Part shown: positions 1-64,000 of the stretch, piece by piece
Layout: each line of letters opens with the position of its first letter
Numbering within the stretch: the stretch's first letter is position 1
DNA from: Rhodovulum sp. P5
GTDB taxonomy: Bacteria; Pseudomonadota; Alphaproteobacteria; Rhodobacterales; Rhodobacteraceae
Assembly (NCBI RefSeq): GCF_002079305.1
Contig: NZ_CP015039.1
Coordinates: forward strand, 3,395,501-3,459,500
DNA: 64,000 bases
Reading direction: 5' to 3'
Translations under genes and position numbers: made by a program
Notes under the pieces: generated by a model
Told to the model about the DNA's origin: nothing
The model's database searches: none
Seen by the model: the letters and a program-made list of their open reading frames with translations, nothing else

Positions 1-131
1 CGCGGCTCGACATCGCTGCCGGGACCGCGGTGCGGTTCGAGCCGGGGCAGAGGCGAGAGGTTCAGCTTATCCCCATTTCCGGTGCCCGCCGTGTTTTCGG
101 TTTCAACCAACAGGTGATGGGCGATCTTTGA
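1..131 (+). CDS. ureB: Urease beta subunit, 3' end only
   Basis: The window opens inside this gene; the first complete codon is at base 3 and the stop TGA is at 129-131. The 42 visible residues begin [16 protein letters not shown] and end [10 protein letters not shown]. This matches the conserved C-terminal end of urease beta subunits, where the [12 protein letters not shown] stretch is a family hallmark. UreB forms the structural urease core with UreA and UreC and hydrolyses urea to ammonia and carbamate in the cytoplasm. The 5' part, and probably ureD and ureA, lie upstream of the window. ureC follows after two unrelated small genes. Confidence 0.9.
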
Positions 132-162
132 TCGGTCCATCCACGACGAAGGAGGCAGATCA

Positions 163-747
163 ATGACCTGCAACCCAACCCCGCCTTTCTATGCCGCGTT
201 CTCGCCGTTCTGGGCCGTGAATTCGATGTTCGAGCAGCAAATGCGCGTCTTCCAGATGATGACCGAGCTGATGCTGAAGGCGAACCCCTGGATCATCATC
301 GCAGAGGCCGGCACCATCGATCCGCTGACCGCCGATGCGGCCATCGGCAAAGGGGACAATGTGGACGATCTTAACCTTGAAGCCAGCGCCGCATTGGCCA
401 GCAGTCCTGCGCCTCGGCCAGCTGCCCCCGCGGCGTTGAAGGTCGTGCAGCCCGATGGTGCGGAACCCAAAGCGGAGGTCGAGACGCCCCCGGCCGCGCG
501 GGTTGCTGCGCCGTCTGAACCGCCGGCGATGCCTGCGACACCGGCGGTCAAGAAGCCCCCTGTGCGCAAGCGGACCGCGCCGGCGGCCCGAAAGCCTGCC
601 CCCGCGGCGAAGGCGTCAGGGGAGGCCGCCGCCAAACCGGCGGCCGCGCGCGCTGCCGCAACGACGAAAACCCGCGCCCGCCGCAAACCGGCCCAGCCGC
701 CGGTGATGCCGCAAGCGGGCAACGCGCCGTCCGACAAGGACGAGTGA
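163..747 (+). CDS. Phasin-like protein with basic Ala/Pro/Lys-rich tail, in urease operon
   Basis: This is a 194-residue protein of unknown function. Residues 1-50 are hydrophobic and aromatic, with runs such as FYAAFSPFWAVNSMFEQQMR, and recall short phasin or so-called antifreeze proteins of Rhodobacterales. From about residue 75 to the end the sequence is low-complexity Ala/Pro with Lys/Arg clusters (VKKPPVRKRTAPAARKPAPA and similar), like histone-H1-type tails. A Shine-Dalgarno run GAAGGAGG lies just before the ATG. It sits between ureB and ureC, 31 bp after ureB and 12 bp before the next gene, so it is probably co-transcribed with urease. No known urease accessory protein resembles it. 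The low-complexity tail could bind nucleic acid or polymer granules, but that is inference. Confidence 0.7.
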   Translation: MTCNPTPPFYAAFSPFWAVNSMFEQQMRVFQMMTELMLKANPWIIIAEAGTIDPLTADAAIGKGDNVDDLNLEASAALASSPAPRPAAPAALKVVQPDGAEPKAEVETPPAARVAAPSEPPAMPATPAVKKPPVRKRTAPAARKPAPAAKASGEAAAKPAAARAAATTKTRARRKPAQPPVMPQAGNAPSDKDE

Positions 748-759
748 GACAGGAACCGG

Positions 760-1179
760 GTGTGGGCCGACATGGAGCCAGATAGCAGCGTCAAAGCCGG
801 TCGGTCTGGGATCCCCGGGCGTCCGGCCGGGTTGGTCGCCTTGGCCCTTGCGGTGCTGATCGGCCATGTCGGTCCTGCCTTGGCCGCGTGCCCGGGCATG
901 ACACAGGCCGAGATGAACCAGTGCGCCGCCAGCGCCTATACCGCTGCGGATGCGGAACTGAACGCGGTCTGGCCCGGGGCCAAGCAGGCAATGGATCAGA
1001 TGGGCGCAGGTGCATTGCTGCTGGATGCCCAACGGAAATGGATCGCGTTCCGCGATGCCGCCTGTGCCGCGGAGCGGGCCCCGTTCGAGGGCGGCTCCAT
1101 CGCGCCGCTTATCCACTATGACTGCCTGAAACGCCTGACCGAGCGGCGGACCGAAGACCTCCGCCTGTTGATGAACTGA
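760..1179 (+). CDS. LprI-like (DUF1311) secreted protein
   Basis: This 139-residue protein begins at GTG 760; an ATG at 772 is an alternative start. A hydrophobic segment at about residues 24-42 ending in ALA-AC looks like a signal peptide. The mature part has the DUF1311/LprI pattern: [12 protein letters not shown] near the start, a [16 protein letters not shown] core, and a final [15 protein letters not shown] helix. Four cysteines are suitable for two disulfides. LprI-type domains are associated with lysozyme inhibition in some bacteria, but most members are uncharacterised. It ends 13 bp before ureC and is probably part of the urease transcript. Confidence 0.8.
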
Positions 1180-1192
1180 CGAGGGACAGCCC

Positions 1193-2902
1193 ATGCCCAA
1201 GCAAATCTCCCGTGCCGATTATGCCGCAATGTTCGGCCCCACCACCGGGGACAGGCTGCGGCTGGCCGACACCGATCTCATCATCGAGGTGGAGCGTGAT
1301 TTCACCACCTATGGGGAAGAGGTGAAGTTCGGCGGCGGCAAGGTGATCCGCGACGGGATGGGGCAAAGCCAGACCTCCCGCGCCGAGGGGGCGGTCGATA
1401 CCGTCATCACCAATGCGCTGATCGTCGATCATACGGGCATCTACAAGGCCGATGTCGGGCTGAAGGATGGGCGCATTGCCAAGATCGGCAAGGCGGGCAA
1501 CCCCGACACCCAACCCGGTGTCGACATCATCGTCGGCCCGGGGACAGAGGCTATCGCGGGCGAGGGCAAGATCCTGACCGCGGGTGGTTTCGACAGCCAT
1601 ATCCATTTCATCTGTCCCCAGCAGATCGACGATGCGCTGCATTCGGGCCTGACCACCATGCTGGGGGGCGGCACCGGTCCGGCGCACGGGACGCTCGCCA
1701 CCACTTGCACGCCGGGGCCGTGGCATATCGGGCGGATGCTCCAAGCGGCCGATGCGTTTCCGATGAACCTGGCCTTCGCGGGGAAGGGGAATGCCTCGCT
1801 GCCCGCTGCCTTGGTGGAGCAGGTGAAGGGCGGGGCGTGTTCGCTGAAACTGCACGAAGACTGGGGCACGACGCCCGGCGCCATCGACTGCTGCCTGTCC
1901 GTGGCCGACGACATGGACGTGCAGGTGATGATCCACACCGATACGCTGAACGAAAGCGGGTTCGTCGAGAACACCATCAAGGCCATGAAGGGCCGCACCA
2001 TCCACGCCTTCCACACAGAGGGGGCCGGCGGCGGCCACGCGCCCGACATCATCAAGGTGTGTGGCGAAGACTTCGTCCTGCCGTCCTCGACCAACCCCAC
2101 GCGCCCCTTCACGGTGAACACGCTTGAAGAGCATCTGGACATGCTGATGGTCTGTCACCACCTCGACAAGTCGATCCCCGAGGATGTGGCCTTTGCCGAA
2201 AGTCGCATCCGGCGCGAAACCATCGCGGCCGAGGATATCCTGCACGACATGGGGGCGTTCTCGATCATCGCGTCCGACAGCCAGGCGATGGGCCGGGTGG
2301 GCGAGGTCATCATCCGCACATGGCAAACCGCCGACAAGATGAAAAAACAGCGGGGCCGGTTGGCAGAGGAAACCGGCGACAACGACAACTACCGGGTTCG
2401 TCGTTACGTGGCGAAATACACGATCAACCCGGCCATCGCCCACGGCATCGGGCACGAGATCGGATCGATCGAGGAAGGCAAGCGCGCCGACCTTGTCTTG
2501 TGGGACCCCGCGTTTTTCGGGGTCAAGCCGAACATGGTGCTGATCGGAGGCACGATTGCCTGTGCGCAGATGGGCGATCCCAATGCCTCCATCCCCACGC
2601 CGCAGCCGGTCTATACCCGCCCGATGTTCGGCGCTTTCGGCCGGTCGTTGGAGGCATCGGCGGTGACCTTCGTTTCGGCCGCCGCACAGGCAGAGGGGAT
2701 CGGCGATGCGCTGGGCCTGGCCAAGCAGACGGTTGCCGTGGCGAACACCCGCAACATCGGCAAGGAGGACCTGATCCTGAACGATGCGACGCCCGAGATC
2801 GAGGTGCACCCCGAAACCTATGAGGTGCGCGCCGATGGCGAATTGCTGACCTGCCAGCCCGCCGAAGTGCTGCCGATGGCGCAACGGTATTTCATGTTCT
2901 GA
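1193..2902 (+). CDS. ureC: Urease alpha (catalytic) subunit
   Basis: This 569-residue protein has the usual full length and hydrolyses urea at a dinuclear nickel centre. All active-site residues are present with an offset of +2 from the Klebsiella numbering: H136 and H138 ([11 protein letters not shown]), K219 to be carbamylated (SLKLHEDWG), H248, H274 and D362 (ASDSQ). C321 and catalytic H322 lie on the mobile flap ([13 protein letters not shown]). The ATG is preceded by GAGGGAC. The enzyme is cytoplasmic and is assembled by UreE, UreF and UreG encoded just downstream, together with UreD presumably upstream. Nothing suggests inactivation. Confidence 0.98.
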
Positions 2903-3051
2903 GCAGAAAATGGAAATTGCGCCCAATTTCGCCGCAGCGCAGCATTTTCGGAGCGAACAGGCCGTGTCGGCAATGGGCCGACCCCGTCGTAAGCCCTATC
3001 TTAAGACCGAAGGGGGGAAACCTGTATTGTTGAGTACGACGGAGGTTTCCG

Positions 3052-3276
3052 ATGGCAACGCCATTCATGACGGTCAAGTACGTGCCCGGCGGCATGTCCG
3101 AACGGCTGGATCTGTTCTTCGCGGGGCTTGGGCTGGGGGTCAATCCCTACGGCCTTCGCCGTGCGCGCATGCGTCAGATCCAGAACCTGAATGCCTGCAG
3201 CGACGACCAGTTGGCGCAGATCGGCATCACGCGGGACGACATCCCGCGCTATGTCTTCCGCGATCTGTTCGGCTGA
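3052..3276 (+). CDS. Small DUF1127-like protein
   Basis: This 74-residue protein is preceded by the ribosome-binding site GGAGG at 3042-3046. The C-terminal half reads RRARMRQIQNLNACSDDQLAQIGI then RDDIPRYVFRDLF, which is the DUF1127 layout: a basic helix, then LxxLxxxxDxxLxxxGItRxdI. DUF1127 proteins are short Arg-rich factors; some bind RNA and influence phosphate or stress responses, but none is tied to urease. It lies inside the urease operon between ureC and ureE and is followed by a second member of the same type. The function here is unknown. Confidence 0.75.
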   Translation: MATPFMTVKYVPGGMSERLDLFFAGLGLGVNPYGLRRARMRQIQNLNACSDDQLAQIGITRDDIPRYVFRDLFG

Positions 3277-3320
3277 ACATCCATCGGCCCCTGTCTGGGG
3301 ACCGGGCGCCATATGTTTCA

Positions 3321-3337
3321 TCTGCCCCCGGGGCAGA
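3321..3337. repeat. 17-bp palindrome between the two DUF1127-like genes
   Basis: TCTGCCCC-C-GGGGCAGA is a perfect inverted repeat with 8-bp arms around a single central C. It lies in the 177-bp gap between the two DUF1127-like genes. No T-run follows on either strand, so a simple intrinsic terminator is unlikely. It could be an operator or an RNA-processing stem. Confidence 0.5.
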
Positions 3338-3453
3338 TCCTGCCATGTTGTCTTTGCATCGCGGATATGGGGAATCGGCGGTTTTGGCGCTCTGTCTGCC
3401 TGCCTATCTACGCGCTCTGGGTGAGAGCAAGATAACAGACAGGACAACACTCG

Positions 3454-3675
3454 ATGGCACATGCCGACGCCACAACCGAACAGTATTCGCAGGACTTTGC
3501 GCAAGCGGGCCTGATGGCCCGCGTCATGCGGATGCTTCGCAAGATCGCAGAGGAAAACCCCCATCTGCGCCGGGCCCGCTCCCTTCAGGCGATGAACGAC
3601 GCACAGCTTCGCCGGCTTGGGATCGCGCGCGGAAAGATCGTGCACCACGCCTTCCGCGACGTTTACTATCGCTGA
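3454..3675 (+). CDS. Small DUF1127-like protein (second copy)
   Basis: This 73-residue protein has the same C-terminal plan as the gene at 3052: HLRRARSLQAMNDAQLRRLGI followed by ARGKIVHHAFRDVYY. The N-terminus (MAHADATTEQYSQDFAQAGL) is polar and unlike that of its neighbour, so the two are diverged paralogues rather than a recent duplication. The sequence ACAGGACA before the ATG is a weak ribosome-binding site. It ends 38 bp before the preferred ureE start. DUF1127-type proteins are small regulators whose mode of action is known in only a few cases. Confidence 0.75.
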   Translation: MAHADATTEQYSQDFAQAGLMARVMRMLRKIAEENPHLRRARSLQAMNDAQLRRLGIARGKIVHHAFRDVYYR

Positions 3676-3712
3676 TCGCGCCGGGATGCCCGGCCGGGCC
3701 GCGGGGGCGTGC

Positions 3713-4234
3713 ATGAACGCGCTTCCCGTGGCACACGAGATCCGCGACAGCATCGACGGCAAGCCCGACGATTGCGTGACGCTGACCTATGACGACCGGT
3801 TCCTGCGCCGCAAGTGCCTGCAAAGCGATGGCGGTCTGGCCTTCCTGCTGGACCTGCCAAAGGTCACCTCGCTGAACGAAGGCGACATTCTGTGCCTGTC
3901 CGGCGGGCTGACAATAAAGGTGCGCGCGGCGGTGGAGCCGCTTCTGGAAATCCGGGGCCACGATCTGGCCCGGATCGCCTGGCATATCGGCAACCGTCAC
4001 ACGCCCTGTCAGATCGACCCCAAACGCCTGCTGATCCAGCGCGACCATGTCATCCGCGACATGCTGGAAAAGATCGGCGCCGATGTGCGCGAGGTGGAGG
4101 AGCCCTTCGTCCCCGAGGGTGGCGCCTATGGCCACGGGCGAACGCATGGCCATGACCACGGGCATTCCCACGACCACGGGCATGGTCACGATCATGCGCA
4201 TGGGCATGCGCACGACCACCCCCATGACCCCTGA
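3713..4234 (+). CDS. ureE: Urease accessory nickel metallochaperone UreE
   Basis: The start chosen is ATG 3713 (MNALPVAHEI), giving 173 residues; longer in-frame starts exist (for example 3686) but add unrelated sequence. The core shows the UreE pattern: DDCVTLTYDDRFLRRK, then LDLPKVTSLNEGD, then IAWHIGNRHTPCQID with the conserved metal-binding HxGNRHxP segment. The last 30 or so residues are a His/Asp/Gly tail with many HGHDH units, a nickel-storage tail found in only some UreE proteins. UreE hands nickel to the UreD-UreF-UreG complex. It overlaps ureF by 11 bp. Confidence 0.93.
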   Translation: MNALPVAHEIRDSIDGKPDDCVTLTYDDRFLRRKCLQSDGGLAFLLDLPKVTSLNEGDILCLSGGLTIKVRAAVEPLLEIRGHDLARIAWHIGNRHTPCQIDPKRLLIQRDHVIRDMLEKIGADVREVEEPFVPEGGAYGHGRTHGHDHGHSHDHGHGHDHAHGHAHDHPHDP

Positions 4235-4868
4235 CGCACAGGTACTGAAACTGGCGCAGTGGCTGTCGCCTGCCTATCCGGTGGGCGCGTTCACCTACAG
4301 TCACGGCCTTGAATGGGCGGTCGAGGCCGGGCAGTTGCGCGATGCCGCGGCGTTGCAGGATTGGCTGGCCGACGTGCTGGAACACGGTTCGGGCCGCTGT
4401 GACGTGATCTTTCTGGCCGCGGCCTATCGCGCTGATCCGGCGGCGCTGGCCGGGATCGATGCCGAGGCGCGCGCCTTTCAACCCTCTGCCGAGCGTCTGT
4501 TGGAAACCACGGGGCAGGGCGCGGCCTTCGCGCAGATCACCGCCGAGGTCTGGGGAGACGACCTGCCGGGGTTCACCTATCCGGTCGCGCTGGGCCGGGC
4601 GGCGCGGTTGCAGGACGTTCCCTTGGCGTTGACGGCAAAGATGTATCTGCATGCTTTCACCTCCAACCTCGTCTCTGCCGGGATCCGGTTGATCCCCATC
4701 GGCCAGACCGACGGGCAGCGCGTGCTGACCGCCTTGACACCGCTTTGCGAGAGTATTGCAGAACGGGCCATCGGGCAGGGCCTTGATGACCTTGCCAGTT
4801 CCGCTTTCATGGCCGACATTTGTTCGATGAAGCACGAAACCCAGTATTCAAGGTTGTTCCGCTCATGA
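4224..4868 (+). CDS. ureF: Urease accessory protein UreF
   Basis: The protein has 214 residues from ATG 4224, inside the 3' end of ureE; an ATG at 4206 is a possible alternative. The family opening [21 protein letters not shown] is unmistakable, followed by [16 protein letters not shown] and the C-terminal [20 protein letters not shown] signature. UreF acts with UreD and UreG in the complex that delivers CO2 and nickel to apo-urease and is thought to gate the GTPase activity of UreG. Its stop overlaps the ureG start (ATGA), implying translational coupling. Confidence 0.95.
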
Positions 4869-5488
4869 GTTCCCCCCATGGCCCCCTGCGTGTTGGTATC
4901 GGCGGCCCGGTGGGCGCCGGCAAGACCACGCTGACCGCCGCATTGGCCCGCGCCCTTTCTCCGAACCTGTCCGTCGCCGTTGTCACCAACGACATCTATA
5001 CGCAGGAGGATGCCGAGGCGCTGATGCGGATGCAGGTGCTGCCCTCTGACCGGATCAAGGGGGTGGAGACGGGCGGATGCCCCCATACCGCGATCCGGGA
5101 GGATGCTTCGATCAACCTCGCCGCTATTGCCGAACTGTCGGCCAGGTTCCCCGATCTCGACGTGGTTCTGGTAGAATCCGGGGGCGATAATCTGTCTGCC
5201 ACCTTCAGCCCGGAACTGGCCGACATCACGCTTTACGTCATCGACGTTGCCGCCGGGGAGGAGATCCCGCGCAAGGGTGGCCCGGCGATCACCAAGTCGG
5301 ACCTGCTGATCATCAACAAGACGGACCTTGCGCCCTATGTCGGCGCCGATCTGTCGGTGATGGAGCGCGACGCAAAGCGCATGCGCGGCACCGGGCAAAC
5401 CATCTTTGCGGCGCTGCGCCATGGTCAGGGCGTGGACGAGATCGTGCAGGCGCTATGTCATCTCGGGGGGCTGGCCGAGACCGCCTGA
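4865..5488 (+). CDS. ureG: Urease accessory GTPase UreG
   Basis: The protein has 207 residues from ATG 4865; a longer frame upstream is rejected because it would only re-read ureF. The P-loop GPVGAGKT is at residues 14-21. The dimer metal site CPH is at residues 72-74 in [11 protein letters not shown]. The VLVESGGDN switch and INKTDLAP guanine-specificity motif follow. UreG hydrolyses GTP during nickel insertion into urease. It is the last recognised urease gene; xdhA starts 24 bp later on the same strand, so read-through is plausible. Confidence 0.97.
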
Positions 5489-5511
5489 GGGACGCTGGGA
5501 AAGGAACGGGC

Positions 5512-6980
<1,469 letters not shown>

Positions 6981-6984
<4 letters not shown>

Positions 6985-9293
6985 AACAGATCGCTGGGGT
7001 CAGAGGCGCCGTCCACCAGGACCATCCGCACGATTCAGGCATCAAGCATGTCTCGGGCCGCGCGGAGTATACCGATGACATCCCTGAACCGGTGGGTACG
7101 CTCCATGCCTGCCTTGGGCTGGCAGAGGTCGCGCATGGGCACCTGACCGCGCTCGATCTGTCGGCGGTTCGGGCTGCGCCCGGCGTCTTCGGTGTACTGA
7201 CCGCGGACGACATTCCGGGGCTGAACGACATCAGTCCGACCCATGCCCATGACGAACCGGTCTTTGCCGAGGATGTCGTTGCGTTTCATGGCCAGCCGAT
7301 CTTTGCCGTGGTGGCCGAAACCCGTGAAGCGGCCCGACATGCGGCGGCGCTTGCGACGGTCGAGATCGACCCGCTGCCCCATGCGGCCACCATCGAGGAC
7401 GCGCTGGCGGCGGGCTATCCCCATGTCACCGAACCGCTGAAGCTGGAACGGGGCGACGTCGATACCGCCCTTGCCGCGGGACCGCGCCGCCTGTCGGGCC
7501 GAATGGTCGTGGGCGGGCAGGATCACATGTATCTGGAAGGCCAGATCGCCTTTGCCATGCCGGGTGAGGATGACGAGGTGGTGGTTCACGCCTCCACCCA
7601 GCATCCGACCGAGGCGCAGGTCATGGTGGCGCAGGTGCTGGGCATTCCGGCCAATGCGGTGGTGGTGAATGTTCGGCGCATGGGGGGCGGCTTTGGCGGC
7701 AAGGAAAGCCAGATGAGCCTGTTCTGCGTCGTGGCCGCGCTGGCGGCGAAACGCTGGAACCGCCCGGTCAAGATCCGCCCCGACCGGGATCAGGACATGA
7801 TCGTCACCGGCAAGCGGCACGATTTCCTGATCGACTATGATGTGGCGTTCGACGACGCCGGGCGGATCGAGGCGGTGGAGGCGACGCTGGCCGCGCGCTG
7901 CGGCTGGTCGTCGGATTTGTCGGGGCCGGTGACCGACCGGGCGCTCTTCCATGTGGACAACGGATATTACCTGCCCAATGTCCGGCTGACATCGCGCCCG
8001 ATGAAGACCAACACCGTATCGAACACCGCCTTTCGGGGGTTCGGCGGCCCGCAAGGCATGTTGGCGGGCGAGCGGATCATCGAGGAGATCGCCTATGCGC
8101 TGGGCCGCGATCCGCTGGAGGTGCGCAAGGCGAATTTCTACGGGCTGAATGGTGACGTCACGCCCTATCACCAGAGGGTCGAGGACAACATCCTGCCGCG
8201 GCTGGTGGCGGAGCTGGAAGCCAGCGCCGACTATGCCGACCGCCGTCGTGCGGTGCTGGACCACAACGCCAGGGGCGGTGTGATCCGGAAGGGGATCGCG
8301 CTGACGCCGGTCAAGTTCGGCATCTCCTTCACCGCGACATGGTACAATCAGGCCGGTGCGCTGATCCACATCTACAAGGACGGGTCGATCCATCTGAACC
8401 ACGGCGGGACAGAGATGGGGCAGGGGCTGAACACCAAGGTCGCGCAGGTGGTGGCGGATGCGTTTCAGGTGGATATCGGCCGCATCAAGATCACCAGGAC
8501 CACGACAGAGAAGGTGCCGAACACCTCGGCCACGGCGGCGTCGTCGGGGTCGGACCTGAACGGTATGGCGGCGCTGGACGCCTGCAACCAGATCAAGGCG
8601 CGACTGGCGGCCTTTGCGGGCGAGAAGCTTGGCGTAGCCGCGGGGCAGGTCGTGTTCACGCCCGGCGCAGTGCGCGCCGGCGACGCCGCAATCCCCTTCG
8701 ACACGCTGATTGCAGAGGCCTATACGGCACGCGTCCACCTGTCGGCGGCAGGTTTTTACAAGACGCCCGATATCCACTGGGACCGCGCGGCGGGCAAGGG
8801 CCGCCCATTCTACTACTTCGCCTACGGGGCGTCCTGTTCGGAGGTGTCCATCGACACGCTGACCGGCGAATATCAGGTGGACCGGGTGGACATTCTGCAC
8901 GATGTGGGCCGGTCGCTGAACCCCGCCCTTGATCGTGGGCAGGTGGAGGGCGGGTTCATTCAGGGCATGGGGTGGCTGACCACCGAAGAGTTGTGGTGGG
9001 ACGACAATGGCCGTTTGCGTACCCACGCGCCCTCGACCTACAAGATACCGCTTGCCTCGGATCGGCCGCGAATCTTCAACGTCGCACTCGCTGATTGGTC
9101 GGAAAACCGCGAGATGACGATCAAGCGCTCGAAGGCCGTGGGGGAGCCACCGCTGATGCTGGCCATGTCGGTGTTCGAGGCGCTGTCGATGGCGGTGGCC
9201 AGCATCGCCGACTACCGCGAATGCCCGCGTCTGGATGCCCCCGCCACGCCCGAACGGGTGCTGATGGCGGTGGAGCGGTTGCGCGGGGGCTGA
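6981..9293 (+). CDS. xdhB: Xanthine dehydrogenase molybdenum-binding large subunit
   Basis: The protein has 770 residues from ATG 6981. It is a member of the molybdopterin aldehyde oxidase/xanthine dehydrogenase family: GRAEYTDDIPEP near the N-terminus, RRMGGGFGGKE for cofactor binding, TAFRGFGGPQGM, HGGTEMGQGL, and the C-terminal KAVGEPPLMLAMSVFEA segment that holds the catalytic glutamate. It oxidises hypoxanthine and xanthine to uric acid with XdhA. Cofactor insertion is helped by XdhC encoded 5 bp downstream. Confidence 0.96.
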
Positions 9294-9297
9294 GGCA

Positions 9298-10146
9298 ATG
9301 CGCAGCGGCGAGGACGTGCGGCGATTTCTGAACCGCATGGCGGAGGTGATCCTGGTCAGTGTCACCGATGTTCAGGGCTCTGCCCCGCGCGAGGCGGGAA
9401 GCTGGATGCTGGTTGCGGCGGACGAGGTGATGGGGACCGTGGGCGGCGGGCAGTTGGAATTCAGGACGATCGAGGCCGCCCGGGGGATGCTGCTGCGTGG
9501 AGAGGTGACGCACCGGATGGACCTGCCGCTTGGTCCGGGGATCGGCCAGTGCTGCGGGGGACGCGTGGAGATCGGGTTCCGGCGTCTGGATGCGGCGGGC
9601 CGGGTTGCGCTTTTGCAGCGGCTTGACCGGGCGCAGGCGACCCGACCTTCGGTCCACATCTTCGGGGCCGGGCATGTGGGGCGGGCGGTGGCGGCGTGCC
9701 TGTCGCTGTTGCCGGTTCGCACGGTCGTCATCGACAGCCGGCCCGAGGAACTGAAACGCGTGACGCCCGCGGTTCAGACCCACCTGAGCGTCTTGCCGGA
9801 AGAGGTCATCCGGAATGCCGGGGCGTCCGGCGCCTATCTGATCCTCACCCATGATCACGCGCTTGATTTCATGCTCGCGGCCGAGGCGCTGGCCCGCGGG
9901 GACGCGGCCTATGTTGGCATGATCGGGTCGGCCACCAAGCGTGCGCGGTTCCGGCACTTTCTTGAGGATACCCGGCCGGATTTGTCCGACGGGCGGCTGG
10001 TTTGCCCCGTTGGCGCGGCCGGAAAGGGGGACAAAAGGCCCGAGGTCATTGCCGCCTTTGTGGCCGCCGAACTCCTGTCGGCCATGCTGCCCGTGGTCCC
10101 GCCAAATGCTGGCATTGCGGAAACCTTGGATGAGACCGCGGTCTGA
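9298..10146 (+). CDS. xdhC: XdhC molybdenum cofactor insertion factor
   Basis: This 282-residue protein shows both halves of the XdhC/CoxI family. The N-terminal domain has SVTDVQGSAPREAGSWMLV, GTVGGGQLEF and LGPGIGQCCGGRVEIGF with its paired cysteines. The C-terminal Rossmann domain has VHIFGAGHVGRAVAACLSLL, LILTHDHALDF and YVGMIGSATKRARF. It binds and sulfurates the molybdenum cofactor for delivery to XdhB. It is last in the xdhABC operon and converges with the minus-strand DUF1624 gene, leaving only 4 bp between stop codons. Confidence 0.95.
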   Translation: MRSGEDVRRFLNRMAEVILVSVTDVQGSAPREAGSWMLVAADEVMGTVGGGQLEFRTIEAARGMLLRGEVTHRMDLPLGPGIGQCCGGRVEIGFRRLDAAGRVALLQRLDRAQATRPSVHIFGAGHVGRAVAACLSLLPVRTVVIDSRPEELKRVTPAVQTHLSVLPEEVIRNAGASGAYLILTHDHALDFMLAAEALARGDAAYVGMIGSATKRARFRHFLEDTRPDLSDGRLVCPVGAAGKGDKRPEVIAAFVAAELLSAMLPVVPPNAGIAETLDETAV

Positions 10147-10150
10147 CCGG

Positions 10151-10885
10151 TTATCGCAGGACGGCGGTGCCAAGCCAGACAAGAGCGATCAGCACGGGCT
10201 GATGCACCAGATAGAGGATCAGGCTGTGCCGCCCGGGCCATGCCAGCAGCGCAAGCAGGCCGGGTGGGTCGTGTGACCGCAAGCGTTCCCAGGCCCCCGC
10301 CTGCTGTCCCAACCGGGCCAGCGCCAGCCCCAGAAGGAAGGGGGCGAGCCATGGGAAGACGGGTTCGAAATCGACGCTGGGCCGCGGGTGGTGGGACAGC
10401 CCCAGCCAGTCGAGCCAGGGCCCGGGCAGGGCGTCGGTGCGGTATATCCGTGGCAGCAGCCAGACCAGACCGGCGGTGACCAGTGCAACGCCCGCGTGCA
10501 GCCGCAGGAAGGCCAGCCCGATCAGGCTGGCCAGAGCGATGGAATGCAGGATTCCGAAATAGACGAAGCCGTGGGGAAACGCGACATAAGTGCCCGCCGT
10601 CACCAGCCCCGCCGCCCCTGCAATGCGGACGAAGCGCCGGGCAAAGGCCCGCCACCGGACTCCGTTTCCATGGGCGAGGACAAGGCTGACCCCGGCAAGG
10701 CACAGAAACGCCCCGGCCACCGCAATCGAGAGCACGCGCCAGCCGCCGGTGGTGGCCGTGCGCGCTGGCAGATGGCCGAACATCTCCAGATCGTAGACGA
10801 AATGGAAGACGGCCATGCCCAGCAGTGCCGCGCTGCGCGCCATATCCAGCGCGACGATCCGGCCTGTGGTCGGTGCTGCGCTCAA
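10151..10885 (-). CDS. DUF1624 (heparan-alpha-glucosaminide N-acetyltransferase-like) membrane protein
   Basis: This 244-residue integral membrane protein starts at TTG 10885, which overlaps the stop of the preceding gene as TTGA. An ATG at 10843 would cut off the conserved GRIVALDMARSAALLGM opening, so the TTG start is preferred. About seven hydrophobic segments follow, with family motifs HFVYDLEMFG, FVYFGILHSIALASL and RHSLILYLVHQPVL. DUF1624 proteins belong to the acyltransferase-3-like superfamily and may move acyl groups across the membrane. The substrate is unknown. It is the last gene of the minus-strand sox arm, a link to sulfur oxidation by position only. Confidence 0.85.
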   Translation of the reverse strand: MSAAPTTGRIVALDMARSAALLGMAVFHFVYDLEMFGHLPARTATTGGWRVLSIAVAGAFLCLAGVSLVLAHGNGVRWRAFARRFVRIAGAAGLVTAGTYVAFPHGFVYFGILHSIALASLIGLAFLRLHAGVALVTAGLVWLLPRIYRTDALPGPWLDWLGLSHHPRPSVDFEPVFPWLAPFLLGLALARLGQQAGAWERLRSHDPPGLLALLAWPGRHSLILYLVHQPVLIALVWLGTAVLR

Positions 10886-11928
10886 TCCGGCTGGAACCCG
10901 GCGATCAGGCGTTTCAGCCCGAAGAAGGCCCCGGCATAGATCGCGGCCAGCGTCACCGGGGCGGAATAGGCCAGCGTGGCAAAGGCCGTCGCCCCCTGTC
11001 CGATGGAGCAACCCAGGGCGACCACGCCGCCCACGCCCATCAGGGCGGCGCCCAAAAACTGCCGCCCCATTTCGCGGGGGTCCTCGCATGCCTCCCACCG
11101 GAAACTGCGACTTCGGCGGGAGCCAAGCCATGCGCCCAGCATCACGCCCATGACCGAACCGACCGAGAAGGAAAGCCCGCCCGCCGACGAGGTCATCAGC
11201 CACAGAAGCGTCCGGCCGAGGGGGGCGGTGAAGGTATGTCCCTCGACTTCGACCGCACCAAGGGTCAGGTGGTTCACCACCGACGTGCCCCAAAGCGCCC
11301 CGGCGATGGCAAGGCCCACGCCTGCGCCCCACCAGATGCGGCGGGGATCTTCGCGCAAGGGCCCGTGGCTCAGCCCCCAGCCAAGGAAACCGGCCGCGAC
11401 CAGCAGGGCAAACAGAAGGGCCGGAATGCCAAAGGTCGCTTCCGCAAGATGCGCGAAGCCCTGCATCGAATCCGACGGGACCTGCGGAAACAGCCAGTCG
11501 CGCAGGGGCGCCAGCGGCCCCGACAGCGTGACAAAGCCGAAGATCGAGATCACGACGACCACGACGAGCGACCGCAGGTCGCCCCCGCCAAAGCGGGCGA
11601 GTGCGCCAAAGCCGCAATTGCCGGCCAGCGCCATGCCATAGCCGAAAAGACCCCCGCCAAGGACGCCGGCCAGCGGGTTCCAACTGATCCCGTGCCACGG
11701 TGTCTTGATCAGATCGATCTGCCCGACCGAGGCCAGCAGATAGGTTGCCGCGATCGCGGTGCCCAGAACCACGCCCCACATGCGCAACCTGCGCTGGTCT
11801 TCCCCGTAGATGGCGCTTTCAATCGCGCCCAGCGTGCAGAAATCGCCCAGCCGCGCGGCCAATCCCAGCACCGTGCCGGTCACAAGGCCGATGAGCGCCG
11901 CCCAGGCGCCCGGCGGTATGATGTCCAT
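10882..11928 (-). CDS. soxT: YeeE/YedE (TsuA/SoxT-like) sulfur-compound permease
   Basis: The protein has 348 residues and about nine membrane segments. Conserved glycine/cysteine motifs of the YeeE/YedE (DUF395) thiosulfate-transporter family are present: GDFCTLGA (C31), LAGNCGFGALARFGGG (C105) and VALGCSIGQGATAFATLAYS near the C-terminus. In characterised TsuA/YeeE proteins, cysteines in such motifs pass thiosulfate through the pore. Its position behind soxR suggests uptake of thiosulfate or a related sulfur species as a regulator signal or for assimilation. That matches proteins called SoxT in other sox loci. The symbol is used by analogy. Confidence 0.8.
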   Translation of the reverse strand: MDIIPPGAWAALIGLVTGTVLGLAARLGDFCTLGAIESAIYGEDQRRLRMWGVVLGTAIAATYLLASVGQIDLIKTPWHGISWNPLAGVLGGGLFGYGMALAGNCGFGALARFGGGDLRSLVVVVVISIFGFVTLSGPLAPLRDWLFPQVPSDSMQGFAHLAEATFGIPALLFALLVAAGFLGWGLSHGPLREDPRRIWWGAGVGLAIAGALWGTSVVNHLTLGAVEVEGHTFTAPLGRTLLWLMTSSAGGLSFSVGSVMGVMLGAWLGSRRSRSFRWEACEDPREMGRQFLGAALMGVGGVVALGCSIGQGATAFATLAYSAPVTLAAIYAGAFFGLKRLIAGFQPD

Positions 11929-11983
11929 TCATCCTCCCCGGCCCGGGCCGTTCCTGCCGGCAGCCCTGGCCCTGTTCCTACTG

Positions 11984-12361
11984 TCAGCCGATCCCCTTCG
12001 GCGGGTTCTGTGCGTTGCAGAACATGTCGTGCATCAGTTCCAGCATGCGGCGGGCCTTTTCGTCCGCCAGCGAATAATAGATCGCCTTGCCCTCGCGGCG
12101 GTGCGAGACCAGACCTTCCAGCCGCAGGCGTGCCAGTTGCTGGCTGACGGCGGCCTGCCGCGAGGACAGGAGCGTTTCGAGTTCCGTCACCGATTTCTCG
12201 CCGGTCGAGAGATGGCACAGGATCATCAGACGGCCTTCGTGCGACAGCGCCTTGAGAAAGCTCGAGGCGCTTTCGGCATGCTCGATCATGTCTTCGGCTT
12301 CGATGCCCTCGCGCTGCGGCAAGGACCCGGAACCGGTGCTATGGGCGGATTCGGAAGCCAT
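11984..12361 (-). CDS. soxR: ArsR-family sulfur-responsive repressor SoxR
   Basis: This is a 125-residue winged-helix protein of the ArsR/SmtB family. The recognition helix region is SSRQAAVSQQLARLRLEGLV, followed by the wing HRREGKAIYYSL. C49 (MILCHLS) and C115 (DMFCNAQN) are 66 residues apart, the same spacing as C41 and C107 of the persulfide sensor SqrR and as in BigR-type proteins. It should therefore sense reactive sulfur by forming a di- or tetrasulfide and release DNA. SoxR homologues repress sox promoters. The likely target is the divergent soxS-soxV gap. Confidence 0.9.
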   Translation of the reverse strand: MASESAHSTGSGSLPQREGIEAEDMIEHAESASSFLKALSHEGRLMILCHLSTGEKSVTELETLLSSRQAAVSQQLARLRLEGLVSHRREGKAIYYSLADEKARRMLELMHDMFCNAQNPPKGIG

Positions 12362-12378
12362 ATCGGGAGCCGGGCCGG

Positions 12379-12873
12379 TCAGAAGCCCATATCCTCCTCG
12401 ATTGCCGCGATGCCCCGCCTTGCGCAGACATCGTCAAGATCGGGGCCCGGCGCGCCGGAGACGCCAATGCCCCCCACCAGCGACCCGCCATGTTCGATCG
12501 GCACGCCGCCGCCAAGGGCCAGCGGTTCGCTGAGATCGCGGATGCCTGAAAAGAGTGTGCCGGGCGCTGTCAGATCCCCAAGCGCCATGGTGTCGGTGCG
12601 AAAACTTGCCGCGGTCCACGCCTTGCGCCGCGCGGTTTCCTCGACATGCGCCCCGGCAAAGCGGTCGCGTATGAAGGCCTGCATCGTGCCGAAACGGTCC
12701 ACCACCGCCACGCCCACCTGATAGCCTTCGTCGCGGCAGTGGGTCATCGCGGCCACCGCGGCTTTCAGCGCGACCTCCGGCTTCAGGGCCTTGAAGTCGA
12801 CGAATGCGTCTTCGGCCTGTGCCGTGCTTCCCGCAACCATCAGTGCCGCCGCCAGCCCCGCCTTGCCAATCAT
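12379..12873 (-). CDS. GlcG/HbpS-like (DUF336) secreted protein
   Basis: The protein has 164 residues with an N-terminal signal peptide (AGLAAALMVAGSTAQA). The rest is a DUF336/GlcG domain: LKAAVAAMTHCRDEGYQVGVAVVD, then RDRFAGAHVEETARRKAWTA, then GGVPIEHGGSLVGGIGVSGA. Some members bind haem or cobalamin-related ligands and HbpS is a haem/redox sensor; most have no known role. It overlaps soxS by 4 bp and precedes soxR by 17 bp, so it is part of the sox regulatory operon. A periplasmic role in redox or haem handling for Sox cytochromes is inference. Confidence 0.85.
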   Translation of the reverse strand: MIGKAGLAAALMVAGSTAQAEDAFVDFKALKPEVALKAAVAAMTHCRDEGYQVGVAVVDRFGTMQAFIRDRFAGAHVEETARRKAWTAASFRTDTMALGDLTAPGTLFSGIRDLSEPLALGGGVPIEHGGSLVGGIGVSGAPGPDLDDVCARRGIAAIEEDMGF

Positions 12874-13268
12874 CCCTCATGTCCTCCCGTTTCCGCGTGA
12901 TCTGCCCATTCGGGCTGTTTCTTGAGCATGTTCCCGATCAGCCCCCAGAAGAAGTCCTCCCCCGGATAGCCTTCCAGCCGGTCGACCTCGACCCCGTCGC
13001 GCAACAGCACGAAGGTTGGGGTGAATTGCGGCTTGCTGACGAGGGACACATCCTTCGGCAGCCGGGCCTTGAGATCGAACTTGCGCAAAGGCGCGACCTC
13101 TCCCTCGGTCGTCTTCGGCCAGATCGGCCCGATCTCGTTGTTCCACATGATACAGTAGGCGCATCCCGACTGCTCGAACATTGCCAAAACGAGATCGGCG
13201 CGCACCGGCGCAGCGGTCGCGGCAATCGCCCATACGGCGAAAAGCAGTGGCGAAAATACTCGTTTCAT
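12870..13268 (-). CDS. soxS: Periplasmic thioredoxin-like SoxS
   Basis: The protein has 132 residues from ATG 13268, with signal peptide VFSPLLFAVWAIAATAAPVRA. The thioredoxin-like fold carries a CxxC as SGCAYCIMWN and the cis-Pro loop FTPTFVLLRDG. SoxS of Paracoccus is a periplasmic thiol reductase with glutaredoxin-like selectivity that keeps SoxY active. Longer upstream starts would run into the divergent promoter and lack a signal peptide. It is the first gene of the leftward operon soxS-DUF336-soxR-soxT-DUF1624 and diverges from soxV. Confidence 0.88.
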   Translation of the reverse strand: MKRVFSPLLFAVWAIAATAAPVRADLVLAMFEQSGCAYCIMWNNEIGPIWPKTTEGEVAPLRKFDLKARLPKDVSLVSKPQFTPTFVLLRDGVEVDRLEGYPGEDFFWGLIGNMLKKQPEWADHAETGGHEG

Positions 13269-13335
13269 TGGGAACCGTCTCGTTACATTAAAAAATCGTA
13301 ATGTGTTTTCGCATCTACGGCAAGGGAGGGCCTCG
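13269..13335. promoter_or_regulatory. Divergent soxS/soxV promoter with candidate SoxR operator
   Basis: This 67-bp gap separates the leftward soxS and rightward soxV starts. It contains a perfect inverted repeat, ACATTA at 13285-13290 and TAATGT at 13299-13304, with an 8-bp AT-rich spacer. The core ATTA-N8-TAAT has the spacing of sites reported for BigR/SqrR-type ArsR repressors. In Pseudaminobacter, SoxR is known to bind the equivalent soxS-soxV region. A GGGAGG ribosome-binding site for soxV lies at 13325-13330. Confidence 0.7.
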
Positions 13336-14073
13336 ATGCTGGAGATCTCGTATGGTGGGGCGGCAATTGCGGGGATACTGTCCTTTCTCTCGCCCTGTAT
13401 CCTGCCCATCGTTCCATTCTACCTGTGCTACATGGCCGGCATCTCGATGCATGAATTGCGCGGTGACGGGGCGATTGCGCACGGCGCGGTGAAAAGGCTT
13501 GTGATTTCGGCGATCTTCTTCGCGCTGGGCGTGACGTCGATTTTCGTGCTGCTTGGGATGGGGGCAACGGCCCTGGGGCAGGAATTCCGGGCGTGGAAGA
13601 ACGAATTGTCCTATGTCGCGGCGCTGATCCTGCTCGTCTTCGGGCTGCACTTCCTTGGGGTGGTGCGCATCCCGTTCCTGTACCGGGAAGCGCGAATCGA
13701 ATCGAAGGCGGAGCCCACGACGATTCTGGGCGCCTATCTGATGGGGCTGGCTTTCGGCTTTGGCTGGACGCCCTGCGTCGGGCCCGCCTTGGCCGCGATC
13801 CTGATGGTGGCCTCGGGGATGGGCGATATCACGCGGGGTGCGCTGCTGCTGCTGGTCTATGGGCTGGCGATGACGCTGCCCTTCGTGGTTGCAGCGGTCT
13901 TCGCGAAACCATTCCTTGCGTGGATGCAGCGAAACAGGAAGTATCTTGGCCATGTCGAGAAGGCGATGGGGGTGATGCTGATCCTGTTTGCTGTCCTGAT
14001 CGCCACGAATTCGGTCAGCTACATCGCCGAGTTCATGATCAACAACGTGCCGTGGTTTTCGACCGTCGGTTAG
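13336..14073 (+). CDS. soxV: CcdA/DsbD-type transmembrane thiol transporter SoxV
   Basis: The protein has 245 residues from ATG 13336 behind GGGAGG. It has about six membrane segments and the two membrane cysteines typical of the CcdA family: LSFLSPCILPIVPFY and FGFGWTPCVGPALAAIL. SoxV carries reducing equivalents from cytoplasmic thioredoxin across the membrane to SoxW and so to the Sox reaction cycle. It leads the rightward sox operon and is 27 bp from soxW. Confidence 0.93.
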   Translation: MLEISYGGAAIAGILSFLSPCILPIVPFYLCYMAGISMHELRGDGAIAHGAVKRLVISAIFFALGVTSIFVLLGMGATALGQEFRAWKNELSYVAALILLVFGLHFLGVVRIPFLYREARIESKAEPTTILGAYLMGLAFGFGWTPCVGPALAAILMVASGMGDITRGALLLLVYGLAMTLPFVVAAVFAKPFLAWMQRNRKYLGHVEKAMGVMLILFAVLIATNSVSYIAEFMINNVPWFSTVG

Positions 14074-14100
14074 TGTCGGCATATCTGAGGGAGGTATAGG

Positions 14101-14667
14101 ATGAAATTCACAGCACTTCTGGCCGCGGGCGTCATGGCGGCGGCGCTGCCGGTGTTCGCCGCGTCGCCCATGGGCGATGACGGCCTGCACAAGCCCGACT
14201 GGCTGCGCGACACCTTCAAGGACATGTCGGAGGACTTGGCCGAGGCCGGGGCCGAGGGAAAGCGCATGCTGGTGATCTGGGAACAGCGCGGCTGCATCTA
14301 CTGCAAGAAGATGCATGAGGAGGTGTTTCCAGACGAGCGCATCTCCAAGCTGATCGAGGACAACTATTTCGTCGTGCAGATGAACCTGTTCGGCGATGTC
14401 GAGGTCACCGATTTCGACGGCACGATGCTGTCTGAAAAGGAAATGGCGCAGCGTTGGGGCGTGTTCTTCACGCCGACGCTGATGTTCATGCCCGAAGAGG
14501 TGCCCGAGGGTGGGACCGCCGCCGAGGCCGCCGTGGCCACCATGCCGGGGGCGTTCGGGAAGGGGACCACCCGGTCGCTTCTGAAATGGGTGCTTGAGAA
14601 GGGCTATGAGGGGGATGAGCACTTCCAGAAATACGTCGCTCGGACCATGGCCGAGGAAAGTAACTGA
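14101..14667 (+). CDS. soxW: Periplasmic thioredoxin SoxW
   Basis: The protein has 188 residues with signal peptide MKFTALLAAGVMAAALPVFA. The thioredoxin-like domain shows the redox pair in QRGCIYCKKMHEEVF and the cis-Pro segment VFFTPTLMFM. It accepts electrons from SoxV and reduces periplasmic disulfides in the Sox pathway. A paralogue with the same GDDGLHKxDW opening and overall plan is encoded downstream of soxD at 21258. Confidence 0.93.
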   Translation: MKFTALLAAGVMAAALPVFAASPMGDDGLHKPDWLRDTFKDMSEDLAEAGAEGKRMLVIWEQRGCIYCKKMHEEVFPDERISKLIEDNYFVVQMNLFGDVEVTDFDGTMLSEKEMAQRWGVFFTPTLMFMPEEVPEGGTAAEAAVATMPGAFGKGTTRSLLKWVLEKGYEGDEHFQKYVARTMAEESN

Positions 14668-14811
14668 CATCTGAAAGCCGTATTTTCTGCGGCTATGCGA
14701 CGGAAATGGTGGAATAATTCTCGTATGCAAAAAATTCTATTCGTTATTGCATGCGATGGCACACCTCCGCTAATGTCCGTTCAGGGAGAAGACACGGGAG
14801 GATTCTTGAAC
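14668..14811 (+). promoter_or_regulatory. soxW-soxX intergenic region, candidate second sox promoter
   Basis: This 144-bp gap has an AT-rich centre unusual for the locus. A short stem AGCCG/CGGCT (14676-14680 and 14690-14694) follows soxW. Next come the palindrome GAATAATTC (14712-14720) and a perfect inverted repeat ATGCAA/TTGCAT (14725-14730 and 14747-14752). A GGGAGG ribosome-binding site precedes soxX. In Pseudaminobacter the soxW-soxX gap is a second SoxR-bound promoter, so this is the likely start of the structural soxXYZA transcript. No exact copy of the soxS-soxV repeat is present. Confidence 0.55.
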
Positions 14812-15297
14812 ATGAAAAAGGTGGCACTCAGCGCCCTGTGCCTCGCGGCGAGCCTTGGCCTTGCACATGCCGAGGTTACGGTTACGCCGCAGGACCTGAA
14901 GATCGACGAGTACGGCTTTGTCCCCGAACCGCTGACCGATACGCCCGGCGATCCGGTCAACGGTCGCAAGATCGTGGGCACTAAAAGCCTTGGCAATTGC
15001 GTGTCCTGCCACGTGATCTCGGAAATGGCCCATGACGTGCCGTTCCACGGTGAGGTCGGGCCGGAACTGGACGGCGTGCCCGACCGCTACCCCGAGGCGA
15101 TGATCCGCGGGATCCTCGCAAATTCCAAGAACGTGTTCGAGGGGACGGTCATGCCGGCCTATTACAAGGTCGACGGCTTCAACCGGATTGCCGATGGTTT
15201 CACCTCCAAACCGCTGGAGGGCGAGGTCAAGCCGCTTCTGTCGGCCCAGCAGATCGAGGATGTCCTCGCCTATCTGATGACGCTTTCGGACAACTGA
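14812..15297 (+). CDS. soxX: c-type cytochrome SoxX
   Basis: The protein has 161 residues from ATG 14812; an upstream in-frame extension is rejected because it lacks a signal peptide and crosses the promoter region. The signal peptide is MKKVALSALCLAASLGLAHA. Haem is bound by C63-VSC-H67 (GNCVSCHVI), with the probable axial Met in GTVMPAYYK. SoxX pairs with SoxA in the periplasm, and the SoxXA complex attaches thiosulfate to SoxY oxidatively. Confidence 0.95.
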   Translation: MKKVALSALCLAASLGLAHAEVTVTPQDLKIDEYGFVPEPLTDTPGDPVNGRKIVGTKSLGNCVSCHVISEMAHDVPFHGEVGPELDGVPDRYPEAMIRGILANSKNVFEGTVMPAYYKVDGFNRIADGFTSKPLEGEVKPLLSAQQIEDVLAYLMTLSDN

Positions 15298-15336
15298 TCC
15301 CGGTCGCGGGGTCACATCCTTAAAAGGAGATAAGAC

Positions 15337-15756
15337 ATGGAGTTTACCAGACGAGGTGCGATGGCGGCCGGTGCCGGTCTTGCCGCTGCCCTGCTGCTTC
15401 CGGCCCGCGGCGCGATGGCCGCCGCCGAAGACATGATCGCCCAGTTCACCGGCGGTGCCAGTGTCGGGTCCGGTGGCCTGACGTTGACCACGCCCGAAAT
15501 CGCGGAAAACGGCAACACCGTGCCGATCGAGGTGGATGCGCCGGGCGCGACCGAAATCCTCGTGCTGGCCTCGGGCAACCCGACCCCGGATGTCGCCAAG
15601 TTCAAGTTCGGACCGCTGGCCGGTGCGCAGCGCGCCTCCACCCGTATTCGCCTTGCCGGAACACAGGACGTTGTCGCCGTTGCCAAGATGGCCGATGGCA
15701 GCTTCGTGCAGGCGGCGAACACCGTGAAAGTCACCATCGGCGGCTGCGGCGGCTAA
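15337..15756 (+). CDS. soxY: Sulfur carrier protein SoxY
   Basis: This 139-residue protein has a Tat-type signal (FTRRGAMAAGAGLAAALLLPA) and ends in the diagnostic flexible arm GGCGG. The cysteine of that arm covalently carries sulfur intermediates through the Sox cycle. The middle of the protein has the immunoglobulin-like SoxY fold with VPIEVDAPG and FGPLAGAQRASTRIRLAGTQ. It forms a heterodimer with SoxZ, encoded 22 bp downstream, and is exported folded with it. The ribosome-binding site AAAGGAG lies before the ATG. Confidence 0.97.
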   Translation: MEFTRRGAMAAGAGLAAALLLPARGAMAAAEDMIAQFTGGASVGSGGLTLTTPEIAENGNTVPIEVDAPGATEILVLASGNPTPDVAKFKFGPLAGAQRASTRIRLAGTQDVVAVAKMADGSFVQAANTVKVTIGGCGG

Positions 15757-15778
15757 GAGTTTCTAGGAGACAGAAGAC

Positions 15779-16108
15779 ATGGCAGAAGGTGTCAAGCCCC
15801 GCGTGAAAGCCCCGAAATCGGCGGCAGCGGGCGAGTCCGTGGTCATCAAGACCCTGATCAGCCACAAGATGGAGTCCGGCCAACGCAAGGATAGCGATGG
15901 CAACCTCATCCCGCGCTCGATCATCAACCGCTTCACCTGCGACTTCAACGGGCAGAACGTGATCGACGTTGAACTTGCTGCGGCGATTTCGACCAACCCG
16001 TACTTCGAGTTCGAGGCGGTCATCCCCGAGGCGGGCGAGATGAAGTTCACCTGGTACGACGACGACGGCTCGGTCTACGAGGAAGCCAAGTCGGTCGCCA
16101 TCGGCTGA
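15779..16108 (+). CDS. soxZ: SoxY partner protein SoxZ
   Basis: This 109-residue protein has no signal peptide, as expected because SoxZ is exported with SoxY through the Tat route. Family motifs are VKPRVKAPKSAAAGESVVIKT, SHKMESGQRKDSDGNLIPR and MKFTWYDDDGSVYEE. It scaffolds SoxY so that its C-terminal carrier arm can visit SoxXA, SoxB and SoxCD. It lies 22 bp after soxY and 31 bp before soxA. Confidence 0.97.
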   Translation: MAEGVKPRVKAPKSAAAGESVVIKTLISHKMESGQRKDSDGNLIPRSIINRFTCDFNGQNVIDVELAAAISTNPYFEFEAVIPEAGEMKFTWYDDDGSVYEEAKSVAIG

Positions 16109-16139
16109 TCGCCGGGTACGTTTCAAGGGAGGGAAACGC

Positions 16140-17000
16140 ATGAACAACACATCGCTCAAGACGATGACGGCAATGGCTGCGGCGCTGGCACTGGTTGCCG
16201 GCGGCGCAGTGGCTGGCCCCGACGACGATCTGGTGATCAATGGCGATATCCGGATCGTCACACGGACCGACGCGGCCGCGCATCTTGACGGCCATCTGGA
16301 CGAGGTTCGCTCTGGCTGGACCTTCCGGACAGACGAAACCCAGGCGCTGGAAATGGACGACTTCGACAATCCCGGCATGATCTTCGTCGATGAGGCGATC
16401 GAGGCATGGGATATGGTCGACGGGACCGCGGGAAAATCCTGTGCCTCCTGCCACGGTGACGTGGAAGAGGGCATGGCCGGGGTGCGCGCGGTCTATCCGA
16501 AATGGGTCGAAGGCGCGCAGGAAGTCCGCACCATAGAGATGCAGATCAACGACTGTCGTGAAAACCGCATGGGCGCCAAGGTGTGGAAATACAGCGGCGG
16601 CGACATGACGAACATGGCGGCGCTGATCGCGTCGGTGTCGCGCGGCATGCCGGTGAATGTCACCATCGACGGCCCTGCACAGACCACGTGGGAGAAGGGC
16701 AAGGAGATCTACTATACCCGTTACGGGCAGTTGGATCTTTCCTGCGCGAACTGCCACGAGGAAAACTACGACAACTACATCCGGGCCGACCATCTGAGCC
16801 AGGGTCAGATCAACGGTTTCCCGACTTACCGTCTGAAGAATGCCAAGCTGAACTCGGTCCACGACCGGTTCAAGGGCTGCATCCGCGACACGCGCGGTGT
16901 GCCTTTCGGTGTCGGGTCGCCGGAATTCGTGGCGCTTGAACTCTATGTCGCGTCGCGCGGCAACGGTCTTTCGGTCGAAGGCCCGGCCGTCCGCAACTGA
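16140..17000 (+). CDS. soxA: Dihaem cytochrome SoxA
   Basis: The protein has 286 residues and a signal peptide ending near AVAG-PDDD. Two haem sites are present: C101-x2-C104-H105 (KSCASCHGDVEEG) and C202-x2-C205-H206 (LSCANCHEENYD). C247 in FKGCIRDTRG is the conserved cysteine that becomes the persulfide haem ligand of the active site. SoxXA joins thiosulfate to the SoxY cysteine with release of electrons to cytochrome c. This is the two-haem form found in Paracoccus and relatives. Confidence 0.96.
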   Translation: MNNTSLKTMTAMAAALALVAGGAVAGPDDDLVINGDIRIVTRTDAAAHLDGHLDEVRSGWTFRTDETQALEMDDFDNPGMIFVDEAIEAWDMVDGTAGKSCASCHGDVEEGMAGVRAVYPKWVEGAQEVRTIEMQINDCRENRMGAKVWKYSGGDMTNMAALIASVSRGMPVNVTIDGPAQTTWEKGKEIYYTRYGQLDLSCANCHEENYDNYIRADHLSQGQINGFPTYRLKNAKLNSVHDRFKGCIRDTRGVPFGVGSPEFVALELYVASRGNGLSVEGPAVRN

Positions 17001-17009
17001 TCTGAAGCA

Positions 17010-17042
17010 CCCGCGCCGGTTGTTGCTGGCGCGGGATTTCTT
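17010..17042 (+). terminator. Candidate terminator/attenuator between soxA and soxB
   Basis: Inverted repeat CCCGCGCC (17010-17017) and GGCGCGGG (17028-17035) has perfect 8-bp arms and a 10-nt loop. It is followed by ATTTCTT, a short U-rich tract. It lies 10 bp after the soxA stop and would fit partial termination that lowers soxBCD transcription relative to soxXYZA, or it may protect the upstream mRNA 3' end. Confidence 0.6.
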
Positions 17043-17046
17043 CACC

Positions 17047-17085
17047 TTGAAACATTCATGTTCTTGCATGTAAGAATATGATAAT
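17047..17085 (+). promoter_or_regulatory. Candidate internal promoter upstream of soxB
   Basis: An AT-rich island just after the stem-loop contains TTGAAA (17047-17052), an 18-bp spacer and TAAGAAT (17071-17077), compatible with a sigma-70-type promoter. Within it TTCTT-gcatgt-AAGAA forms an inverted repeat at 17061-17076. This would let soxBCD be transcribed separately. No experimental support is available from sequence alone. Confidence 0.4.
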
Positions 17086-17109
17086 CGCTCCAAGAAGGGT
17101 GGCACGACG

Positions 17110-18801
17110 ATGATTTCCCGCAGAGACTTCCTTCAGGCCGCAGTGGCGGCCTCGGCCGTCTACGGCGCTTCGGGCATCGGCAACTGGGCCAGGCTGGCGG
17201 CGCAGCAGGCGCTGACCCAGGATCAGTTGCTGGACTTCGACACGTTCGGAAATGTGACTCTGATCCATGTCACCGACATTCATGCCCAGATGAAGCCGAT
17301 CTGGTTCCGGGAGCCGGAAATCAACCTTGGCGTCGGTGCGGTGAACGGCAAGCCGCCCCACGTGACGGGGGCGGATTTCCTGAAGATGTTCAACCTCACC
17401 CCCGGCACGCCCGAGGCATACGCCCTGACCTATGTCGACTTCGTCTCGCTGGCGAAGGGCTATGGCAAGATGGGCGGTCTGGATCGCGTGGCGACCGTGA
17501 TCAACGCCATCCGTGCCGACCGGCCCGAGGCGCTGTTGCTGGATGGCGGCGATACCTGGCACGGCTCCTACACCTGCCTGAAGACGCAGGCGCAGGACAT
17601 GGTCAACGTGATGAACGCGCTGAAGCCGGATGCGATGACCAGCCACTGGGAATTCACCCTTGGCATCGATCGTGTGACCGAGATTGTGGACACGCTCGAC
17701 TTCCCGTTCCTCGGCGCGAACATTTTCGACAATGAGTGGGATGAGCCCGCCTACGAACCCTATCAAATGTTCGAGCGGGGCGGGGCCAAGGTGGCCGTGA
17801 TCGGGCAGGCATTCCCCTACATGCCGATCGCGAACCCCGGCTGGATGTTCCCCGGTCTTTCCTTCGGTGTGCGCGAGGACCGCATGCGCGAGGTCGTTCA
17901 GGAGGTTCGCGATGCCGGTGCCGATCTGGTCGTCGTGTTGTCGCATAACGGCTTCGACGTGGACCGCAAGATGGCGAGCCAGGTGCAGGGGATCGATGTG
18001 ATCCTGACGGGCCACACCCATGACGCACTGCCCGAACCGGTGCTGGTCGGCGACACGATGCTGATTGCGAGCGGTTCGAACGGCAAGTTCGTGACCCGCC
18101 TCGATCTCGACGTTCAGAACGGGCAGATGATGGGCTTCCGCCACAAGCTGATCCCGATCTTCTCGGACGTGATCGAGCCAGACAGGGATGTTGCAACCAT
18201 CATCGATGCGGAGCGCGCACCCTTCAAGGCGGAACTGGAAGAGGTGCTGGGCACGACCGACAGCCTGCTTTACCGCCGCGGCAACTTCAACGGGACGTGG
18301 GACGACCTGATCTGCAACGCGCTGATCGAGGAACGCGAGGCCGATATCGCGCTCTCGCCCGGCTTCCGCTGGGGGCCGAGCCTGGTGCCCGGCGCGCCCA
18401 TCACGCGCGAAGACCTCTTCAACGCCACATCGATGACCTACCCCAATGCCTATCGTTCGGAAATGACGGGCGAGACGCTGCACATCATCATGGAAGACGT
18501 CGCCGACAACCTGTTCAACCCCGACCCCTACTACCAGCAGGGCGGTGACATGGTTCGGGTCGGTGGCATGGGCTACGACATCGACGTCTCCAAACCCCAG
18601 GGCAGCCGCATCACCAACATGACGCTTCTGAAGACGGGCGAACTGATCGACCCGGCGAAGACCTATGTCGTCTCCGGCTGGGCGAGCGTCAACGAAGGCA
18701 CCGAAGGCCCGCCGATCTGGCAGGTCGTGGAAGACTACATCAAGCGCAAGGGTACCGTGACCGTCGACCCCAACAAGTCGGTCAAGGTCAGCGGGGCCTG
18801 A
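17110..18801 (+). CDS. soxB: SoxB thiol sulfate esterase (dimanganese)
   Basis: The protein has 563 residues and a Tat signal MISRRDFLQAAVAASAVYG. Metallophosphoesterase motifs occur in order: HVTDIHAQMKP, LLLDGGDTWHGS, MTSHWEFTLG (the SoxB form of the GNHE motif), VVLSHNGFDVD and VILTGHTHDAL. A 5'-nucleotidase-type C-terminal domain follows. SoxB hydrolyses the terminal sulfonate from SoxY-bound thiosulfate to release sulfate in the periplasm. It follows a 109-bp gap holding a stem-loop and a possible promoter. Confidence 0.97.
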   Translation: MISRRDFLQAAVAASAVYGASGIGNWARLAAQQALTQDQLLDFDTFGNVTLIHVTDIHAQMKPIWFREPEINLGVGAVNGKPPHVTGADFLKMFNLTPGTPEAYALTYVDFVSLAKGYGKMGGLDRVATVINAIRADRPEALLLDGGDTWHGSYTCLKTQAQDMVNVMNALKPDAMTSHWEFTLGIDRVTEIVDTLDFPFLGANIFDNEWDEPAYEPYQMFERGGAKVAVIGQAFPYMPIANPGWMFPGLSFGVREDRMREVVQEVRDAGADLVVVLSHNGFDVDRKMASQVQGIDVILTGHTHDALPEPVLVGDTMLIASGSNGKFVTRLDLDVQNGQMMGFRHKLIPIFSDVIEPDRDVATIIDAERAPFKAELEEVLGTTDSLLYRRGNFNGTWDDLICNALIEEREADIALSPGFRWGPSLVPGAPITREDLFNATSMTYPNAYRSEMTGETLHIIMEDVADNLFNPDPYYQQGGDMVRVGGMGYDIDVSKPQGSRITNMTLLKTGELIDPAKTYVVSGWASVNEGTEGPPIWQVVEDYIKRKGTVTVDPNKSVKVSGA

Positions 18802-18851
18802 GCCGCAGGAGAATGAGCGAGATGACTGACCGAAACGAGGAGGGTGCAGAC

Positions 18852-20123
18852 ATGACCGACCAGTCCCGGCCCGCAACCACGCGGCGTGGATTCCTGAAGG
18901 CCGGCCTTGCCACCGGCGGCGCGATTGCCGCGGGCAGCGCTGCCCGTGCCGCGCAAGAACCCGACCCGCTGATCACCGAGGTTCAGCCTTGGGCGCAAGG
19001 CCTTGGCGAAGGCGTCGATGCGGTGCCCTATGGCCTGCCCATCGAGTACGAGGCCGACGTGGTTCGCCGCAACGTGCCGTGGCTGACGGCGGATGTGATC
19101 TCGTCCATCAACTTCACGCCCATCCATGCGCTGGACGGCACCATCACCCCGCAGGGCTGCGCGTTCGAACGCCACCATTCCGGCGCCATCGAGTTGCGCA
19201 AGGAAGACTATCGCCTGATGATCAACGGTCTGGTCGATCAGCCGCTGATCTTCACCTACGAGGATCTGGAGCGCTTCCCGCGGGTCAATCATACCTACTT
19301 CCTCGAATGCGCGGCCAATACCGGCATGGAATGGGCTGGTGCCCAGCTCAACGGCGCGCAATTCACCCATGGCATGATCCACAACATGGAATATTCTGGA
19401 GTGCCGCTGCGGACCCTGCTGGAAGAGGCCGGGGTGAAGACCGAGGGCAAGTGGGTCTATGTCGAGGGCGCGGATGCCTCGTCTAACGGCCGCTCGATCC
19501 CTTTGGACAAGGCGATGGACGATGTCCTCGTCGCCTTCAAGGCCAATGGCGAAGCGCTGCGCAAGGAACATGGCTATCCCGTCCGCCTCGTCGTGCCGGG
19601 CTGGGAAGGCAATATGTGGATCAAGTGGCTGCGCCGGATCGAAGTGACCGATCAGGCCATCGAAAGCCGCGAGGAAACCTCCAAATACACTGACACGCTG
19701 GCCGATGGCACCTCGCGGAAATGGACCTGGGTGATGGATGCCAAGTCCGTCATCACCAGCCCCAGCCCGCAATCGCCGATCAAGCACGGCCCCGGCCCAC
19801 TGGTCATCACCGGGCTGGCGTGGTCCGGCCGTGGTGCCATCGACCGCGTGGATGTGACCATCGACGGCGGCAAGAACTGGCAGACCGCGCGTCTGGCCCA
19901 GCCGGGTCAGGACAAGGCGATTTCGCGCTTCTACCTTGAAATCGACTGGGACGGGTCGGAAATGCTGCTGCAAAGCCGCGCTATCGACAGCACCGGTTAT
20001 GTCCAGCCGACCAAGGCGCAACTGCGCGACGTGCGCGGGCTGAACTCGATCTATCACAACAACTGTATCCAGACCTGGTGGGTGAAGGCCGGCGGGGAGG
20101 CTGAGAATGTCGAAATTTCGTAA
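18852..20123 (+). CDS. soxC: Sulfane dehydrogenase molybdenum subunit SoxC
   Basis: ATG 18852 is chosen because GAGGAGGG at 18837-18844 precedes it by 7 bp; in-frame ATGs at 18813 and 18822 would add 10-13 residues. The protein has 423 residues with Tat signal TTRRGFLKAGLATGG. The sulfite-oxidase-type Moco domain has C153 (YFLECAANTGMEW) as molybdenum ligand. The C-terminal dimerisation domain contains VDVTIDGGKNWQTARL. With SoxD it removes six electrons from SoxY-bound sulfane sulfur. Its 3' end overlaps soxD by 17 bp. Confidence 0.96.
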   Translation: MTDQSRPATTRRGFLKAGLATGGAIAAGSAARAAQEPDPLITEVQPWAQGLGEGVDAVPYGLPIEYEADVVRRNVPWLTADVISSINFTPIHALDGTITPQGCAFERHHSGAIELRKEDYRLMINGLVDQPLIFTYEDLERFPRVNHTYFLECAANTGMEWAGAQLNGAQFTHGMIHNMEYSGVPLRTLLEEAGVKTEGKWVYVEGADASSNGRSIPLDKAMDDVLVAFKANGEALRKEHGYPVRLVVPGWEGNMWIKWLRRIEVTDQAIESREETSKYTDTLADGTSRKWTWVMDAKSVITSPSPQSPIKHGPGPLVITGLAWSGRGAIDRVDVTIDGGKNWQTARLAQPGQDKAISRFYLEIDWDGSEMLLQSRAIDSTGYVQPTKAQLRDVRGLNSIYHNNCIQTWWVKAGGEAENVEIS

Positions 20124-21141
20124 TCTGGTTATCGGAACGGCGCTGGTCTCGACCCTGTCGGCCGCCCCTGCATTTGCCGAGAAATTCGGGCTGGGCCGTC
20201 CCGCCCTGCCCGAGGAAGTCGCCGCGTGGAACGTCGATGTGGCACCCGATGGAACCGGCCTGCCGGCGGGCTCCGGCTCGGTCGAGGATGGCGAATGGCT
20301 CTTTTCGGAAAACTGTGCGGTCTGCCACGGCGAATTCGCCGAGGGTGTGGACAACTGGCCCAAGCTGGCCGGGGGTGACGACACACTTGACCACGACGAT
20401 CCACTGAAGACGGTCGGATCCTACTGGCCCTACCTGTCGACGGTCTGGGACTATGTCCACCGTTCGATGCCGTTCGGCGGCGCGCAGACGCTGGAGCCTG
20501 ACGAGGTCTATGCCATCGTGGCCTACATCCTTTACTCCAACTACATCGTGGAAGACGACTTCGTCCTGTCGAACGAGAACTTCCTCGACGTGGTGATGCC
20601 CAATGCCGACGGCTTCATCATCGATGACCGGGCCGAGACCGAGTATCCGCAGTTCAGCCAGCAGCCCTGCATGACCGACTGCAAGGAAAGCGTGCAGATC
20701 ACCATGCGCGCGGCCGTTCTGGATGTGACCCCCGAAGAGGTGACCGAGAACGAGGCCGAAGCGGCAGCAGAGTTGAAGGCCGCGGCGGATGCGCAGGACA
20801 CCGCGCCGATCATGATGCCCGACCCGATGCTGGTGTCTGCGGGTGAGAAGGTGTTCAAGCAGTGCAAGTCCTGCCATCAGATCGGCGAGAACGCCTCCCA
20901 CAAGGTGGGGCCGGTCCTGAATGGTGTCGTGGGACGCGCCGCCGCGCAGGCCGATGGATTCAAGTATTCGCCTGCTTTGCAGAACGCGGGGGAAGAAGGT
21001 CTGATCTGGGATCACGATACGCTTGACGCCTATCTCGAAAGCCCGCGGGCGGTGGTGCAACGGGGCCGGATGTCGTTCCAGGGCCTGCGCTCGGAAGAAG
21101 ACCGGGAAGCGGTAATCGCCTATCTGCGCACCTTCAACTGA
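20107..21141 (+). CDS. soxD: Dihaem cytochrome c subunit SoxD of sulfane dehydrogenase
   Basis: The protein has 344 residues and a signal peptide ending APAFA. The first haem site is C70-x2-C73-H74 (NCAVCHGEFAEG). The second is C253-x2-C256-H257 (QCKSCHQIGENASHKVGP), in a mitochondrial-type cytochrome c domain with GVVGRAAAQADGFKYS. An acidic Ala/Glu linker (about 209-235) joins them. It accepts electrons from SoxC. Its presence means thiosulfate should be oxidised fully to sulfate rather than stored as sulfur globules. Confidence 0.96.
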   Translation: MSKFRNLVIGTALVSTLSAAPAFAEKFGLGRPALPEEVAAWNVDVAPDGTGLPAGSGSVEDGEWLFSENCAVCHGEFAEGVDNWPKLAGGDDTLDHDDPLKTVGSYWPYLSTVWDYVHRSMPFGGAQTLEPDEVYAIVAYILYSNYIVEDDFVLSNENFLDVVMPNADGFIIDDRAETEYPQFSQQPCMTDCKESVQITMRAAVLDVTPEEVTENEAEAAAELKAAADAQDTAPIMMPDPMLVSAGEKVFKQCKSCHQIGENASHKVGPVLNGVVGRAAAQADGFKYSPALQNAGEEGLIWDHDTLDAYLESPRAVVQRGRMSFQGLRSEEDREAVIAYLRTFN

Positions 21142-21166
21142 CGCCGGCCCCCTCCCGAACCGGCGT
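21141..21166 (+). terminator. Stem-loop after soxD
   Basis: ACGCCGG (21141-21147) and CCGGCGT (21160-21166) form a perfect 7-bp stem with a 12-nt C-rich loop directly after the soxD stop. No U-run follows, so it is a weak candidate for termination or for mRNA 3'-end protection between soxD and the downstream thioredoxin gene. Confidence 0.4.
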
Positions 21167-21257
21167 GTGCGGCCCCCGCTTCCCTAGGGGGTCGCCATTT
21201 CGTGTTTCGCACGGGCGCTGTGCCCTGTGCTAGGCTTTGCCGACAAGGGAGGGAATG

Positions 21258-21851
21258 ATGCTGACACGCCGCCATCTTCTGGCGGGGGGAGCGGCGCTTG
21301 CGCTGGTCCGCCCCGCCTGGGCCGAGGCGATCCTCGGCGACGACGGTCTTCACAAGCAGGACTGGTTTCTCGACAGTTTCCTTGAACTCGGCGATGACCT
21401 GAACACCGCCGCGGCAGGGGACAAGGGGCTGATCGTGCTGTTCGAACAGGCAGGCTGCCCCTATTGCCGCGAACTGCACCGCGTGAATTTCGCCCGGCCG
21501 GAGATCAGGGACTACCTGATCGCGCATTTCGATGTCGTGCAACTCGACATGTGGGGCTCCCGCGCGGTTCTGGATTTCGATGGCGAGGAACTGGAAGAGC
21601 GCGCGCTTGCCGCGAAATGGGGTGTGAATTTCACGCCGACGACCGTGCTGTTCCCCTCGGTCAGCGCAGGCGCAGCCGATCGCGCGGCGGCGGAGGCGTT
21701 CCGCCTGCCGGGATATCTGAAGCCGTTCCACTACCTGTCGGCGCTGGAATATGTCAGCACCGGCGCCTATCGGGACCAGCCGTTCCAGCGATTCCTGCAG
21801 GACAAGTTCGCAACCCTGCGTGCACAGGGAATCGACCCCGACGTGTGGTAG
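21258..21851 (+). CDS. SoxW-like periplasmic thioredoxin (paralogue)
   Basis: The start is ATG 21258 (ATG 21255 is equally in frame), with GGAGG 5 bp upstream; the protein has 197 residues. LTRRHLLAGGAALALVRPAWA is a Tat-like signal. The mature start ILGDDGLHKQDWFLDSF matches SoxW encoded at 14101. The active site is QAGCPYCRELH and the cis-Pro loop is VNFTPTTVLFPS. It is probably a periplasmic reductase for Sox components, exported by Tat where SoxW appears to use Sec. It takes the place usually held by soxE-soxH after soxD in Paracoccus. Confidence 0.85.
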   Translation: MLTRRHLLAGGAALALVRPAWAEAILGDDGLHKQDWFLDSFLELGDDLNTAAAGDKGLIVLFEQAGCPYCRELHRVNFARPEIRDYLIAHFDVVQLDMWGSRAVLDFDGEELEERALAAKWGVNFTPTTVLFPSVSAGAADRAAAEAFRLPGYLKPFHYLSALEYVSTGAYRDQPFQRFLQDKFATLRAQGIDPDVW

Positions 21852-21872
21852 ACGCCCGATCCCGTCGGCGAA

Positions 21873-23261
21873 CTATCCCGCGCGGGCGAAGCTGACGGTG
21901 GTGCCCTGATCGTATCCGTCGGCGCACAACTCTCTGACCAGGGCCTTCAGCCGGTCCGACCCGTCGCGTAGCGTGACGGCAGCGGCCAGCGTCTGTTCGA
22001 CCATCGCGGCGTTTTGCTGGGTCATGTTGTCCATGTCGGCGACGGCCACGTTGATCTGTTCGATCCCGCTGGCCTCCTCCTCGGCCGAGACGGCGATTTC
22101 CCGCAGCAGCCGGTCGATTTCGGAAACCTTGTCGGCGGTGCGATCCAGCGCCTCGCTGACATCGGAGATGATCTTCACGCCGTTTTCCACATGCTGCGTG
22201 CTGGAGCCGATCAGCCCCCGAATCGACTTGGCCTCATTCGCGGACCGGTGGGCCAGTGCGCGCACTTCCGACGCCACGACGGCAAAGCCCTTGCCAGCGT
22301 CACCTGCGCGGGCAGCCTCGACCGTGGCGTTAAGCGCCAGAAGATTCGTCTGAACCGAGATTTCGTCAATAACGGTCAGGATCTTGGCGATCTCGGCCGA
22401 ACTGGCGGAAATCTCGGTCATCGCCTTTTCGGCGGAATCCATGATCGTGCTGGATTGCGTGACCATTTCGCTGGCGGCCGATGCGGCGCCGGTCGCCTCT
22501 CGCGCGCCGATCGAGGTGCGCTTGACCGTTTCGGTGATTTCCGACAGCGAGGCGGCGGTTTCTTCCAGCGCGGCGGCCTGGTTTTCGGTCCTGCGCGAGA
22601 GGTCCTCCACCGCGCGGGCGATCTCATGGGTGCCGTTGCCGACTTCCTCTGCGTTGTTGCCGATGCCGCCGATCACACCTTCGATCGCTTCCATGGCTTC
22701 GTTGAAGTCCTGCCGGGTGCCCGCGATCTTTGCCGGCACATCGTCCCCGATCCGGTGGGCAAGATTGCCCGACGCCAGCGCCTTCATTGCCGTGCCGAGG
22801 ATGTCCATCGCTTCGATATCGGCCTTGGCGTCACGCTCGAAGAACTGCTGCATCGCGACGGCAACATCGGCGAAGATCGAAAGAAGCAGGCTTTGGAACA
22901 GCTCTGCACGGGCAGATTCGCGTTTGCCTTTCGTGGCGGCACTCAACGCTGCGACCAGCCCGCTGGCATAGTAGCCGTAACCTTCGAGGTACTTCGCGAA
23001 ACTGATCTGATCGGCGATATTCTTGGCGAGGTCTTCCTGAATCCGGAAGTATTCGGGCGAGAAGTCCCCGGTCGCGATATGCTTGAATTTCCGGCTTTCA
23101 ACCTCGAAAAGGTCCTCCGGCAGCGCGCGGATATTGGGGTCCACGACAGTATAGGCCGTCATCAGCGCATCGTGGAGTTTGCCCGAAATGAGCTTGTGGA
23201 CGTCCTGCCCCCGCGCTTTCCGATCGTTCGACCAAGGGCGGATTTCGTCTTCGATCTTCAT
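21873..23261 (-). CDS. Soluble methyl-accepting chemotaxis protein
   Basis: ATG 23261 (MKIEDEIRPWSND) has GGAG 7 bp upstream; a TTG at 23327 would add 22 residues. The protein has 462 residues and no membrane segment. An all-helical N-terminal domain (to about 150) contains DFSPEYFRIQEDLAKNIADQ and YLEGYGYYASGL. Its layout recalls the protoglobin sensor of HemAT-like receptors, but I see no convincing proximal histidine. A HAMP-like linker and a full signalling domain follow, with the hairpin tip IDEISVQTNLLALNATVEAARAG. It should relay to CheA/CheW; the ligand is unknown. It is convergent with the sox operon. Confidence 0.88.
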   Translation of the reverse strand: MKIEDEIRPWSNDRKARGQDVHKLISGKLHDALMTAYTVVDPNIRALPEDLFEVESRKFKHIATGDFSPEYFRIQEDLAKNIADQISFAKYLEGYGYYASGLVAALSAATKGKRESARAELFQSLLLSIFADVAVAMQQFFERDAKADIEAMDILGTAMKALASGNLAHRIGDDVPAKIAGTRQDFNEAMEAIEGVIGGIGNNAEEVGNGTHEIARAVEDLSRRTENQAAALEETAASLSEITETVKRTSIGAREATGAASAASEMVTQSSTIMDSAEKAMTEISASSAEIAKILTVIDEISVQTNLLALNATVEAARAGDAGKGFAVVASEVRALAHRSANEAKSIRGLIGSSTQHVENGVKIISDVSEALDRTADKVSEIDRLLREIAVSAEEEASGIEQINVAVADMDNMTQQNAAMVEQTLAAAVTLRDGSDRLKALVRELCADGYDQGTTVSFARAG

Positions 23262-24307
23262 TCCTGTGCTCCGGTAGGGACGGCGACGCTCCACCAGCGT
23301 TGGGCGGACGACGGGTTTCTGCTCCAAGTAAAATGTGTTGATTCGGTAAGCTTTCTCCTAACGTCGACCGGTTTGCGCGGGCTGCTTGGAGGGAGCATCA
23401 TGAATGACTCGCGCTTACGCGGGACTCTGACTCTGCTCGGCAAACGCGCGCCTAAGCTCGGCAGTTCGTTGCCCACAGAGCAAAGGCATCAAGCGCGGAG
23501 ACCTCAAATATCGCAGCGCTTGATGCCTTTGCGGTCAACCGTCCCACTGGCCGCCAAGCTCGAGTTTTTCTGGCAGGTATTCATAAGGTACGACTTGTGT
23601 CGCCAATTCCATCCCGGATGGCGCGAGGCGTCTTCGCTCGCATATAGGGGCGCCAAAGAAGTCACGGACAGGACTAATGCCTGTGTGATCGGGCACTTAT
23701 GGGCATCTAACGTCGATCCATTCCCGGCATTCGCTGCGCCGATGCCGAAATGGGAGGTCGGTGGACGGGACTGCCGGCCGCTGCGAGTGGTCGATTTATG
23801 CCGCTGCCGCGAGGGAGCCGGAAGGATGGGCGGGAACCAGACATTCGCCGCGAATGCGAACCATGAATGCGGCAATCGATGTAGGAGACACTCGCAAGAC
23901 GCGGCTGCAGTCCTTCATTCCGGACCGCCCCGAGGTGGCTCTAGAGCCCATTCTTCCTCACCGCGCGGACGCAGCACTTCGCAAGCGCAGCGATTCGTTG
24001 ATGGTAAAGCCGACCCCTTCCGCTCGTAAGACTGGCCACTCAGTACGGCAGCGCAATTTACGCATAGCAGCAATCCCTCAATTCCAAGGAATCTCGAGAA
24101 ACGATCCAGAGTGATCTCGATCGCAAGCACCGCATGACCCGTTGCCATCGAAATTGGTCGTACTGTCGTTCATCGTCGCACTCGCCGCGATGTTCTTGCC
24201 AGAAGTAAAGGCCGAGATTATTCAATCGAGCATCGCATTGCTTCTGTCATGACATGGTTCCACAGGGTTAGTAGCTGAGATCACCACAGAAGTGGGAGAC
24301 TTTCGGA
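23262..24307. other. 1-kb stretch without a convincing gene
   Basis: Short open frames occur here on both strands (for example 23504-23875 minus and 23761-24114 plus), but their translations are rich in Pro/Arg/Ser and show no domain. They also lack good ribosome-binding sites. Base composition is lower in GC than the neighbours, especially near 24050-24280. It holds the strong hairpin at 23480-23532. It may be degraded mobile or intergenic-repeat DNA. It marks the boundary between the sox/chemotaxis region and the accessory genes. Confidence 0.5.
23480..23532. repeat. Perfect 17-bp inverted repeat (hairpin)
   Basis: GCAAAGGCATCAAGCGC at 23480-23496 is exactly complementary to 23516-23532, with a 19-nt spacer. 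Neither arm is followed by a clear T-run, so it is not a standard intrinsic terminator. It could be a folded RNA element, the terminus of a lost small element, or a recombination site. It lies about 220 bp upstream of the chemotaxis receptor start, on the opposite side of its likely promoter. Confidence 0.75.
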
Positions 24308-25216
24308 ATGGGTAGCATTCGAAAACGGGTCGGGCTGTTTTTGACGATCGCCGCAGCGGCACCGTTCGCATTCCCGATCTCCGCTGCCGCGGGCGGCTGC
24401 ACCTTCCGCGGGGAAATCGTCTACGCCGAGGACTTCCCAAGAATCGTGATCGACCGGGCCGATCCCGAGCATGGCGGTCAGGCTCTCGGTCCGCACGCCC
24501 CTCTTTACCCCGGCGATGTGCTGCTGGTGCAGGGTGATCAGGTCGCCTGGATCCGGGACGAGCCCGGGGGCGATCTGCGCGAAATCACCGCCGGCGACGG
24601 CCGTGTAACCATCGGCCAGCCCGAGACCTGCGACGTCCACGCCGGTTTCGCGGTGACACTCCGCGGACTTTATGCCTCGCTCAACGCCATCATCGGCGGC
24701 CCCGTGACCGATCAGCCGATTGTTACTTATCCGCGGCGCGGCGACCCTGCCCCAGGCGGCCTGAAGCTTGCCTTTGGGGACGGACAACTGCTGGCGGCCG
24801 GTACAGAGTTCCTGAGCGTCAGTTGGACCGGGCTCGACGCGGAGGTGGCCCTCAGGTCAACGACCGACGACACCGTTCTCATCAATCTGCGCAGCGCAGG
24901 CGTGCCCCTTGTCGAGGGGGCCATCGAACGCCCGCTGCAGCCGGGCGAGGCGCTGCGCCTGGAGTTCGAGACCGAGAAGGGGCGGGTCACACGCACGATC
25001 CGCGTCGTGCCGCGGGGCGATCTTCCAAAGCCGGCGGGCGTGGAGAGCCTTGACGATCTCACACCGGCCGAGGCCACGATCTACGCGATCTGGCTCGCCA
25101 CCGAGGGTCCGCCCGAATGGCGCCTGCAAGGCATGAGCCTGCTCGCCCGGGCCGCCCGGGACGACTACATGGCCTGGAAGGTGCTTCGCGGGCTGCGATC
25201 CGAGCCTCCAGGATGA
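24308..25216 (+). CDS. Predicted secreted protein of unknown function, upstream of TPR-CHAT gene
   Basis: The protein has 302 residues. An N-terminal signal peptide runs to about residue 28 (VGLFLTIAAAAPFAFPISAAA). The next 100 residues are beta-rich and contain two cysteines (GGCTFRGE and PETCDV) that could pair. The segment YPGDVLLVQGDQVAWIRDEPG is reminiscent of FecR-type domains, but that is only a resemblance. Another beta-rich section (about 150-235) follows, then a helical C-terminus (LDDLTPAEATIYAIWLATEG). It ends 58 bp before the TPR-CHAT gene on the same strand, so the two are probably one transcription unit and may act together. Confidence 0.75.
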   Translation: MGSIRKRVGLFLTIAAAAPFAFPISAAAGGCTFRGEIVYAEDFPRIVIDRADPEHGGQALGPHAPLYPGDVLLVQGDQVAWIRDEPGGDLREITAGDGRVTIGQPETCDVHAGFAVTLRGLYASLNAIIGGPVTDQPIVTYPRRGDPAPGGLKLAFGDGQLLAAGTEFLSVSWTGLDAEVALRSTTDDTVLINLRSAGVPLVEGAIERPLQPGEALRLEFETEKGRVTRTIRVVPRGDLPKPAGVESLDDLTPAEATIYAIWLATEGPPEWRLQGMSLLARAARDDYMAWKVLRGLRSEPPG

Positions 25217-25274
25217 TCTCTTTCTTTAAGCGCCAGGCCGGAGGCGTCCTGGTCCAATGAGGTAGGTGGTTGCG

Positions 25275-28200
25275 ATGGTAAGAGTTCTGCTGATTGCCAG
25301 CATCGTCCTGTTGGGGATTTCGTCGGCCCGAGCTCAGGACCTGGCGACCGAGTGGTCCGCCGGAAACGCGGCTGCTGTGCAGGCTTACCGCGATGGTGAC
25401 TACACCACAGCGCTGGACCTTGCCCGGCAGATGCTTGTTCTGGCGGAAGCGGCGTTCGGGCCGGAGCATCCCGATACCCTTCGGAGCGTGAACAACCTTG
25501 CGGTTCTCTATCAGAGCACCGGTCGCTACGAGGACGCGGAGCCGCTCTTTCGCCGCGTGCTGGAGGCCCAGGAGCGCGTGCTCGGGCCGGAGCATTCCGA
25601 TACCCTGATCAGCGCGAACAACCTTGCGGCTTACTATGAGGCCACCGGTCGCTACGAAGAAGCGAAGCCTCTCTTTCGCCGCGTGCTGGAGACCCGCGAG
25701 CGCGTGCTCGGGCCGGAGCATTCCGATACGCTCATGAGCGTGAACAACCTCGCGTTTCTCTACTTAAGAACCGGTCGCTACGGGGACGCGGAGGTGCTCT
25801 TTCGCCGCGCGCTGGAGGCCCAGGAGCGCGTGCTCGGGCCGGAACATTCCGATACTCTGGTCAGCGTGATCAACCTCGCGACTCTCTATGAGGCCACCGG
25901 TCGCTACGGGGAGGCGGAGCCGCTCTTCCGCCGCGCGCTGGAGGCGTCCGAGCGCGTGCTCGGGCAGGAGCATCCCTTTACCCTGAGCAGCGGAAGGAGC
26001 CTCGCGGGTCTCTATCAGGCCACCGGGCGCTACGGGGACGCGGAGGTGCTCTTTCGCCGCGCGCTGGAGGCCCGCGAGCGCGTGCTCGGGCCGGAGCATC
26101 CCGAAACCATCGGGAGTGTGCACAGCCTCGCGGGTCTCTATCAGGCCACCGGTCGCTACGGGGAGGCAGAGCCGCTCTATCGCCGCGCACTGGAGGCGTT
26201 CGAGCGCGTGCTCGGACCGGAGCATCCCGATACCCTGGGCATCGTGAACAACCTCGCGTTGTTCTATCAGGCCACCGGTCGCTACGGGGAGGCAGAGCCG
26301 CTCTTTCGCCGCGCGCTGGAGGCGTTCGAGCGGGCGCTCGGGCCGGAGCATCCCGATACCCTGACCAGCGTGAACAACCTCGCGGCTCTCTATCAGGCCA
26401 CCGGTCGCTACGGGGAGGCAGAGCCGCTCTATCGCCGCGCGCTGGAGGCGCGCGAGCGCGTGCTCGGGCCGGAGCATCCCGATACCCTGACCAGCGTGAA
26501 CAACCTCGCGTTTCTCTATCACCCCACCGGTCGCTACGGGGAGGCAGAGCCGCTCTTTCGCCGCGCGCTGGAGGCGTTCGAGCGGGCGCTCGGGCCGGAG
26601 CATCCCGATACCCTGACCAGCGTGAACAACCTCGCGGGTCTCTATGAGGCCACCGGTCGCTACGAGGACGCGGAGCCGCTCTATCGCCGGGCGCTGGAGG
26701 CCCGCGAACGCGTGCTCGGGCCGGAGCATCCCGATACCCTGACCAGCGTGAACAACCTCGCGGGTCTCTATGAGGCCACCGGTCGCTACGGGGAGGCGGA
26801 GCCGCTCTATCGCCGCGCGAAGGAGGCGTTCGAACGCGTGCTCGGGTCAGAGCATCCCGTTACCCTGCGCAGCGTGAACAACCTCGCGGGTCACTATGCG
26901 GCCACCGGTCGCTACGGGGAAGCGGAGCCGCTCTACCGCCGCGCGCTGGAGGCGTCCGAGCGGGTGCTCGGGCCGGAACATCCCAATACGCTGACCATCG
27001 TGAACAGCCTTGCCGCGCTTCGGATCGCGCAGGGCAGACCTGCCGAGGCTGCAGCGATCCTTGAGCAGGGTGTTATTGCCTCCGGTCGTTGGGCCGGGCA
27101 GGAGGCCGATTCCGCGTCCGGGGCGGGGCAGCGGCGCGCGGCGCTGGAGCGGGCGGGAACGTCGGCTGCTGCAGCCCTGGCGCTGGCGGCGCAGGCGCCG
27201 TCGGCTGAAACGGCGGACCTGGCGGCGCTGGTGGTCTTGAACCGCAAGGGGTTGGCCGGGGAGCGGGAGGCGGCGCTCCTTAGGCTTGCCCGGTCGGCCG
27301 AGACCGAGGAAGCGCGGCGGATCGCGACGGAACTGCTGGTCGCGCGGCGAAATCTGACCGCAGCTTTTCGGCAAGTCGCCTTCGGCGACGGCGGGGCGGC
27401 CGCCGAGCAGATCTTCCAGCTGGCGACCGAGCGCGTGGACGGGCTGGAACGGGATCTCGCGCTTGCCGATCCGACCTACCGCGCCCCCCGTGACATCACC
27501 GCCGAGGCGGTCACGGCGTCGCTGCCGCCGGGCGCGGCGCTGATCGACTACACGCTCTTCACACCCTATGATTTCGAAACGCGCATCTGGGCAGAGGACC
27601 GACATGTGGGCGCGGTGGTTCTGCGCCCGGGCGCGACGGCGGTGTTCGTTGACCTCGGGCCACTGGCCGAGATCCAGCCTGCAATCGAGAATCTGGGCGC
27701 GACGCTCGGCATGGGGGACCGGGGCAAGATCGCCGGGATGACGCTGCATCGGGCGCTGCTGGCGCCGCTCGACGCGCATATCGCCGGAGCGGAGACCCTC
27801 TTCATCTCGCCCGCGGGCCCGCTCGGGCTGATCCCCTTCGACATGCTGCGGACATCGCCGTCGGACCAGTCGACCCTGGCCGCCTCCGGTCCCGCGATCA
27901 GGCTTCTGGCCACCGGCCGGGCCTTGGTTGCCAAGGCGCCCGAAGTGACGGGACAGGGTCTCGTCGCCTTTGGCGCCATCGACTATGAGCAGGCGGGTGG
28001 CAGCACGTCGACATCCGCGGACACAGCTGAGACGCTTCTGGCGCTCGTCGAACGAGCCCGGGCATCGGACGTCGCTTCCATGATCCAGGCGGGCGGGCAG
28101 CAGGACTTCGCTCCGTTGGCGCATACGGCTGTGGAGATCGACGCCATCGCACGGATCTGGCGCGAGGCGGGCGGCGACACGGCGGACCTCTACATCGGCG

Positions 28201-28739
28201 CGAACGCCCGGGAAGCGCGTCTGACCTCACTGACCACCGCCCCCAGAGCGCTGCACCTCGCCACCCATGGCTTCGTCAAGGAGACGGAAGCGGCGGGCGC
28301 GCGCGCGGCGCTGCTGACGGGCATCGCACTGGCCGGCGCCAATCGGATGGCTGAGACGGAGACCAGTAGTGCCAGTGGTGACGGCGTCCTCTTCGGCTAC
28401 GAGATCGAACCCCTGGACCTGGCGCGAACCGAGCTGGTGGTGGTCTCGGCCTGCGAGACGGGCCTTGGCCGGGTCGATACGACCGAGGGTGTCTACAGCT
28501 TGGCGCGCGGCTTTCGGCTGGCGGGCGCAGGCGCGGTGTTGGTGACGCTGAAGCAGATCGACGATGCGCTGACGGCGGATTTCATGGCGGACTTCTACCA
28601 GGCTTGGCTCAGCACTCCGGGAACCACGCCCACGCAGGCGCTCAAATTCACCAAGCAGAATTGGGCCAAGAGTTCCGATCCCCGCCGGAGCCGCTCCAGC
28701 ACCTGGGCCGCCTTCATTCTCATCGAAAACAGGGTGTGA
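25275..28739 (+). CDS. Secreted TPR-CHAT (caspase-like) protein
   Basis: The start is ATG 25275 with GAGGT 11 bp upstream; a GTG at 25266 is alternative. The protein has 1154 residues: signal peptide (VRVLLIASIVLLGISSARA), twelve 42-residue kinesin-light-chain-type TPR units (residues 62-565), a helical linker, and a C-terminal CHAT protease domain from about 850. The CHAT region shows FISPAGPLGLIPFDML, catalytic H998 in LHLATHGF and catalytic C1060 in VVSACETGLG, so the dyad is intact. CHAT proteases are clan CD, related to caspases and separase. A signal peptide would place this one outside the cytoplasm, unlike CRISPR-linked TPR-CHAT. The substrate is unknown. Confidence 0.92.
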   Translation: MVRVLLIASIVLLGISSARAQDLATEWSAGNAAAVQAYRDGDYTTALDLARQMLVLAEAAFGPEHPDTLRSVNNLAVLYQSTGRYEDAEPLFRRVLEAQERVLGPEHSDTLISANNLAAYYEATGRYEEAKPLFRRVLETRERVLGPEHSDTLMSVNNLAFLYLRTGRYGDAEVLFRRALEAQERVLGPEHSDTLVSVINLATLYEATGRYGEAEPLFRRALEASERVLGQEHPFTLSSGRSLAGLYQATGRYGDAEVLFRRALEARERVLGPEHPETIGSVHSLAGLYQATGRYGEAEPLYRRALEAFERVLGPEHPDTLGIVNNLALFYQATGRYGEAEPLFRRALEAFERALGPEHPDTLTSVNNLAALYQATGRYGEAEPLYRRALEARERVLGPEHPDTLTSVNNLAFLYHPTGRYGEAEPLFRRALEAFERALGPEHPDTLTSVNNLAGLYEATGRYEDAEPLYRRALEARERVLGPEHPDTLTSVNNLAGLYEATGRYGEAEPLYRRAKEAFERVLGSEHPVTLRSVNNLAGHYAATGRYGEAEPLYRRALEASERVLGPEHPNTLTIVNSLAALRIAQGRPAEAAAILEQGVIASGRWAGQEADSASGAGQRRAALERAGTSAAAALALAAQAPSAETADLAALVVLNRKGLAGEREAALLRLARSAETEEARRIATELLVARRNLTAAFRQVAFGDGGAAAEQIFQLATERVDGLERDLALADPTYRAPRDITAEAVTASLPPGAALIDYTLFTPYDFETRIWAEDRHVGAVVLRPGATAVFVDLGPLAEIQPAIENLGATLGMGDRGKIAGMTLHRALLAPLDAHIAGAETLFISPAGPLGLIPFDMLRTSPSDQSTLAASGPAIRLLATGRALVAKAPEVTGQGLVAFGAIDYEQAGGSTSTSADTAETLLALVERARASDVASMIQAGGQQDFAPLAHTAVEIDAIARIWREAGGDTADLYIGANAREARLTSLTTAPRALHLATHGFVKETEAAGARAALLTGIALAGANRMAETETSSASGDGVLFGYEIEPLDLARTELVVVSACETGLGRVDTTEGVYSLARGFRLAGAGAVLVTLKQIDDALTADFMADFYQAWLSTPGTTPTQALKFTKQNWAKSSDPRRSRSSTWAAFILIENRV
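25458..26969 (+). repeat. Twelve tandem 126-bp repeats encoding TPR units
   Basis: Each unit encodes GPEHPDTLxSVNNLAxLY, then xATGRYGEAEPLYRRALEAxERVL. Boundaries fall exactly every 126 bp from 25458 to 26969. Units 7 to 11 are nearly identical in DNA, while units 1-5 and 12 are more diverged. That points to recent expansion or gene conversion in the middle of the array. The repeats are coding and in frame. Confidence 0.95.
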
Positions 28740-28983
28740 GGGACAGGAAATGGCGAGGGAGGACTCAAGCAGCGCAACGTCGGCACCCTCTGTGCTCAAC
28801 GAGGCGGTAGAGCGCGTACGGCGAACGGTGGGTTCGTCCGCGTCTCGGGATCCTTTCAAATGCTGCGGCCTGCAGGAATGACCGGTTCGGTGAAGCTGCA
28901 CTGCAGCGTCAGCGGCCAAGATGGAAGTCCGAAAAGGGCCGTCATCCAAAATCATCGAGGCCACGCCATCGCGGATCAACCAT

Positions 28984-31032
28984 CTATTTTCGCAAGGCGT
29001 GGCGTCGGGCGATCCAGGACGGCAGCACCGCGCGAAGCGTTGTACCATCCCCGCCCTTGGCGATCAGTCCAATGTCGCGCAGGACACGCTTGTCGTCAGC
29101 AGCCAGCGACTTTGCCGGCCAGGATTGTCGGGTCGCCGCCACGAGGTCGTCGAAGCCTGTCGCCCAATCCCGCAGGCCGTCTTCGTTGAGCGCGGCAAGC
29201 GCGTGGGCTGTGGTCTCCGGGTCGCCGGCGTCATCGTCGGCGAGGTTGGCCTGCACAACAACGAACTCCATCAGCTGATCGAGCGCGCCTTGGCCCGGAA
29301 ACTCGATTCCGCCGACCAGCGCTCCCAGCCAGGCCTCCGGCTCGGTTTCCAGCGGTGTGATCGCCAGCGCTGCGAGATAGCCGTGAAGATAGGCCTCGGT
29401 CATCCCGGCATGCGCGAGAAGAGAACCGACCCCATCCTGCTCTTCGCGTCGTGGCACCGGCGCAGCATTCCCTTCGTGCTCGGAATGAGCTTCCAACGTC
29501 ATCGCCACGATCTCGGCCATGATCGGGATGCGCTTGAGCGGCCGACCGTCCAGAAGCGCCTGCGCCACCGCGGCGAATGACAGCCAGAGCATCGGGTGCA
29601 CCTCACTCGCGGCCTTCAGAGTCGTCGCCGAAACCGCGAAATGCCGTGCCCACCAGTCCCGCCGGGTCCCGAGGTGTTTCCAGACAGCGGCTTCGCGCCC
29701 CTTGTCCGTGCGCGCCCGCGTGATGGCGGCGCGGAGCGTGCCGGTATCCACGAACCAGCTATCGGCCTGATCGAAGAACTCGATCCAGTCGGCGCTGGCC
29801 TTCACAAGCTCGGTGCGGTGGGCCGCCGGAAGGCCGGCGAGCGTCTCGGCCGCGCCGATGGACGCAAGAATGTCCTCGGTCTCCGCAGCGGCGGGGATCA
29901 GCGCAGCGAGGCCAAGGCGTTCGGCCAGCTCCACTATCCCGGGCGCGGGCAGGCGCCCAAGAGCCAGGCCCTCACCAAGACCGCGCGCCAGAGCCGCGGC
30001 CAGCGCATCGGGCGAGATGTCGAAGGTTTCGATCTCGTCCAGGACGCCAGCGAGCATCTGCCTTTGCTCGGTTGCGCTTGAGCACGGGATGATAAAGGCA
30101 TCCTTCACACCGTGGCCCTGCTTCAGCATTGCCATCGCTACGCCGCGACGGCTGCCGGTCTGGACGGCCGCGATCAGGCTCTGAGCGCCGGCGCCATCCG
30201 GCAGGCTGGCGGCGGCCCGGTGAATCTTTGCGGTGGGCGCCCCGGTCTGTGCCATGCCGCCGCGCATCTGACACCGGATTGCCCCGTCGAGGCTGGCGCG
30301 GGTGGAATCGTCGGGCAGCCACTTCCGGATGGCGGGGAGAAGCGCGGCAAGGTCCGGGTCCAGCAGCCCTGCCTCAGCGCGGGACAGGAGCGCCGTCGCG
30401 GCGGCAAGGCGGAGATCCGCTTGAGGATCCAGCAGCCAGTAGAGCCCGAGCCGCGCCTCCACAGCGCCGGGCCGCGCGAGGATCATGGAAACCAGCATGG
30501 CGGCAAGCTCGGCCGGCAGCCCCGCGAGGAGTTCGCCCAGTGCGGCATGGACCTGCAGGGGCTCATCGCCAATCTCCTCCAGGATTGGGTCGAGCAATGC
30601 ATTGAGGTCGGGCATGTCCTCGGAGGCGGCTCCGGCCTCCGCCATGACATCGGCGGTCAGGGTGGCGAAGAGCGGCGGCGCCAGGCCCGCGCGAGCATAG
30701 ATCCGGGCCAGTCGGAGACGCTGGGCCGGCGCGAGCGGCTGAGTGGAATCCTGCGCGGTGATCGCGGCGGCGACGGCGTCGAGCAGCGCGGCGCCCTCGG
30801 GCGCGTCGTTCTCCGCGGCCATGCGGGCCTCGTCGAGTGCGCTGGACAGGAGCGCCGCAGCCGCCTGCGTCGTGGCATCGTCCTCTGGGTCCGCGGCGGT
30901 AGCGGCCACATTTGCAATGGTCGCGGGATTGGCCAGCAGGACGCGGGCGCCGTCTCGGAGCAGGCGGGTATGGGTCGCGTCATCCGGAGCGTTGGCGATG
31001 GCGTCAATCAGGGGCTTGGATGTATCGGTCAT
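28984..31032 (-). CDS. Large Ala-rich protein with UPF0149/YecA-like C-terminal part
   Basis: ATG 31032 (MTDTSKPLIDAIANAP) is preferred to a TTG at 31068. The protein has 682 residues, with no signal peptide or membrane segment. Residues 1-400 are Ala/Leu-rich helices, possibly HEAT-like. Near the C-terminus, LLAHAGMTEAYLHGYLAALAITP and EAWLGALVGG match the opening of UPF0149/YecA proteins, whose function is unknown. It is convergent with the TPR-CHAT gene (244 bp between stops). The left IS copy begins 128 bp upstream of its start, so its original promoter may have been displaced. Confidence 0.7.
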   Translation of the reverse strand: MTDTSKPLIDAIANAPDDATHTRLLRDGARVLLANPATIANVAATAADPEDDATTQAAAALLSSALDEARMAAENDAPEGAALLDAVAAAITAQDSTQPLAPAQRLRLARIYARAGLAPPLFATLTADVMAEAGAASEDMPDLNALLDPILEEIGDEPLQVHAALGELLAGLPAELAAMLVSMILARPGAVEARLGLYWLLDPQADLRLAAATALLSRAEAGLLDPDLAALLPAIRKWLPDDSTRASLDGAIRCQMRGGMAQTGAPTAKIHRAAASLPDGAGAQSLIAAVQTGSRRGVAMAMLKQGHGVKDAFIIPCSSATEQRQMLAGVLDEIETFDISPDALAAALARGLGEGLALGRLPAPGIVELAERLGLAALIPAAAETEDILASIGAAETLAGLPAAHRTELVKASADWIEFFDQADSWFVDTGTLRAAITRARTDKGREAAVWKHLGTRRDWWARHFAVSATTLKAASEVHPMLWLSFAAVAQALLDGRPLKRIPIMAEIVAMTLEAHSEHEGNAAPVPRREEQDGVGSLLAHAGMTEAYLHGYLAALAITPLETEPEAWLGALVGGIEFPGQGALDQLMEFVVVQANLADDDAGDPETTAHALAALNEDGLRDWATGFDDLVAATRQSWPAKSLAADDKRVLRDIGLIAKGGDGTTLRAVLPSWIARRHALRK

Positions 31033-31159
31033 GCTGGCAGAGTTACGGCACCGGGTAAAACATGCCAACTACCACACCGCATGGCGATACGTCCGAACTG
31101 CCGCATCTGGATCGCGCAACCCGGGACAGGGCTGCCGTAGCAGGCCGAGATGCTGCATG

Positions 31160-33055
31160 CTCAAGTTCACCAGTAAAACGCGTAAGTGATTGATATCGTT
31201 ATGGCGAGATTGGCCAAAATGTAACTACGCGAGGGTGATCAGGCGGGTTTTGGCAGGTTCAGGGTGTCGAAGAGGTCCAGTTGTTCGGGGGTCGGGGTGG
31301 TGAGGCCGTCGAGCTTTCGGTCGGCGATCCGGGCTTCGTGGCGGTGGATGCGCGCGAGCATGTCGAGGGCGGTTCGTGGGCTGGCGTCATGTCCTTTTGC
31401 CTTCAGCCGCATGCGCATGACGCGGTAGAGGACGAGGGCGAGAAAGCAGATCAGCGCGTGGGCGCGGATGCGGTCGGGCAGCCGATGGTGGACGGGGGCG
31501 ATCTCGATATCGGATTTCAGGACGCGGAAGCCGCGTTCGATATCGGCCAGCGACTTGTAGCGGGTCACGGTTGCGGTCGGCGTCAGGTCGGGGGCATTGG
31601 TCAGCAGGGCGAGCTTGCCGTCGAAGAGTTCGGCTCGGGCGACGGCGTCTTCGTCGATGCTGTAGCTGAACCGGTCGGCCTGCAGGTCTGCCTTGAGGAA
31701 CCGGGTCAGTTCGGCCTCGGCCACGGCGCGCGTGAAGCGGCTATAGGCGCCGCGGTCGGAGGCGCGGCGGCCCCGCGCCGTCTGGCCGTCGTCTTGCGCA
31801 TCGAGCTTGGCGACCATCTTTTCGGCCTGGGCTTCAAGTTCGGCGATGCGGGCGCGACGTCGTTCGGATTGGTCGGCGGCTCGAACGGGATCATGGGCGA
31901 CGATCAGGCGATGGCCGGCAAAATTGCTTTCCGCCAGGCCGCCTTCGTCGAAGGCAAGGCCCCGAAAGGTCTCGACCAGATCGGCATAGCGACGGGCGGG
32001 GACGGCGAGGATGAACTCCAGCTTGCGGTCGTCCTGATCGGCCAGGGCGGTCAGTTCGTCGATGTTTTCAAGGCTGAGCAGGCCACGGTCGGCGACCAGG
32101 ATGACACGCTGCACGGGAAACCGCTGCAACACCGTCTGCAGCATGCCCTGCAGGGTTTTCGTCTCCCCGACATTGCCGGGGTGGACCGTGTGCATGAGCG
32201 GCAGGCCGTCGGCGGTTTGCACGACGCCGAGCACGAATTGCCGGGCGATGCCACCGGTTTCCTTGTTCATGCCATAGGCGCGGAGGTCGTCGTCAACCTC
32301 TCCGTCGCCATGGATGCGCACCGTGGTCAGGTCGTAGAAGACCACGGCCAGGTCCCGATCGACCAGCGGACGGATTTGTCTGGCCAGTTCCATCTCGACC
32401 CGCTCGGCATGGTCCATCAGCGCATCCATGGCGCGGAGCAGATGTTGATGCGTGACGGTGTCCGGCATCGCGGGCATCGCGACCGTTTCCAGCCAGCGCA
32501 GGCAGCCCAGCTTGCTTGTGGGGTCGCACAACCGATTGAACACCATGGCGCGGACCAGCGCCTCCACGTCGACTTTCCGCTTGCCGGAACGCAGCGCACG
32601 GCCGAGGGCATGATCGAAACCAAGGTCCTTCCACAACTCGTGCAGGGCAAAGACGTCGCCATAGCTGCGCGCCGCCTCGTAGGTGATCTCGGCCTTCTCG
32701 GGCTCGACCCGACCCGCGGCGCGACTGAGCCCCCGGATCAGCGCATCGAGCTGGCCATCCTTCATCCCGTCCACGCGCCCCAGATTGGCCACGACGCGCA
32801 GCCGGGGCTTGCCCGCCTCGTTACGGAAGGACTCGACAATCTGCAGATAGCGACGCCCGCCGCTCTCGGTGATGCGCGTGAACATGGCATGCAGGATATC
32901 GCACGTTTGGGCGCATTCATAGGGTCTTAAACATCATAACGTGTAACTACACGACTTCGGCCGAACTGCCCACCTCGCGCGCCTTAAGCTATTGAAATCC
33001 CATACCTGCGCTGAACGCGCTCACGCAGATTCCCCCGGATTTTGTCGAAGTTCGG
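31160..33055 (-). mobile_element. IS1634-like element, left copy (1896 bp)
   Basis: This unit is repeated as an exact-looking inverted copy at 33807-35702. Outward identity stops at both ends, so 1896 bp is the duplicated unit. Reading inward, the ends begin CTCAAGTTCACCAG (outer) and CCGAACTTCGACA (inner). They are imperfectly similar and both start with C, plausible terminal repeats. Subterminal TGTARYTACRCG motifs lie nearer the gene (around 31220 and 32950). No 5-6 bp target duplication is evident. It carries one DDE transposase gene. Confidence 0.85.
31239..32885 (-). CDS. IS1634-family (IS4-like) DDE transposase, left copy
   Basis: The protein has 548 residues and is full length. It opens MFTRITESGGRRYLQIVESF, typical of IS1634-family transposases. 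Catalytic residues by position are D185 (VVFYDLTTVRIH), D266 (VILVADRGLLS) and E450 (SLADIERGFRVLKSDIE). A Lys/Arg-rich helix at about 340-380 precedes the last catalytic block. The stop is 79 bp from the outer end of the element and the start 170 bp from the inner end. The translation is identical to the gene at 33977, so this is a very recent duplication and probably an active element. Confidence 0.95.
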   Translation of the reverse strand: MFTRITESGGRRYLQIVESFRNEAGKPRLRVVANLGRVDGMKDGQLDALIRGLSRAAGRVEPEKAEITYEAARSYGDVFALHELWKDLGFDHALGRALRSGKRKVDVEALVRAMVFNRLCDPTSKLGCLRWLETVAMPAMPDTVTHQHLLRAMDALMDHAERVEMELARQIRPLVDRDLAVVFYDLTTVRIHGDGEVDDDLRAYGMNKETGGIARQFVLGVVQTADGLPLMHTVHPGNVGETKTLQGMLQTVLQRFPVQRVILVADRGLLSLENIDELTALADQDDRKLEFILAVPARRYADLVETFRGLAFDEGGLAESNFAGHRLIVAHDPVRAADQSERRRARIAELEAQAEKMVAKLDAQDDGQTARGRRASDRGAYSRFTRAVAEAELTRFLKADLQADRFSYSIDEDAVARAELFDGKLALLTNAPDLTPTATVTRYKSLADIERGFRVLKSDIEIAPVHHRLPDRIRAHALICFLALVLYRVMRMRLKAKGHDASPRTALDMLARIHRHEARIADRKLDGLTTPTPEQLDLFDTLNLPKPA

Positions 33056-33159
33056 CTTTCTCGACGAACGCGGCAGTTTGCCCGAAATGGCGGCTTTGCG
33101 CAGATTGCGGTCATCATTGAGCACATGCCAAGCCATGGAGGCGGCGGCTGGATTAGGAG

Positions 33160-33175
33160 ATAAACGATCGTTTAT
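33160..33175. repeat. 16-bp perfect palindrome at the end of the HEPN-like gene
   Basis: ATAAACGATCGTTTAT is fully self-complementary and overlaps the stop codon of the minus-strand gene (33172-33174). It is AT-rich at the ends and lies in the short core between the two IS copies. It might be a regulator or recombinase site or a terminator stem. No poly-T follows. Confidence 0.6.
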
Positions 33176-33756
33176 GGCCCTATCTTCTTCGTCAGCTCGT
33201 GGCTGAGTTCTTCGATCACGTCGGCAAACTCCCGTACCACGGAATCTCGAATTAGAAGGCGTTGCCCTGCGGCGTAGGTCTTGTCGCCGCTTCGATCAAT
33301 GTAGTCCTGATCCACGATACCCTGCTGATGCGCGAGAAGATGGCGCTGCTGAAAATAAATCTTGAGCTGGTCAAGTTTGGCCTGGCCAATCAAATCGACA
33401 TAGGCATGTCCAATCTCGGCCTTCCACAAGTCCGAACCCACATCGAGATTCTGGAAGGCATTGCGGCGGGCCGTCTTGCCGCTCTGACGTTCATACAGCT
33501 GCTCGTTTAACCTCTGGAACGACATTACCGTGTCCTGGATCGCCTTTTCCAAAAGTGTGCGGATCATCACCTCGGCCTCATCTGGGCCGAGTGTATTCCG
33601 TAGAGTTTCGCCAAGTCCCGCAGCGGTGCGGATCGTGTTCAAGGTTTGCGTGAAGGTATGGCTTGCAGAGTTCTCCCCACAGCTCGGGCAGAAATATGCA
33701 GCGCCAACGTAGGAATAGCGGCAACCGCAGCTCTCGCAGGTTGTACGCAGCCGCAT
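33172..33756 (-). CDS. Zinc-ribbon plus HEPN-like protein (putative nuclease)
   Basis: The reading frame is open back to a TTG at 33870, but that part lies in the IS end. ATG 33756 (MRLRTTCESCGC) starts right at a zinc ribbon and is preferred, giving 194 residues; GTG 33780 is another option. The ribbon has two CxxC knuckles (CESCGC and FCPSCGEN). A helical domain then ends with QQRHLLAHQQGIVDQDYI, where R-x4-H fits the HEPN RNase motif. HEPN proteins with this motif often act as toxins or in phage defence. This role is inferred only from the motif. The gene is the sole cargo between the IS copies. Confidence 0.65.
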   Translation of the reverse strand: MRLRTTCESCGCRYSYVGAAYFCPSCGENSASHTFTQTLNTIRTAAGLGETLRNTLGPDEAEVMIRTLLEKAIQDTVMSFQRLNEQLYERQSGKTARRNAFQNLDVGSDLWKAEIGHAYVDLIGQAKLDQLKIYFQQRHLLAHQQGIVDQDYIDRSGDKTYAAGQRLLIRDSVVREFADVIEELSHELTKKIGP

Positions 33757-33806
33757 CGGCTCGGCTGCTGCTACTGGCACAAGTACGGCGTCCCGTCCGC
33801 CTTTCA

Positions 33807-35702
33807 CCGAACTTCGACAAAATCCGGGGGAATCTGCGTGAGCGCGTTCAGCGCAGGTATGGGATTTCAATAGCTTAAGGCGCGCGAGGTGGGCAGTTCG
33901 GCCGAAGTCGTGTAGTTACACGTTATGATGTTTAAGACCCTATGAATGCGCCCAAACGTGCGATATCCTGCATGCCATGTTCACGCGCATCACCGAGAGC
34001 GGCGGGCGTCGCTATCTGCAGATTGTCGAGTCCTTCCGTAACGAGGCGGGCAAGCCCCGGCTGCGCGTCGTGGCCAATCTGGGGCGCGTGGACGGGATGA
34101 AGGATGGCCAGCTCGATGCGCTGATCCGGGGGCTCAGTCGCGCCGCGGGTCGGGTCGAGCCCGAGAAGGCCGAGATCACCTACGAGGCGGCGCGCAGCTA
34201 TGGCGACGTCTTTGCCCTGCACGAGTTGTGGAAGGACCTTGGTTTCGATCATGCCCTCGGCCGTGCGCTGCGTTCCGGCAAGCGGAAAGTCGACGTGGAG
34301 GCGCTGGTCCGCGCCATGGTGTTCAATCGGTTGTGCGACCCCACAAGCAAGCTGGGCTGCCTGCGCTGGCTGGAAACGGTCGCGATGCCCGCGATGCCGG
34401 ACACCGTCACGCATCAACATCTGCTCCGCGCCATGGATGCGCTGATGGACCATGCCGAGCGGGTCGAGATGGAACTGGCCAGACAAATCCGTCCGCTGGT
34501 CGATCGGGACCTGGCCGTGGTCTTCTACGACCTGACCACGGTGCGCATCCATGGCGACGGAGAGGTTGACGACGACCTCCGCGCCTATGGCATGAACAAG
34601 GAAACCGGTGGCATCGCCCGGCAATTCGTGCTCGGCGTCGTGCAAACCGCCGACGGCCTGCCGCTCATGCACACGGTCCACCCCGGCAATGTCGGGGAGA
34701 CGAAAACCCTGCAGGGCATGCTGCAGACGGTGTTGCAGCGGTTTCCCGTGCAGCGTGTCATCCTGGTCGCCGACCGTGGCCTGCTCAGCCTTGAAAACAT
34801 CGACGAACTGACCGCCCTGGCCGATCAGGACGACCGCAAGCTGGAGTTCATCCTCGCCGTCCCCGCCCGTCGCTATGCCGATCTGGTCGAGACCTTTCGG
34901 GGCCTTGCCTTCGACGAAGGCGGCCTGGCGGAAAGCAATTTTGCCGGCCATCGCCTGATCGTCGCCCATGATCCCGTTCGAGCCGCCGACCAATCCGAAC
35001 GACGTCGCGCCCGCATCGCCGAACTTGAAGCCCAGGCCGAAAAGATGGTCGCCAAGCTCGATGCGCAAGACGACGGCCAGACGGCGCGGGGCCGCCGCGC
35101 CTCCGACCGCGGCGCCTATAGCCGCTTCACGCGCGCCGTGGCCGAGGCCGAACTGACCCGGTTCCTCAAGGCAGACCTGCAGGCCGACCGGTTCAGCTAC
35201 AGCATCGACGAAGACGCCGTCGCCCGAGCCGAACTCTTCGACGGCAAGCTCGCCCTGCTGACCAATGCCCCCGACCTGACGCCGACCGCAACCGTGACCC
35301 GCTACAAGTCGCTGGCCGATATCGAACGCGGCTTCCGCGTCCTGAAATCCGATATCGAGATCGCCCCCGTCCACCATCGGCTGCCCGACCGCATCCGCGC
35401 CCACGCGCTGATCTGCTTTCTCGCCCTCGTCCTCTACCGCGTCATGCGCATGCGGCTGAAGGCAAAAGGACATGACGCCAGCCCACGAACCGCCCTCGAC
35501 ATGCTCGCGCGCATCCACCGCCACGAAGCCCGGATCGCCGACCGAAAGCTCGACGGCCTCACCACCCCGACCCCCGAACAACTGGACCTCTTCGACACCC
35601 TGAACCTGCCAAAACCCGCCTGATCACCCTCGCGTAGTTACATTTTGGCCAATCTCGCCATAACGATATCAATCACTTACGCGTTTTACTGGTGAACTTG
35701 AG
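33807..35702 (+). mobile_element. IS1634-like element, right copy (1896 bp)
   Basis: This is the inverted counterpart of 31160-33055, of equal length. Transposase spacing is identical (170 bp from the inner end, 79 bp to the outer end), and even the antisense open frames translate identically. The two copies enclose a 751-bp core (33056-33806). Together they span 4543 bp and have the geometry of a composite transposon. Flanking bases 33802-33806 and 35703-35707 do not match, so no simple target duplication is seen. Confidence 0.85.
33977..35623 (+). CDS. IS1634-family (IS4-like) DDE transposase, right copy
   Basis: The 548-residue translation is identical to the minus-strand transposase at 31239-32885, with the same D185, D266, E450 triad. 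The start ATG 33977 follows TGCATGCC within the element, 170 bp from its inner end. As both copies are intact, transposase could act on the outer ends together and move the whole 4.5-kb unit, or on either copy alone. Confidence 0.95.
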   Translation: MFTRITESGGRRYLQIVESFRNEAGKPRLRVVANLGRVDGMKDGQLDALIRGLSRAAGRVEPEKAEITYEAARSYGDVFALHELWKDLGFDHALGRALRSGKRKVDVEALVRAMVFNRLCDPTSKLGCLRWLETVAMPAMPDTVTHQHLLRAMDALMDHAERVEMELARQIRPLVDRDLAVVFYDLTTVRIHGDGEVDDDLRAYGMNKETGGIARQFVLGVVQTADGLPLMHTVHPGNVGETKTLQGMLQTVLQRFPVQRVILVADRGLLSLENIDELTALADQDDRKLEFILAVPARRYADLVETFRGLAFDEGGLAESNFAGHRLIVAHDPVRAADQSERRRARIAELEAQAEKMVAKLDAQDDGQTARGRRASDRGAYSRFTRAVAEAELTRFLKADLQADRFSYSIDEDAVARAELFDGKLALLTNAPDLTPTATVTRYKSLADIERGFRVLKSDIEIAPVHHRLPDRIRAHALICFLALVLYRVMRMRLKAKGHDASPRTALDMLARIHRHEARIADRKLDGLTTPTPEQLDLFDTLNLPKPA

Positions 35703-36012
35703 GAACACGGGCCAGTGTCCAACTGCGCGTGGGCAATGGCGCGCTCTAGTGAGTCATCGACGTGCCACAGCGGGGCAGGTGTGCAGGACCGAGTCGTATC
35801 CGCTCGCAAGCGTGAGTCATCTTGCTAGCATCCTCCACTGCTGGCGCGGACTGGGATCGCGTGCCGCTCAGCCGACGCTTCGGCGCTCGTTGCCCAAGGT
35901 ATCGGTTGGGCCGTTTCGGACCTGCGGCCAAAGTGACGGGTCGGGGCGGTTGCCGTGGCCGGGCATCTGACGCATTGTCCCGCCGCAGACGTCAGGGAAG
36001 GACATCAAGCCC
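35703..36012. other. Gap between right IS copy and flavin reductase gene
   Basis: About 310 bp in which I see no gene. Short frames on both strands lack domains and good starts. It contains the flavin reductase ribosome-binding site (AGGGAAGGA, 35995-36003). No sequence matching the left flank of the left IS copy is visible, so the original uninterrupted locus cannot be rebuilt from this window. Confidence 0.5.
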
Positions 36013-36510
36013 ATGGAGCGATTTATCCCCGGCCCCGAGACCGAGCGCGCCTATCGCGACGCCCTTGGCTGTTTTGCGACCGGTGTGACCGTCGTGACCG
36101 TTCGGGCCGCGCATGGACCGCTGGGGATCACGGTGAACAGTTTCTCGTCGGTCTCGCTCGACCCGCCGCTGGTGTTGTGGTCGCCGGCACGCGGATCTAC
36201 CCGGTTCGAGGCCATGACCGCGGCAGAGCATTTCGCCATTCACGTGCTCGGCGCGGGAGAGGAGGACCTCGCCATGCGTTTTGCCCGGTCAGGACATGAT
36301 TTCGATGGTGTGACGATGGAGCAGCCCTTGGACACAGCCCCGTTGCTGGACGAGGGGTGGATCGCGCGCTTCCTGTGCCGGCGCGTTGCGGTGCATGACG
36401 CGGGCGATCATGCCATTGTTGTCGGCCGGGTCGAGAGTGTCGCCCGACGCGAGGGGCCGCCGCTTGTCTTTGCCGGGGGGGCATATGGCGATTTCAGCCC
36501 AAAGGGCTGA
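36013..36510 (+). CDS. Flavin reductase-like FMN-binding protein
   Basis: The protein has 165 residues. The split-barrel flavin reductase pattern is clear: YRDALGCFATGVTVVTVRA, GPLGITVNSFSSVSLDPPLV, and HAIVVGRVESVARREGPPLVF followed by GGAYGDF. Such proteins use NAD(P)H to supply reduced FMN to a partner monooxygenase (HpaC or RutF type). No oxygenase gene is nearby, so the partner is unknown. It stands alone between the IS region and the minus-strand phnM-like gene. Confidence 0.9.
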   Translation: MERFIPGPETERAYRDALGCFATGVTVVTVRAAHGPLGITVNSFSSVSLDPPLVLWSPARGSTRFEAMTAAEHFAIHVLGAGEEDLAMRFARSGHDFDGVTMEQPLDTAPLLDEGWIARFLCRRVAVHDAGDHAIVVGRVESVARREGPPLVFAGGAYGDFSPKG

Positions 36511-36548
36511 GCGGCCGGTCGTTCCGTTCCGCTTGTTCGCGACAAAGG

Positions 36549-36576
36549 AAAAGGGACGATCCATACGGATCGTCCC
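36549..36576 (-). terminator. Intrinsic terminator (minus strand) downstream of phnM-like gene
   Basis: GGGACGATCC (36553-36562) and GGATCGTCCC (36567-36576) form a perfect 10-bp stem with a 4-nt loop. On the minus strand it is followed by TTTTCCTTT (the complement of 36544-36552). It would end transcription coming from the phnM-like gene at 36734-37921. On the plus strand it lies 42 bp after the flavin reductase stop but lacks a T-run. Confidence 0.75.
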
Positions 36577-36733
36577 GTCACCCTTCTGAACGACTGCCTG
36601 AAATGTTCGATCGCCTCGCGGCGTAAACTTGGGGGTCGGACATCGACCGGCCTTCGGGATCATCTATCGACGAAGAGTATGACGCAGGCGTAAAACATGC
36701 GTCAAGATCGGATCAAAAACGGCTGCGCGGGCC

Positions 36734-37921
36734 CTATTCGGCCGCTACGGCCATGTCGAGCGCATTGATGCGATGGGCGAACCGGTGCGCGGCCTCTCCG
36801 GCGAGATAGGTGAGTCGCCCGCCCGAGATCGTCATTTCCACCGCGCGGGTTTCCTCGTTCACCACGCACAGATCGGCCCGCCGCCCGAAATCGAGCCGCC
36901 CGCGATCGGGCAGGCGCAGGATTTCCGCCGGTTTTTCCGATACCATGGCCCAGGCTTGGGGGAGCGTCTTCAGCCCACGGTCGACCAGGTGCCAGACCGC
37001 GTGCAAGAGTGCGGGATAGTAGTAGTCGGAGACGAGCGCATCGCACAGGCCCTGCGAGATGAGGTCCGCCGCCGAGACGTTGCCCGATTGCGACCCGCCG
37101 CGAACGACGTTCGGCGCGCCCAGAATGACCGGATCGTTCATTGCTTTCGCTGCTGCGGCAGCGCGGCGCGAGGTCGGGAATTCCGCGATCCGTGCGCCGA
37201 TCATCGAAAAGCGTTCGCGCGTCTCGCCGTCGGGATCGTCATGCGAACCGTACAGGACACCGATTTCGTCGAACATCTCGGCCAGATAGCACAAATGGCG
37301 CGGCACTTCCGGGGTCCGCTTGCGGGTGGCCTCGATCGCGGCGAGGTGTTCTTCGACGGTGCGGCCGGCAGACTGGGCCCAGTGGGTCAGCCGGGCAGGT
37401 TCGGTCCGGGCAAGTTCCACGGCTTCGTCAAGATGGTTGTTGAAGACCACATAGTCGATACGGTGGCGACGCACGGCTTCCAGCATGCGGGCGGCGGTAT
37501 CGACCAGATGGGTTTCGCAGCGGATCTGAATACGCAGGTCCGTCAGCATCTGGGCGCGGTAGGCGTCGAGCGTGGCCATCAGGGCCTCGGCCCGGTCAGG
37601 GCCACGATGACCGCCCTCCCAAGACCAGCCTTGCGCCAACCATGCCGTTGTCACGCCATTTGCTGCGGCTTCCCTGTCGGTTGCGGCAAGGCCCAGCCCA
37701 ATGGAAAAATCCGCCGCCGGGCGCGGCACGATATGCCGTTCGAAGGCATCGCCATGCAGGTCGATGATGCCGGGCAGAATCAAATAGCCTGACAGGTCCA
37801 CCTCGGGCAGGGGGCCCTTGGTGATGCGTCCGTCGGTGATCGCAAGCGATCGTTTCTGCAGTTCACCGTCGCGCAAGATTCTTGCGCCGGTAAACCGCAA
37901 GGGCTGAAGAAACTGGGGCAT
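36734..37921 (-). CDS. PhnM-like amidohydrolase (alpha-D-ribose 1-methylphosphonate 5-triphosphate diphosphatase type)
   Basis: The start is ATG 37921 (MPQFLQPLRFTGARIL); longer frames re-read intergenic DNA. The protein has 395 residues and belongs to the amidohydrolase superfamily. LPGIIDLHGDAFERHIVPRP is the metal-binding opening, HGDAFERH here instead of the HTDNLERH of canonical PhnM. CETHLVD, LYGSHDDPDG, GAPNVVRGGSQSGNVSA and DALVSDYYYPALL follow. PhnM removes pyrophosphate from the ribose phosphonate intermediate of the C-P lyase pathway. No C-P lyase core genes are in view. The divergence from the second PhnM at 40001 suggests a different substrate. Confidence 0.85.
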   Translation of the reverse strand: MPQFLQPLRFTGARILRDGELQKRSLAITDGRITKGPLPEVDLSGYLILPGIIDLHGDAFERHIVPRPAADFSIGLGLAATDREAAANGVTTAWLAQGWSWEGGHRGPDRAEALMATLDAYRAQMLTDLRIQIRCETHLVDTAARMLEAVRRHRIDYVVFNNHLDEAVELARTEPARLTHWAQSAGRTVEEHLAAIEATRKRTPEVPRHLCYLAEMFDEIGVLYGSHDDPDGETRERFSMIGARIAEFPTSRRAAAAAKAMNDPVILGAPNVVRGGSQSGNVSAADLISQGLCDALVSDYYYPALLHAVWHLVDRGLKTLPQAWAMVSEKPAEILRLPDRGRLDFGRRADLCVVNEETRAVEMTISGGRLTYLAGEAAHRFAHRINALDMAVAAE

Positions 37922-39234
37922 TGGACTGCTCTGGCCGTTCTTGGGTGCAATGTGGATAAGGCCATTCTGTATCGCGCATATGACACTGAGTCCGGATTGA
38001 GAAAATTGTATGCATTTCGATGAATTCCCGGGCGTAACGTACCTGATTGCAGGGCGGCTTGGCGGAGTGTGCGGTCTTGACCATTTGCAGCTCGTTCTTG
38101 GCCGCACAGGCACAGGGGGCGGGCAGGCGCGGTCTGTGGGCGGGCCTGTGTCTGTGATCGGTCGCAATGCTATACGGAACGGCGTGCAGGCTGTGTCGCC
38201 AAGCGTGCGGCGTGCCAGAACCGCGTGACGGGGGCGGTACCTGGGGGGCGGTTGGACGACCGAAGCGTGAGCCGCGCGGCATCTTGACGGGACCGACGCA
38301 AGCGCATTCCAAATGGTGACTGACTTGGTCGGGGAAATTGTCAGAACGGACCCACATTACCTGAAGAACGTGGTCACGTCGGCCCGGGGTGAGATGTCAG
38401 ATATTACGGAAAATATAATGGTATCAAGTGGTTATGCTTGCGCGTCGCGGCTCTTGCTTGACAGGGCGCGATGTCTGCCGACAGCCTGCCGGCGCCTCGA
38501 ACCTCCGGAACCTGCCTGAAAGGCGACGACATCGCGACCGTACAAGCGTCGACGTGACACTTTGCTCGCACCGCTGTTGGCAGCGGCCCATTTTGTTCGT
38601 CAGGCGGTCTTCTGGCCCATGCACTCAGACCGGAATTTTCACCGTAGGCTTGCAAGGCGATAGTCGTCCAACACCCTCCCAGTAAAACGGCTTGCGTGCA
38701 TTTTGGGCGGGCATGTGTACGACCTGACCTGCGCCTGTGGATCGGTGCATCGGCCGCAAACGGGACGCGCGTTCTGGTTGTCCGGCGTTCTTTCTCAGCG
38801 GCCGCCGGGGATGCACCAGAGTCTCGCCAAGAAGGCTTGGAAACCCCCTGGTGAGCCTGTGGATAAGTCTGGGTATGGAGTCCCGTTCGGACAGACATAC
38901 ACCACCGACTACCGGCGCGAGAACGGTCGCTGGTCAATTTAGCGAGATTTGCCGAAATCAACCTAATGGGTTACTGAATAATGAACACACCTCAGGATTG
39001 CAAGGCCGTGTGGCGGTTCGTCACGGCACTTTTTCGAAGGGGTTTGCAGACGGCCCTTATGGCTATGCCTTCTTTTCAGCCGCGGGTCGCACCGCGCAAC
39101 GCGTGAGGGAAACGAAAAGCCCGAAAAGCGTGTCGAGCGTTCAGAACGCTAGCGTTGGCGGCGACAGGGCGGACTCCGGTGCCTGTGGATGAGTCGGCCT
39201 TGGGTCCGCACAATCGCCAACCAAATGCTCGGCA
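37922..39234. other. 1.3-kb stretch without a convincing gene
   Basis: Only short frames of 60-185 codons are present; none shows a domain or a good ribosome-binding site, and several overlap on both strands. A perfect DnaA-box-like TGTGGATAA occurs at 38858-38866. Related CCTGTGGAT motifs lie near 38735 and 39183. The area around 38380-38420 is AT-rich. It may hold the promoter of the phnM-like gene at its left end and decayed DNA elsewhere. Confidence 0.5.
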
Positions 39235-39924
39235 TCACCCCGAAAGCGAATACCGATGCAGGTTGTGGAAACGCCCGTCATCGGCCTCGCCAAACAGGCA
39301 CAGGCTGGCAATCCGGAACGGGCGGTTCAGTTGCGAGGCAAGAAGCGGCTCCAGCACGTCGCGCGTGGCCTCGGCCTCCTCGTCCTTCAGCGGTCCCGTA
39401 AGGGTAAGGTGGAACCGGAACTCTTCCATCACATACGGATAGCCCCATTTCTGCAGAAGCTGCCTTTGCCTTGCACTCAGCCTGTCGGGGTTGCGCCGCG
39501 CGATCTCCTCATCCGTGGGGGCGGCGCGGAACCCGTCCAGCGCCTCGACAACGCTGCCGGCCAGGGCACCAAGCGCCCCTGTGTCGCCCCGCGGGGTCAG
39601 CGCAAGGAAGCCACCGATGCGTGACAACTGCAGCCCGTCCAGCAACACCGGTTTCAACTGCGCACATAACGCAGCGGCGGATCGGTGCAGAAGACCGATA
39701 TCGCTGCCTTCGATCAGGCGGAAGGGCGGCTTGACTGTGCCGTGAAAGCCGTACTTCCGGGGTTTTTCGGTCAACTCGCCAATCGGGCGGGGCAGATTTT
39801 CAAGGCGAAGATGGGCGCGCGGCGACCCTGCCTTCGGATCCCAGCCCAGCCATGCTGCGCCGAAATCGGCCAGCGGTCCGGCCTCGGGCGCATAATAGAT
39901 CGCGTAACGCTTGTACCCTTCCAT
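39235..39924 (-). CDS. DUF1045 2H-phosphoesterase-like protein of phosphonate metabolism
   Basis: ATG 39924 (MEGYKRYAIYYAPEAG) gives 229 residues; the frame extends further upstream only as antisense of the divergent gene. The two HxT motifs of 2H phosphoesterases are present: YGFHGTVKPPFRL and FRFHLTLTGPL. DUF1045 genes are regular members of phn operons and are thought to open cyclic ribose phosphates formed by C-P lyase. It diverges from the canonical phnM at 40001 with 76 bp between starts, which fits a shared promoter region. Confidence 0.87.
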   Translation of the reverse strand: MEGYKRYAIYYAPEAGPLADFGAAWLGWDPKAGSPRAHLRLENLPRPIGELTEKPRKYGFHGTVKPPFRLIEGSDIGLLHRSAAALCAQLKPVLLDGLQLSRIGGFLALTPRGDTGALGALAGSVVEALDGFRAAPTDEEIARRNPDRLSARQRQLLQKWGYPYVMEEFRFHLTLTGPLKDEEAEATRDVLEPLLASQLNRPFRIASLCLFGEADDGRFHNLHRYSLSG

Positions 39925-40000
39925 CGGCCGGTCCAAACCCCCTTCATGTACCACGGGCACAGTCCTGCCCCAAACCGTGCCCGTCATCAAGGAGCGTCGC

Positions 40001-41140
40001 ATGCCTGACCTTGTGCTTTCCAATGCCCTGCTGGTCCTGCCGCATGAAACCGTGACCGGGTCCGTGCGGGTCTGCGATGGCCGGATCGCGGATATCGCGC
40101 AAGGGGGCGGCGTTCTGCCCGGGGCCGTCGATTGCGGCGGCGACATGGTGATGCCGGGGCTGATCGAGTTGCACACGGATAATCTTGAACGCCACATCCA
40201 GCCGCGGCCAAAGGTGGACTGGCCCCATGCCAGTGCCATTATCGACCACGATGCCGAACTTGCCGGGGTTGGAATCACCACCGTCTTCGATGCCATGCGG
40301 GTGGGCTCTGTCCCCTCGGGCAAGGCACGCTACACCGCCTATGCGCGCAGGCTGGCGAGCGAGTTGCTGGACCTGCGCGCCAAGGGGGCGCTGAGGATCA
40401 GCCATTTCCTGCACCTGCGGGCCGAGGTCTGTTCCGAAACGCTGATCGCGGAAATGGCAGAGTTCGGCCCCGAGGACCGGGTCGGTATCGTCAGCCTGAT
40501 GGATCACACGCCGGGGCAGCGCCAGTTCCGCGACACGTCGAAGCTGAAGGCCTATGTGATGGGCAAGAACAACTTCTCCGAGGCGGATTTCGAGGACCAT
40601 GTCGCGAATCTGCACAGCCTGCGCAGCCGGCATGGTGATGACCATGAACGCGCCGCTGTGGCCGAGGCCCGCCGTTTTGGCGCGATCCTTGCCAGTCATG
40701 ACGACACCACGGCCGATCATGTGACGGTGTCGGCGGCCCACGGGATCCGCCTGGCGGAGTTTCCGACGACGGTTGAGGCCGCCGAGGCCTGCCACGCCCA
40801 CGGGATCTCTGTAATGATGGGGGCGCCGAACCTGATCCGGGGCGGATCGCATTCCGGTAATGTTGCGGCACGCGATCTGGCAGAGCGCGACCTGCTGGAC
40901 ATCGTGTCGTCGGACTATGTGCCCGGTGCGTTGTTGATGGCCGGGGTCATGCTGGGCGATCTGTGGAGCGACATGGCGCGCGGCGTTGCCACGGTCACGC
41001 GGGCGCCCGCCGATGCCGTGACCCTGTCCGACCGGGGCCGGATCGAGATCGGCGCCCGGGCCGACCTGATCCGGGTGGCGCGGATCGACGGGGCGCCCCT
41101 TGTCCGCGGGACGTGGGTTCAGGGGCACCGGGCGGCCTGA
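40001..41140 (+). CDS. phnM: PhnM, alpha-D-ribose 1-methylphosphonate 5-triphosphate diphosphatase
   Basis: The start is ATG 40001 with AAGGAG at 39989-39994; the protein has 379 residues. Canonical PhnM motifs are MPGLIELHTDNLERHIQPRP (metal ligands), ISHFLHLRAEVCSE, LMDHTPGQRQFRD, ILASHDDTTADHV, GAPNLIRGGSHSGNVAARDL and DIVSSDYVPGALL. It releases pyrophosphate from the triphosphorylated ribose-phosphonate made by PhnI and its partners, before C-P lyase (PhnJ) acts. The rest of the phn pathway is outside the window. Confidence 0.93.
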   Translation: MPDLVLSNALLVLPHETVTGSVRVCDGRIADIAQGGGVLPGAVDCGGDMVMPGLIELHTDNLERHIQPRPKVDWPHASAIIDHDAELAGVGITTVFDAMRVGSVPSGKARYTAYARRLASELLDLRAKGALRISHFLHLRAEVCSETLIAEMAEFGPEDRVGIVSLMDHTPGQRQFRDTSKLKAYVMGKNNFSEADFEDHVANLHSLRSRHGDDHERAAVAEARRFGAILASHDDTTADHVTVSAAHGIRLAEFPTTVEAAEACHAHGISVMMGAPNLIRGGSHSGNVAARDLAERDLLDIVSSDYVPGALLMAGVMLGDLWSDMARGVATVTRAPADAVTLSDRGRIEIGARADLIRVARIDGAPLVRGTWVQGHRAA

Positions 41141-41244
41141 GCCCCGCGTTTCCCCGGCTATATGTACGCCATCTGGGTTTTGACCTTCCCAAGCGCTTCG
41201 CCTATTTCATGGCGGTCAGGAACGTCTATGCGGGAGCATTGTTC

Positions 41245-41589
41245 ATGCAACAGGATGGACGCCGGAAGAACGGGGGCGCTGTCGAGGCGACCTTGAAGGC
41301 GCAGGCCGAGGGACTGGGCATGATGGCCTGGGTCGGGGCCGCAATGATGGACCACGTAAGGCGCACGAGCAGCGAACTGGCCGGTTTCGCCCGCGATCAG
41401 GCGCGGCAGGACCTCGACACCCTGTCCGGGATGCTGACCTGCGGGTCGCCGGAACGGGCGGCCAAGATGCAAGGCGCCTATATCGAAGCGAAAATGTCCG
41501 CGCTGGTCGAGGAGGCTGAGCGCCTGGGCCGGATGCATGCCGATATGTGCGAAACGACGCACAAACGCCTGACCGACTGGCAGGAGTGA
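41245..41589 (+). CDS. Small phasin-like helical protein
   Basis: ATG 41245 (MQQDGRRKNGG) is chosen with GGGAG 9 bp upstream; in-frame ATG 41209 would add 12 residues. The protein has 114 residues, almost all amphipathic helix: GMMAWVGAAMMDHVRRTSSELAGFARDQ and KMSALVEEAERLGRMHADMC. This resembles phasin-family granule-associated proteins but lacks a decisive signature. Such proteins coat polyhydroxyalkanoate granules or act as small helical chaperones. It is convergent with the acyltransferase gene. Confidence 0.6.
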   Translation: MQQDGRRKNGGAVEATLKAQAEGLGMMAWVGAAMMDHVRRTSSELAGFARDQARQDLDTLSGMLTCGSPERAAKMQGAYIEAKMSALVEEAERLGRMHADMCETTHKRLTDWQE

Positions 41590-41631
41590 GCAGGGCGACC
41601 GGCCTGCAGGCTGGGCCGCCCTTGCGCTGAG

Positions 41632-42507
41632 TTACCCAACAACCATCGATTTGGCCCATTTCGGGCGGCGGGTGTTCTGCAAAAGGCTGACCCGCGGTGC
41701 ATAGCGCCCGCCGAGCGCCAAGGTGGCCTTGCGCAGTAGTTCTATCCCGTCCTCGGACCGGACCGGCAGGGCACTGGGTGCGATCGGTTCGCCAATGGTC
41801 ATCCGATAGGGCTGACGGTCCTTGTTCAGGGTCTCGTGGAACAGGGTGATGTCCCGCAGCGTCGGGTGGATCAGGTCGAACAGGTAGAACAGCACCGAGT
41901 TGCGTGAGCGGATGTTGATCGGGATCACCGGCAGGTCGAACTTGCGGGCGATCATCGCGGCCGAGGCCATCCAGGGGCGTTCATGCAAGCTCAGCCCCCG
42001 GCGCTTGGCCAGGCGGCCCGACGGGAAGATCACGCCGATCCGGCCCTTCTCGATCGCTTCGCGGGTATAGGTCATTGTCTCCCGCGTCTTGGAGCGGCTG
42101 CGCTTTTCCTCACGCCATTCCACGGGGGCGATGATCTCGCTCATTTGCGGCAGGACACGCAGGATATCGCTGTTGGCGTAGAAGAAGAGATCGGGCCGGA
42201 TATCGCGCAGCAGGCTCCACATCATGATGCCGTCGGCGATGCCGGTGGGGTGGTTCGCCACGATAAGCGCCGGTCCCGACCGCGGAATGTTCTCCAACCC
42301 CGTGGCCTTGACGTCCAGCGCCAGAAGGCGGGCCATTTCGTCCATGATCACCGGGGCTGGGTGGTTTTGCAGCACTTCACCAAGGGCAATCGTCCGCGGA
42401 TAGCCCAGAAGGCCGGTCAGCACCTTCCGTGAAGGCGCGCTCCACGGGTGTCTGGCGAACAGCCAAGGCGCCCGTTCTTCGATAAGGGGATCGATTCGTT
42501 CCTGCAT
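41632..42507 (-). CDS. PlsC-like 1-acyl-glycerol-3-phosphate acyltransferase family protein
   Basis: The start is ambiguous: ATG 42507 (MQERIDPLIEERAPW) is used; GTG 42522 and 42519 lie just upstream. The protein has 291 residues. The acyltransferase block is PALIVANHPTGIADGIMM, an NHPTG variant of the NHxxxxD motif with D conserved. Then comes GVIFPSGRLAKRRG, close to the usual FPEGxRS block, and FDLPVIPINIRSRNS. It probably transfers an acyl chain to a lipid at the inner membrane; the GR in place of ExTRS hints at a divergent substrate. Confidence 0.82.
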   Translation of the reverse strand: MQERIDPLIEERAPWLFARHPWSAPSRKVLTGLLGYPRTIALGEVLQNHPAPVIMDEMARLLALDVKATGLENIPRSGPALIVANHPTGIADGIMMWSLLRDIRPDLFFYANSDILRVLPQMSEIIAPVEWREEKRSRSKTRETMTYTREAIEKGRIGVIFPSGRLAKRRGLSLHERPWMASAAMIARKFDLPVIPINIRSRNSVLFYLFDLIHPTLRDITLFHETLNKDRQPYRMTIGEPIAPSALPVRSEDGIELLRKATLALGGRYAPRVSLLQNTRRPKWAKSMVVG

Positions 42508-42590
42508 GCGCCTTGTCACCACAGTGTCGTAAAACTCATATGACAGGAGACCATATTCGCGTCTGACGGGTCAAAGGAAAAGCCCATATC

Positions 42591-45158
42591 TCATGCCCCC
42601 TGCGGCCCTGTGGCAAGCAGCCGGCCCACCATTTCACCCATGTCGCGGCTGAGCCCGTCCTGCCCGGCGATGCGCTGCAGGGCCGCCCGGATCCTGCCCT
42701 GACGGGCGCTGTCATAGCGGGACCAGGTTTCGAAAGCGGTGGACATCCGCGCGGCGGTTTGCGGGTTCACCCCGTCCAGCCGGATCAACCAGTCTGCCAC
42801 CAGGTCGTAGCCCGCGCCCGATGGGTCATGGAAGCCCGCCGCGTTCATCGTCAGCCCGCCGATCACCGCCCGGAAACGGTTGGGGTTCTTCCAGTTGAAG
42901 TCGGGATGGTCGGTCAGCGCCCGTGTCGTGGCAACCGCCCGATCCGGCGCGGCCAGAGAGGTCTGCAGGGCGAACCACTTGTCCATCACCAGCCGGTCAT
43001 GGACCCAGCGGCGGGCGAAGCGGTCCAACTCCTCTTCCCCGCTGCCGATTTCCAGAAGAATCGAAAGGGCGCCCAATTCGTCGGTCATGTTGTTGGCGTT
43101 TGCGAAATGGCTGCGGGCGCTGTTGCCCCCGTCCAGCCGCGCCATGTGGCCAAGGGCCGCCAACCTAAGCGACCGGCGCCCGGCATCGGCGGCACCAGGG
43201 CTGTAGGGGCCGGGGCAGGTCATCTGGTCGTAAAGCGCTGACCAGATCGGGCCCAGATGCGCCGCGACGGCGGTCTTCAGCGTCTCGCGCGCAGCGTGGA
43301 TCGCCAGCGGGTCGGGGGTGATACCGGCCGAATGCAGCGTTTCGGCCATGTCGTCCTCGCTGGGCAGGCGCAGTGCGAGCGCCCGGAAAGCGGGGTCGAG
43401 CGTCTCGTCGCGGGCCATGGCGGCAAGCGCGTCCAGATAGGCCGGGGCGGGCGCGGCGTTCGCGGTGATCATGGCGACCAGCACGTCCTTGGCCAGCGCG
43501 CGGCCCGCCTCCCACTTGTTGAAGGGGTCGGTGTCATGGGCCAGCAGGAAAGCGCGTTCCTCGGCACTTGTTTCCCGCTCAAGGATCACGGGGGCGGAAA
43601 ACCCGCGCAGGAGCGACGGGACAGGTTTCGCGCCCAGACCTTCAAAGGTGAACTCCTGCGCGGCCTCGGCGACTTCCAGAACGGTGGTCGGCACCACCTC
43701 GTCGCCATTCGGGCCGATCAACCCGACCGCCAGAGGGATTACCTGAGGCGCCTTGTCGGCCTGTCCCGGCGTGGGTGGCGTGGCCTGTTCGACATTCAGG
43801 GTATAGGTCCCATCGCTGAACGCATCGGTTACCCTGACCCGCGGTGTGCCCGCCTGAGAATACCACCGCTTGAACTGGCTCAGATCGCGGCCTGTGGCGT
43901 CCTCGAAAACCTTCAGCCAGTCCTCGATCGTCGCGGCTTGCCCGTCATGGCGGTCGAAATAGAGCGACAGCGCCTTGTCATAGCCCTCGGGCCCGACCAA
44001 CCGGCGCAGCATGCCGATCACCTCGGCCCCCTTCTCGTAAACCGTCGCGGTGTAGAAGTTGTTGATCTCGGTAAAGCTCTCGGGTCGCACGGGATGGGCC
44101 AGCGGGCCGTTGTCTTCCCGGAACTGGCGGGCGCGGAGCGTGATGACATCCTCGATCCGCTTCACCGCGTGGGACCGTGCATCGCCCGCGAATTGCTGGT
44201 CGCGGAACACGGTCAGCCCCTCTTTCAGGCACAGTTGAAACCAGTCCCGGCAGGTGATGCGGTTGCCCGTCCAGTTGTGGAAATATTCATGCGCGATGAT
44301 GCGTTCGATATTCTCATAATCGCGGTCGGTGGCGGTTTCGGGGCTGGCCAGAACATAGCGGGAGTTGAAGATGTTCAGCCCCTTGTTCTCCATCGCGCCC
44401 ATGTTGAAATCGTCCACGGCCACGATGTTGAACACGTCAAGGTCATAGGCCCGGCCGTACACCTCTTCGTCCCAGCGCATCGAACGGACCAGCGAATCCA
44501 GCGCATAGTCCGCCTTGCCCTGGTCGGCGGGCCGGACCCAGATGTTCAGGTCGACCTTGCGGCCCTCGGACGTTGTGAAGGTGTCGGAAGTCGCCAACAG
44601 CTCGCCCGCCACCAGCGCGAAGAGATAGCTGGGTTTCGGCCACGGGTCATGCCATTCGGCCCAGCCTTCGCCCGCGCCCACGGGGTTGCCGTTCGACAGT
44701 AGAACGGGCAGATCGCTTTCCACGCGGACATGGAACGGGGCCATCACGTCGGGGCGGTCGGGGTAGTAGGTGATCTTGCGGAAGCCCTCGGCCTCGCACT
44801 GGGTGCAGTACATGCCGTTGGACATGTAAAGGCCTTCCAACGCCGTGTTGGCCTCTGGCGCGATCTCGACTTCGGATTCCCATGTGAAGGGCGCGTCGGG
44901 CACGGCGCAGGTCAGCCCCTCTGCGGTCAGGTCGGGGGAAACCGGCGCGCCGTCGATGGACGCGGCAATCAGCTTTAGCCCCTCTCCATGCAGGAAGAAC
45001 CGGGTATCGGACGCCGCGGGATTGGGCCGGAACGCGATCTTCGACAGCACGCGCGTTGCGGTGGGGTGCAGGCGAAAGGTCAACTCCACCCTGTCCACCA
45101 GATAGGCCGGCGGCGTGTAATCCTTCAGATAGACCGGTTGCGGCGCGGCATCTTTCAT
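42591..45158 (-). CDS. pepN: Aminopeptidase N
   Basis: This 855-residue M1-family metallopeptidase has full gammaproteobacterial-type length. The substrate-binding motif GAMENKGLNIFN precedes the zinc site: H290, E291, H294 in IIAHEYFHNWTGNRIT, with the third ligand in CLKEGLTVFRDQQF. A large helical C-terminal domain follows. It trims N-terminal residues from peptides in the cytoplasm. It stands alone with AGGAGA before the ATG and diverges from the photolyase gene. Confidence 0.96.
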   Translation of the reverse strand: MKDAAPQPVYLKDYTPPAYLVDRVELTFRLHPTATRVLSKIAFRPNPAASDTRFFLHGEGLKLIAASIDGAPVSPDLTAEGLTCAVPDAPFTWESEVEIAPEANTALEGLYMSNGMYCTQCEAEGFRKITYYPDRPDVMAPFHVRVESDLPVLLSNGNPVGAGEGWAEWHDPWPKPSYLFALVAGELLATSDTFTTSEGRKVDLNIWVRPADQGKADYALDSLVRSMRWDEEVYGRAYDLDVFNIVAVDDFNMGAMENKGLNIFNSRYVLASPETATDRDYENIERIIAHEYFHNWTGNRITCRDWFQLCLKEGLTVFRDQQFAGDARSHAVKRIEDVITLRARQFREDNGPLAHPVRPESFTEINNFYTATVYEKGAEVIGMLRRLVGPEGYDKALSLYFDRHDGQAATIEDWLKVFEDATGRDLSQFKRWYSQAGTPRVRVTDAFSDGTYTLNVEQATPPTPGQADKAPQVIPLAVGLIGPNGDEVVPTTVLEVAEAAQEFTFEGLGAKPVPSLLRGFSAPVILERETSAEERAFLLAHDTDPFNKWEAGRALAKDVLVAMITANAAPAPAYLDALAAMARDETLDPAFRALALRLPSEDDMAETLHSAGITPDPLAIHAARETLKTAVAAHLGPIWSALYDQMTCPGPYSPGAADAGRRSLRLAALGHMARLDGGNSARSHFANANNMTDELGALSILLEIGSGEEELDRFARRWVHDRLVMDKWFALQTSLAAPDRAVATTRALTDHPDFNWKNPNRFRAVIGGLTMNAAGFHDPSGAGYDLVADWLIRLDGVNPQTAARMSTAFETWSRYDSARQGRIRAALQRIAGQDGLSRDMGEMVGRLLATGPQGA

Positions 45159-45255
45159 CGGGCTCTCCTCAAATATTTCCCAAGACCTATCTTTTCGCGC
45201 GTCAAGCGCAAGATGCCTGCATTGCGCGCAGCGATGTTCGATTTATGTTCCGATC

Positions 45256-46784
45256 ATGGACGTGACGATTCTCTGGTTCAAGCGCGACCTGCGGGTCGCG
45301 GATCACCCGGCGCTGGCCGTTGCGGCGGCTGGGGAGGGCGCCGTGCTGCCCCTTTATATCGTTGAGCCCGATTACTGGGCGCTGCCCGACACATCGGCGC
45401 GGCAATGGCGGTTCACGGCGGAGTCATTGCGCGATTTGGGGGAAGCGCTGACCGGTCTGGGCGTCCCCTTGCAGGTGGCGGTCGGCGACGCGGTTCAGGT
45501 GCTCGACGCTCTGGCGGAGCGTTACCGCGTGGTCCGGTTGGTCAGTCATGAAGAAACCGGAAATGGCTGGACCTATGCGCGCGACAAGGCGGTGGCAGCC
45601 TGGGCACGCGGGCGCGGGATCTTGTGGCAGGAATGCCCGCAATCGGGCGTGGTGCGGCGCTTGAAAGGGCGCGACGGGTGGTCGACCGCGCGCGACGGGT
45701 TCATGCGGCAGCCAGTGATAGAGGCGCCGAAGGCGCTGCGCGGCCAGCCCGGTCTGGTGCGGGGGCGATCCCGGATGCCCGCGATCTGGGTCTGTCCTTC
45801 GATCCCTGCCCCGGACGGCAGAAAGGCGGCCGGGCCGAGGGGCTGGCCCTGCTGGACAGCTTCCTGACGGTGCGGGGACAGGACTATCGCTGCGCCATGT
45901 CGTCACCGCTCTCGGGCGCTTCTGCCTGTTCGCGCCTGTCGCCGCATATCGCGCTGGGCACAGTGTCGCTGCGCGAGGTGGAGCAGGCCAATGCGGCCCG
46001 GCGGCGCACGGTCAAGGGGACGCGGGACGGCTGGTCCGGCAGCCTGAGAAGCTTCTCGGCGCGTCTGGCCTGGCGCGACCACTTCATGCAAAAGCTGGAG
46101 GATGAGCCGGCGTTGGAGGTCCGTTGCCTGCACGCCGCCTATGAGGGCCTGCGCCCGAAGGAGCCGGACGCCGGGCGTCTGGCGGGATGGGAAAAGGGCG
46201 AAACCGGCCTGCCCTTTGTCGATGCCTGCATGCGGTATCTGATCCATACCGGCTGGCTGAACTTCCGGATGCGCTCGATGCTGATGGCCGTGGCTTCTTA
46301 CCACCTTTGGCTCGATTGGCGCAGCACCGGCCCGCATCTGGCGCGGATGTTCACCGATTACGAGCCCGGCATTCACTGGCCGCAGGTGCAGATGCAGTCA
46401 GGCACGACGGGGATGAACACGATCCGCATCTATAACCCCGTCAAGCAGGGCCATGATCAGGACCCGACCGGCGAATTCACCCGCAAATGGGTGCCGGAAC
46501 TTGCCGAGGTCCCCGATGAATACCTGCAGGAGCCGTGGACATGGGACGGGGCACGCCGCCTTCTCGGGCGGCGCTATCCCGCGCCGGTCGTCGATGTGGC
46601 CGCCGCGGCACGCGCCGCGCGAGAGGCCGTCTGGGCCGTGCGCAGACGCGATGGTTTCCGGGAGGAGGCTGCGCGGATCGTCACGCGCCATGCCTCTCGC
46701 AAGGATGGGGCGGGGCGGTTCGTCAATGACAGGGCACCGCGGCGAAAGCGTGGCGATGCGCGGCAGATGAGCCTTGATCTGTAA
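45256..46784 (+). pseudogene. Cryptochrome/photolyase gene with a -1 frameshift
   Basis: Two frames together make a photolyase of normal length. Frame one (from ATG 45256) begins MDVTILWFKRDLRVADHPAL and runs through the antenna domain to PKALRGQPGLVRG. Frame two resumes with AIPDARDLGLSFDP and holds the FAD domain: SSPLSGASACSRLSPHIALG, FSARLAWRDHFMQKL, GLPFVDACMRYLIHTGWLNFRMRS, GIHWPQVQMQSG. The join is at a run of five G (45761-45765), where one base appears missing. Photolyases repair UV pyrimidine dimers with blue light. The frameshift may be a sequencing error, recent inactivation, or programmed; the undamaged rest favours an error or a very young lesion. Confidence 0.9.
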
Positions 46785-46969
46785 TGGCGAAGATGCGGCG
46801 GAAGGGCGATTTGCCGTCGAAAGTCTGTGGCGCCTGCGGCCGGCCTTTCGCGTGGCGGAAGAAATGGGCAAAGAACTGGGAGTCGGTGCGCTATTGCTCC
46901 GACCGCTGCCGCAGAGGGCATGTGCGCGCCGGTGACTGTTCCCAAGGCGAAAAAGGGCCTATATCCTGA
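46784..46969 (+). CDS. DUF2256 zinc-ribbon protein, photolyase partner
   Basis: The protein has 61 residues. Its ATG overlaps the photolyase stop (TAATG). Conserved DUF2256 pattern: [20 protein letters not shown], then [13 protein letters not shown], with four cysteines for zinc. DUF2256 genes are very often joined or adjacent to cryptochrome/photolyase genes, so a role linked to light or DNA repair is likely but not shown. The tight overlap argues that both are still co-translated. Confidence 0.9.
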
Positions 46970-46993
46970 GGCAGGGCAACAGGAGAGGACCAC

Positions 46994-47770
46994 ATGGCGC
47001 GCCCCCGGGTCGGCATCATCGGCAACAGTTATCTGATCAACGACGAATACCCCGCCCATGCCGGCGGCACGATGAATTCCGAGGCTGTGGCGGAGGTTTC
47101 CCACGCCATGCCGCTGCTGATCCCTGCCGATCCCCGGTTTGTCTCCGTTCCCGAACTGCTGGAGAGCTTCGACGGGTTCCTGTTCACCGGCGGGCGCCCG
47201 AATGTGCATCCCGAAGAATATGGCGAGGCTGCGACCGAGGCCCACGGTGCCTTTGACCGGGCGCGCGACGCCATCGCCCTGCCTTTGATCCGCGCACTTG
47301 TTGATCGCGGACAGCCGCTCTTCGGCATTTGCCGCGGCTTTCAGGAGGTCAATGTCGCTATGGGCGGCAGCCTGTACCCCGAGATCCGGGAGTTGCCGGG
47401 GCGGATGAATCACCGGATGCCGCCCGACGGCACGCTGGAAGAAAAATTCGCCCTGCGTCACAAGGTGACGTTCACCGAGGGGGGCGTGTTCCACCGTATC
47501 CTTGGGGCGACCGAGGTCATGACCAACACGCTGCACGGGCAGGGCATCAAGACACCGGGCCCTCGGATTGTGATCGAGGGGCACGCGCCCGACGGCACGC
47601 CCGAGGCACTGCATGTGGCCGACGCCCCCGGTTTCGCCATCGCGGTGCAGTGGCACCCCGAATACAAGGCCGCCTGTGATCCTGTCTCCCGCCCCTTGTT
47701 CGAGGCCTTCGGGCGCGCGGTGGCCGCTTGGGCCGCGGGGGAGCGGACATCGGTTCTGCGCACGGCCTGA
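46994..47770 (+). CDS. Gamma-glutamyl-gamma-aminobutyrate hydrolase family (PuuD-like) protein
   Basis: The protein has 258 residues and a class I glutamine amidotransferase fold of peptidase family C26. The nucleophile elbow is PLFGICRGFQEVNVAMGG with its Cys, and the His-Glu pair is AVQWHPEYKA. FTGGRPNVHPEEYG is the usual oxyanion-side motif. Members cleave gamma-glutamyl amides such as gamma-glutamyl-GABA in polyamine breakdown. No other polyamine genes are adjacent, so the exact substrate is open. AGGAGAGG precedes the ATG. Confidence 0.9.
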   Translation: MARPRVGIIGNSYLINDEYPAHAGGTMNSEAVAEVSHAMPLLIPADPRFVSVPELLESFDGFLFTGGRPNVHPEEYGEAATEAHGAFDRARDAIALPLIRALVDRGQPLFGICRGFQEVNVAMGGSLYPEIRELPGRMNHRMPPDGTLEEKFALRHKVTFTEGGVFHRILGATEVMTNTLHGQGIKTPGPRIVIEGHAPDGTPEALHVADAPGFAIAVQWHPEYKAACDPVSRPLFEAFGRAVAAWAAGERTSVLRTA

Positions 47771-47833
47771 TCTCTCTCCGGCCCGCGTTCGGTGGGATTT
47801 CTCTACGTTGGCCGAACTGATGGGGCCAGCCCG

Positions 47834-48310
47834 TCAGGGTGCCGCGGCCAGCGACAATTCCATTCGGAAATTCGTCAGAGCCACGCCATGTCGGATCACA
47901 CTCTGGCGTGCGGTTTCGCGCCAGCCGAGATGGGCGAAGACCGGGCGCGCGACGAGGCTGGCCTCGGTCGAGAGAAGCGACAGGTTCGCGGAGCGCGCAG
48001 CGTCCAGAACACGATCATGCAAAAGCCGCCCGACACCTTGGCCCATGACATCGGGTGCCACATAGGCGAGGTCGAGATAGCCGTCCGGACCAAGTGTCAT
48101 GAAACTCAGTACATGGCCGAAACGCTCGGCGATCAGGGTCGTTCCTGCCAGCAGGCGCGCCTCCCAGTCGGCCGGGGGCGCGGTGGAGGGCGCCCAGGCG
48201 GCGCGTTCCTCGGCCGAGTAGGCCGCGCGCGCCCCCCGATGCACCGCGGCGTGGAATACCGCGAAACAGGCCGGCCCATCGCCCGGTCGGACGGGCCGCA
48301 GGCCGGTCAG
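47834..48310 (-). CDS. GNAT-family N-acetyltransferase
   Basis: The protein has 158 residues if it starts at CTG 48310, which overlaps the kynureninase stop as CTGA. No ATG, GTG or TTG is present near the family start, yet TGLRPVRPGDGPACFAVFHAAV is a typical GNAT opening. Further motifs are YSAEERAAWAP, LDLAYVAPDVMGQGVGRLLHDRVL (acetyl-CoA loop) and VFAHLGWRETARQSV. It acetylates an unknown substrate. It is translationally coupled to kynU. Confidence 0.82.
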   Translation of the reverse strand: MTGLRPVRPGDGPACFAVFHAAVHRGARAAYSAEERAAWAPSTAPPADWEARLLAGTTLIAERFGHVLSFMTLGPDGYLDLAYVAPDVMGQGVGRLLHDRVLDAARSANLSLLSTEASLVARPVFAHLGWRETARQSVIRHGVALTNFRMELSLAAAP

Positions 48311-49500
48311 GTGACGGCGGCGCGGGCCCGATAGGCGGGGTCGTCCCATGCGCGGGTCTCCATCACATGTCCAAGGATCTCGGCGGCGCGGCGGATGTCT
48401 TCCTCTCCGACATAGAGTGGCGCGATGCCGAAACGCATGATGTCGGGCGCGCGGAAGTCGCCGATCACGCCACGGGCGATCAGGGCCTGCATGGCGGCAT
48501 AGCCTTCCGCGAAGCGGAACGAGACCTGGCTGCCGCGGCGTTCGGGATCGCGGGGGGAGGCAAGCGCCAGCATGGGGCAGCGGGCCTCGACCTCTGCGAT
48601 GAAAAGCTCCGTCAACGCGATCGACCGGCGGCGCAGCGCGGTCATGTCGACCCGATCCCAGATGTCCAGGGAAGCCTCCAGCGCGGCCATCTGCAGCACC
48701 GGCGGCGTGCCGACGCGCATCCGCTCGACCCCCGCACCGGGCCTGTAGGCAAGATCGAAGTCGAAGGGTGCGGCGTGGCCGAGCCATCCCGACAGCGCCG
48801 GACGGACCGTATCGGCATGGCGGGGGGCGACATAGATGAAGGCGGGGCCGCCCGGCCCGGCATTGAGATACTTGTAGGTACAGCCGGCGGCGAAATCGGC
48901 CCCGCCCCCCGCGACATCGACGGGCAAGGCCCCCGCGGAATGGGCCAGATCCCAGATCGCCAGCGCGCCCGCGTCATGGGCGGCGCGGGTCAGCGCGGGC
49001 ATGTCATGGCGCCGCCCGGTGCGATAGTCGACCTCGGTCAACATCAGCACGGCAACCTCTTCGGTGATGTGGTCGGCAACCTCTTCGGGGGCCACTGTCA
49101 CCAGGCGGTGCCCTTGGCCCAGCGTCTCGATCAGCCCCTCGGCCATATAAAGATCGGTTGGGAAATTGCCGCTATCGCTGAGGATCACCCGGCGGTCCGG
49201 CCGCATCTGCAGGGCGGCGGCGAGTGCCTGATAGATCTTGATCGACAGCGTGTCGCCCAGAATCGTGCTGCCCGGTTCTGCCCCGATCAGCCGCCCGATC
49301 CGGTCGCCAAGGGCACGCGGCATCGCCATCCAGCCTGCCCGGTTCCAACCGGTAATGACCATCTCTCCCCATTCCTGTTCCACCGTCCGGGCCAGCCGGG
49401 CGGATGTCGCCCTGGGCAGGGGCCCCAGCGAATTGCCGTCGAGGTAGATCACCCCGTCCGGCAGGTGGAAAAGCGCGCGGGTCGCGTCGAAATCGGTCAT
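48307..49500 (-). CDS. kynU: Kynureninase
   Basis: ATG 49500 (MTDFDATRALFHLPDG) gives 397 residues, about the family length. PLP-enzyme features are present: YLDGNSLGPLPRAT, SDSGNFPTDLYMAEGL, AIWDLAHSAGALPVD (cofactor Asp) and the Schiff-base Lys in GCTYKYLNAGPGGPAFIY. It splits kynurenine to anthranilate and alanine in tryptophan breakdown. No other kyn genes are in the window. It heads a two-gene unit with the GNAT gene and diverges from the gene at 49628. Confidence 0.95.
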   Translation of the reverse strand: MTDFDATRALFHLPDGVIYLDGNSLGPLPRATSARLARTVEQEWGEMVITGWNRAGWMAMPRALGDRIGRLIGAEPGSTILGDTLSIKIYQALAAALQMRPDRRVILSDSGNFPTDLYMAEGLIETLGQGHRLVTVAPEEVADHITEEVAVLMLTEVDYRTGRRHDMPALTRAAHDAGALAIWDLAHSAGALPVDVAGGGADFAAGCTYKYLNAGPGGPAFIYVAPRHADTVRPALSGWLGHAAPFDFDLAYRPGAGVERMRVGTPPVLQMAALEASLDIWDRVDMTALRRRSIALTELFIAEVEARCPMLALASPRDPERRGSQVSFRFAEGYAAMQALIARGVIGDFRAPDIMRFGIAPLYVGEEDIRRAAEILGHVMETRAWDDPAYRARAAVT

Positions 49501-49627
49501 GGGCCGGCCCTCCTGACAGCGATGGTTCGCCCAGTTGTGACATTTCCGCAAGGGATTGGGCGATTCTGCATCTTGATCGGGCAGTATGTGCACGACTAAA
49601 CCGGCGCGACGTGATTGGGGAGGCACG

Positions 49628-50095
49628 ATGAAGAAACGACTGCACATCCCGCTGCACTATCTGGAACTGCCGCCCGTCTGGCTGGCCGTGTTCGCGGCGC
49701 TGGCCTGGGGGCAGGCGCAGATCCTGCCGATGACCGTGCTGGGCCTGTTCGGTGATATCGCCGGTTATGTGCTGGTGGGGGCCGGGTTGGTGGTGTCGGG
49801 CTACGCGGCGCTGCATTTCCTGCTGGAGCGGACCTCGCTGATCCCGCGGGAAAAGCCCGACACGCTGGTGACGACGGGCATGTATCGCTTCTCCCGCAAC
49901 CCGATCTACCTTGCGGATGCGGCGATCCTGACCGGGCTGATCCTGATCTGGGATGCGATCCCCAGCCTGATCCTTGTCCCGGTCTTCATCAAGCTGATCG
50001 AATGGCGATTCATCCACCGGGAAGAGGCCCTGATCCGCGACCATTTCGGCGAGGCGTTCGACGCCTATTGCGCCCGGGTGCGGCGTTGGATCTGA
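49628..50095 (+). CDS. Isoprenylcysteine carboxyl methyltransferase family membrane protein
   Basis: ATG 49628 with GGAGGCACG upstream; the protein has 155 residues. It has three to four membrane segments. The conserved SAM-binding tail has TTGMYRFSRNPIYLADAAIL and REEALIRDHFGEAFDAYCARVRRWI, as in ICMT/PEMT-like small methyltransferases. Bacterial members methylate unknown lipids or small molecules. It lies between kynU (divergent) and pntA. Confidence 0.87.
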   Translation: MKKRLHIPLHYLELPPVWLAVFAALAWGQAQILPMTVLGLFGDIAGYVLVGAGLVVSGYAALHFLLERTSLIPREKPDTLVTTGMYRFSRNPIYLADAAILTGLILIWDAIPSLILVPVFIKLIEWRFIHREEALIRDHFGEAFDAYCARVRRWI

Positions 50096-50210
50096 CGAAA
50101 TCCAACGGCAGATCCGGCATGTTCGCGATCTGCTTGTGAAACAATGTTGCGCAATGGTATTAGGCGTCCTGACCTGAAGCGGCCATTGCCTGAAAGAGGG
50201 GACGAGACAC

Positions 50211-51785
50211 GTGAAAATCGGCGCACCGAAGGAGATTGCGGCGGGCGAGGCGCGGGTGGCCATGACGCCCGACAGCGCGCTGCAATTGCAGAAGCTGGGT
50301 TATGACTGCCTGATTGAAACCGGCGCGGGGGAGGCGGCGGGCTTCCACGACTCCGCTTATGTCGATGCGGGTGTCGAGGTCGTGCATACCGCCGCGGCGC
50401 TTTGGCAGGCGGCCGACATCGTGGCCAAGGTTCGCGAACCCGAGGATGCAGAGGTCGAGCATCTGCGCAAGGGCCAGACGCTGATCAGCTTTTTCTGGCC
50501 GGCGCAGAACGAAGCGCTTCTGGAAAAGTGCAAGGCCAGGGGCGCCAATGTCATCGCGATGGACATGGTGCCGCGGATTTCCCGTGCGCAGAAGATGGAT
50601 GCGCTGTCGTCCATGGCGAATATCGCGGGCTACCGCTCTGTCATCGAGGCGGGGAACAATTTCGGCCGCTTCTTCACCGGTCAGGTGACCGCCGCGGGCA
50701 AGGTGCCGCCGGCAAAGGTTCTGGTCGTGGGCGCGGGTGTGGCCGGTCTGGCCGCCATCGGCACGGCGACGTCGCTGGGCGCGATGGTCTATGCCTTCGA
50801 CGTCCGCCCCGAAGTGGCAGAACAGATCGAATCTATGGGGGCGGAATTCGTCTTCCTCGACTTCGAGGAACAGGCGCAGGACGGGGCCGCGACCGGCGGC
50901 TATGCCGCGCCGTCCAGCCCCGAGTTCCGGGAAAAGCAGCTTGAGAAATTCCGCGAGCTTGCGCCGGATATGGACATCGTCATTACCACCGCGCTGATCC
51001 CGGGACGTCCGGCGCCCAAGCTGTGGCTGGAGGACATGGTCCTGGCGATGAAGCCGGGGTCTGTCGTCGTGGACCTCGCTGCGGAGAAGGGTGGCAACTG
51101 CGACCTGACCGTTGCCGGCGAAAAGGTCGTCAGCGAAAACGGCGTGACTGTCGTCGGCTACACCGACTTCCCCAGCCGCATGGCGACACAGTCGTCCACG
51201 CTCTATTCCACCAACATCCGCCACATGATGACCGACCTGACGCCCGAGAAGGACGGCAAGGTCTTGCACAACATGGAGGATGACGTCATCCGCGGTGCGA
51301 CGGTGACCTATGAGGGGGAGATCACCTTCCCGCCGCCGCCGCCGAAGGTGAAGGCGATAGCCGCCGCGCCGAAGAAGGACAAGCCCAAGGAACTGACGCC
51401 GGAAGAGAAGAAGGCGCAGGAAGCGGCGGCGTTCCGCAAGCAGACGATCACGCAGGTGGGTCTCTTGGGTCTTGGCGGTGCGCTCCTGCTGGGTGTCGGG
51501 CTCGTGGCGCCAGCCAGCTTCATGCAGCATTTCATCGTGTTCGTGCTGGCGGTCTTTGTCGGCTTCCAGGTGATCTGGAATGTCAGCCATTCGCTGCACA
51601 CGCCGCTGATGGCGATCACCAACGCGATCTCGTCGATCATCATCCTCGGCGCCCTGATGCAGATCGGGTCCGGGTCGTTCCTGGTGATCATCCTTGCCGC
51701 GCTGGCCGTCTTCATGGCCGGGATCAACATCTTCGGCGGCTTCCTCGTGACACGGCGCATGCTCGCCATGTTCCAGAAATCGTAA
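50211..51785 (+). CDS. pntA: NAD(P) transhydrogenase subunit alpha
   Basis: The protein has 524 residues starting at GTG 50211 ([20 protein letters not shown]). The N-terminal alanine-dehydrogenase-like NAD(H) domain shows [20 protein letters not shown] and [25 protein letters not shown] Pro/Lys-rich linker at about 368-400 leads to four C-terminal membrane segments. With PntB it couples proton entry to hydride transfer from NADH to NADP+ at the inner membrane, supplying NADPH. The gene ends 15 bp before pntB. Confidence 0.96.
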
Positions 51786-51800
51786 AGGGGGGTGGAGACC

Positions 51801-53234
51801 ATGGAATTCGGCTTCACGACGGCGGCCTATGTGGTCGCGGCTGTTCTCTTCATCCTCGCGCTGGGCGGGCTGTCGGGACAGGAAAGCGCCAAGCGCGCGA
51901 TCTGGTACGGTATCGTCGGCATGGCGCTGGCCGTGGCGGCGACGCTGACCGGCCCGGGACAGGGCCTTTGGTACGTCTCGCTGGTGATGATCGCCGGCGG
52001 CGCGGCCATCGGTTACCAGCTGGCCACCAAGGTGCAGATGACCCAGATGCCCGAGCTTGTGGCGATCATGCACTCGCTGGTCGGTCTGGCGGCGGTCTTT
52101 GTCGGCTTTAACGCCGATATCGAGCTTGGCCGGGTGCTGGCGATGGACGACACGGCGCGCGAGGCCCTGACCGGCTTTGCCGCGATCCTCGCCCACAAGA
52201 CACCGGTCGAGGTCAACATCCTGCGCGTCGAACTGGTGCTTGGCATCTGGATCGGGGCAGTGACCTTCACCGGGTCGGTCATCGCCTATGGCAAACTGGC
52301 GGGCAAGGTGAACTCGGCTGCGAAGAAGCTGCCGGGCGGTCATGCCCTGAATGCCACCGCGGCGCTTCTGTCGCTGGCGTTGGCGGCGTGGTACTTCACC
52401 GGCGGCGGTTTCCTTGCGCTGTTCCTGCTGACGCTCTGTGCGCTGTTCATCGGCTACCACCTGATCATGGGGATCGGCGGGGCGGACATGCCTGTCGTGG
52501 TCTCGATGCTCAACTCCTATTCGGGCTGGGCGGCCGCGGCGATCGGCTTCAGCCTCGGCAATGACTTGCTGATCGTGGTCGGTGCACTCGTCGGCTCCTC
52601 CGGTGCGATCCTGTCCTACATCATGTGTCGCGCCATGAACCGGCATTTCGTCAGCGTGATCCTGGGCGGCTTTGGCGGCACAGGCGGCCCCGCGGCCGAG
52701 GTCGAGGGCGAGATGATCGCCATCGAGGCAGAGGGCGTGGCCAACGCGCTTGAAGATGCTGACAGCGTCATCATTGTGCCGGGTTACGGCATGGCCGTGG
52801 CGCAGGCGCAAAACGCCGTGTCGATCCTGACCGAGCATCTGCGCAAGCAGGGCAAGAGCGTGCGTTTCGCCATCCACCCGGTCGCCGGCCGCCTGCCGGG
52901 GCACATGAACGTGCTTCTGGCCGAGGCCAAGGTGCCCTATGACATCGTGCTGGAGATGGACGAGATCAACGACGACTTCCCCAACACGGATGTGGTCATC
53001 GTCATCGGCTCCAACGACATCGTGAACCCCGCGGCGCAGGACGACCCGAACTCGCCCATCGCCGGCATGCCGGTTCTGGAAGTGTGGAAATCCAAGCAGG
53101 TCATCGTCATGAAGCGGGGCAAGGGCACCGGCTATTCGGGCATCGAGAACCCGCTGTTCTTCAAGGACAACACGCGGATGTTCTATGGCGACGCGAAGGC
53201 CAGCCTCGACAAGCTTCTGGCGCTGGTCCGCTGA
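51801..53234 (+). CDS. pntB: NAD(P) transhydrogenase subunit beta
   Basis: ATG 51801 ([17 protein letters not shown]) has a G-rich GGGGGGTGG site 7 bp upstream; GTG 51792 is less likely. The protein has 477 residues. Eight or nine membrane segments are followed by the NADP(H) domain: [40 protein letters not shown] and [20 protein letters not shown]. It forms the proton channel and NADP site of the transhydrogenase. It is followed by a strong terminator. Confidence 0.97.
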
Positions 53235-53258
53235 AGGCAACACCATACCCGTAACGGG

Positions 53259-53284
53259 CGCCCCGCTTCGGCGGGGCGTTTTCG
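53259..53284 (+). terminator. Intrinsic terminator after pntB
   Basis: CGCCCCGC (53259-53266), loop TTCG, GCGGGGCG (53271-53278), then TTTTCGTT. The perfect 8-bp GC stem with a stable UUCG loop and a T-run is a textbook rho-independent terminator 24 bp after the pntB stop. Confidence 0.93.
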
Positions 53285-53463
53285 TTCGGGGCGCCGGGAC
53301 CTGGATTGCGCGCCTGCGGCGCACGCCTTTTCCCGGCCCGTGCCGGGCCGGCGGATCGGGTATTTTTCCCAAGAAGAAGGGGTAGGGCGCGCATGGCCGC
53401 GTTTACAACGGCGCGATCTGCGCTAGAGCTTTCAGGGACTGCGCAAGAAAGGCCACCGCCCCC

Positions 53464-54750
53464 ATGAGCTCCATCGAGGATCACCCGCTGCGTTACATGC
53501 TCACCAACGAGCTGCACGCACGCCCGTTCCCGGAACTTGAACCGCCCTGCCACGCCGCGTTTCTGGCGATCAAGCCGCCGAAGGACGCCGTCAACCGGGA
53601 CCGGAACGCCGACCGGGCGCATCTGATCAATCTGCTGGACCGCTTCGGTGCCCAGCATCCCAAGCCGGACGACACGCATTTCTTCGGCAAGATGGGGCGC
53701 CACAAGATCAAGTGGGAAAGCCATACCGAGTTCGTCACCTACACGATCTTCACGCCCTTCGTGGCCGACCGTCCGTTCGATCCGGCGATGTTCGAGGTAT
53801 TTCCCGACGATTGGCTGGAACAGGCCCCGGGCAAGCGCCTGACCTCGGCCCTGATCCGGGTGGAGCAGTTGCAGGACGGGCGCGATGACATCGAGGACCG
53901 GCTGGCGGAATGGTTCGTGCCCGAAAGCCTGTCGGCGTCCTCGATCCTCGACAATGCCGCGGTGATGGCGACCGATTTCCGGATCGACAGCGGCGGGCAT
54001 ATGCGCATGGCCGTGTTCGCCCGGCCAGGCATCGGGGCGCGGCGCGTGGGTCGCGTCGTGCAGCGCATGACCGAGATCGAGACCTACAAGGCGATGTCGA
54101 TGCTGGGCCTGCCGCGGGCGCGGATGCTCAAGGCGCGACTGGCCGAGATCGACCCGCAATTGTCGGATCTGATGGCAGAGATGTCCGTGGGCATGCGCGG
54201 GGCGGAAGAAACGCTGAGCCATCTGCTGGACGTCTCGACCGAGCTTGAACTGATCCAGGCGCAAAGCGCGTACCGTTTTTCGGCGACCGTGGCCTATGAG
54301 GCGCTGGTCCACCAGCGGATCGAGGTTCTGCGCGAGGAACGCTTTGCCCATCGCCAGACCTTTCGCGAATTCATGATGCGCCGGTATGACCCGTCCATGC
54401 GAACCGTCAAAGCGGCCGAGGCGCAGCTTGATTCAATGACCCGCCGGGCGGTGCGCGCGGCGAACCTTCTGCGAACCAGCGTGGATGTGGAACGGTCGGC
54501 ACAGAACCAGAAGCTTCTGGAAAGCATGGACCGGCGTGCGGACATGCAGTTGCGGCTGCAGCGCACGGTGGAAGGGCTGTCGATCGTCGCGATCAGCTAT
54601 TACGCGGTCAGCCTTGTGTCCTACCTGATCTATCCGCTGGCCGACGCGGTCGACATGTCCAAGGGGATGCTGACGGCGATTGTCACGCCCTTCGTCGTGT
54701 TTGCCGTCTGGCTGATGATCCGGCGGATACGGAAGGAAATCGAGCACTGA
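53464..54750 (+). CDS. DUF3422 membrane-anchored protein
   Basis: The protein has 428 residues. DUF3422 landmarks are present: HPLRYMLTNELHARPFPELEPP at the N-terminus, RHKIKWESHTEFVTYTIF, and GRVVQRMTEIETYKAMSMLGLPRA. A coiled helical section at about 240-360 is followed by two C-terminal membrane segments (VAISYYAVSLVSYLIYPLAD and MLTAIVTPFVVFAVWLMI). The family is common in Alphaproteobacteria and its function is unknown; a bulk cytoplasmic part anchored in the inner membrane is predicted. Confidence 0.93.
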   Translation: MSSIEDHPLRYMLTNELHARPFPELEPPCHAAFLAIKPPKDAVNRDRNADRAHLINLLDRFGAQHPKPDDTHFFGKMGRHKIKWESHTEFVTYTIFTPFVADRPFDPAMFEVFPDDWLEQAPGKRLTSALIRVEQLQDGRDDIEDRLAEWFVPESLSASSILDNAAVMATDFRIDSGGHMRMAVFARPGIGARRVGRVVQRMTEIETYKAMSMLGLPRARMLKARLAEIDPQLSDLMAEMSVGMRGAEETLSHLLDVSTELELIQAQSAYRFSATVAYEALVHQRIEVLREERFAHRQTFREFMMRRYDPSMRTVKAAEAQLDSMTRRAVRAANLLRTSVDVERSAQNQKLLESMDRRADMQLRLQRTVEGLSIVAISYYAVSLVSYLIYPLADAVDMSKGMLTAIVTPFVVFAVWLMIRRIRKEIEH

Positions 54751-54756
54751 GCCCGG

Positions 54757-55674
54757 TCACCGCCCGCGGATCCGCGGGTCGAGCGCGTCGCGCAACCCGT
54801 CGCCCATGTAGTTCACGCTGAGCACCGTGAGCGAGATGGCAAGCCCGGGCCAGATCACGCGTTCGGGGTATTGCTGCAAGTAGTCCGTCGCGTCGAACAG
54901 CAGTCGGCCCCATGTGGGAAAGTCCGACGGGAAGCCGAGGCCGAGGAACGACAGCGCGCTTTCAGTGATGATCGCGTTGGCGATGCCCAGCGTGGCCGAG
55001 ACCATGATCGGCGACAGCACATTGGGCAGGACATGCCGCGTGATCATCCGGTGCGATGGCGTGCCGATAGAGCGCGCGGCAAGGACGAATTCGCGCTCCT
55101 TCAGTGCCAGAACGTCACCGCGCACGATCCGCGCGGTCTGCATCCAGGACGTGATCCCGATGACGAACACGATCAGGATGAAGATGCCGCCCTCTGGCCC
55201 GAAGGCCGCGCGCAGCGCATCGCGGAACAGCATGATGATGACCAGCAACAGGGGCAGCAGCGGCAGGGCGAGAAACAGGTCGGTCAGACGCATCAAGGGG
55301 CCGTCGAGGCGTTTGAAATAGCCGGCCAGCACGCCGATGAAGGTGCCGAGGATCAGCGCAAGCGCCATTGCGGTCATGCCCACGGCCAATGACACCTGTC
55401 CACCCGCGAGCATGCGGGCAAAGGTATCGCGGCCCAGCTGATCGGTTCCGAAAGGATGGGCGAAGCTGGGCCCCTGATTGCGCGCGCGGATGTCGATATA
55501 GGTGGGGTCGATGGTCCAGAGCCACGGCCCAAGGAAACACGCAAACAGGATCGCCGCGAAGAAGGCCGCGCCCATCAGCGCGCCCTTGTGTGTCTTGAAC
55601 TGGTCCCAGACATCCAGCCACTGGTTGCGCGGAGGGCGGATCGTCTCGGTCTCGGAATAGGCGCTGTCAGTCAT
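54757..55674 (-). CDS. Peptide/opine ABC transporter permease (DppC-like)
   Basis: ATG 55674 (MTDSAYSETETIRPPR) gives 305 residues and overlaps the preceding permease by 8 bp. It has six membrane segments, with HPFGTDQLGRDTFARMLAGGQVSL after the first, typical of DppC/OppC. The EAA loop toward the ATPases reads EFVLAARSIGTPSHRMITRHVLPN. It forms the importer pore with the DppB-like protein. It is the last gene of the five-gene operon and ends 6 bp from the convergent DUF3422 gene. Confidence 0.95.
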   Translation of the reverse strand: MTDSAYSETETIRPPRNQWLDVWDQFKTHKGALMGAAFFAAILFACFLGPWLWTIDPTYIDIRARNQGPSFAHPFGTDQLGRDTFARMLAGGQVSLAVGMTAMALALILGTFIGVLAGYFKRLDGPLMRLTDLFLALPLLPLLLVIIMLFRDALRAAFGPEGGIFILIVFVIGITSWMQTARIVRGDVLALKEREFVLAARSIGTPSHRMITRHVLPNVLSPIMVSATLGIANAIITESALSFLGLGFPSDFPTWGRLLFDATDYLQQYPERVIWPGLAISLTVLSVNYMGDGLRDALDPRIRGR

Positions 55675-56677
55675 AGCGGATCCTCGGGTCAAGGAGGCCG
55701 TAGAGGATATCGGCGATCAGGTTGAACAGGACGATCAGCACCGCGAAGATGAAGGTCAGCGTCTGCACCGTCGGCACGTCGCCCCCCTGGATCGCGATGA
55801 TCAGAAGTTGGCCGATCCCGTTCACCTTGAACACCTGTTCGGTGATGATCGCGCCGCCAAAGACGGTTGGCACCCCCAGCGCGATGACGGTGACCACCGG
55901 GATCATCGAATTGCGCAGCACATGAACCAGCACCACCACCTGTTCGGTCAGCCCCTTGGCGCGGGCCGTGCGCACATAGTCCTGGTTAAGGTTGTCGAGC
56001 ATCGAGGCCCGCATGAACCGGCTGATCTGCGCGGCGTTGTATAGCGCCAGAACCGCGACCGGCATGATCATCTGCTTGACCTGAAAGACGAAGGACGACC
56101 AGTCGGTCACCTGATGCGTGGTATCGTAGATCGACGGGAACCAGCCCAGTTCGACCGAGAAGACCACGATCAGCAGAACGCCGGTGAAGAAGGTCGGCAC
56201 CGAGAAGCCCACCATCGACACGAAGGTCCCCGCCTGGTCGAAGATGCTGTATTGCCGATAGGCCGATATGATACCAATGGGCAGCGCGATCAGGACACCG
56301 ACCACATAGGACGTGCCCACCACCCACAGCGTCTGCGGCAGGCGCTGGACGATCAGGTCGGCCACCGGGCTGCGGGTCTGCCATGACAGGATGCGCTGCA
56401 TGTCCTCGCTGGCAAGGGTCCAGCCGAAAGCCTCGTCCAGCATGTGCAGCGGTTCGTAGATGAAGAATTGCCTGAGCCAGAGCAGGTAGCGCACCAGCAA
56501 GGGTTCGTTCAGGCCCAGCGATTCCCGGATTTGGGCGCGCACCTCGGACGGGATCGACAGCGGCAGGTTGGCGGTGGGATCGCTGGGCGCCAGCGTCACC
56601 ACAAGGAAGATGATCAGACTGATGACCAGAAGCGTCGGGATCGCGATCAGCAGACGGCGGATCGTGTAGGTGAACAT
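55667..56677 (-). CDS. Peptide/opine ABC transporter permease (DppB-like)
   Basis: The protein has 336 residues. The N-terminal pattern MFTYTIRRLLIAIPTLLVISLIIF and six membrane segments are characteristic of DppB/OppB. The coupling loop is DYVRTARAKGLTEQVVVLVHVLRNSMIPVV. An extended periplasmic loop (residues 65-115) is longer than in E. coli DppB and resembles the opine/oligopeptide subgroup. It works with the DppC-like permease and the two ATPases of this operon. Confidence 0.95.
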   Translation of the reverse strand: MFTYTIRRLLIAIPTLLVISLIIFLVVTLAPSDPTANLPLSIPSEVRAQIRESLGLNEPLLVRYLLWLRQFFIYEPLHMLDEAFGWTLASEDMQRILSWQTRSPVADLIVQRLPQTLWVVGTSYVVGVLIALPIGIISAYRQYSIFDQAGTFVSMVGFSVPTFFTGVLLIVVFSVELGWFPSIYDTTHQVTDWSSFVFQVKQMIMPVAVLALYNAAQISRFMRASMLDNLNQDYVRTARAKGLTEQVVVLVHVLRNSMIPVVTVIALGVPTVFGGAIITEQVFKVNGIGQLLIIAIQGGDVPTVQTLTFIFAVLIVLFNLIADILYGLLDPRIRYD

Positions 56678-56737
56678 TACGGCGCCTCGGGGCAGAAGTC
56701 TGGGAAGGGGCGCGCCGTCCGGCGCGCCCCGATAGGT

Positions 56738-58435
56738 TTACTTGATGCGGTACCAGTCTGCCGCGTTCCACAGCTCGCTGTCCCAGGTGTTCAGGATCAC
56801 GCCACCAAGGCTGTTGGAATGGGCAGACACCCGGCCGCGATCGACCAGCGGCAGCAGGGCATAGTCCTGCATCAACATGTCATTCATGGCCTTGGCCAGT
56901 TCCGCCCGCTTCTCCAACTCGCCGGTCGTGGCCATCTCTGCCACCAGCGCGTCATAGGCTTCGGTGCAGTAGCGGTTGATGTTGTTGCCCTGCCACTGGG
57001 TTTCCGGGCTGGGGATTTCCTTGCACAGCCAGTTGGCCATGTAGGACTCGGGGTCGGTGCCGTCGAAGTTGTTGGCGTACATCTCGACATCGGCATAGAA
57101 CTTCTGGAACGTATCCGGGCTGCCCGGATCGCCGCCGAAGAAGACTGATGCGTCGATATTGCGCAATTCGGTTTCCACGCCGATTTCCGACCACCACTGC
57201 TTGATCAGGGCCTGGAAATCCTGGCGCACGGCGTTGGTGGAGGTCTGGTAGAGAATACTCAGCCGCATGCCGTCCTTCACGCGCACGCCGTCGGCGCCGG
57301 GCACCCAGCCGGCTTCGTCCAACAGCTTCTTGGCGCCTTCGATGTCCTGTACAAGGCAGGCGTCATTGGCGGTGGAGCGGTAGATTTCCGGCGCAGGCAG
57401 CACGTTGCAGGTGGCACGCCCGGCTTCGCCATAGCCGATCTCGGTCAGCAGTTCCCGGTCGATGGCCATCGACAGCGCCTTGCGCACGGCCATGTCGGTC
57501 AGGAACGGGTGCGGGTGATCCACGGTCGACCGGCGGTCGCCATGACTGGGCGCAGGATCGGTGAAGTTGATCATGATCCGCTCCACCAGTGTGCCGAAGC
57601 CCGACACGATCTGGCCCTTGCCGGCACCTGCCATGTTAGCCAGCACATCGGGCGCCAGCTGCAGGTTCCACGCGTAGTCGAACTCGCCCGTTTCCAGAAC
57701 CGAGCGGCCCGCGGCCATCGCATCGCCGCCGCCCTTGAAGGTGACAGTCGCAAAGGCGGGTTTGGCCGGATCGCGATAGTTCGGATTGGCCTTCATCTGG
57801 ATCACGTCATTGGGCCGGAAATCGGTGACCGTGAAGGGGCCGGTGCCTTGCGGCATGAAGTTGGCATCGGTGCATTCGGGCGCCTTGGCGCCGAGGCAGT
57901 CCGCGAACTGCGCGGCCTGAATGATCGGGGCCTGTGCGCCCACGAACGGGCCATAGGGGAAGGGTTTCGCCACGCTGAAATGCACGATTGCGGTCAACTC
58001 GTCCGGTGTTTCGACATCGGCCACGTCGTTGTATTTCTCGGACTGGGCGCAGCCGCCGCCCTCTGCGGTGCAGTATTGCCATGAGAACTTGACGTCCGCG
58101 GAGGTGACGGGCGAGCCATCGGCCCATTTCAGGCCCGGCTTCAGCTTCCATGTCACGGTCTTGAGGTCTGCCGACACGCCGCCATTCTCGACGGTCGGGA
58201 TGCTCTCGGCAAGGAACGGCACCATGTTGCCGTCCTGATCATAGCGGGCAAGCGGTTCCAGAACGAGGGAGGCGGCCTCAAGCTCCTTGGTGCCGCCCGA
58301 CAGGTAGGGGTTCATCGTCGAGGGCGCCTGCCAGTAGATAATGTTCACCTGCCCGTCGCTGCCGCGTTCGGCGAAGGCGGCCGGCGCGAGGGCGGTCACC
58401 GCAGCAGCGCCCAGAAGCGCGTGTCTCAGTTTCAT
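56738..58435 (-). CDS. Peptide/opine ABC transporter substrate-binding protein (SBP family 5)
   Basis: ATG 58435 gives 565 residues; upstream in-frame sequence is antisense of the ATPase gene. The signal peptide is MKLRHALLGAAAVTALAPAAFA. Family 5 features include LKPGLKWADGSPVTSADVKFSWQY, GTGPFTVTDFRPNDVIQMKANPNYRD and FLTDMAVRKALSMAIDRELL. It captures a peptide-like ligand in the periplasm. The ligand cannot be read from sequence, but the neighbouring amide hydrolases suggest N-acylated amino acids or small peptides. It starts 1 bp after the ATPase stop. Confidence 0.94.
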   Translation of the reverse strand: MKLRHALLGAAAVTALAPAAFAERGSDGQVNIIYWQAPSTMNPYLSGGTKELEAASLVLEPLARYDQDGNMVPFLAESIPTVENGGVSADLKTVTWKLKPGLKWADGSPVTSADVKFSWQYCTAEGGGCAQSEKYNDVADVETPDELTAIVHFSVAKPFPYGPFVGAQAPIIQAAQFADCLGAKAPECTDANFMPQGTGPFTVTDFRPNDVIQMKANPNYRDPAKPAFATVTFKGGGDAMAAGRSVLETGEFDYAWNLQLAPDVLANMAGAGKGQIVSGFGTLVERIMINFTDPAPSHGDRRSTVDHPHPFLTDMAVRKALSMAIDRELLTEIGYGEAGRATCNVLPAPEIYRSTANDACLVQDIEGAKKLLDEAGWVPGADGVRVKDGMRLSILYQTSTNAVRQDFQALIKQWWSEIGVETELRNIDASVFFGGDPGSPDTFQKFYADVEMYANNFDGTDPESYMANWLCKEIPSPETQWQGNNINRYCTEAYDALVAEMATTGELEKRAELAKAMNDMLMQDYALLPLVDRGRVSAHSNSLGGVILNTWDSELWNAADWYRIK

Positions 58436-58436
58436 G

Positions 58437-59489
58437 TCAACCTCCGTGTTGGGTGTTCGGTTGGGCCGTTGTTGCCGCCTTGCCGGCGGGTTCTGCATGG
58501 TCGGGGTCGTGCAGGTGGCAGGCCACCACGTGGCCGGGCCTGATCTCGCGCATCTCGGGGTCGATCCGGCGGCAGATATCCATAACCTTGGGGCAGCGGG
58601 TGCAGAAGTTGCAGCCTTCGGGCGGATTGGCGGGCGAGGGCACATCGCCTTTCAGGATGATGTGGCGGCGCCGGGCCTCGATATTGGGGTCGGGTTCGGG
58701 CACCGCGGACAAAAGCGCCTGCGTATAGGGGTGCAGCGGTTCGCCATAAAGCGCGTCGCGTGGCGCAAGTTCGACGACCTTGCCCAGATACATCACCGCC
58801 ACCCGGTCGGCGATGTGGCGCACCATCGACAGATCGTGGCTGATGAACAGGTAGGTCAGACCGAACTGCTTTTGCAGATCTTCAAGCAGGTTCACCACCT
58901 GCGCCTGGATCGACACGTCCAGTGCGGCGATGGGTTCGTCGCAGACGATGAAGCCCGGATTCAGCGCAAGCGCCCGGGCAATGCCGATCCGCTGCCGCTG
59001 GCCGCCGGAAAATTCATGCGGATAGCGGTTGGCGAAATTGCGGTTCAGGCCGACGGCGTCCATCAATTCGTAGATGCGATCGAGTTTTTTCTGGCGCGAC
59101 AGGCGCGTGTGTTCGTCCAGCGGTTCGCCGATGATGCGGGCCACGGTCATGCGGGGGTTCAGGCTCGCCTGCGGGTCCTGAAACACCATCTGCATCTTCG
59201 GCCGCTTGGCGCGCAAGGTCTGCTGGCCGGCATCGCCGATCTCTTCGCCGTCGATGCGGATGGAGCCCGAGGTGATATCGTAAAGCCGCAGGATCGCCCG
59301 GCCGCAGGTGGATTTCCCGCAACCGGATTCGCCCACAAGCCCCAGTGTCTCCCGCTCGTAGATGTCGAAGCTGACCCCATCGACGGCGCGTACCTCTCCC
59401 ACCCGGCGGCGCAGGATGCCGCCAAAGATCGGGAAGTGCATCTTGAGATCGCGGACCTCCACCAGCTTGCGGGCGCTGACGTCAAACAT
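58437..59489 (-). CDS. ABC transporter ATP-binding protein (DppF-like)
   Basis: ATG 59489 ([19 protein letters not shown]) gives 350 residues and overlaps the preceding ATPase gene by 8 bp. Walker A is [16 protein letters not shown], the Q-loop is [17 protein letters not shown], the signature is [17 protein letters not shown], Walker B is [13 protein letters not shown], and the H-loop is [12 protein letters not shown]. The C-terminal oligopeptide-transporter extension carries a cysteine cluster ([15 protein letters not shown]). It powers the importer with the DppD-like protein. Confidence 0.95.
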
Positions 59490-60486
59490 TGCGCGGGGCC
59501 CCTGTGCCGATGTCCCAGAAACAGGCGGCATCATGGCCGAGGCCGACCGCCACGCGGGGCGGGTTCTGGGCATTGCAAAGCTCGAACCGATAGGCGCAGC
59601 GCGCGCGGAACGGACAGGCCCGCGGCGGGGCGGACAAGACGGGCGGCTGGCCCTCGATCACCTTCAGTCGTTCGGCGCGCTCCCCCGTGACATGGGGCAC
59701 GGTCTTGAGAAGCGCATGGGTATAGGGATGCTGGGGATTGGCGAACAGGTCCTTCACCGGCGCCTGTTCGACGATCTGCCCGCCATACATGACGATGACC
59801 CTGTCCGCGATGCCGGCGATCACCCCAAGGTCATGCGTGATCCAGATCACCGACATGCCCAGTTGCTGGCGCAGCTTCTTCATCAGGTCGAGGATTTGCG
59901 CCTGGATCGTGACATCGAGCGCCGTGGTCGGTTCGTCGGCGATCAGCACCTCCGGATCGCAGGCCAGTGCGATGGCTATCATAACGCGCTGACGCATGCC
60001 CCCGGAAAACTGATGCGGGTAATCGTCAAGCCGCCGCTTCGCATCGGGGATGCCCACAAGTTCCAGCAATTCCTGCGCGCGGGCGCGGGCCTTCGATTTC
60101 GACATGCCCAGATGTTTGCGCAGCGGTTCCATCAACTGGTAGCCGACGGTGAAAACCGGGTTCAGGCTGGTCATCGGGTCCTGAAAAACGAAGCCTATGC
60201 GCGCGCCGCGAATATCGCGCAAGGTTCGCTCCGGCACCTTCAGCAGGTCCTGCCCGGCGAAATGCACGCTGCCCGACCGCACCTCGGCGGGGGGGCTGGG
60301 CAACAGCCCGATCAGCGACATCATCGTGACCGACTTGCCCGACCCGCTTTCCCCCACCACACCCAGAAGTTCACCGGGTTCGAGGTGGAAGTCGACAGAA
60401 TTGACCGCGTGCACGTCACCCGAGCGGGTGCGAAACACGGTTTGAAGGCCCTTCACATCAAGGATGGGCATTCCCCCGTCGGGCAT
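59482..60486 (-). CDS. ABC transporter ATP-binding protein (DppD-like)
   Basis: The protein has 334 residues; ATG 60471 ([13 protein letters not shown]) is a shorter alternative start. Walker A is [16 protein letters not shown], the Q-loop is [15 protein letters not shown], the signature is [17 protein letters not shown], Walker B is [13 protein letters not shown], and the H-loop is [14 protein letters not shown]-terminal cysteine motif ([15 protein letters not shown]) is typical of OppD/DppD. It is the first gene of the operon, with the promoter in the 234-bp gap shared with the divergent argE-like gene. Confidence 0.95.
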
Positions 60487-60720
60487 GGAGTCTCCCTGAA
60501 CTCTATGTAATCCAACACGAATTCCCGCCGGCCGGTCCCCCCGCCCGATGGCCGTTTACCAAAGTGTTAGCACGTCTTTGCTATCCAGCAACTGGAAACT
60601 GCCGATGGAACGGGCGACGTGGCGAAATTTTTGACCTTGTGGTCAATTCATGTGCGCCGGGCCTTGACCTATCGCGTGGGGGCGCTCAGTTTGCGCCCTA
60701 TAACCGGTTTGGAGCCCCTT

Positions 60721-61887
60721 ATGGCCACGCCGCTTTCCCCGCGCGAACTACTTGAAAAAATTGTCTCTTTTCCCACGGTCAGCCGTGACAGCAACCTGTC
60801 CCTGATCGATTGGGTCGAGGACTATCTGACCACCTTTGGAATCCCCGTCACCCGCGTCTGGAATGCCGCCCGGTCGAAGGCGAGCCTTTACGCCATCGCG
60901 GGGCCGGCGCAGGACGGGGGCGTGATGCTGTCGGGACATACCGACGTCGTGCCGGTGGACGGCCAGGACTGGTCCACCGATCCGTGGCAGGTGGTGGAGC
61001 GTGACGGCCGGCTGTACGGCCGTGGCACCTGTGACATGAAGGGGTTTAACGCGTTGGCGATCTGGGCGCTGGTCCGGGCGCAGACGGAAGGTTTGGCGCT
61101 GCCCCTGCAACTGGCGCTTTCCCATGACGAGGAGGTCGGATGCCTTGGCGCCCCGCCGATGATCGAACACATGGCGGCGCAGGGCTTTCCCAAGGCCGCG
61201 ACCGTGTTCGTGGGGGAGCCGTCGATGATGCAGGTCGTGACCGGGCAAAAGGGCAATATCGGCTTCCACGTTCACATCAAGGGGTTCGAGGTTCACTCCT
61301 CGATCATGCATACCGGGGTGTCTGCGGTGATGGAGGCCGCGCGGCTGATCTGCTGGGCCAATGACCGCAACGCCGAGAATGCCGCGCGTGACCCGCAGGG
61401 CGACGATGCGTTGTTCGATCCGCCCTGGACCACCGTGCATGTGGGGCAGGTGAACGGGGGAACCGCGCATAACATCACCGCGCTCGACTGCCGGTTCGGG
61501 CTCGATTTTCGCTGTGTGCCGTCGGAAGGGGTGGATCGCTGGCGCGACGCCTTCAGGGCCGAGGTCGCGCGGATCGAGGCCGCCATGCAGGCCGTGCGCC
61601 CCGAGGCCCATATCGAGCTTGAGGAATATTTCACCGTGCCCGCGCTGACCTCCGAAACCGATGGCTCGGCCGAGGCTTTGGCCCGGCGCCTGACCGGGGA
61701 CAATGGCACCCATGCGGTCGCTTATGCCACCGAGGCAGGGCAGTTTCAGGAGGGCGGATATTCCACCGTCATCTGCGGCCCCGGCGACATCGCGCAGGCG
61801 CATCAACCCGACGAATACATCACCATTGACCAGTTCCGGCAGGGGGAGGCCTTCATGGACCGCCTGCTGACCCATCTCAAGGAGTAG
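60721..61887 (+). CDS. argE: Acetylornithine deacetylase (ArgE-type M20 hydrolase)
   Basis: ATG 60721 (MATPLSPRELLEKIVSFPTVSR) gives 388 residues; an upstream frame from 60619 lacks homology. M20 metal motifs are MLSGHTDVVPVDG, LYGRGTCDMKGFNALA, LSHDEEVGCLGA and a C-terminal GGYSTVICGPGDIAQAHQPDEYI. It removes the acetyl group from N-acetylornithine or a related N-acyl amino acid. Its place beside a peptide/opine importer and another M20 enzyme hints at catabolism of imported substrates rather than arginine synthesis. Confidence 0.9.
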   Translation: MATPLSPRELLEKIVSFPTVSRDSNLSLIDWVEDYLTTFGIPVTRVWNAARSKASLYAIAGPAQDGGVMLSGHTDVVPVDGQDWSTDPWQVVERDGRLYGRGTCDMKGFNALAIWALVRAQTEGLALPLQLALSHDEEVGCLGAPPMIEHMAAQGFPKAATVFVGEPSMMQVVTGQKGNIGFHVHIKGFEVHSSIMHTGVSAVMEAARLICWANDRNAENAARDPQGDDALFDPPWTTVHVGQVNGGTAHNITALDCRFGLDFRCVPSEGVDRWRDAFRAEVARIEAAMQAVRPEAHIELEEYFTVPALTSETDGSAEALARRLTGDNGTHAVAYATEAGQFQEGGYSTVICGPGDIAQAHQPDEYITIDQFRQGEAFMDRLLTHLKE

Positions 61888-61892
61888 GCCCC

Positions 61893-63059
61893 ATGCCCGT
61901 GAAGAACCGCATTGCCGACATGCATGATGAAATCACCGCCTGGCGGCGCGACATCCACGAACATCCCGAACTGATGTATGACCTGCCGCGGACGTCGGCG
62001 CTTGTGGCGGAAAAGCTGCGCGCTTTCGGCTGCGACGAGGTGGTGGAAGGGATCGGGCGCACCGGCGTTGTCGGCGTCATCAAGGGCAAGTCGGACAGCA
62101 AGGGCCGGGTGATCGGGTTGCGCGCCGACATGGATGCCCTGCCGATCATCGAGGCGACGGGTCTGCCCTATGCCAGCAAGACCAACGGAAAGATGCATGC
62201 CTGCGGCCATGACGGGCATACCGCGATGCTGTTGGGCGCGGCGCGGTATCTGGCCGAGACACGCAATTTCGACGGCACCGCGGTGGTGATCTTCCAACCC
62301 GCCGAAGAGGGTGGCGCGGGCGGCAAGGCGATGGTCGATGACGGGCTTATGAGCCGTTTCGGCATTGGCGAGGTCTACGGCATGCACAACATGCCCGGCC
62401 TTCCCGTGGGCCGTTTCGCGATCAAGCCGGGGCCGATCATGGCGGCGACGGATGAGTTCGATATTACCGTCACGGGGAAGGGCGGCCATGCCGCCAAGCC
62501 CCATGAATGCGTCGACACAACGCTTGTGGCCAGCCATATCGTCGTGGCCCTGCAATCGATCGCGTCGCGCAATGTCGACCCGCTGAAACAGGTGGTGGTG
62601 TCGGTCTGCACGTTCAAAACGGAATCCGAGGCGCATAACGTGATCCCGCAGACGGTGTTCCTGAAAGGGACCGTCCGCACGCTGGAGGAAGACGTGCGCG
62701 ATCTGGCCGAGGCGCGGCTGAAGGCGGTGGCCGAGAATACGGCCGCGGCCTTTGGGGCGGTGGCGGATGTGACCTATCGGCGGGGCTATCCGGTTACCGA
62801 CAATGCGCCCGACCAGACCGATTTCGCCCGCGAGGTTGCAGATCGGATTGCGGGGCAAGAGGCGTTGGAGACCCCGCCGCTGATGGGGGGCGAGGATTTC
62901 AGCTATATGCTGAACGAACGGCCCGGCGCCTATATCTTCCTTGGCAATGGCGATACCGCCTCGGTCCATCACCCCGAATACAACTTCAACGACGACGCCA
63001 TCCCCTTCGGCTGTTCGTGGTTTGCCGAAATCGTCGAATCGCGGATGCCCGCCGGATGA
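61893..63059 (+). CDS. M20 family amidohydrolase (hippurate hydrolase-like)
   Basis: The protein has 388 residues, starting 5 bp after argE. Motifs of the HipO/amidohydrolase M20D group are WRRDIHEHPELMYDLPRTSA, GLRADMDALPIIEATGLPYAS, MHACGHDGHTAMLLGAARYL, FQPAEEGGAGGKAMVDDGL and the C-terminal PPLMGGEDFSYML. It hydrolyses N-acyl amino acids such as hippurate or N-acetyl compounds. With ArgE and the divergent ABC importer it may form an uptake-and-deacylation module. Confidence 0.92.
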   Translation: MPVKNRIADMHDEITAWRRDIHEHPELMYDLPRTSALVAEKLRAFGCDEVVEGIGRTGVVGVIKGKSDSKGRVIGLRADMDALPIIEATGLPYASKTNGKMHACGHDGHTAMLLGAARYLAETRNFDGTAVVIFQPAEEGGAGGKAMVDDGLMSRFGIGEVYGMHNMPGLPVGRFAIKPGPIMAATDEFDITVTGKGGHAAKPHECVDTTLVASHIVVALQSIASRNVDPLKQVVVSVCTFKTESEAHNVIPQTVFLKGTVRTLEEDVRDLAEARLKAVAENTAAAFGAVADVTYRRGYPVTDNAPDQTDFAREVADRIAGQEALETPPLMGGEDFSYMLNERPGAYIFLGNGDTASVHHPEYNFNDDAIPFGCSWFAEIVESRMPAG

Positions 63060-63154
63060 CGGGCGGGACATCTGCGGTATTCGGCCATCTGGTGCGGCTC
63101 AACCGACGCGATTAGCCTTTCCCAAACTTGTCGCGGTTTGGGAGAGAATGGCCA

Positions 63155-63430
63155 ATGACGGGGATGGACGACACGCGGTTTCCGAAAAGCCTGATGGGTT
63201 CGGACCGGATCGTGACAGACAACCAGTGGGATCTGGCGACCTACGGCTCGACCCCGTTTTCCGATTTCTTCGGGCTACCGATGCTGTCGGCGATGTCTGT
63301 CTGGACGGGCCTGATGACCCGGCGGCCGACGCCGCTGTCCTCGGCGGTTCACCTGCCGACAATCGCCCGGCGCCGCTCCAAGACTCGGTTGCGCACGGGC
63401 ATGCGGCTTCTGTCGCTGGGGCGGCGTTGA
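63155..63430 (+). CDS. Small protein of unknown function
   Basis: ATG 63155 (MTGMDDTRFPKSLMGSDR) is used, with GGGAGAGAA upstream; 63164 is an alternative. The protein has 91 residues. The middle part (FGLPMLSAMSVWTGLMTRRP) is hydrophobic and the C-terminus is very basic (TIARRRSKTRLRTGMRLL). I do not recognise a family. It ends 6 bp from the convergent DUF1638 gene. Confidence 0.55.
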   Translation: MTGMDDTRFPKSLMGSDRIVTDNQWDLATYGSTPFSDFFGLPMLSAMSVWTGLMTRRPTPLSSAVHLPTIARRRSKTRLRTGMRLLSLGRR

Positions 63431-63436
63431 CGCCCG

Positions 63437-64000
63437 TCAGCGCCGGGGGGCGAGGAAGGTTTCTAGATCGCCATAGACGGTGACGCGGCGCGCATAGGCA
63501 AGGCCCAGTCGCTCGGCACAGCGCTGTGCGGCAAGATCGAGCGCGGGGTCGTCGGTCTGTGCCAGATAGACCAGACGTTCGTAATTGCCGAAATAGGCTT
63601 CGATCAGTTCAGGATGACGGTCGAGCCCGAGGGGGCGCCAGACGAAGGCGTCGAACTGCCGGGTCAGGAAATCGGTCAGGTAAAAGGATGTGATCTCGTC
63701 CTCCGCATGTGCGTCGAACGAGGCGAGACCGTCATAGAAGGCATAGCAATGGGGGCCGGCAATCATTGCGACACCCATCTCGGTACATAGGCGGGCAAGC
63801 GCCCCGCCGGTGCCGCAATCGGCATAGGCGACAAGAATGCTGTCATAGCCCTCTCGGTGGCGTTCCACCGCGTCCCGCACACCCGGCACGATCCGGTCGG
63901 GGTGGTTGTGCCAGATCGCCGGAAGGCAGGTCAGATCGAGGTGCGACCAGCCATTCAGGCTTTTGAGCGCAAGGATTTCATGGGCAAGTGCGCCGCAGCC
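63437..64000 (-). CDS. DUF1638 protein, 5' end beyond the window
   Basis: The frame is open to the last base of the window, so the start is missing; 187 residues are visible. The visible start GCGALAHEILALKSLNGW and CLPAIWHNHPDRIVPGVRDAV, then ILVAYADCGTGGALARLC and GPHCYAFYDGLASF, match DUF1638. Family members are often encoded near corrinoid methyltransferase genes and carry conserved Cys/His suited to a metal or cobalamin-related role, but no function is established. Confidence 0.88.
   Translation of the reverse strand, partial: GCGALAHEILALKSLNGWSHLDLTCLPAIWHNHPDRIVPGVRDAVERHREGYDSILVAYADCGTGGALARLCTEMGVAMIAGPHCYAFYDGLASFDAHAEDEITSFYLTDFLTRQFDAFVWRPLGLDRHPELIEAYFGNYERLVYLAQTDDPALDLAAQRCAERLGLAYARRVTVYGDLETFLAPRR

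Follow-up and report, generated by a model that had tools for sequence, protein, structure and literature searches.

A candidate envelope pair in Rhodovulum sp. P5: a predicted TPR-CHAT protease with a signal-peptide-like start and an adjacent exported-looking protein

Is a predicted caspase-like protease that carries a signal-peptide-like start served by the equally exported-looking protein encoded just upstream of it, or are the two only neighbours? We have examined this question in a window of 64,000 nucleotides, the whole stretch of DNA analysed here, which covers positions 3,395,501-3,459,500 of the 4.47-Mb genome of Rhodovulum sp. P5. The two genes lie on the + strand, 58 bp apart, the stop codon of the upstream one ending at 25216 and the ATG of the downstream one starting at 25275. 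The preliminary description of this DNA had proposed an envelope-located protease with its regulator or substrate. The intact catalytic dyad and the plausibility of export agree with that proposal, whereas the conserved pairing across genomes that it would predict was not seen, the pair being found in one genome.

The downstream gene (25275-28739, + strand) is an open reading frame of 1154 codons, backed by Pfam matches and a ribosome-binding-like motif. We preferred the ATG at 25275 over a GTG at 25266 (1157 aa) because the latter falls inside the ribosome-binding-like AGGTGG (25264-25269). Residues 1-20 (25275-25334, + strand) form a putative signal peptide by a home-made rule, with a predicted cleavage site at SSARA/Q. 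Behind it come twelve TPR units of the kinesin-light-chain type, 42 aa each (25456-27010, + strand), recognised as a tandem array, by Pfam and by structure match. At the DNA level the array is a 126-bp tandem repeat with 12.3 copies and 86% matches; Pfam placed twelve to thirteen TPR stretches in the protein (TPR_12, 559 bits), and the best solved match of the array was kinesin light chain 1 (E 3.1e-53). Units so nearly identical suggest a recent expansion or homogenisation. The CHAT domain (PF12770, residues 820-1150, 27732-28724, + strand) scored 174 bits against a cut-off of 24. Its putative catalytic residues, His998 (28266-28268, + strand) and Cys1060 (28452-28454, + strand), the latter the sole cysteine of the 1154 residues, did not vary across an alignment of 22 CHAT domains, the window's own plus 21 taken from genomes of the same family, in which they account for two of the seven invariant columns (H179 and C241 of the alignment). 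Having both a score above the domain cut-off and the His/Cys dyad, the protein belongs to the CHAT peptidase family and is a predicted protease. No internal membrane segment was seen, the highest later 19-residue hydropathy being 1.34, and the domain order is signal peptide - TPR - CHAT. The architecture first described is borne out: 1154 residues with a signal-peptide-like start, twelve TPRs and a CHAT domain with its His998/Cys1060 pair intact.

The upstream gene (24308-25216, + strand), which we will call the partner gene, encodes 302 aa and has a GGGAG 9 nt before its ATG. A putative signal peptide covers about residues 1-28 (24308-24391, + strand; same rule, cleavage site predicted). The remainder is conserved at both ends and variable between them. 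The N-terminal part, from C31 to C108 (24398-24631, + strand), is conserved, with a mean pairwise identity of 0.67 over residues 31-110; the middle part, residues 111-240 (24638-25027, + strand), is the most variable of the mature protein (0.45 over residues 111-150 and again 0.45 over 151-240); and residues 241-296 (25028-25195, + strand; identity 0.68) carry the motif YAxWLxxxGPxxWxLQG...YxAWKxxR, a candidate docking part, in which the helix-like hydrophobic moment exceeds the strand-like one only in segments from residue 273 on. This pattern could mean that a variable recognition part is flanked on both sides by parts for framework or docking. C31 and C108 are the only cysteines of the window's partner protein and the pair is invariant in eight of eight aligned sequences, suggesting a disulfide, which would fit export. 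The protein does not look like a lipoprotein: the residue before C31 is G in four, E in two, S in one and A in one of the eight members, and by eye none of them has L at -3.

No family in Pfam, NCBIfam or PADLOC matched the partner, and when all eight members were run against Pfam there were two matches, each to a single member (E 0.013 and 1.7). The claim of a second signal-peptide-like protein of no known family, ending 58 bp upstream on the same strand, therefore holds. In a search of 5.77 billion proteins, in which the 8000 candidates sharing most words were scored for each query and protein size was limited to 0.55-1.75 times that of the query, seven relatives were found besides the protein itself (45-71% identity), and a profile search gave the same set. 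Their longest contigs are 1.6-6.5 kb. Among sampled genomes of the family (295), class (385), phylum (398) and genus (16), which partly overlap and of which the class and phylum sets were searched by profile with the first few candidates per genome scored, the partner was detected in its own genome only, and the viral, plasmid and phage collections searched gave no match. This family, rare and nameless, is the new part of the locus.

Several possible identities of the partner were rejected. A DUF4384 protein of a Bacteroidetes MAG (locus L004, 1336-2181) is encoded one gene away from a C14-caspase-like ORF and has 43% identity with partner residues 212-262 over 61 aligned columns. It was the one locus passing among 49 candidate stretches in a scan of genome contigs, by a match seeded with an exact 8-residue word; the anchored extension beyond the seed was matched by one of 2000 shuffles, whereas 42 of 1000 reached the local score obtained with the seed masked. 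Membership was rejected, with PF14326 in none of the eight members and an hhalign probability of 2% over 16 columns. Nevertheless, none of 40 column-shuffled controls scored above 16.4, against 20.7 for the hhalign match itself, using a DUF4384 profile built from 27 stretches (L080-L106), of which L094 looks wrongly framed, plus L004 itself; a kinship between partner and DUF4384 may be kept as a weak lead. A FecR-like partner found no support either (PF04773 in none of the eight members, and no similarity to the one FecR-bearing CHAT neighbour compared, at locus L049), nor was there similarity to two other CHAT neighbours, the caspase at L072 and a 236-aa protein at L062.

Export of both window proteins is plausible. 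Both N-termini conform to our home-made Sec signal-peptide rule (hydrophobic core, basic n-region, A-x-A-like site), and so do six of the seven other partner relatives, the miss (P0003) being a 290-aa form that starts later, and the four top-scoring CHAT homologues (P0009-P0012). Cysteine use also fits an oxidising compartment, with one catalytic cysteine in the protease and an invariant pair in the partner. Signal-peptide-like starts were found in 71 of the 120 CHAT homologues among the matches listed, not all of them with TPRs, by a fixed-start form of the rule, to which the background figure given below does not apply. Of the CHAT genes called in genomes of the same family, 29 of 38 pass a start-choosing form, a permissive one that 121 of 299 background genes (at least 200 codons, from the same stretches) also pass, or 86 of 299 once those with later membrane segments are excluded. 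Signal-peptide-like CHAT proteins come from several sources, annotated as "CHAT domain-containing protein", with the same dyad and exported-looking start as the window's and with different neighbours, and exported CHAT proteins look unexceptional and widespread as a class. In the preliminary description the predicted exported location had been contrasted with cytoplasmic Csx29. Given how frequent such starts are in the family and among the homologues, the contrast is not by itself surprising; export remains plausible, its standing as an anomaly is not supported, and the location is less unexpected than first claimed, since exported CHATs seem common among relatives.

The closest precedent for a TPR-CHAT protein working on a neighbour is Csx29 of type III-E CRISPR (Craspase). 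According to the text of PMC10028731 available to us, Csx29 is a TPR-CHAT protease with the dyad H615/C658 that makes a single cut in Csx30, the csx30 gene lies upstream in the Csx29 locus, and recognition is via the C-terminal domain of Csx30. Like Csx29, the window protein combines TPRs with a CHAT domain bearing a His/Cys dyad, and the product of a neighbouring gene is the client of Csx29, as that text reports (PMC10028731), and would be the client in the window pair, as we propose. Unlike in Csx29, the TPRs of the window protein are of the 42-residue kinesin-light-chain type, and whereas Csx29 works with an RNA-guided effector, none was recognised at this locus: neither Cas7-11 nor csx30 was found alongside, by PADLOC on four proteins or by eye in the ORFs up to 50 kb. 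The CHAT profile of the family also reaches PDB chains (E 1.8e-4 to 5.4e-3) that bear the names "CHAT domain protein" and "TPR-CHAT", most of which we take to be Craspase entries. To our knowledge, Csx29 has no signal peptide. The best solved match of the profile (E 1.4e-17, His and Cys motifs aligned) is a 991-aa "CHAT domain-containing protein" (8rot/8rw5), so named by its depositors, and separase was matched as well. No paper with exported TPR-CHAT proteins as its topic was found among the titles and abstract openings of the PMC open literature.

How common are exported companions next to CHAT genes? At E 0.001, 44 of 290 genomes of the family gave a CHAT match, 41 of them above the cut-off. 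The best homologues of the window's protein among the matches listed have 53% (P0009, across residues 600-1154), 47% (P0010), 43% (P0011) and 38% (P0012) identity; in 279 sampled genomes of the class, its own included, nothing else matched its C-terminal half at E 1e-20, and the C-terminal part had no match in 15 congeners. Distant matches of the CHAT half (<60% identity) occur in 26 plasmid records, e.g., from Shinella and Paracoccus versutus. We surveyed the neighbours of the strongest 45 of 72 CHAT places, the window's source genome left out; seven of these had been missed by the gene caller, leaving 38, a number that, like the 29 exported-called genes, includes a clearly wrong gene call of 118 aa (L072). 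A same-strand neighbour within 120 bp that passes the signal-peptide rule was present at 12 of the 29 exported-called CHAT genes, an upper figure, since some of those counted as "exported" resemble membrane or housekeeping proteins. Ten neighbours, not all among the 12 and two of them (L059 and L072) placed by a cruder earlier survey, were scanned. Two are rhodaneses; five others are trypsin, a C14 caspase, a DUF900 hydrolase, an exoprotein with a TPS domain and, slightly short of the Pfam cut-off, a FecR (L049, 23.7 vs 24 bits); no family passed its cut-off in the remaining three. The rhodanese genes, from different genera, each precede a gene for a CHAT protein of ~1100 aa, with gaps of 5 bp and 136 bp, the latter (L038) lying outside the 120-bp count. 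In four genera (L058, L064, L066, L069) a gene of 475-502 aa has a 4-bp overlap with the CHAT stop. With a different exported companion at each exported CHAT, the pair in the window makes sense, yet by the same token adjacency alone is weak proof.

As to the locus itself, no terminator-like site was found in the 58-bp gap, and scanning for promoters gave no sigma-70-like site ahead of the partner gene; the two genes may share a transcript. Upstream of the partner, 23328-24307 has only short or overlapping ORFs in the ORF list (e.g., 117 and 123 aa) and is plausible as a non-coding flank. It is not a long repeated element: besides itself, 23330-24300 matched only two short stretches (63 and 53 bp), and one of these lies within it. 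The upstream side also has soxC-like, cytochrome c and thioredoxin-like genes, with a chemotaxis-receptor-like gene on the opposite strand. The SoxC-like protein of the window is 70-76% identical to copies on plasmids of Paracoccus, Rhodobacter and Ruegeria (eight best matches), as would suit a Rhodobacteraceae-like alphaproteobacterium. On the other side, a UPF0149-like gene (28984-31068) lies between the pair and a DDE-transposase element present in two exact inverted copies (31160-33055 and 33807-35702). The locus had been described as flanked by non-coding DNA and mobile elements; non-coding DNA 5' of the pair is plausible and mobile elements are indeed nearby, but they do not adjoin the pair, as the UPF0149-like gene intervenes. 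This gene was found in three of 15 congeners. In one of them it is 95% identical and in a different context, the similarity stopping at 28895 and at 31160, the latter being where the first transposase-element copy has its outer end. Occurring elsewhere in another setting and with such ends of similarity, it indicates that the pair adjoins a variable patch. Two of the three congeners were compared with the window and share with it only this gene and its edges, so that no empty site was obtained.

The explanation that we hold in preference to the others, though we put it at somewhat under even odds, is that the locus encodes a CHAT protease of the envelope together with an exported protein dedicated to it as cofactor or substrate. 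What favours it is the dyad (22 of 22), the cysteine pattern, the signal-peptide rule, the short gap without a terminator-like site, the exported neighbours at 12 of 29 exported-called CHAT genes and the Csx29-Csx30 precedent; what weakens it is its occurrence in one genome, the partner not being found elsewhere in the samples or in 15 congeners, the permissiveness of the rule (121 of 299) and the lack of a promoter-like site. The chief rival, nearly as likely and one that we would give something over a third of the probability, is that the TPR-CHAT protein acts alone or with partners encoded elsewhere, and that the 302-aa protein is an unrelated exported neighbour, acquired or left there by chance in a variable stretch of chromosome. 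The short distance on one strand, free of terminator-like sites, speaks against this, as do the failure to find either gene in the same 15 congeners, their exported look and their similar third-position G+C (0.78 and 0.81-0.82). The rival gains from the variable surroundings, with the UPF0149-like gene 95% identical in another context in a congener, from CHAT-gene neighbours that vary between genera, and from the search for a second pair. By listed sizes, no contig was common to CHAT and partner relatives among the matches listed (120 of 163 for CHAT). This comparison has two sides. From the partner side it misses even the window's own pair, the window's CHAT not being among the CHAT matches listed, and CHAT genes left broken by the shortness of the partner contigs (1.6-6.5 kb) would escape it. 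Taken from the CHAT side, the comparison does count against pairing, the partner matches including the window's own (P0001): the longest contigs of P0009-P0012 are 8.7, 6.4, 70 and 9.6 kb, none of which fits a contig of a partner relative, while simple arithmetic, assuming a random position on the contig, would predict matches for about three of the four if the pair were conserved and detectable. Since these four nearest CHATs are mostly on contigs able to include an upstream gene, the non-match counts against a deeply conserved pair; given the short partner contigs and the missing window CHAT, a pair within the narrow partner family is still compatible with it. Checking for co-occurrence, as the preliminary description had suggested, has thus turned up the partner in its own genome only, no second pair and 15 congeners in which neither gene was found, and we are leaning against deep conservation.

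Two further readings seem to us clearly less probable. One, improbable at roughly one chance in eight, makes the TPR-CHAT protein an envelope scaffold or a cell-division or cell-wall factor similar to HetF, with proteolysis secondary and a partner that helps to localise it. HetF of Anabaena/Nostoc, as presented in the available text of PMC8406250, is a membrane-associated protein with CHAT and TPRs and a role in cell division and heterocysts. A near-identical array of 12 TPR units would suit scaffolding. However, the domain order differs, CHAT coming first in HetF (aa 1-555), which also has a membrane segment and TPRs, according to the same text (PMC8406250), while the window protein has neither the N-terminal CHAT nor an internal membrane segment that we could see; its dyad is intact, and a core division factor would not be expected in just one of the 16 genus genomes searched. 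The other, more improbable still, is a cassette for defence against phages or response to competitors, in which envelope damage would activate the protease and so kill or shield the cell. Its patchy distribution and the transposase elements nearby would suit such a role, and a table in PMC10952713 assigns CHAT proteases to the Borvo and type III-E CRISPR defence systems. Nevertheless, PADLOC matched no family to either protein at E 1 and no CRISPR family among the four locus proteins, its single match in the vicinity being a weak one to the UPF0149-like gene (E 0.0048); no cas-like or other defence gene was recognised by eye in the ORF lists (window up to 50 kb), and the partner had no match in the viral, plasmid and phage collections.

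Returning to the envelope protease with a dedicated cofactor or substrate, its working could be pictured as follows. Partner and protease would be made from one transcript and both exported by Sec, the protease most likely ending up in the periplasm. There its TPR superhelix would recruit the partner or a client protein, on which the CHAT domain (H998/C1060) would make a limited cut. The partner, held by the C31-C108 disulfide, would probably dock via its conserved C-terminal motif, so that a ligand or client could meet the variable middle part; its role would be that of a cofactor, or else it would itself be the substrate. What the sequence shows directly is the anatomy of both proteins, the dyad, the pattern of cysteines and two adjacent genes on one strand; export, co-transcription, binding, proteolytic activity and cleavage of the partner are all predictions. 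The partnership of the two genes is a fair but unproven hypothesis. Going one step further, the locus might be a periplasmic counterpart of the Csx29-Csx30 principle, a two-gene switch for envelope signalling or damage response and one of many CHAT modules in this bacterial family with differing exported companions; we regard this extension as rather unlikely, at little better than one chance in five.

The experimentally studied CHAT proteins that we met, as far as the available texts go, are Csx29, in an RNA-guided complex, and the membrane protein HetF (PMC10028731; PMC8406250). If many CHAT proteins are exported, as the present surveys suggest, there would be a large group of envelope caspase-like proteases for which the literature searched offers no substrate. 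For such a group this locus would provide a small and testable pair: a protease with a single cysteine and a partner of ~270 mature residues.

The twelve TPR units of the putative caspase-like protease gene (TPR-CHAT) are near-identical in DNA sequence, repeating with a period of 126 bp and 86% matches over window positions 25456-27010, and the number of these units may vary from strain to strain. Judged by eye, the TPR units of its best CHAT homologue (P0009, 53% identity) are apparently more diverged. The chromosome of the same genome holds a second, weak CHAT match (C1:3583317-3583619, 1.8e-4), inside an open frame of 1295 aa.

Next door is a UPF0149-like gene (694 aa, window 28984-31068), 95% identical to its counterpart in a stretch of another genome of the genus (L118, 16664-18748), although the gene contexts differ; around it, the similarity between window and L118 is bounded at window 28895 and 31160. 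An integrase-like fragment was seen by eye near the L118 gene. Downstream of the pair formed by TPR-CHAT and its 302-aa upstream neighbour (the partner), two copies of a DDE-transposase element of 1896 bp each (31160-33055 and 33807-35702) match exactly and are mutually inverted. They enclose ca. 750 bp containing most of a small gene (33172-33870), with a weak, below cut-off match to a zinc ribbon. Together, the two elements and the enclosed segment are composite-transposon-like.

CHAT genes at other loci surveyed have other companions, some of them exported-looking by our permissive signal-peptide rule. At L058, L064, L066, L069, and L072, the gene directly after a CHAT gene of ca. 550 aa encodes an exported-looking protein of 475-502 aa; the CHAT stop and the next start overlap by 4 bp in the first four (four genera) and by 1 bp in L072. 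The two downstream proteins scanned gave no Pfam family above cut-off. L071 carries a tandem pair of exported-looking CHAT genes overlapping by 4 bp, and the lipoprotein-like CHAT genes of L043 and L047 lie immediately 3' of genes encoding 2546 and 2459 aa, respectively; of these two large neighbours that of L043 was scanned, and it has a TPS secretion domain. In a Bacteroidetes locus (L004), a DUF4384 protein (1336-2181), with a C14-caspase-like ORF one gene away, has a short stretch resembling the C-terminal part of the partner. Finally, an exported-looking rhodanese-like gene lies upstream of a CHAT protein of ca. 1100 aa in both L075 and L038 (two genera), the rhodanese-like proteins being near-identical at their C-terminus; this is a recurring pairing.
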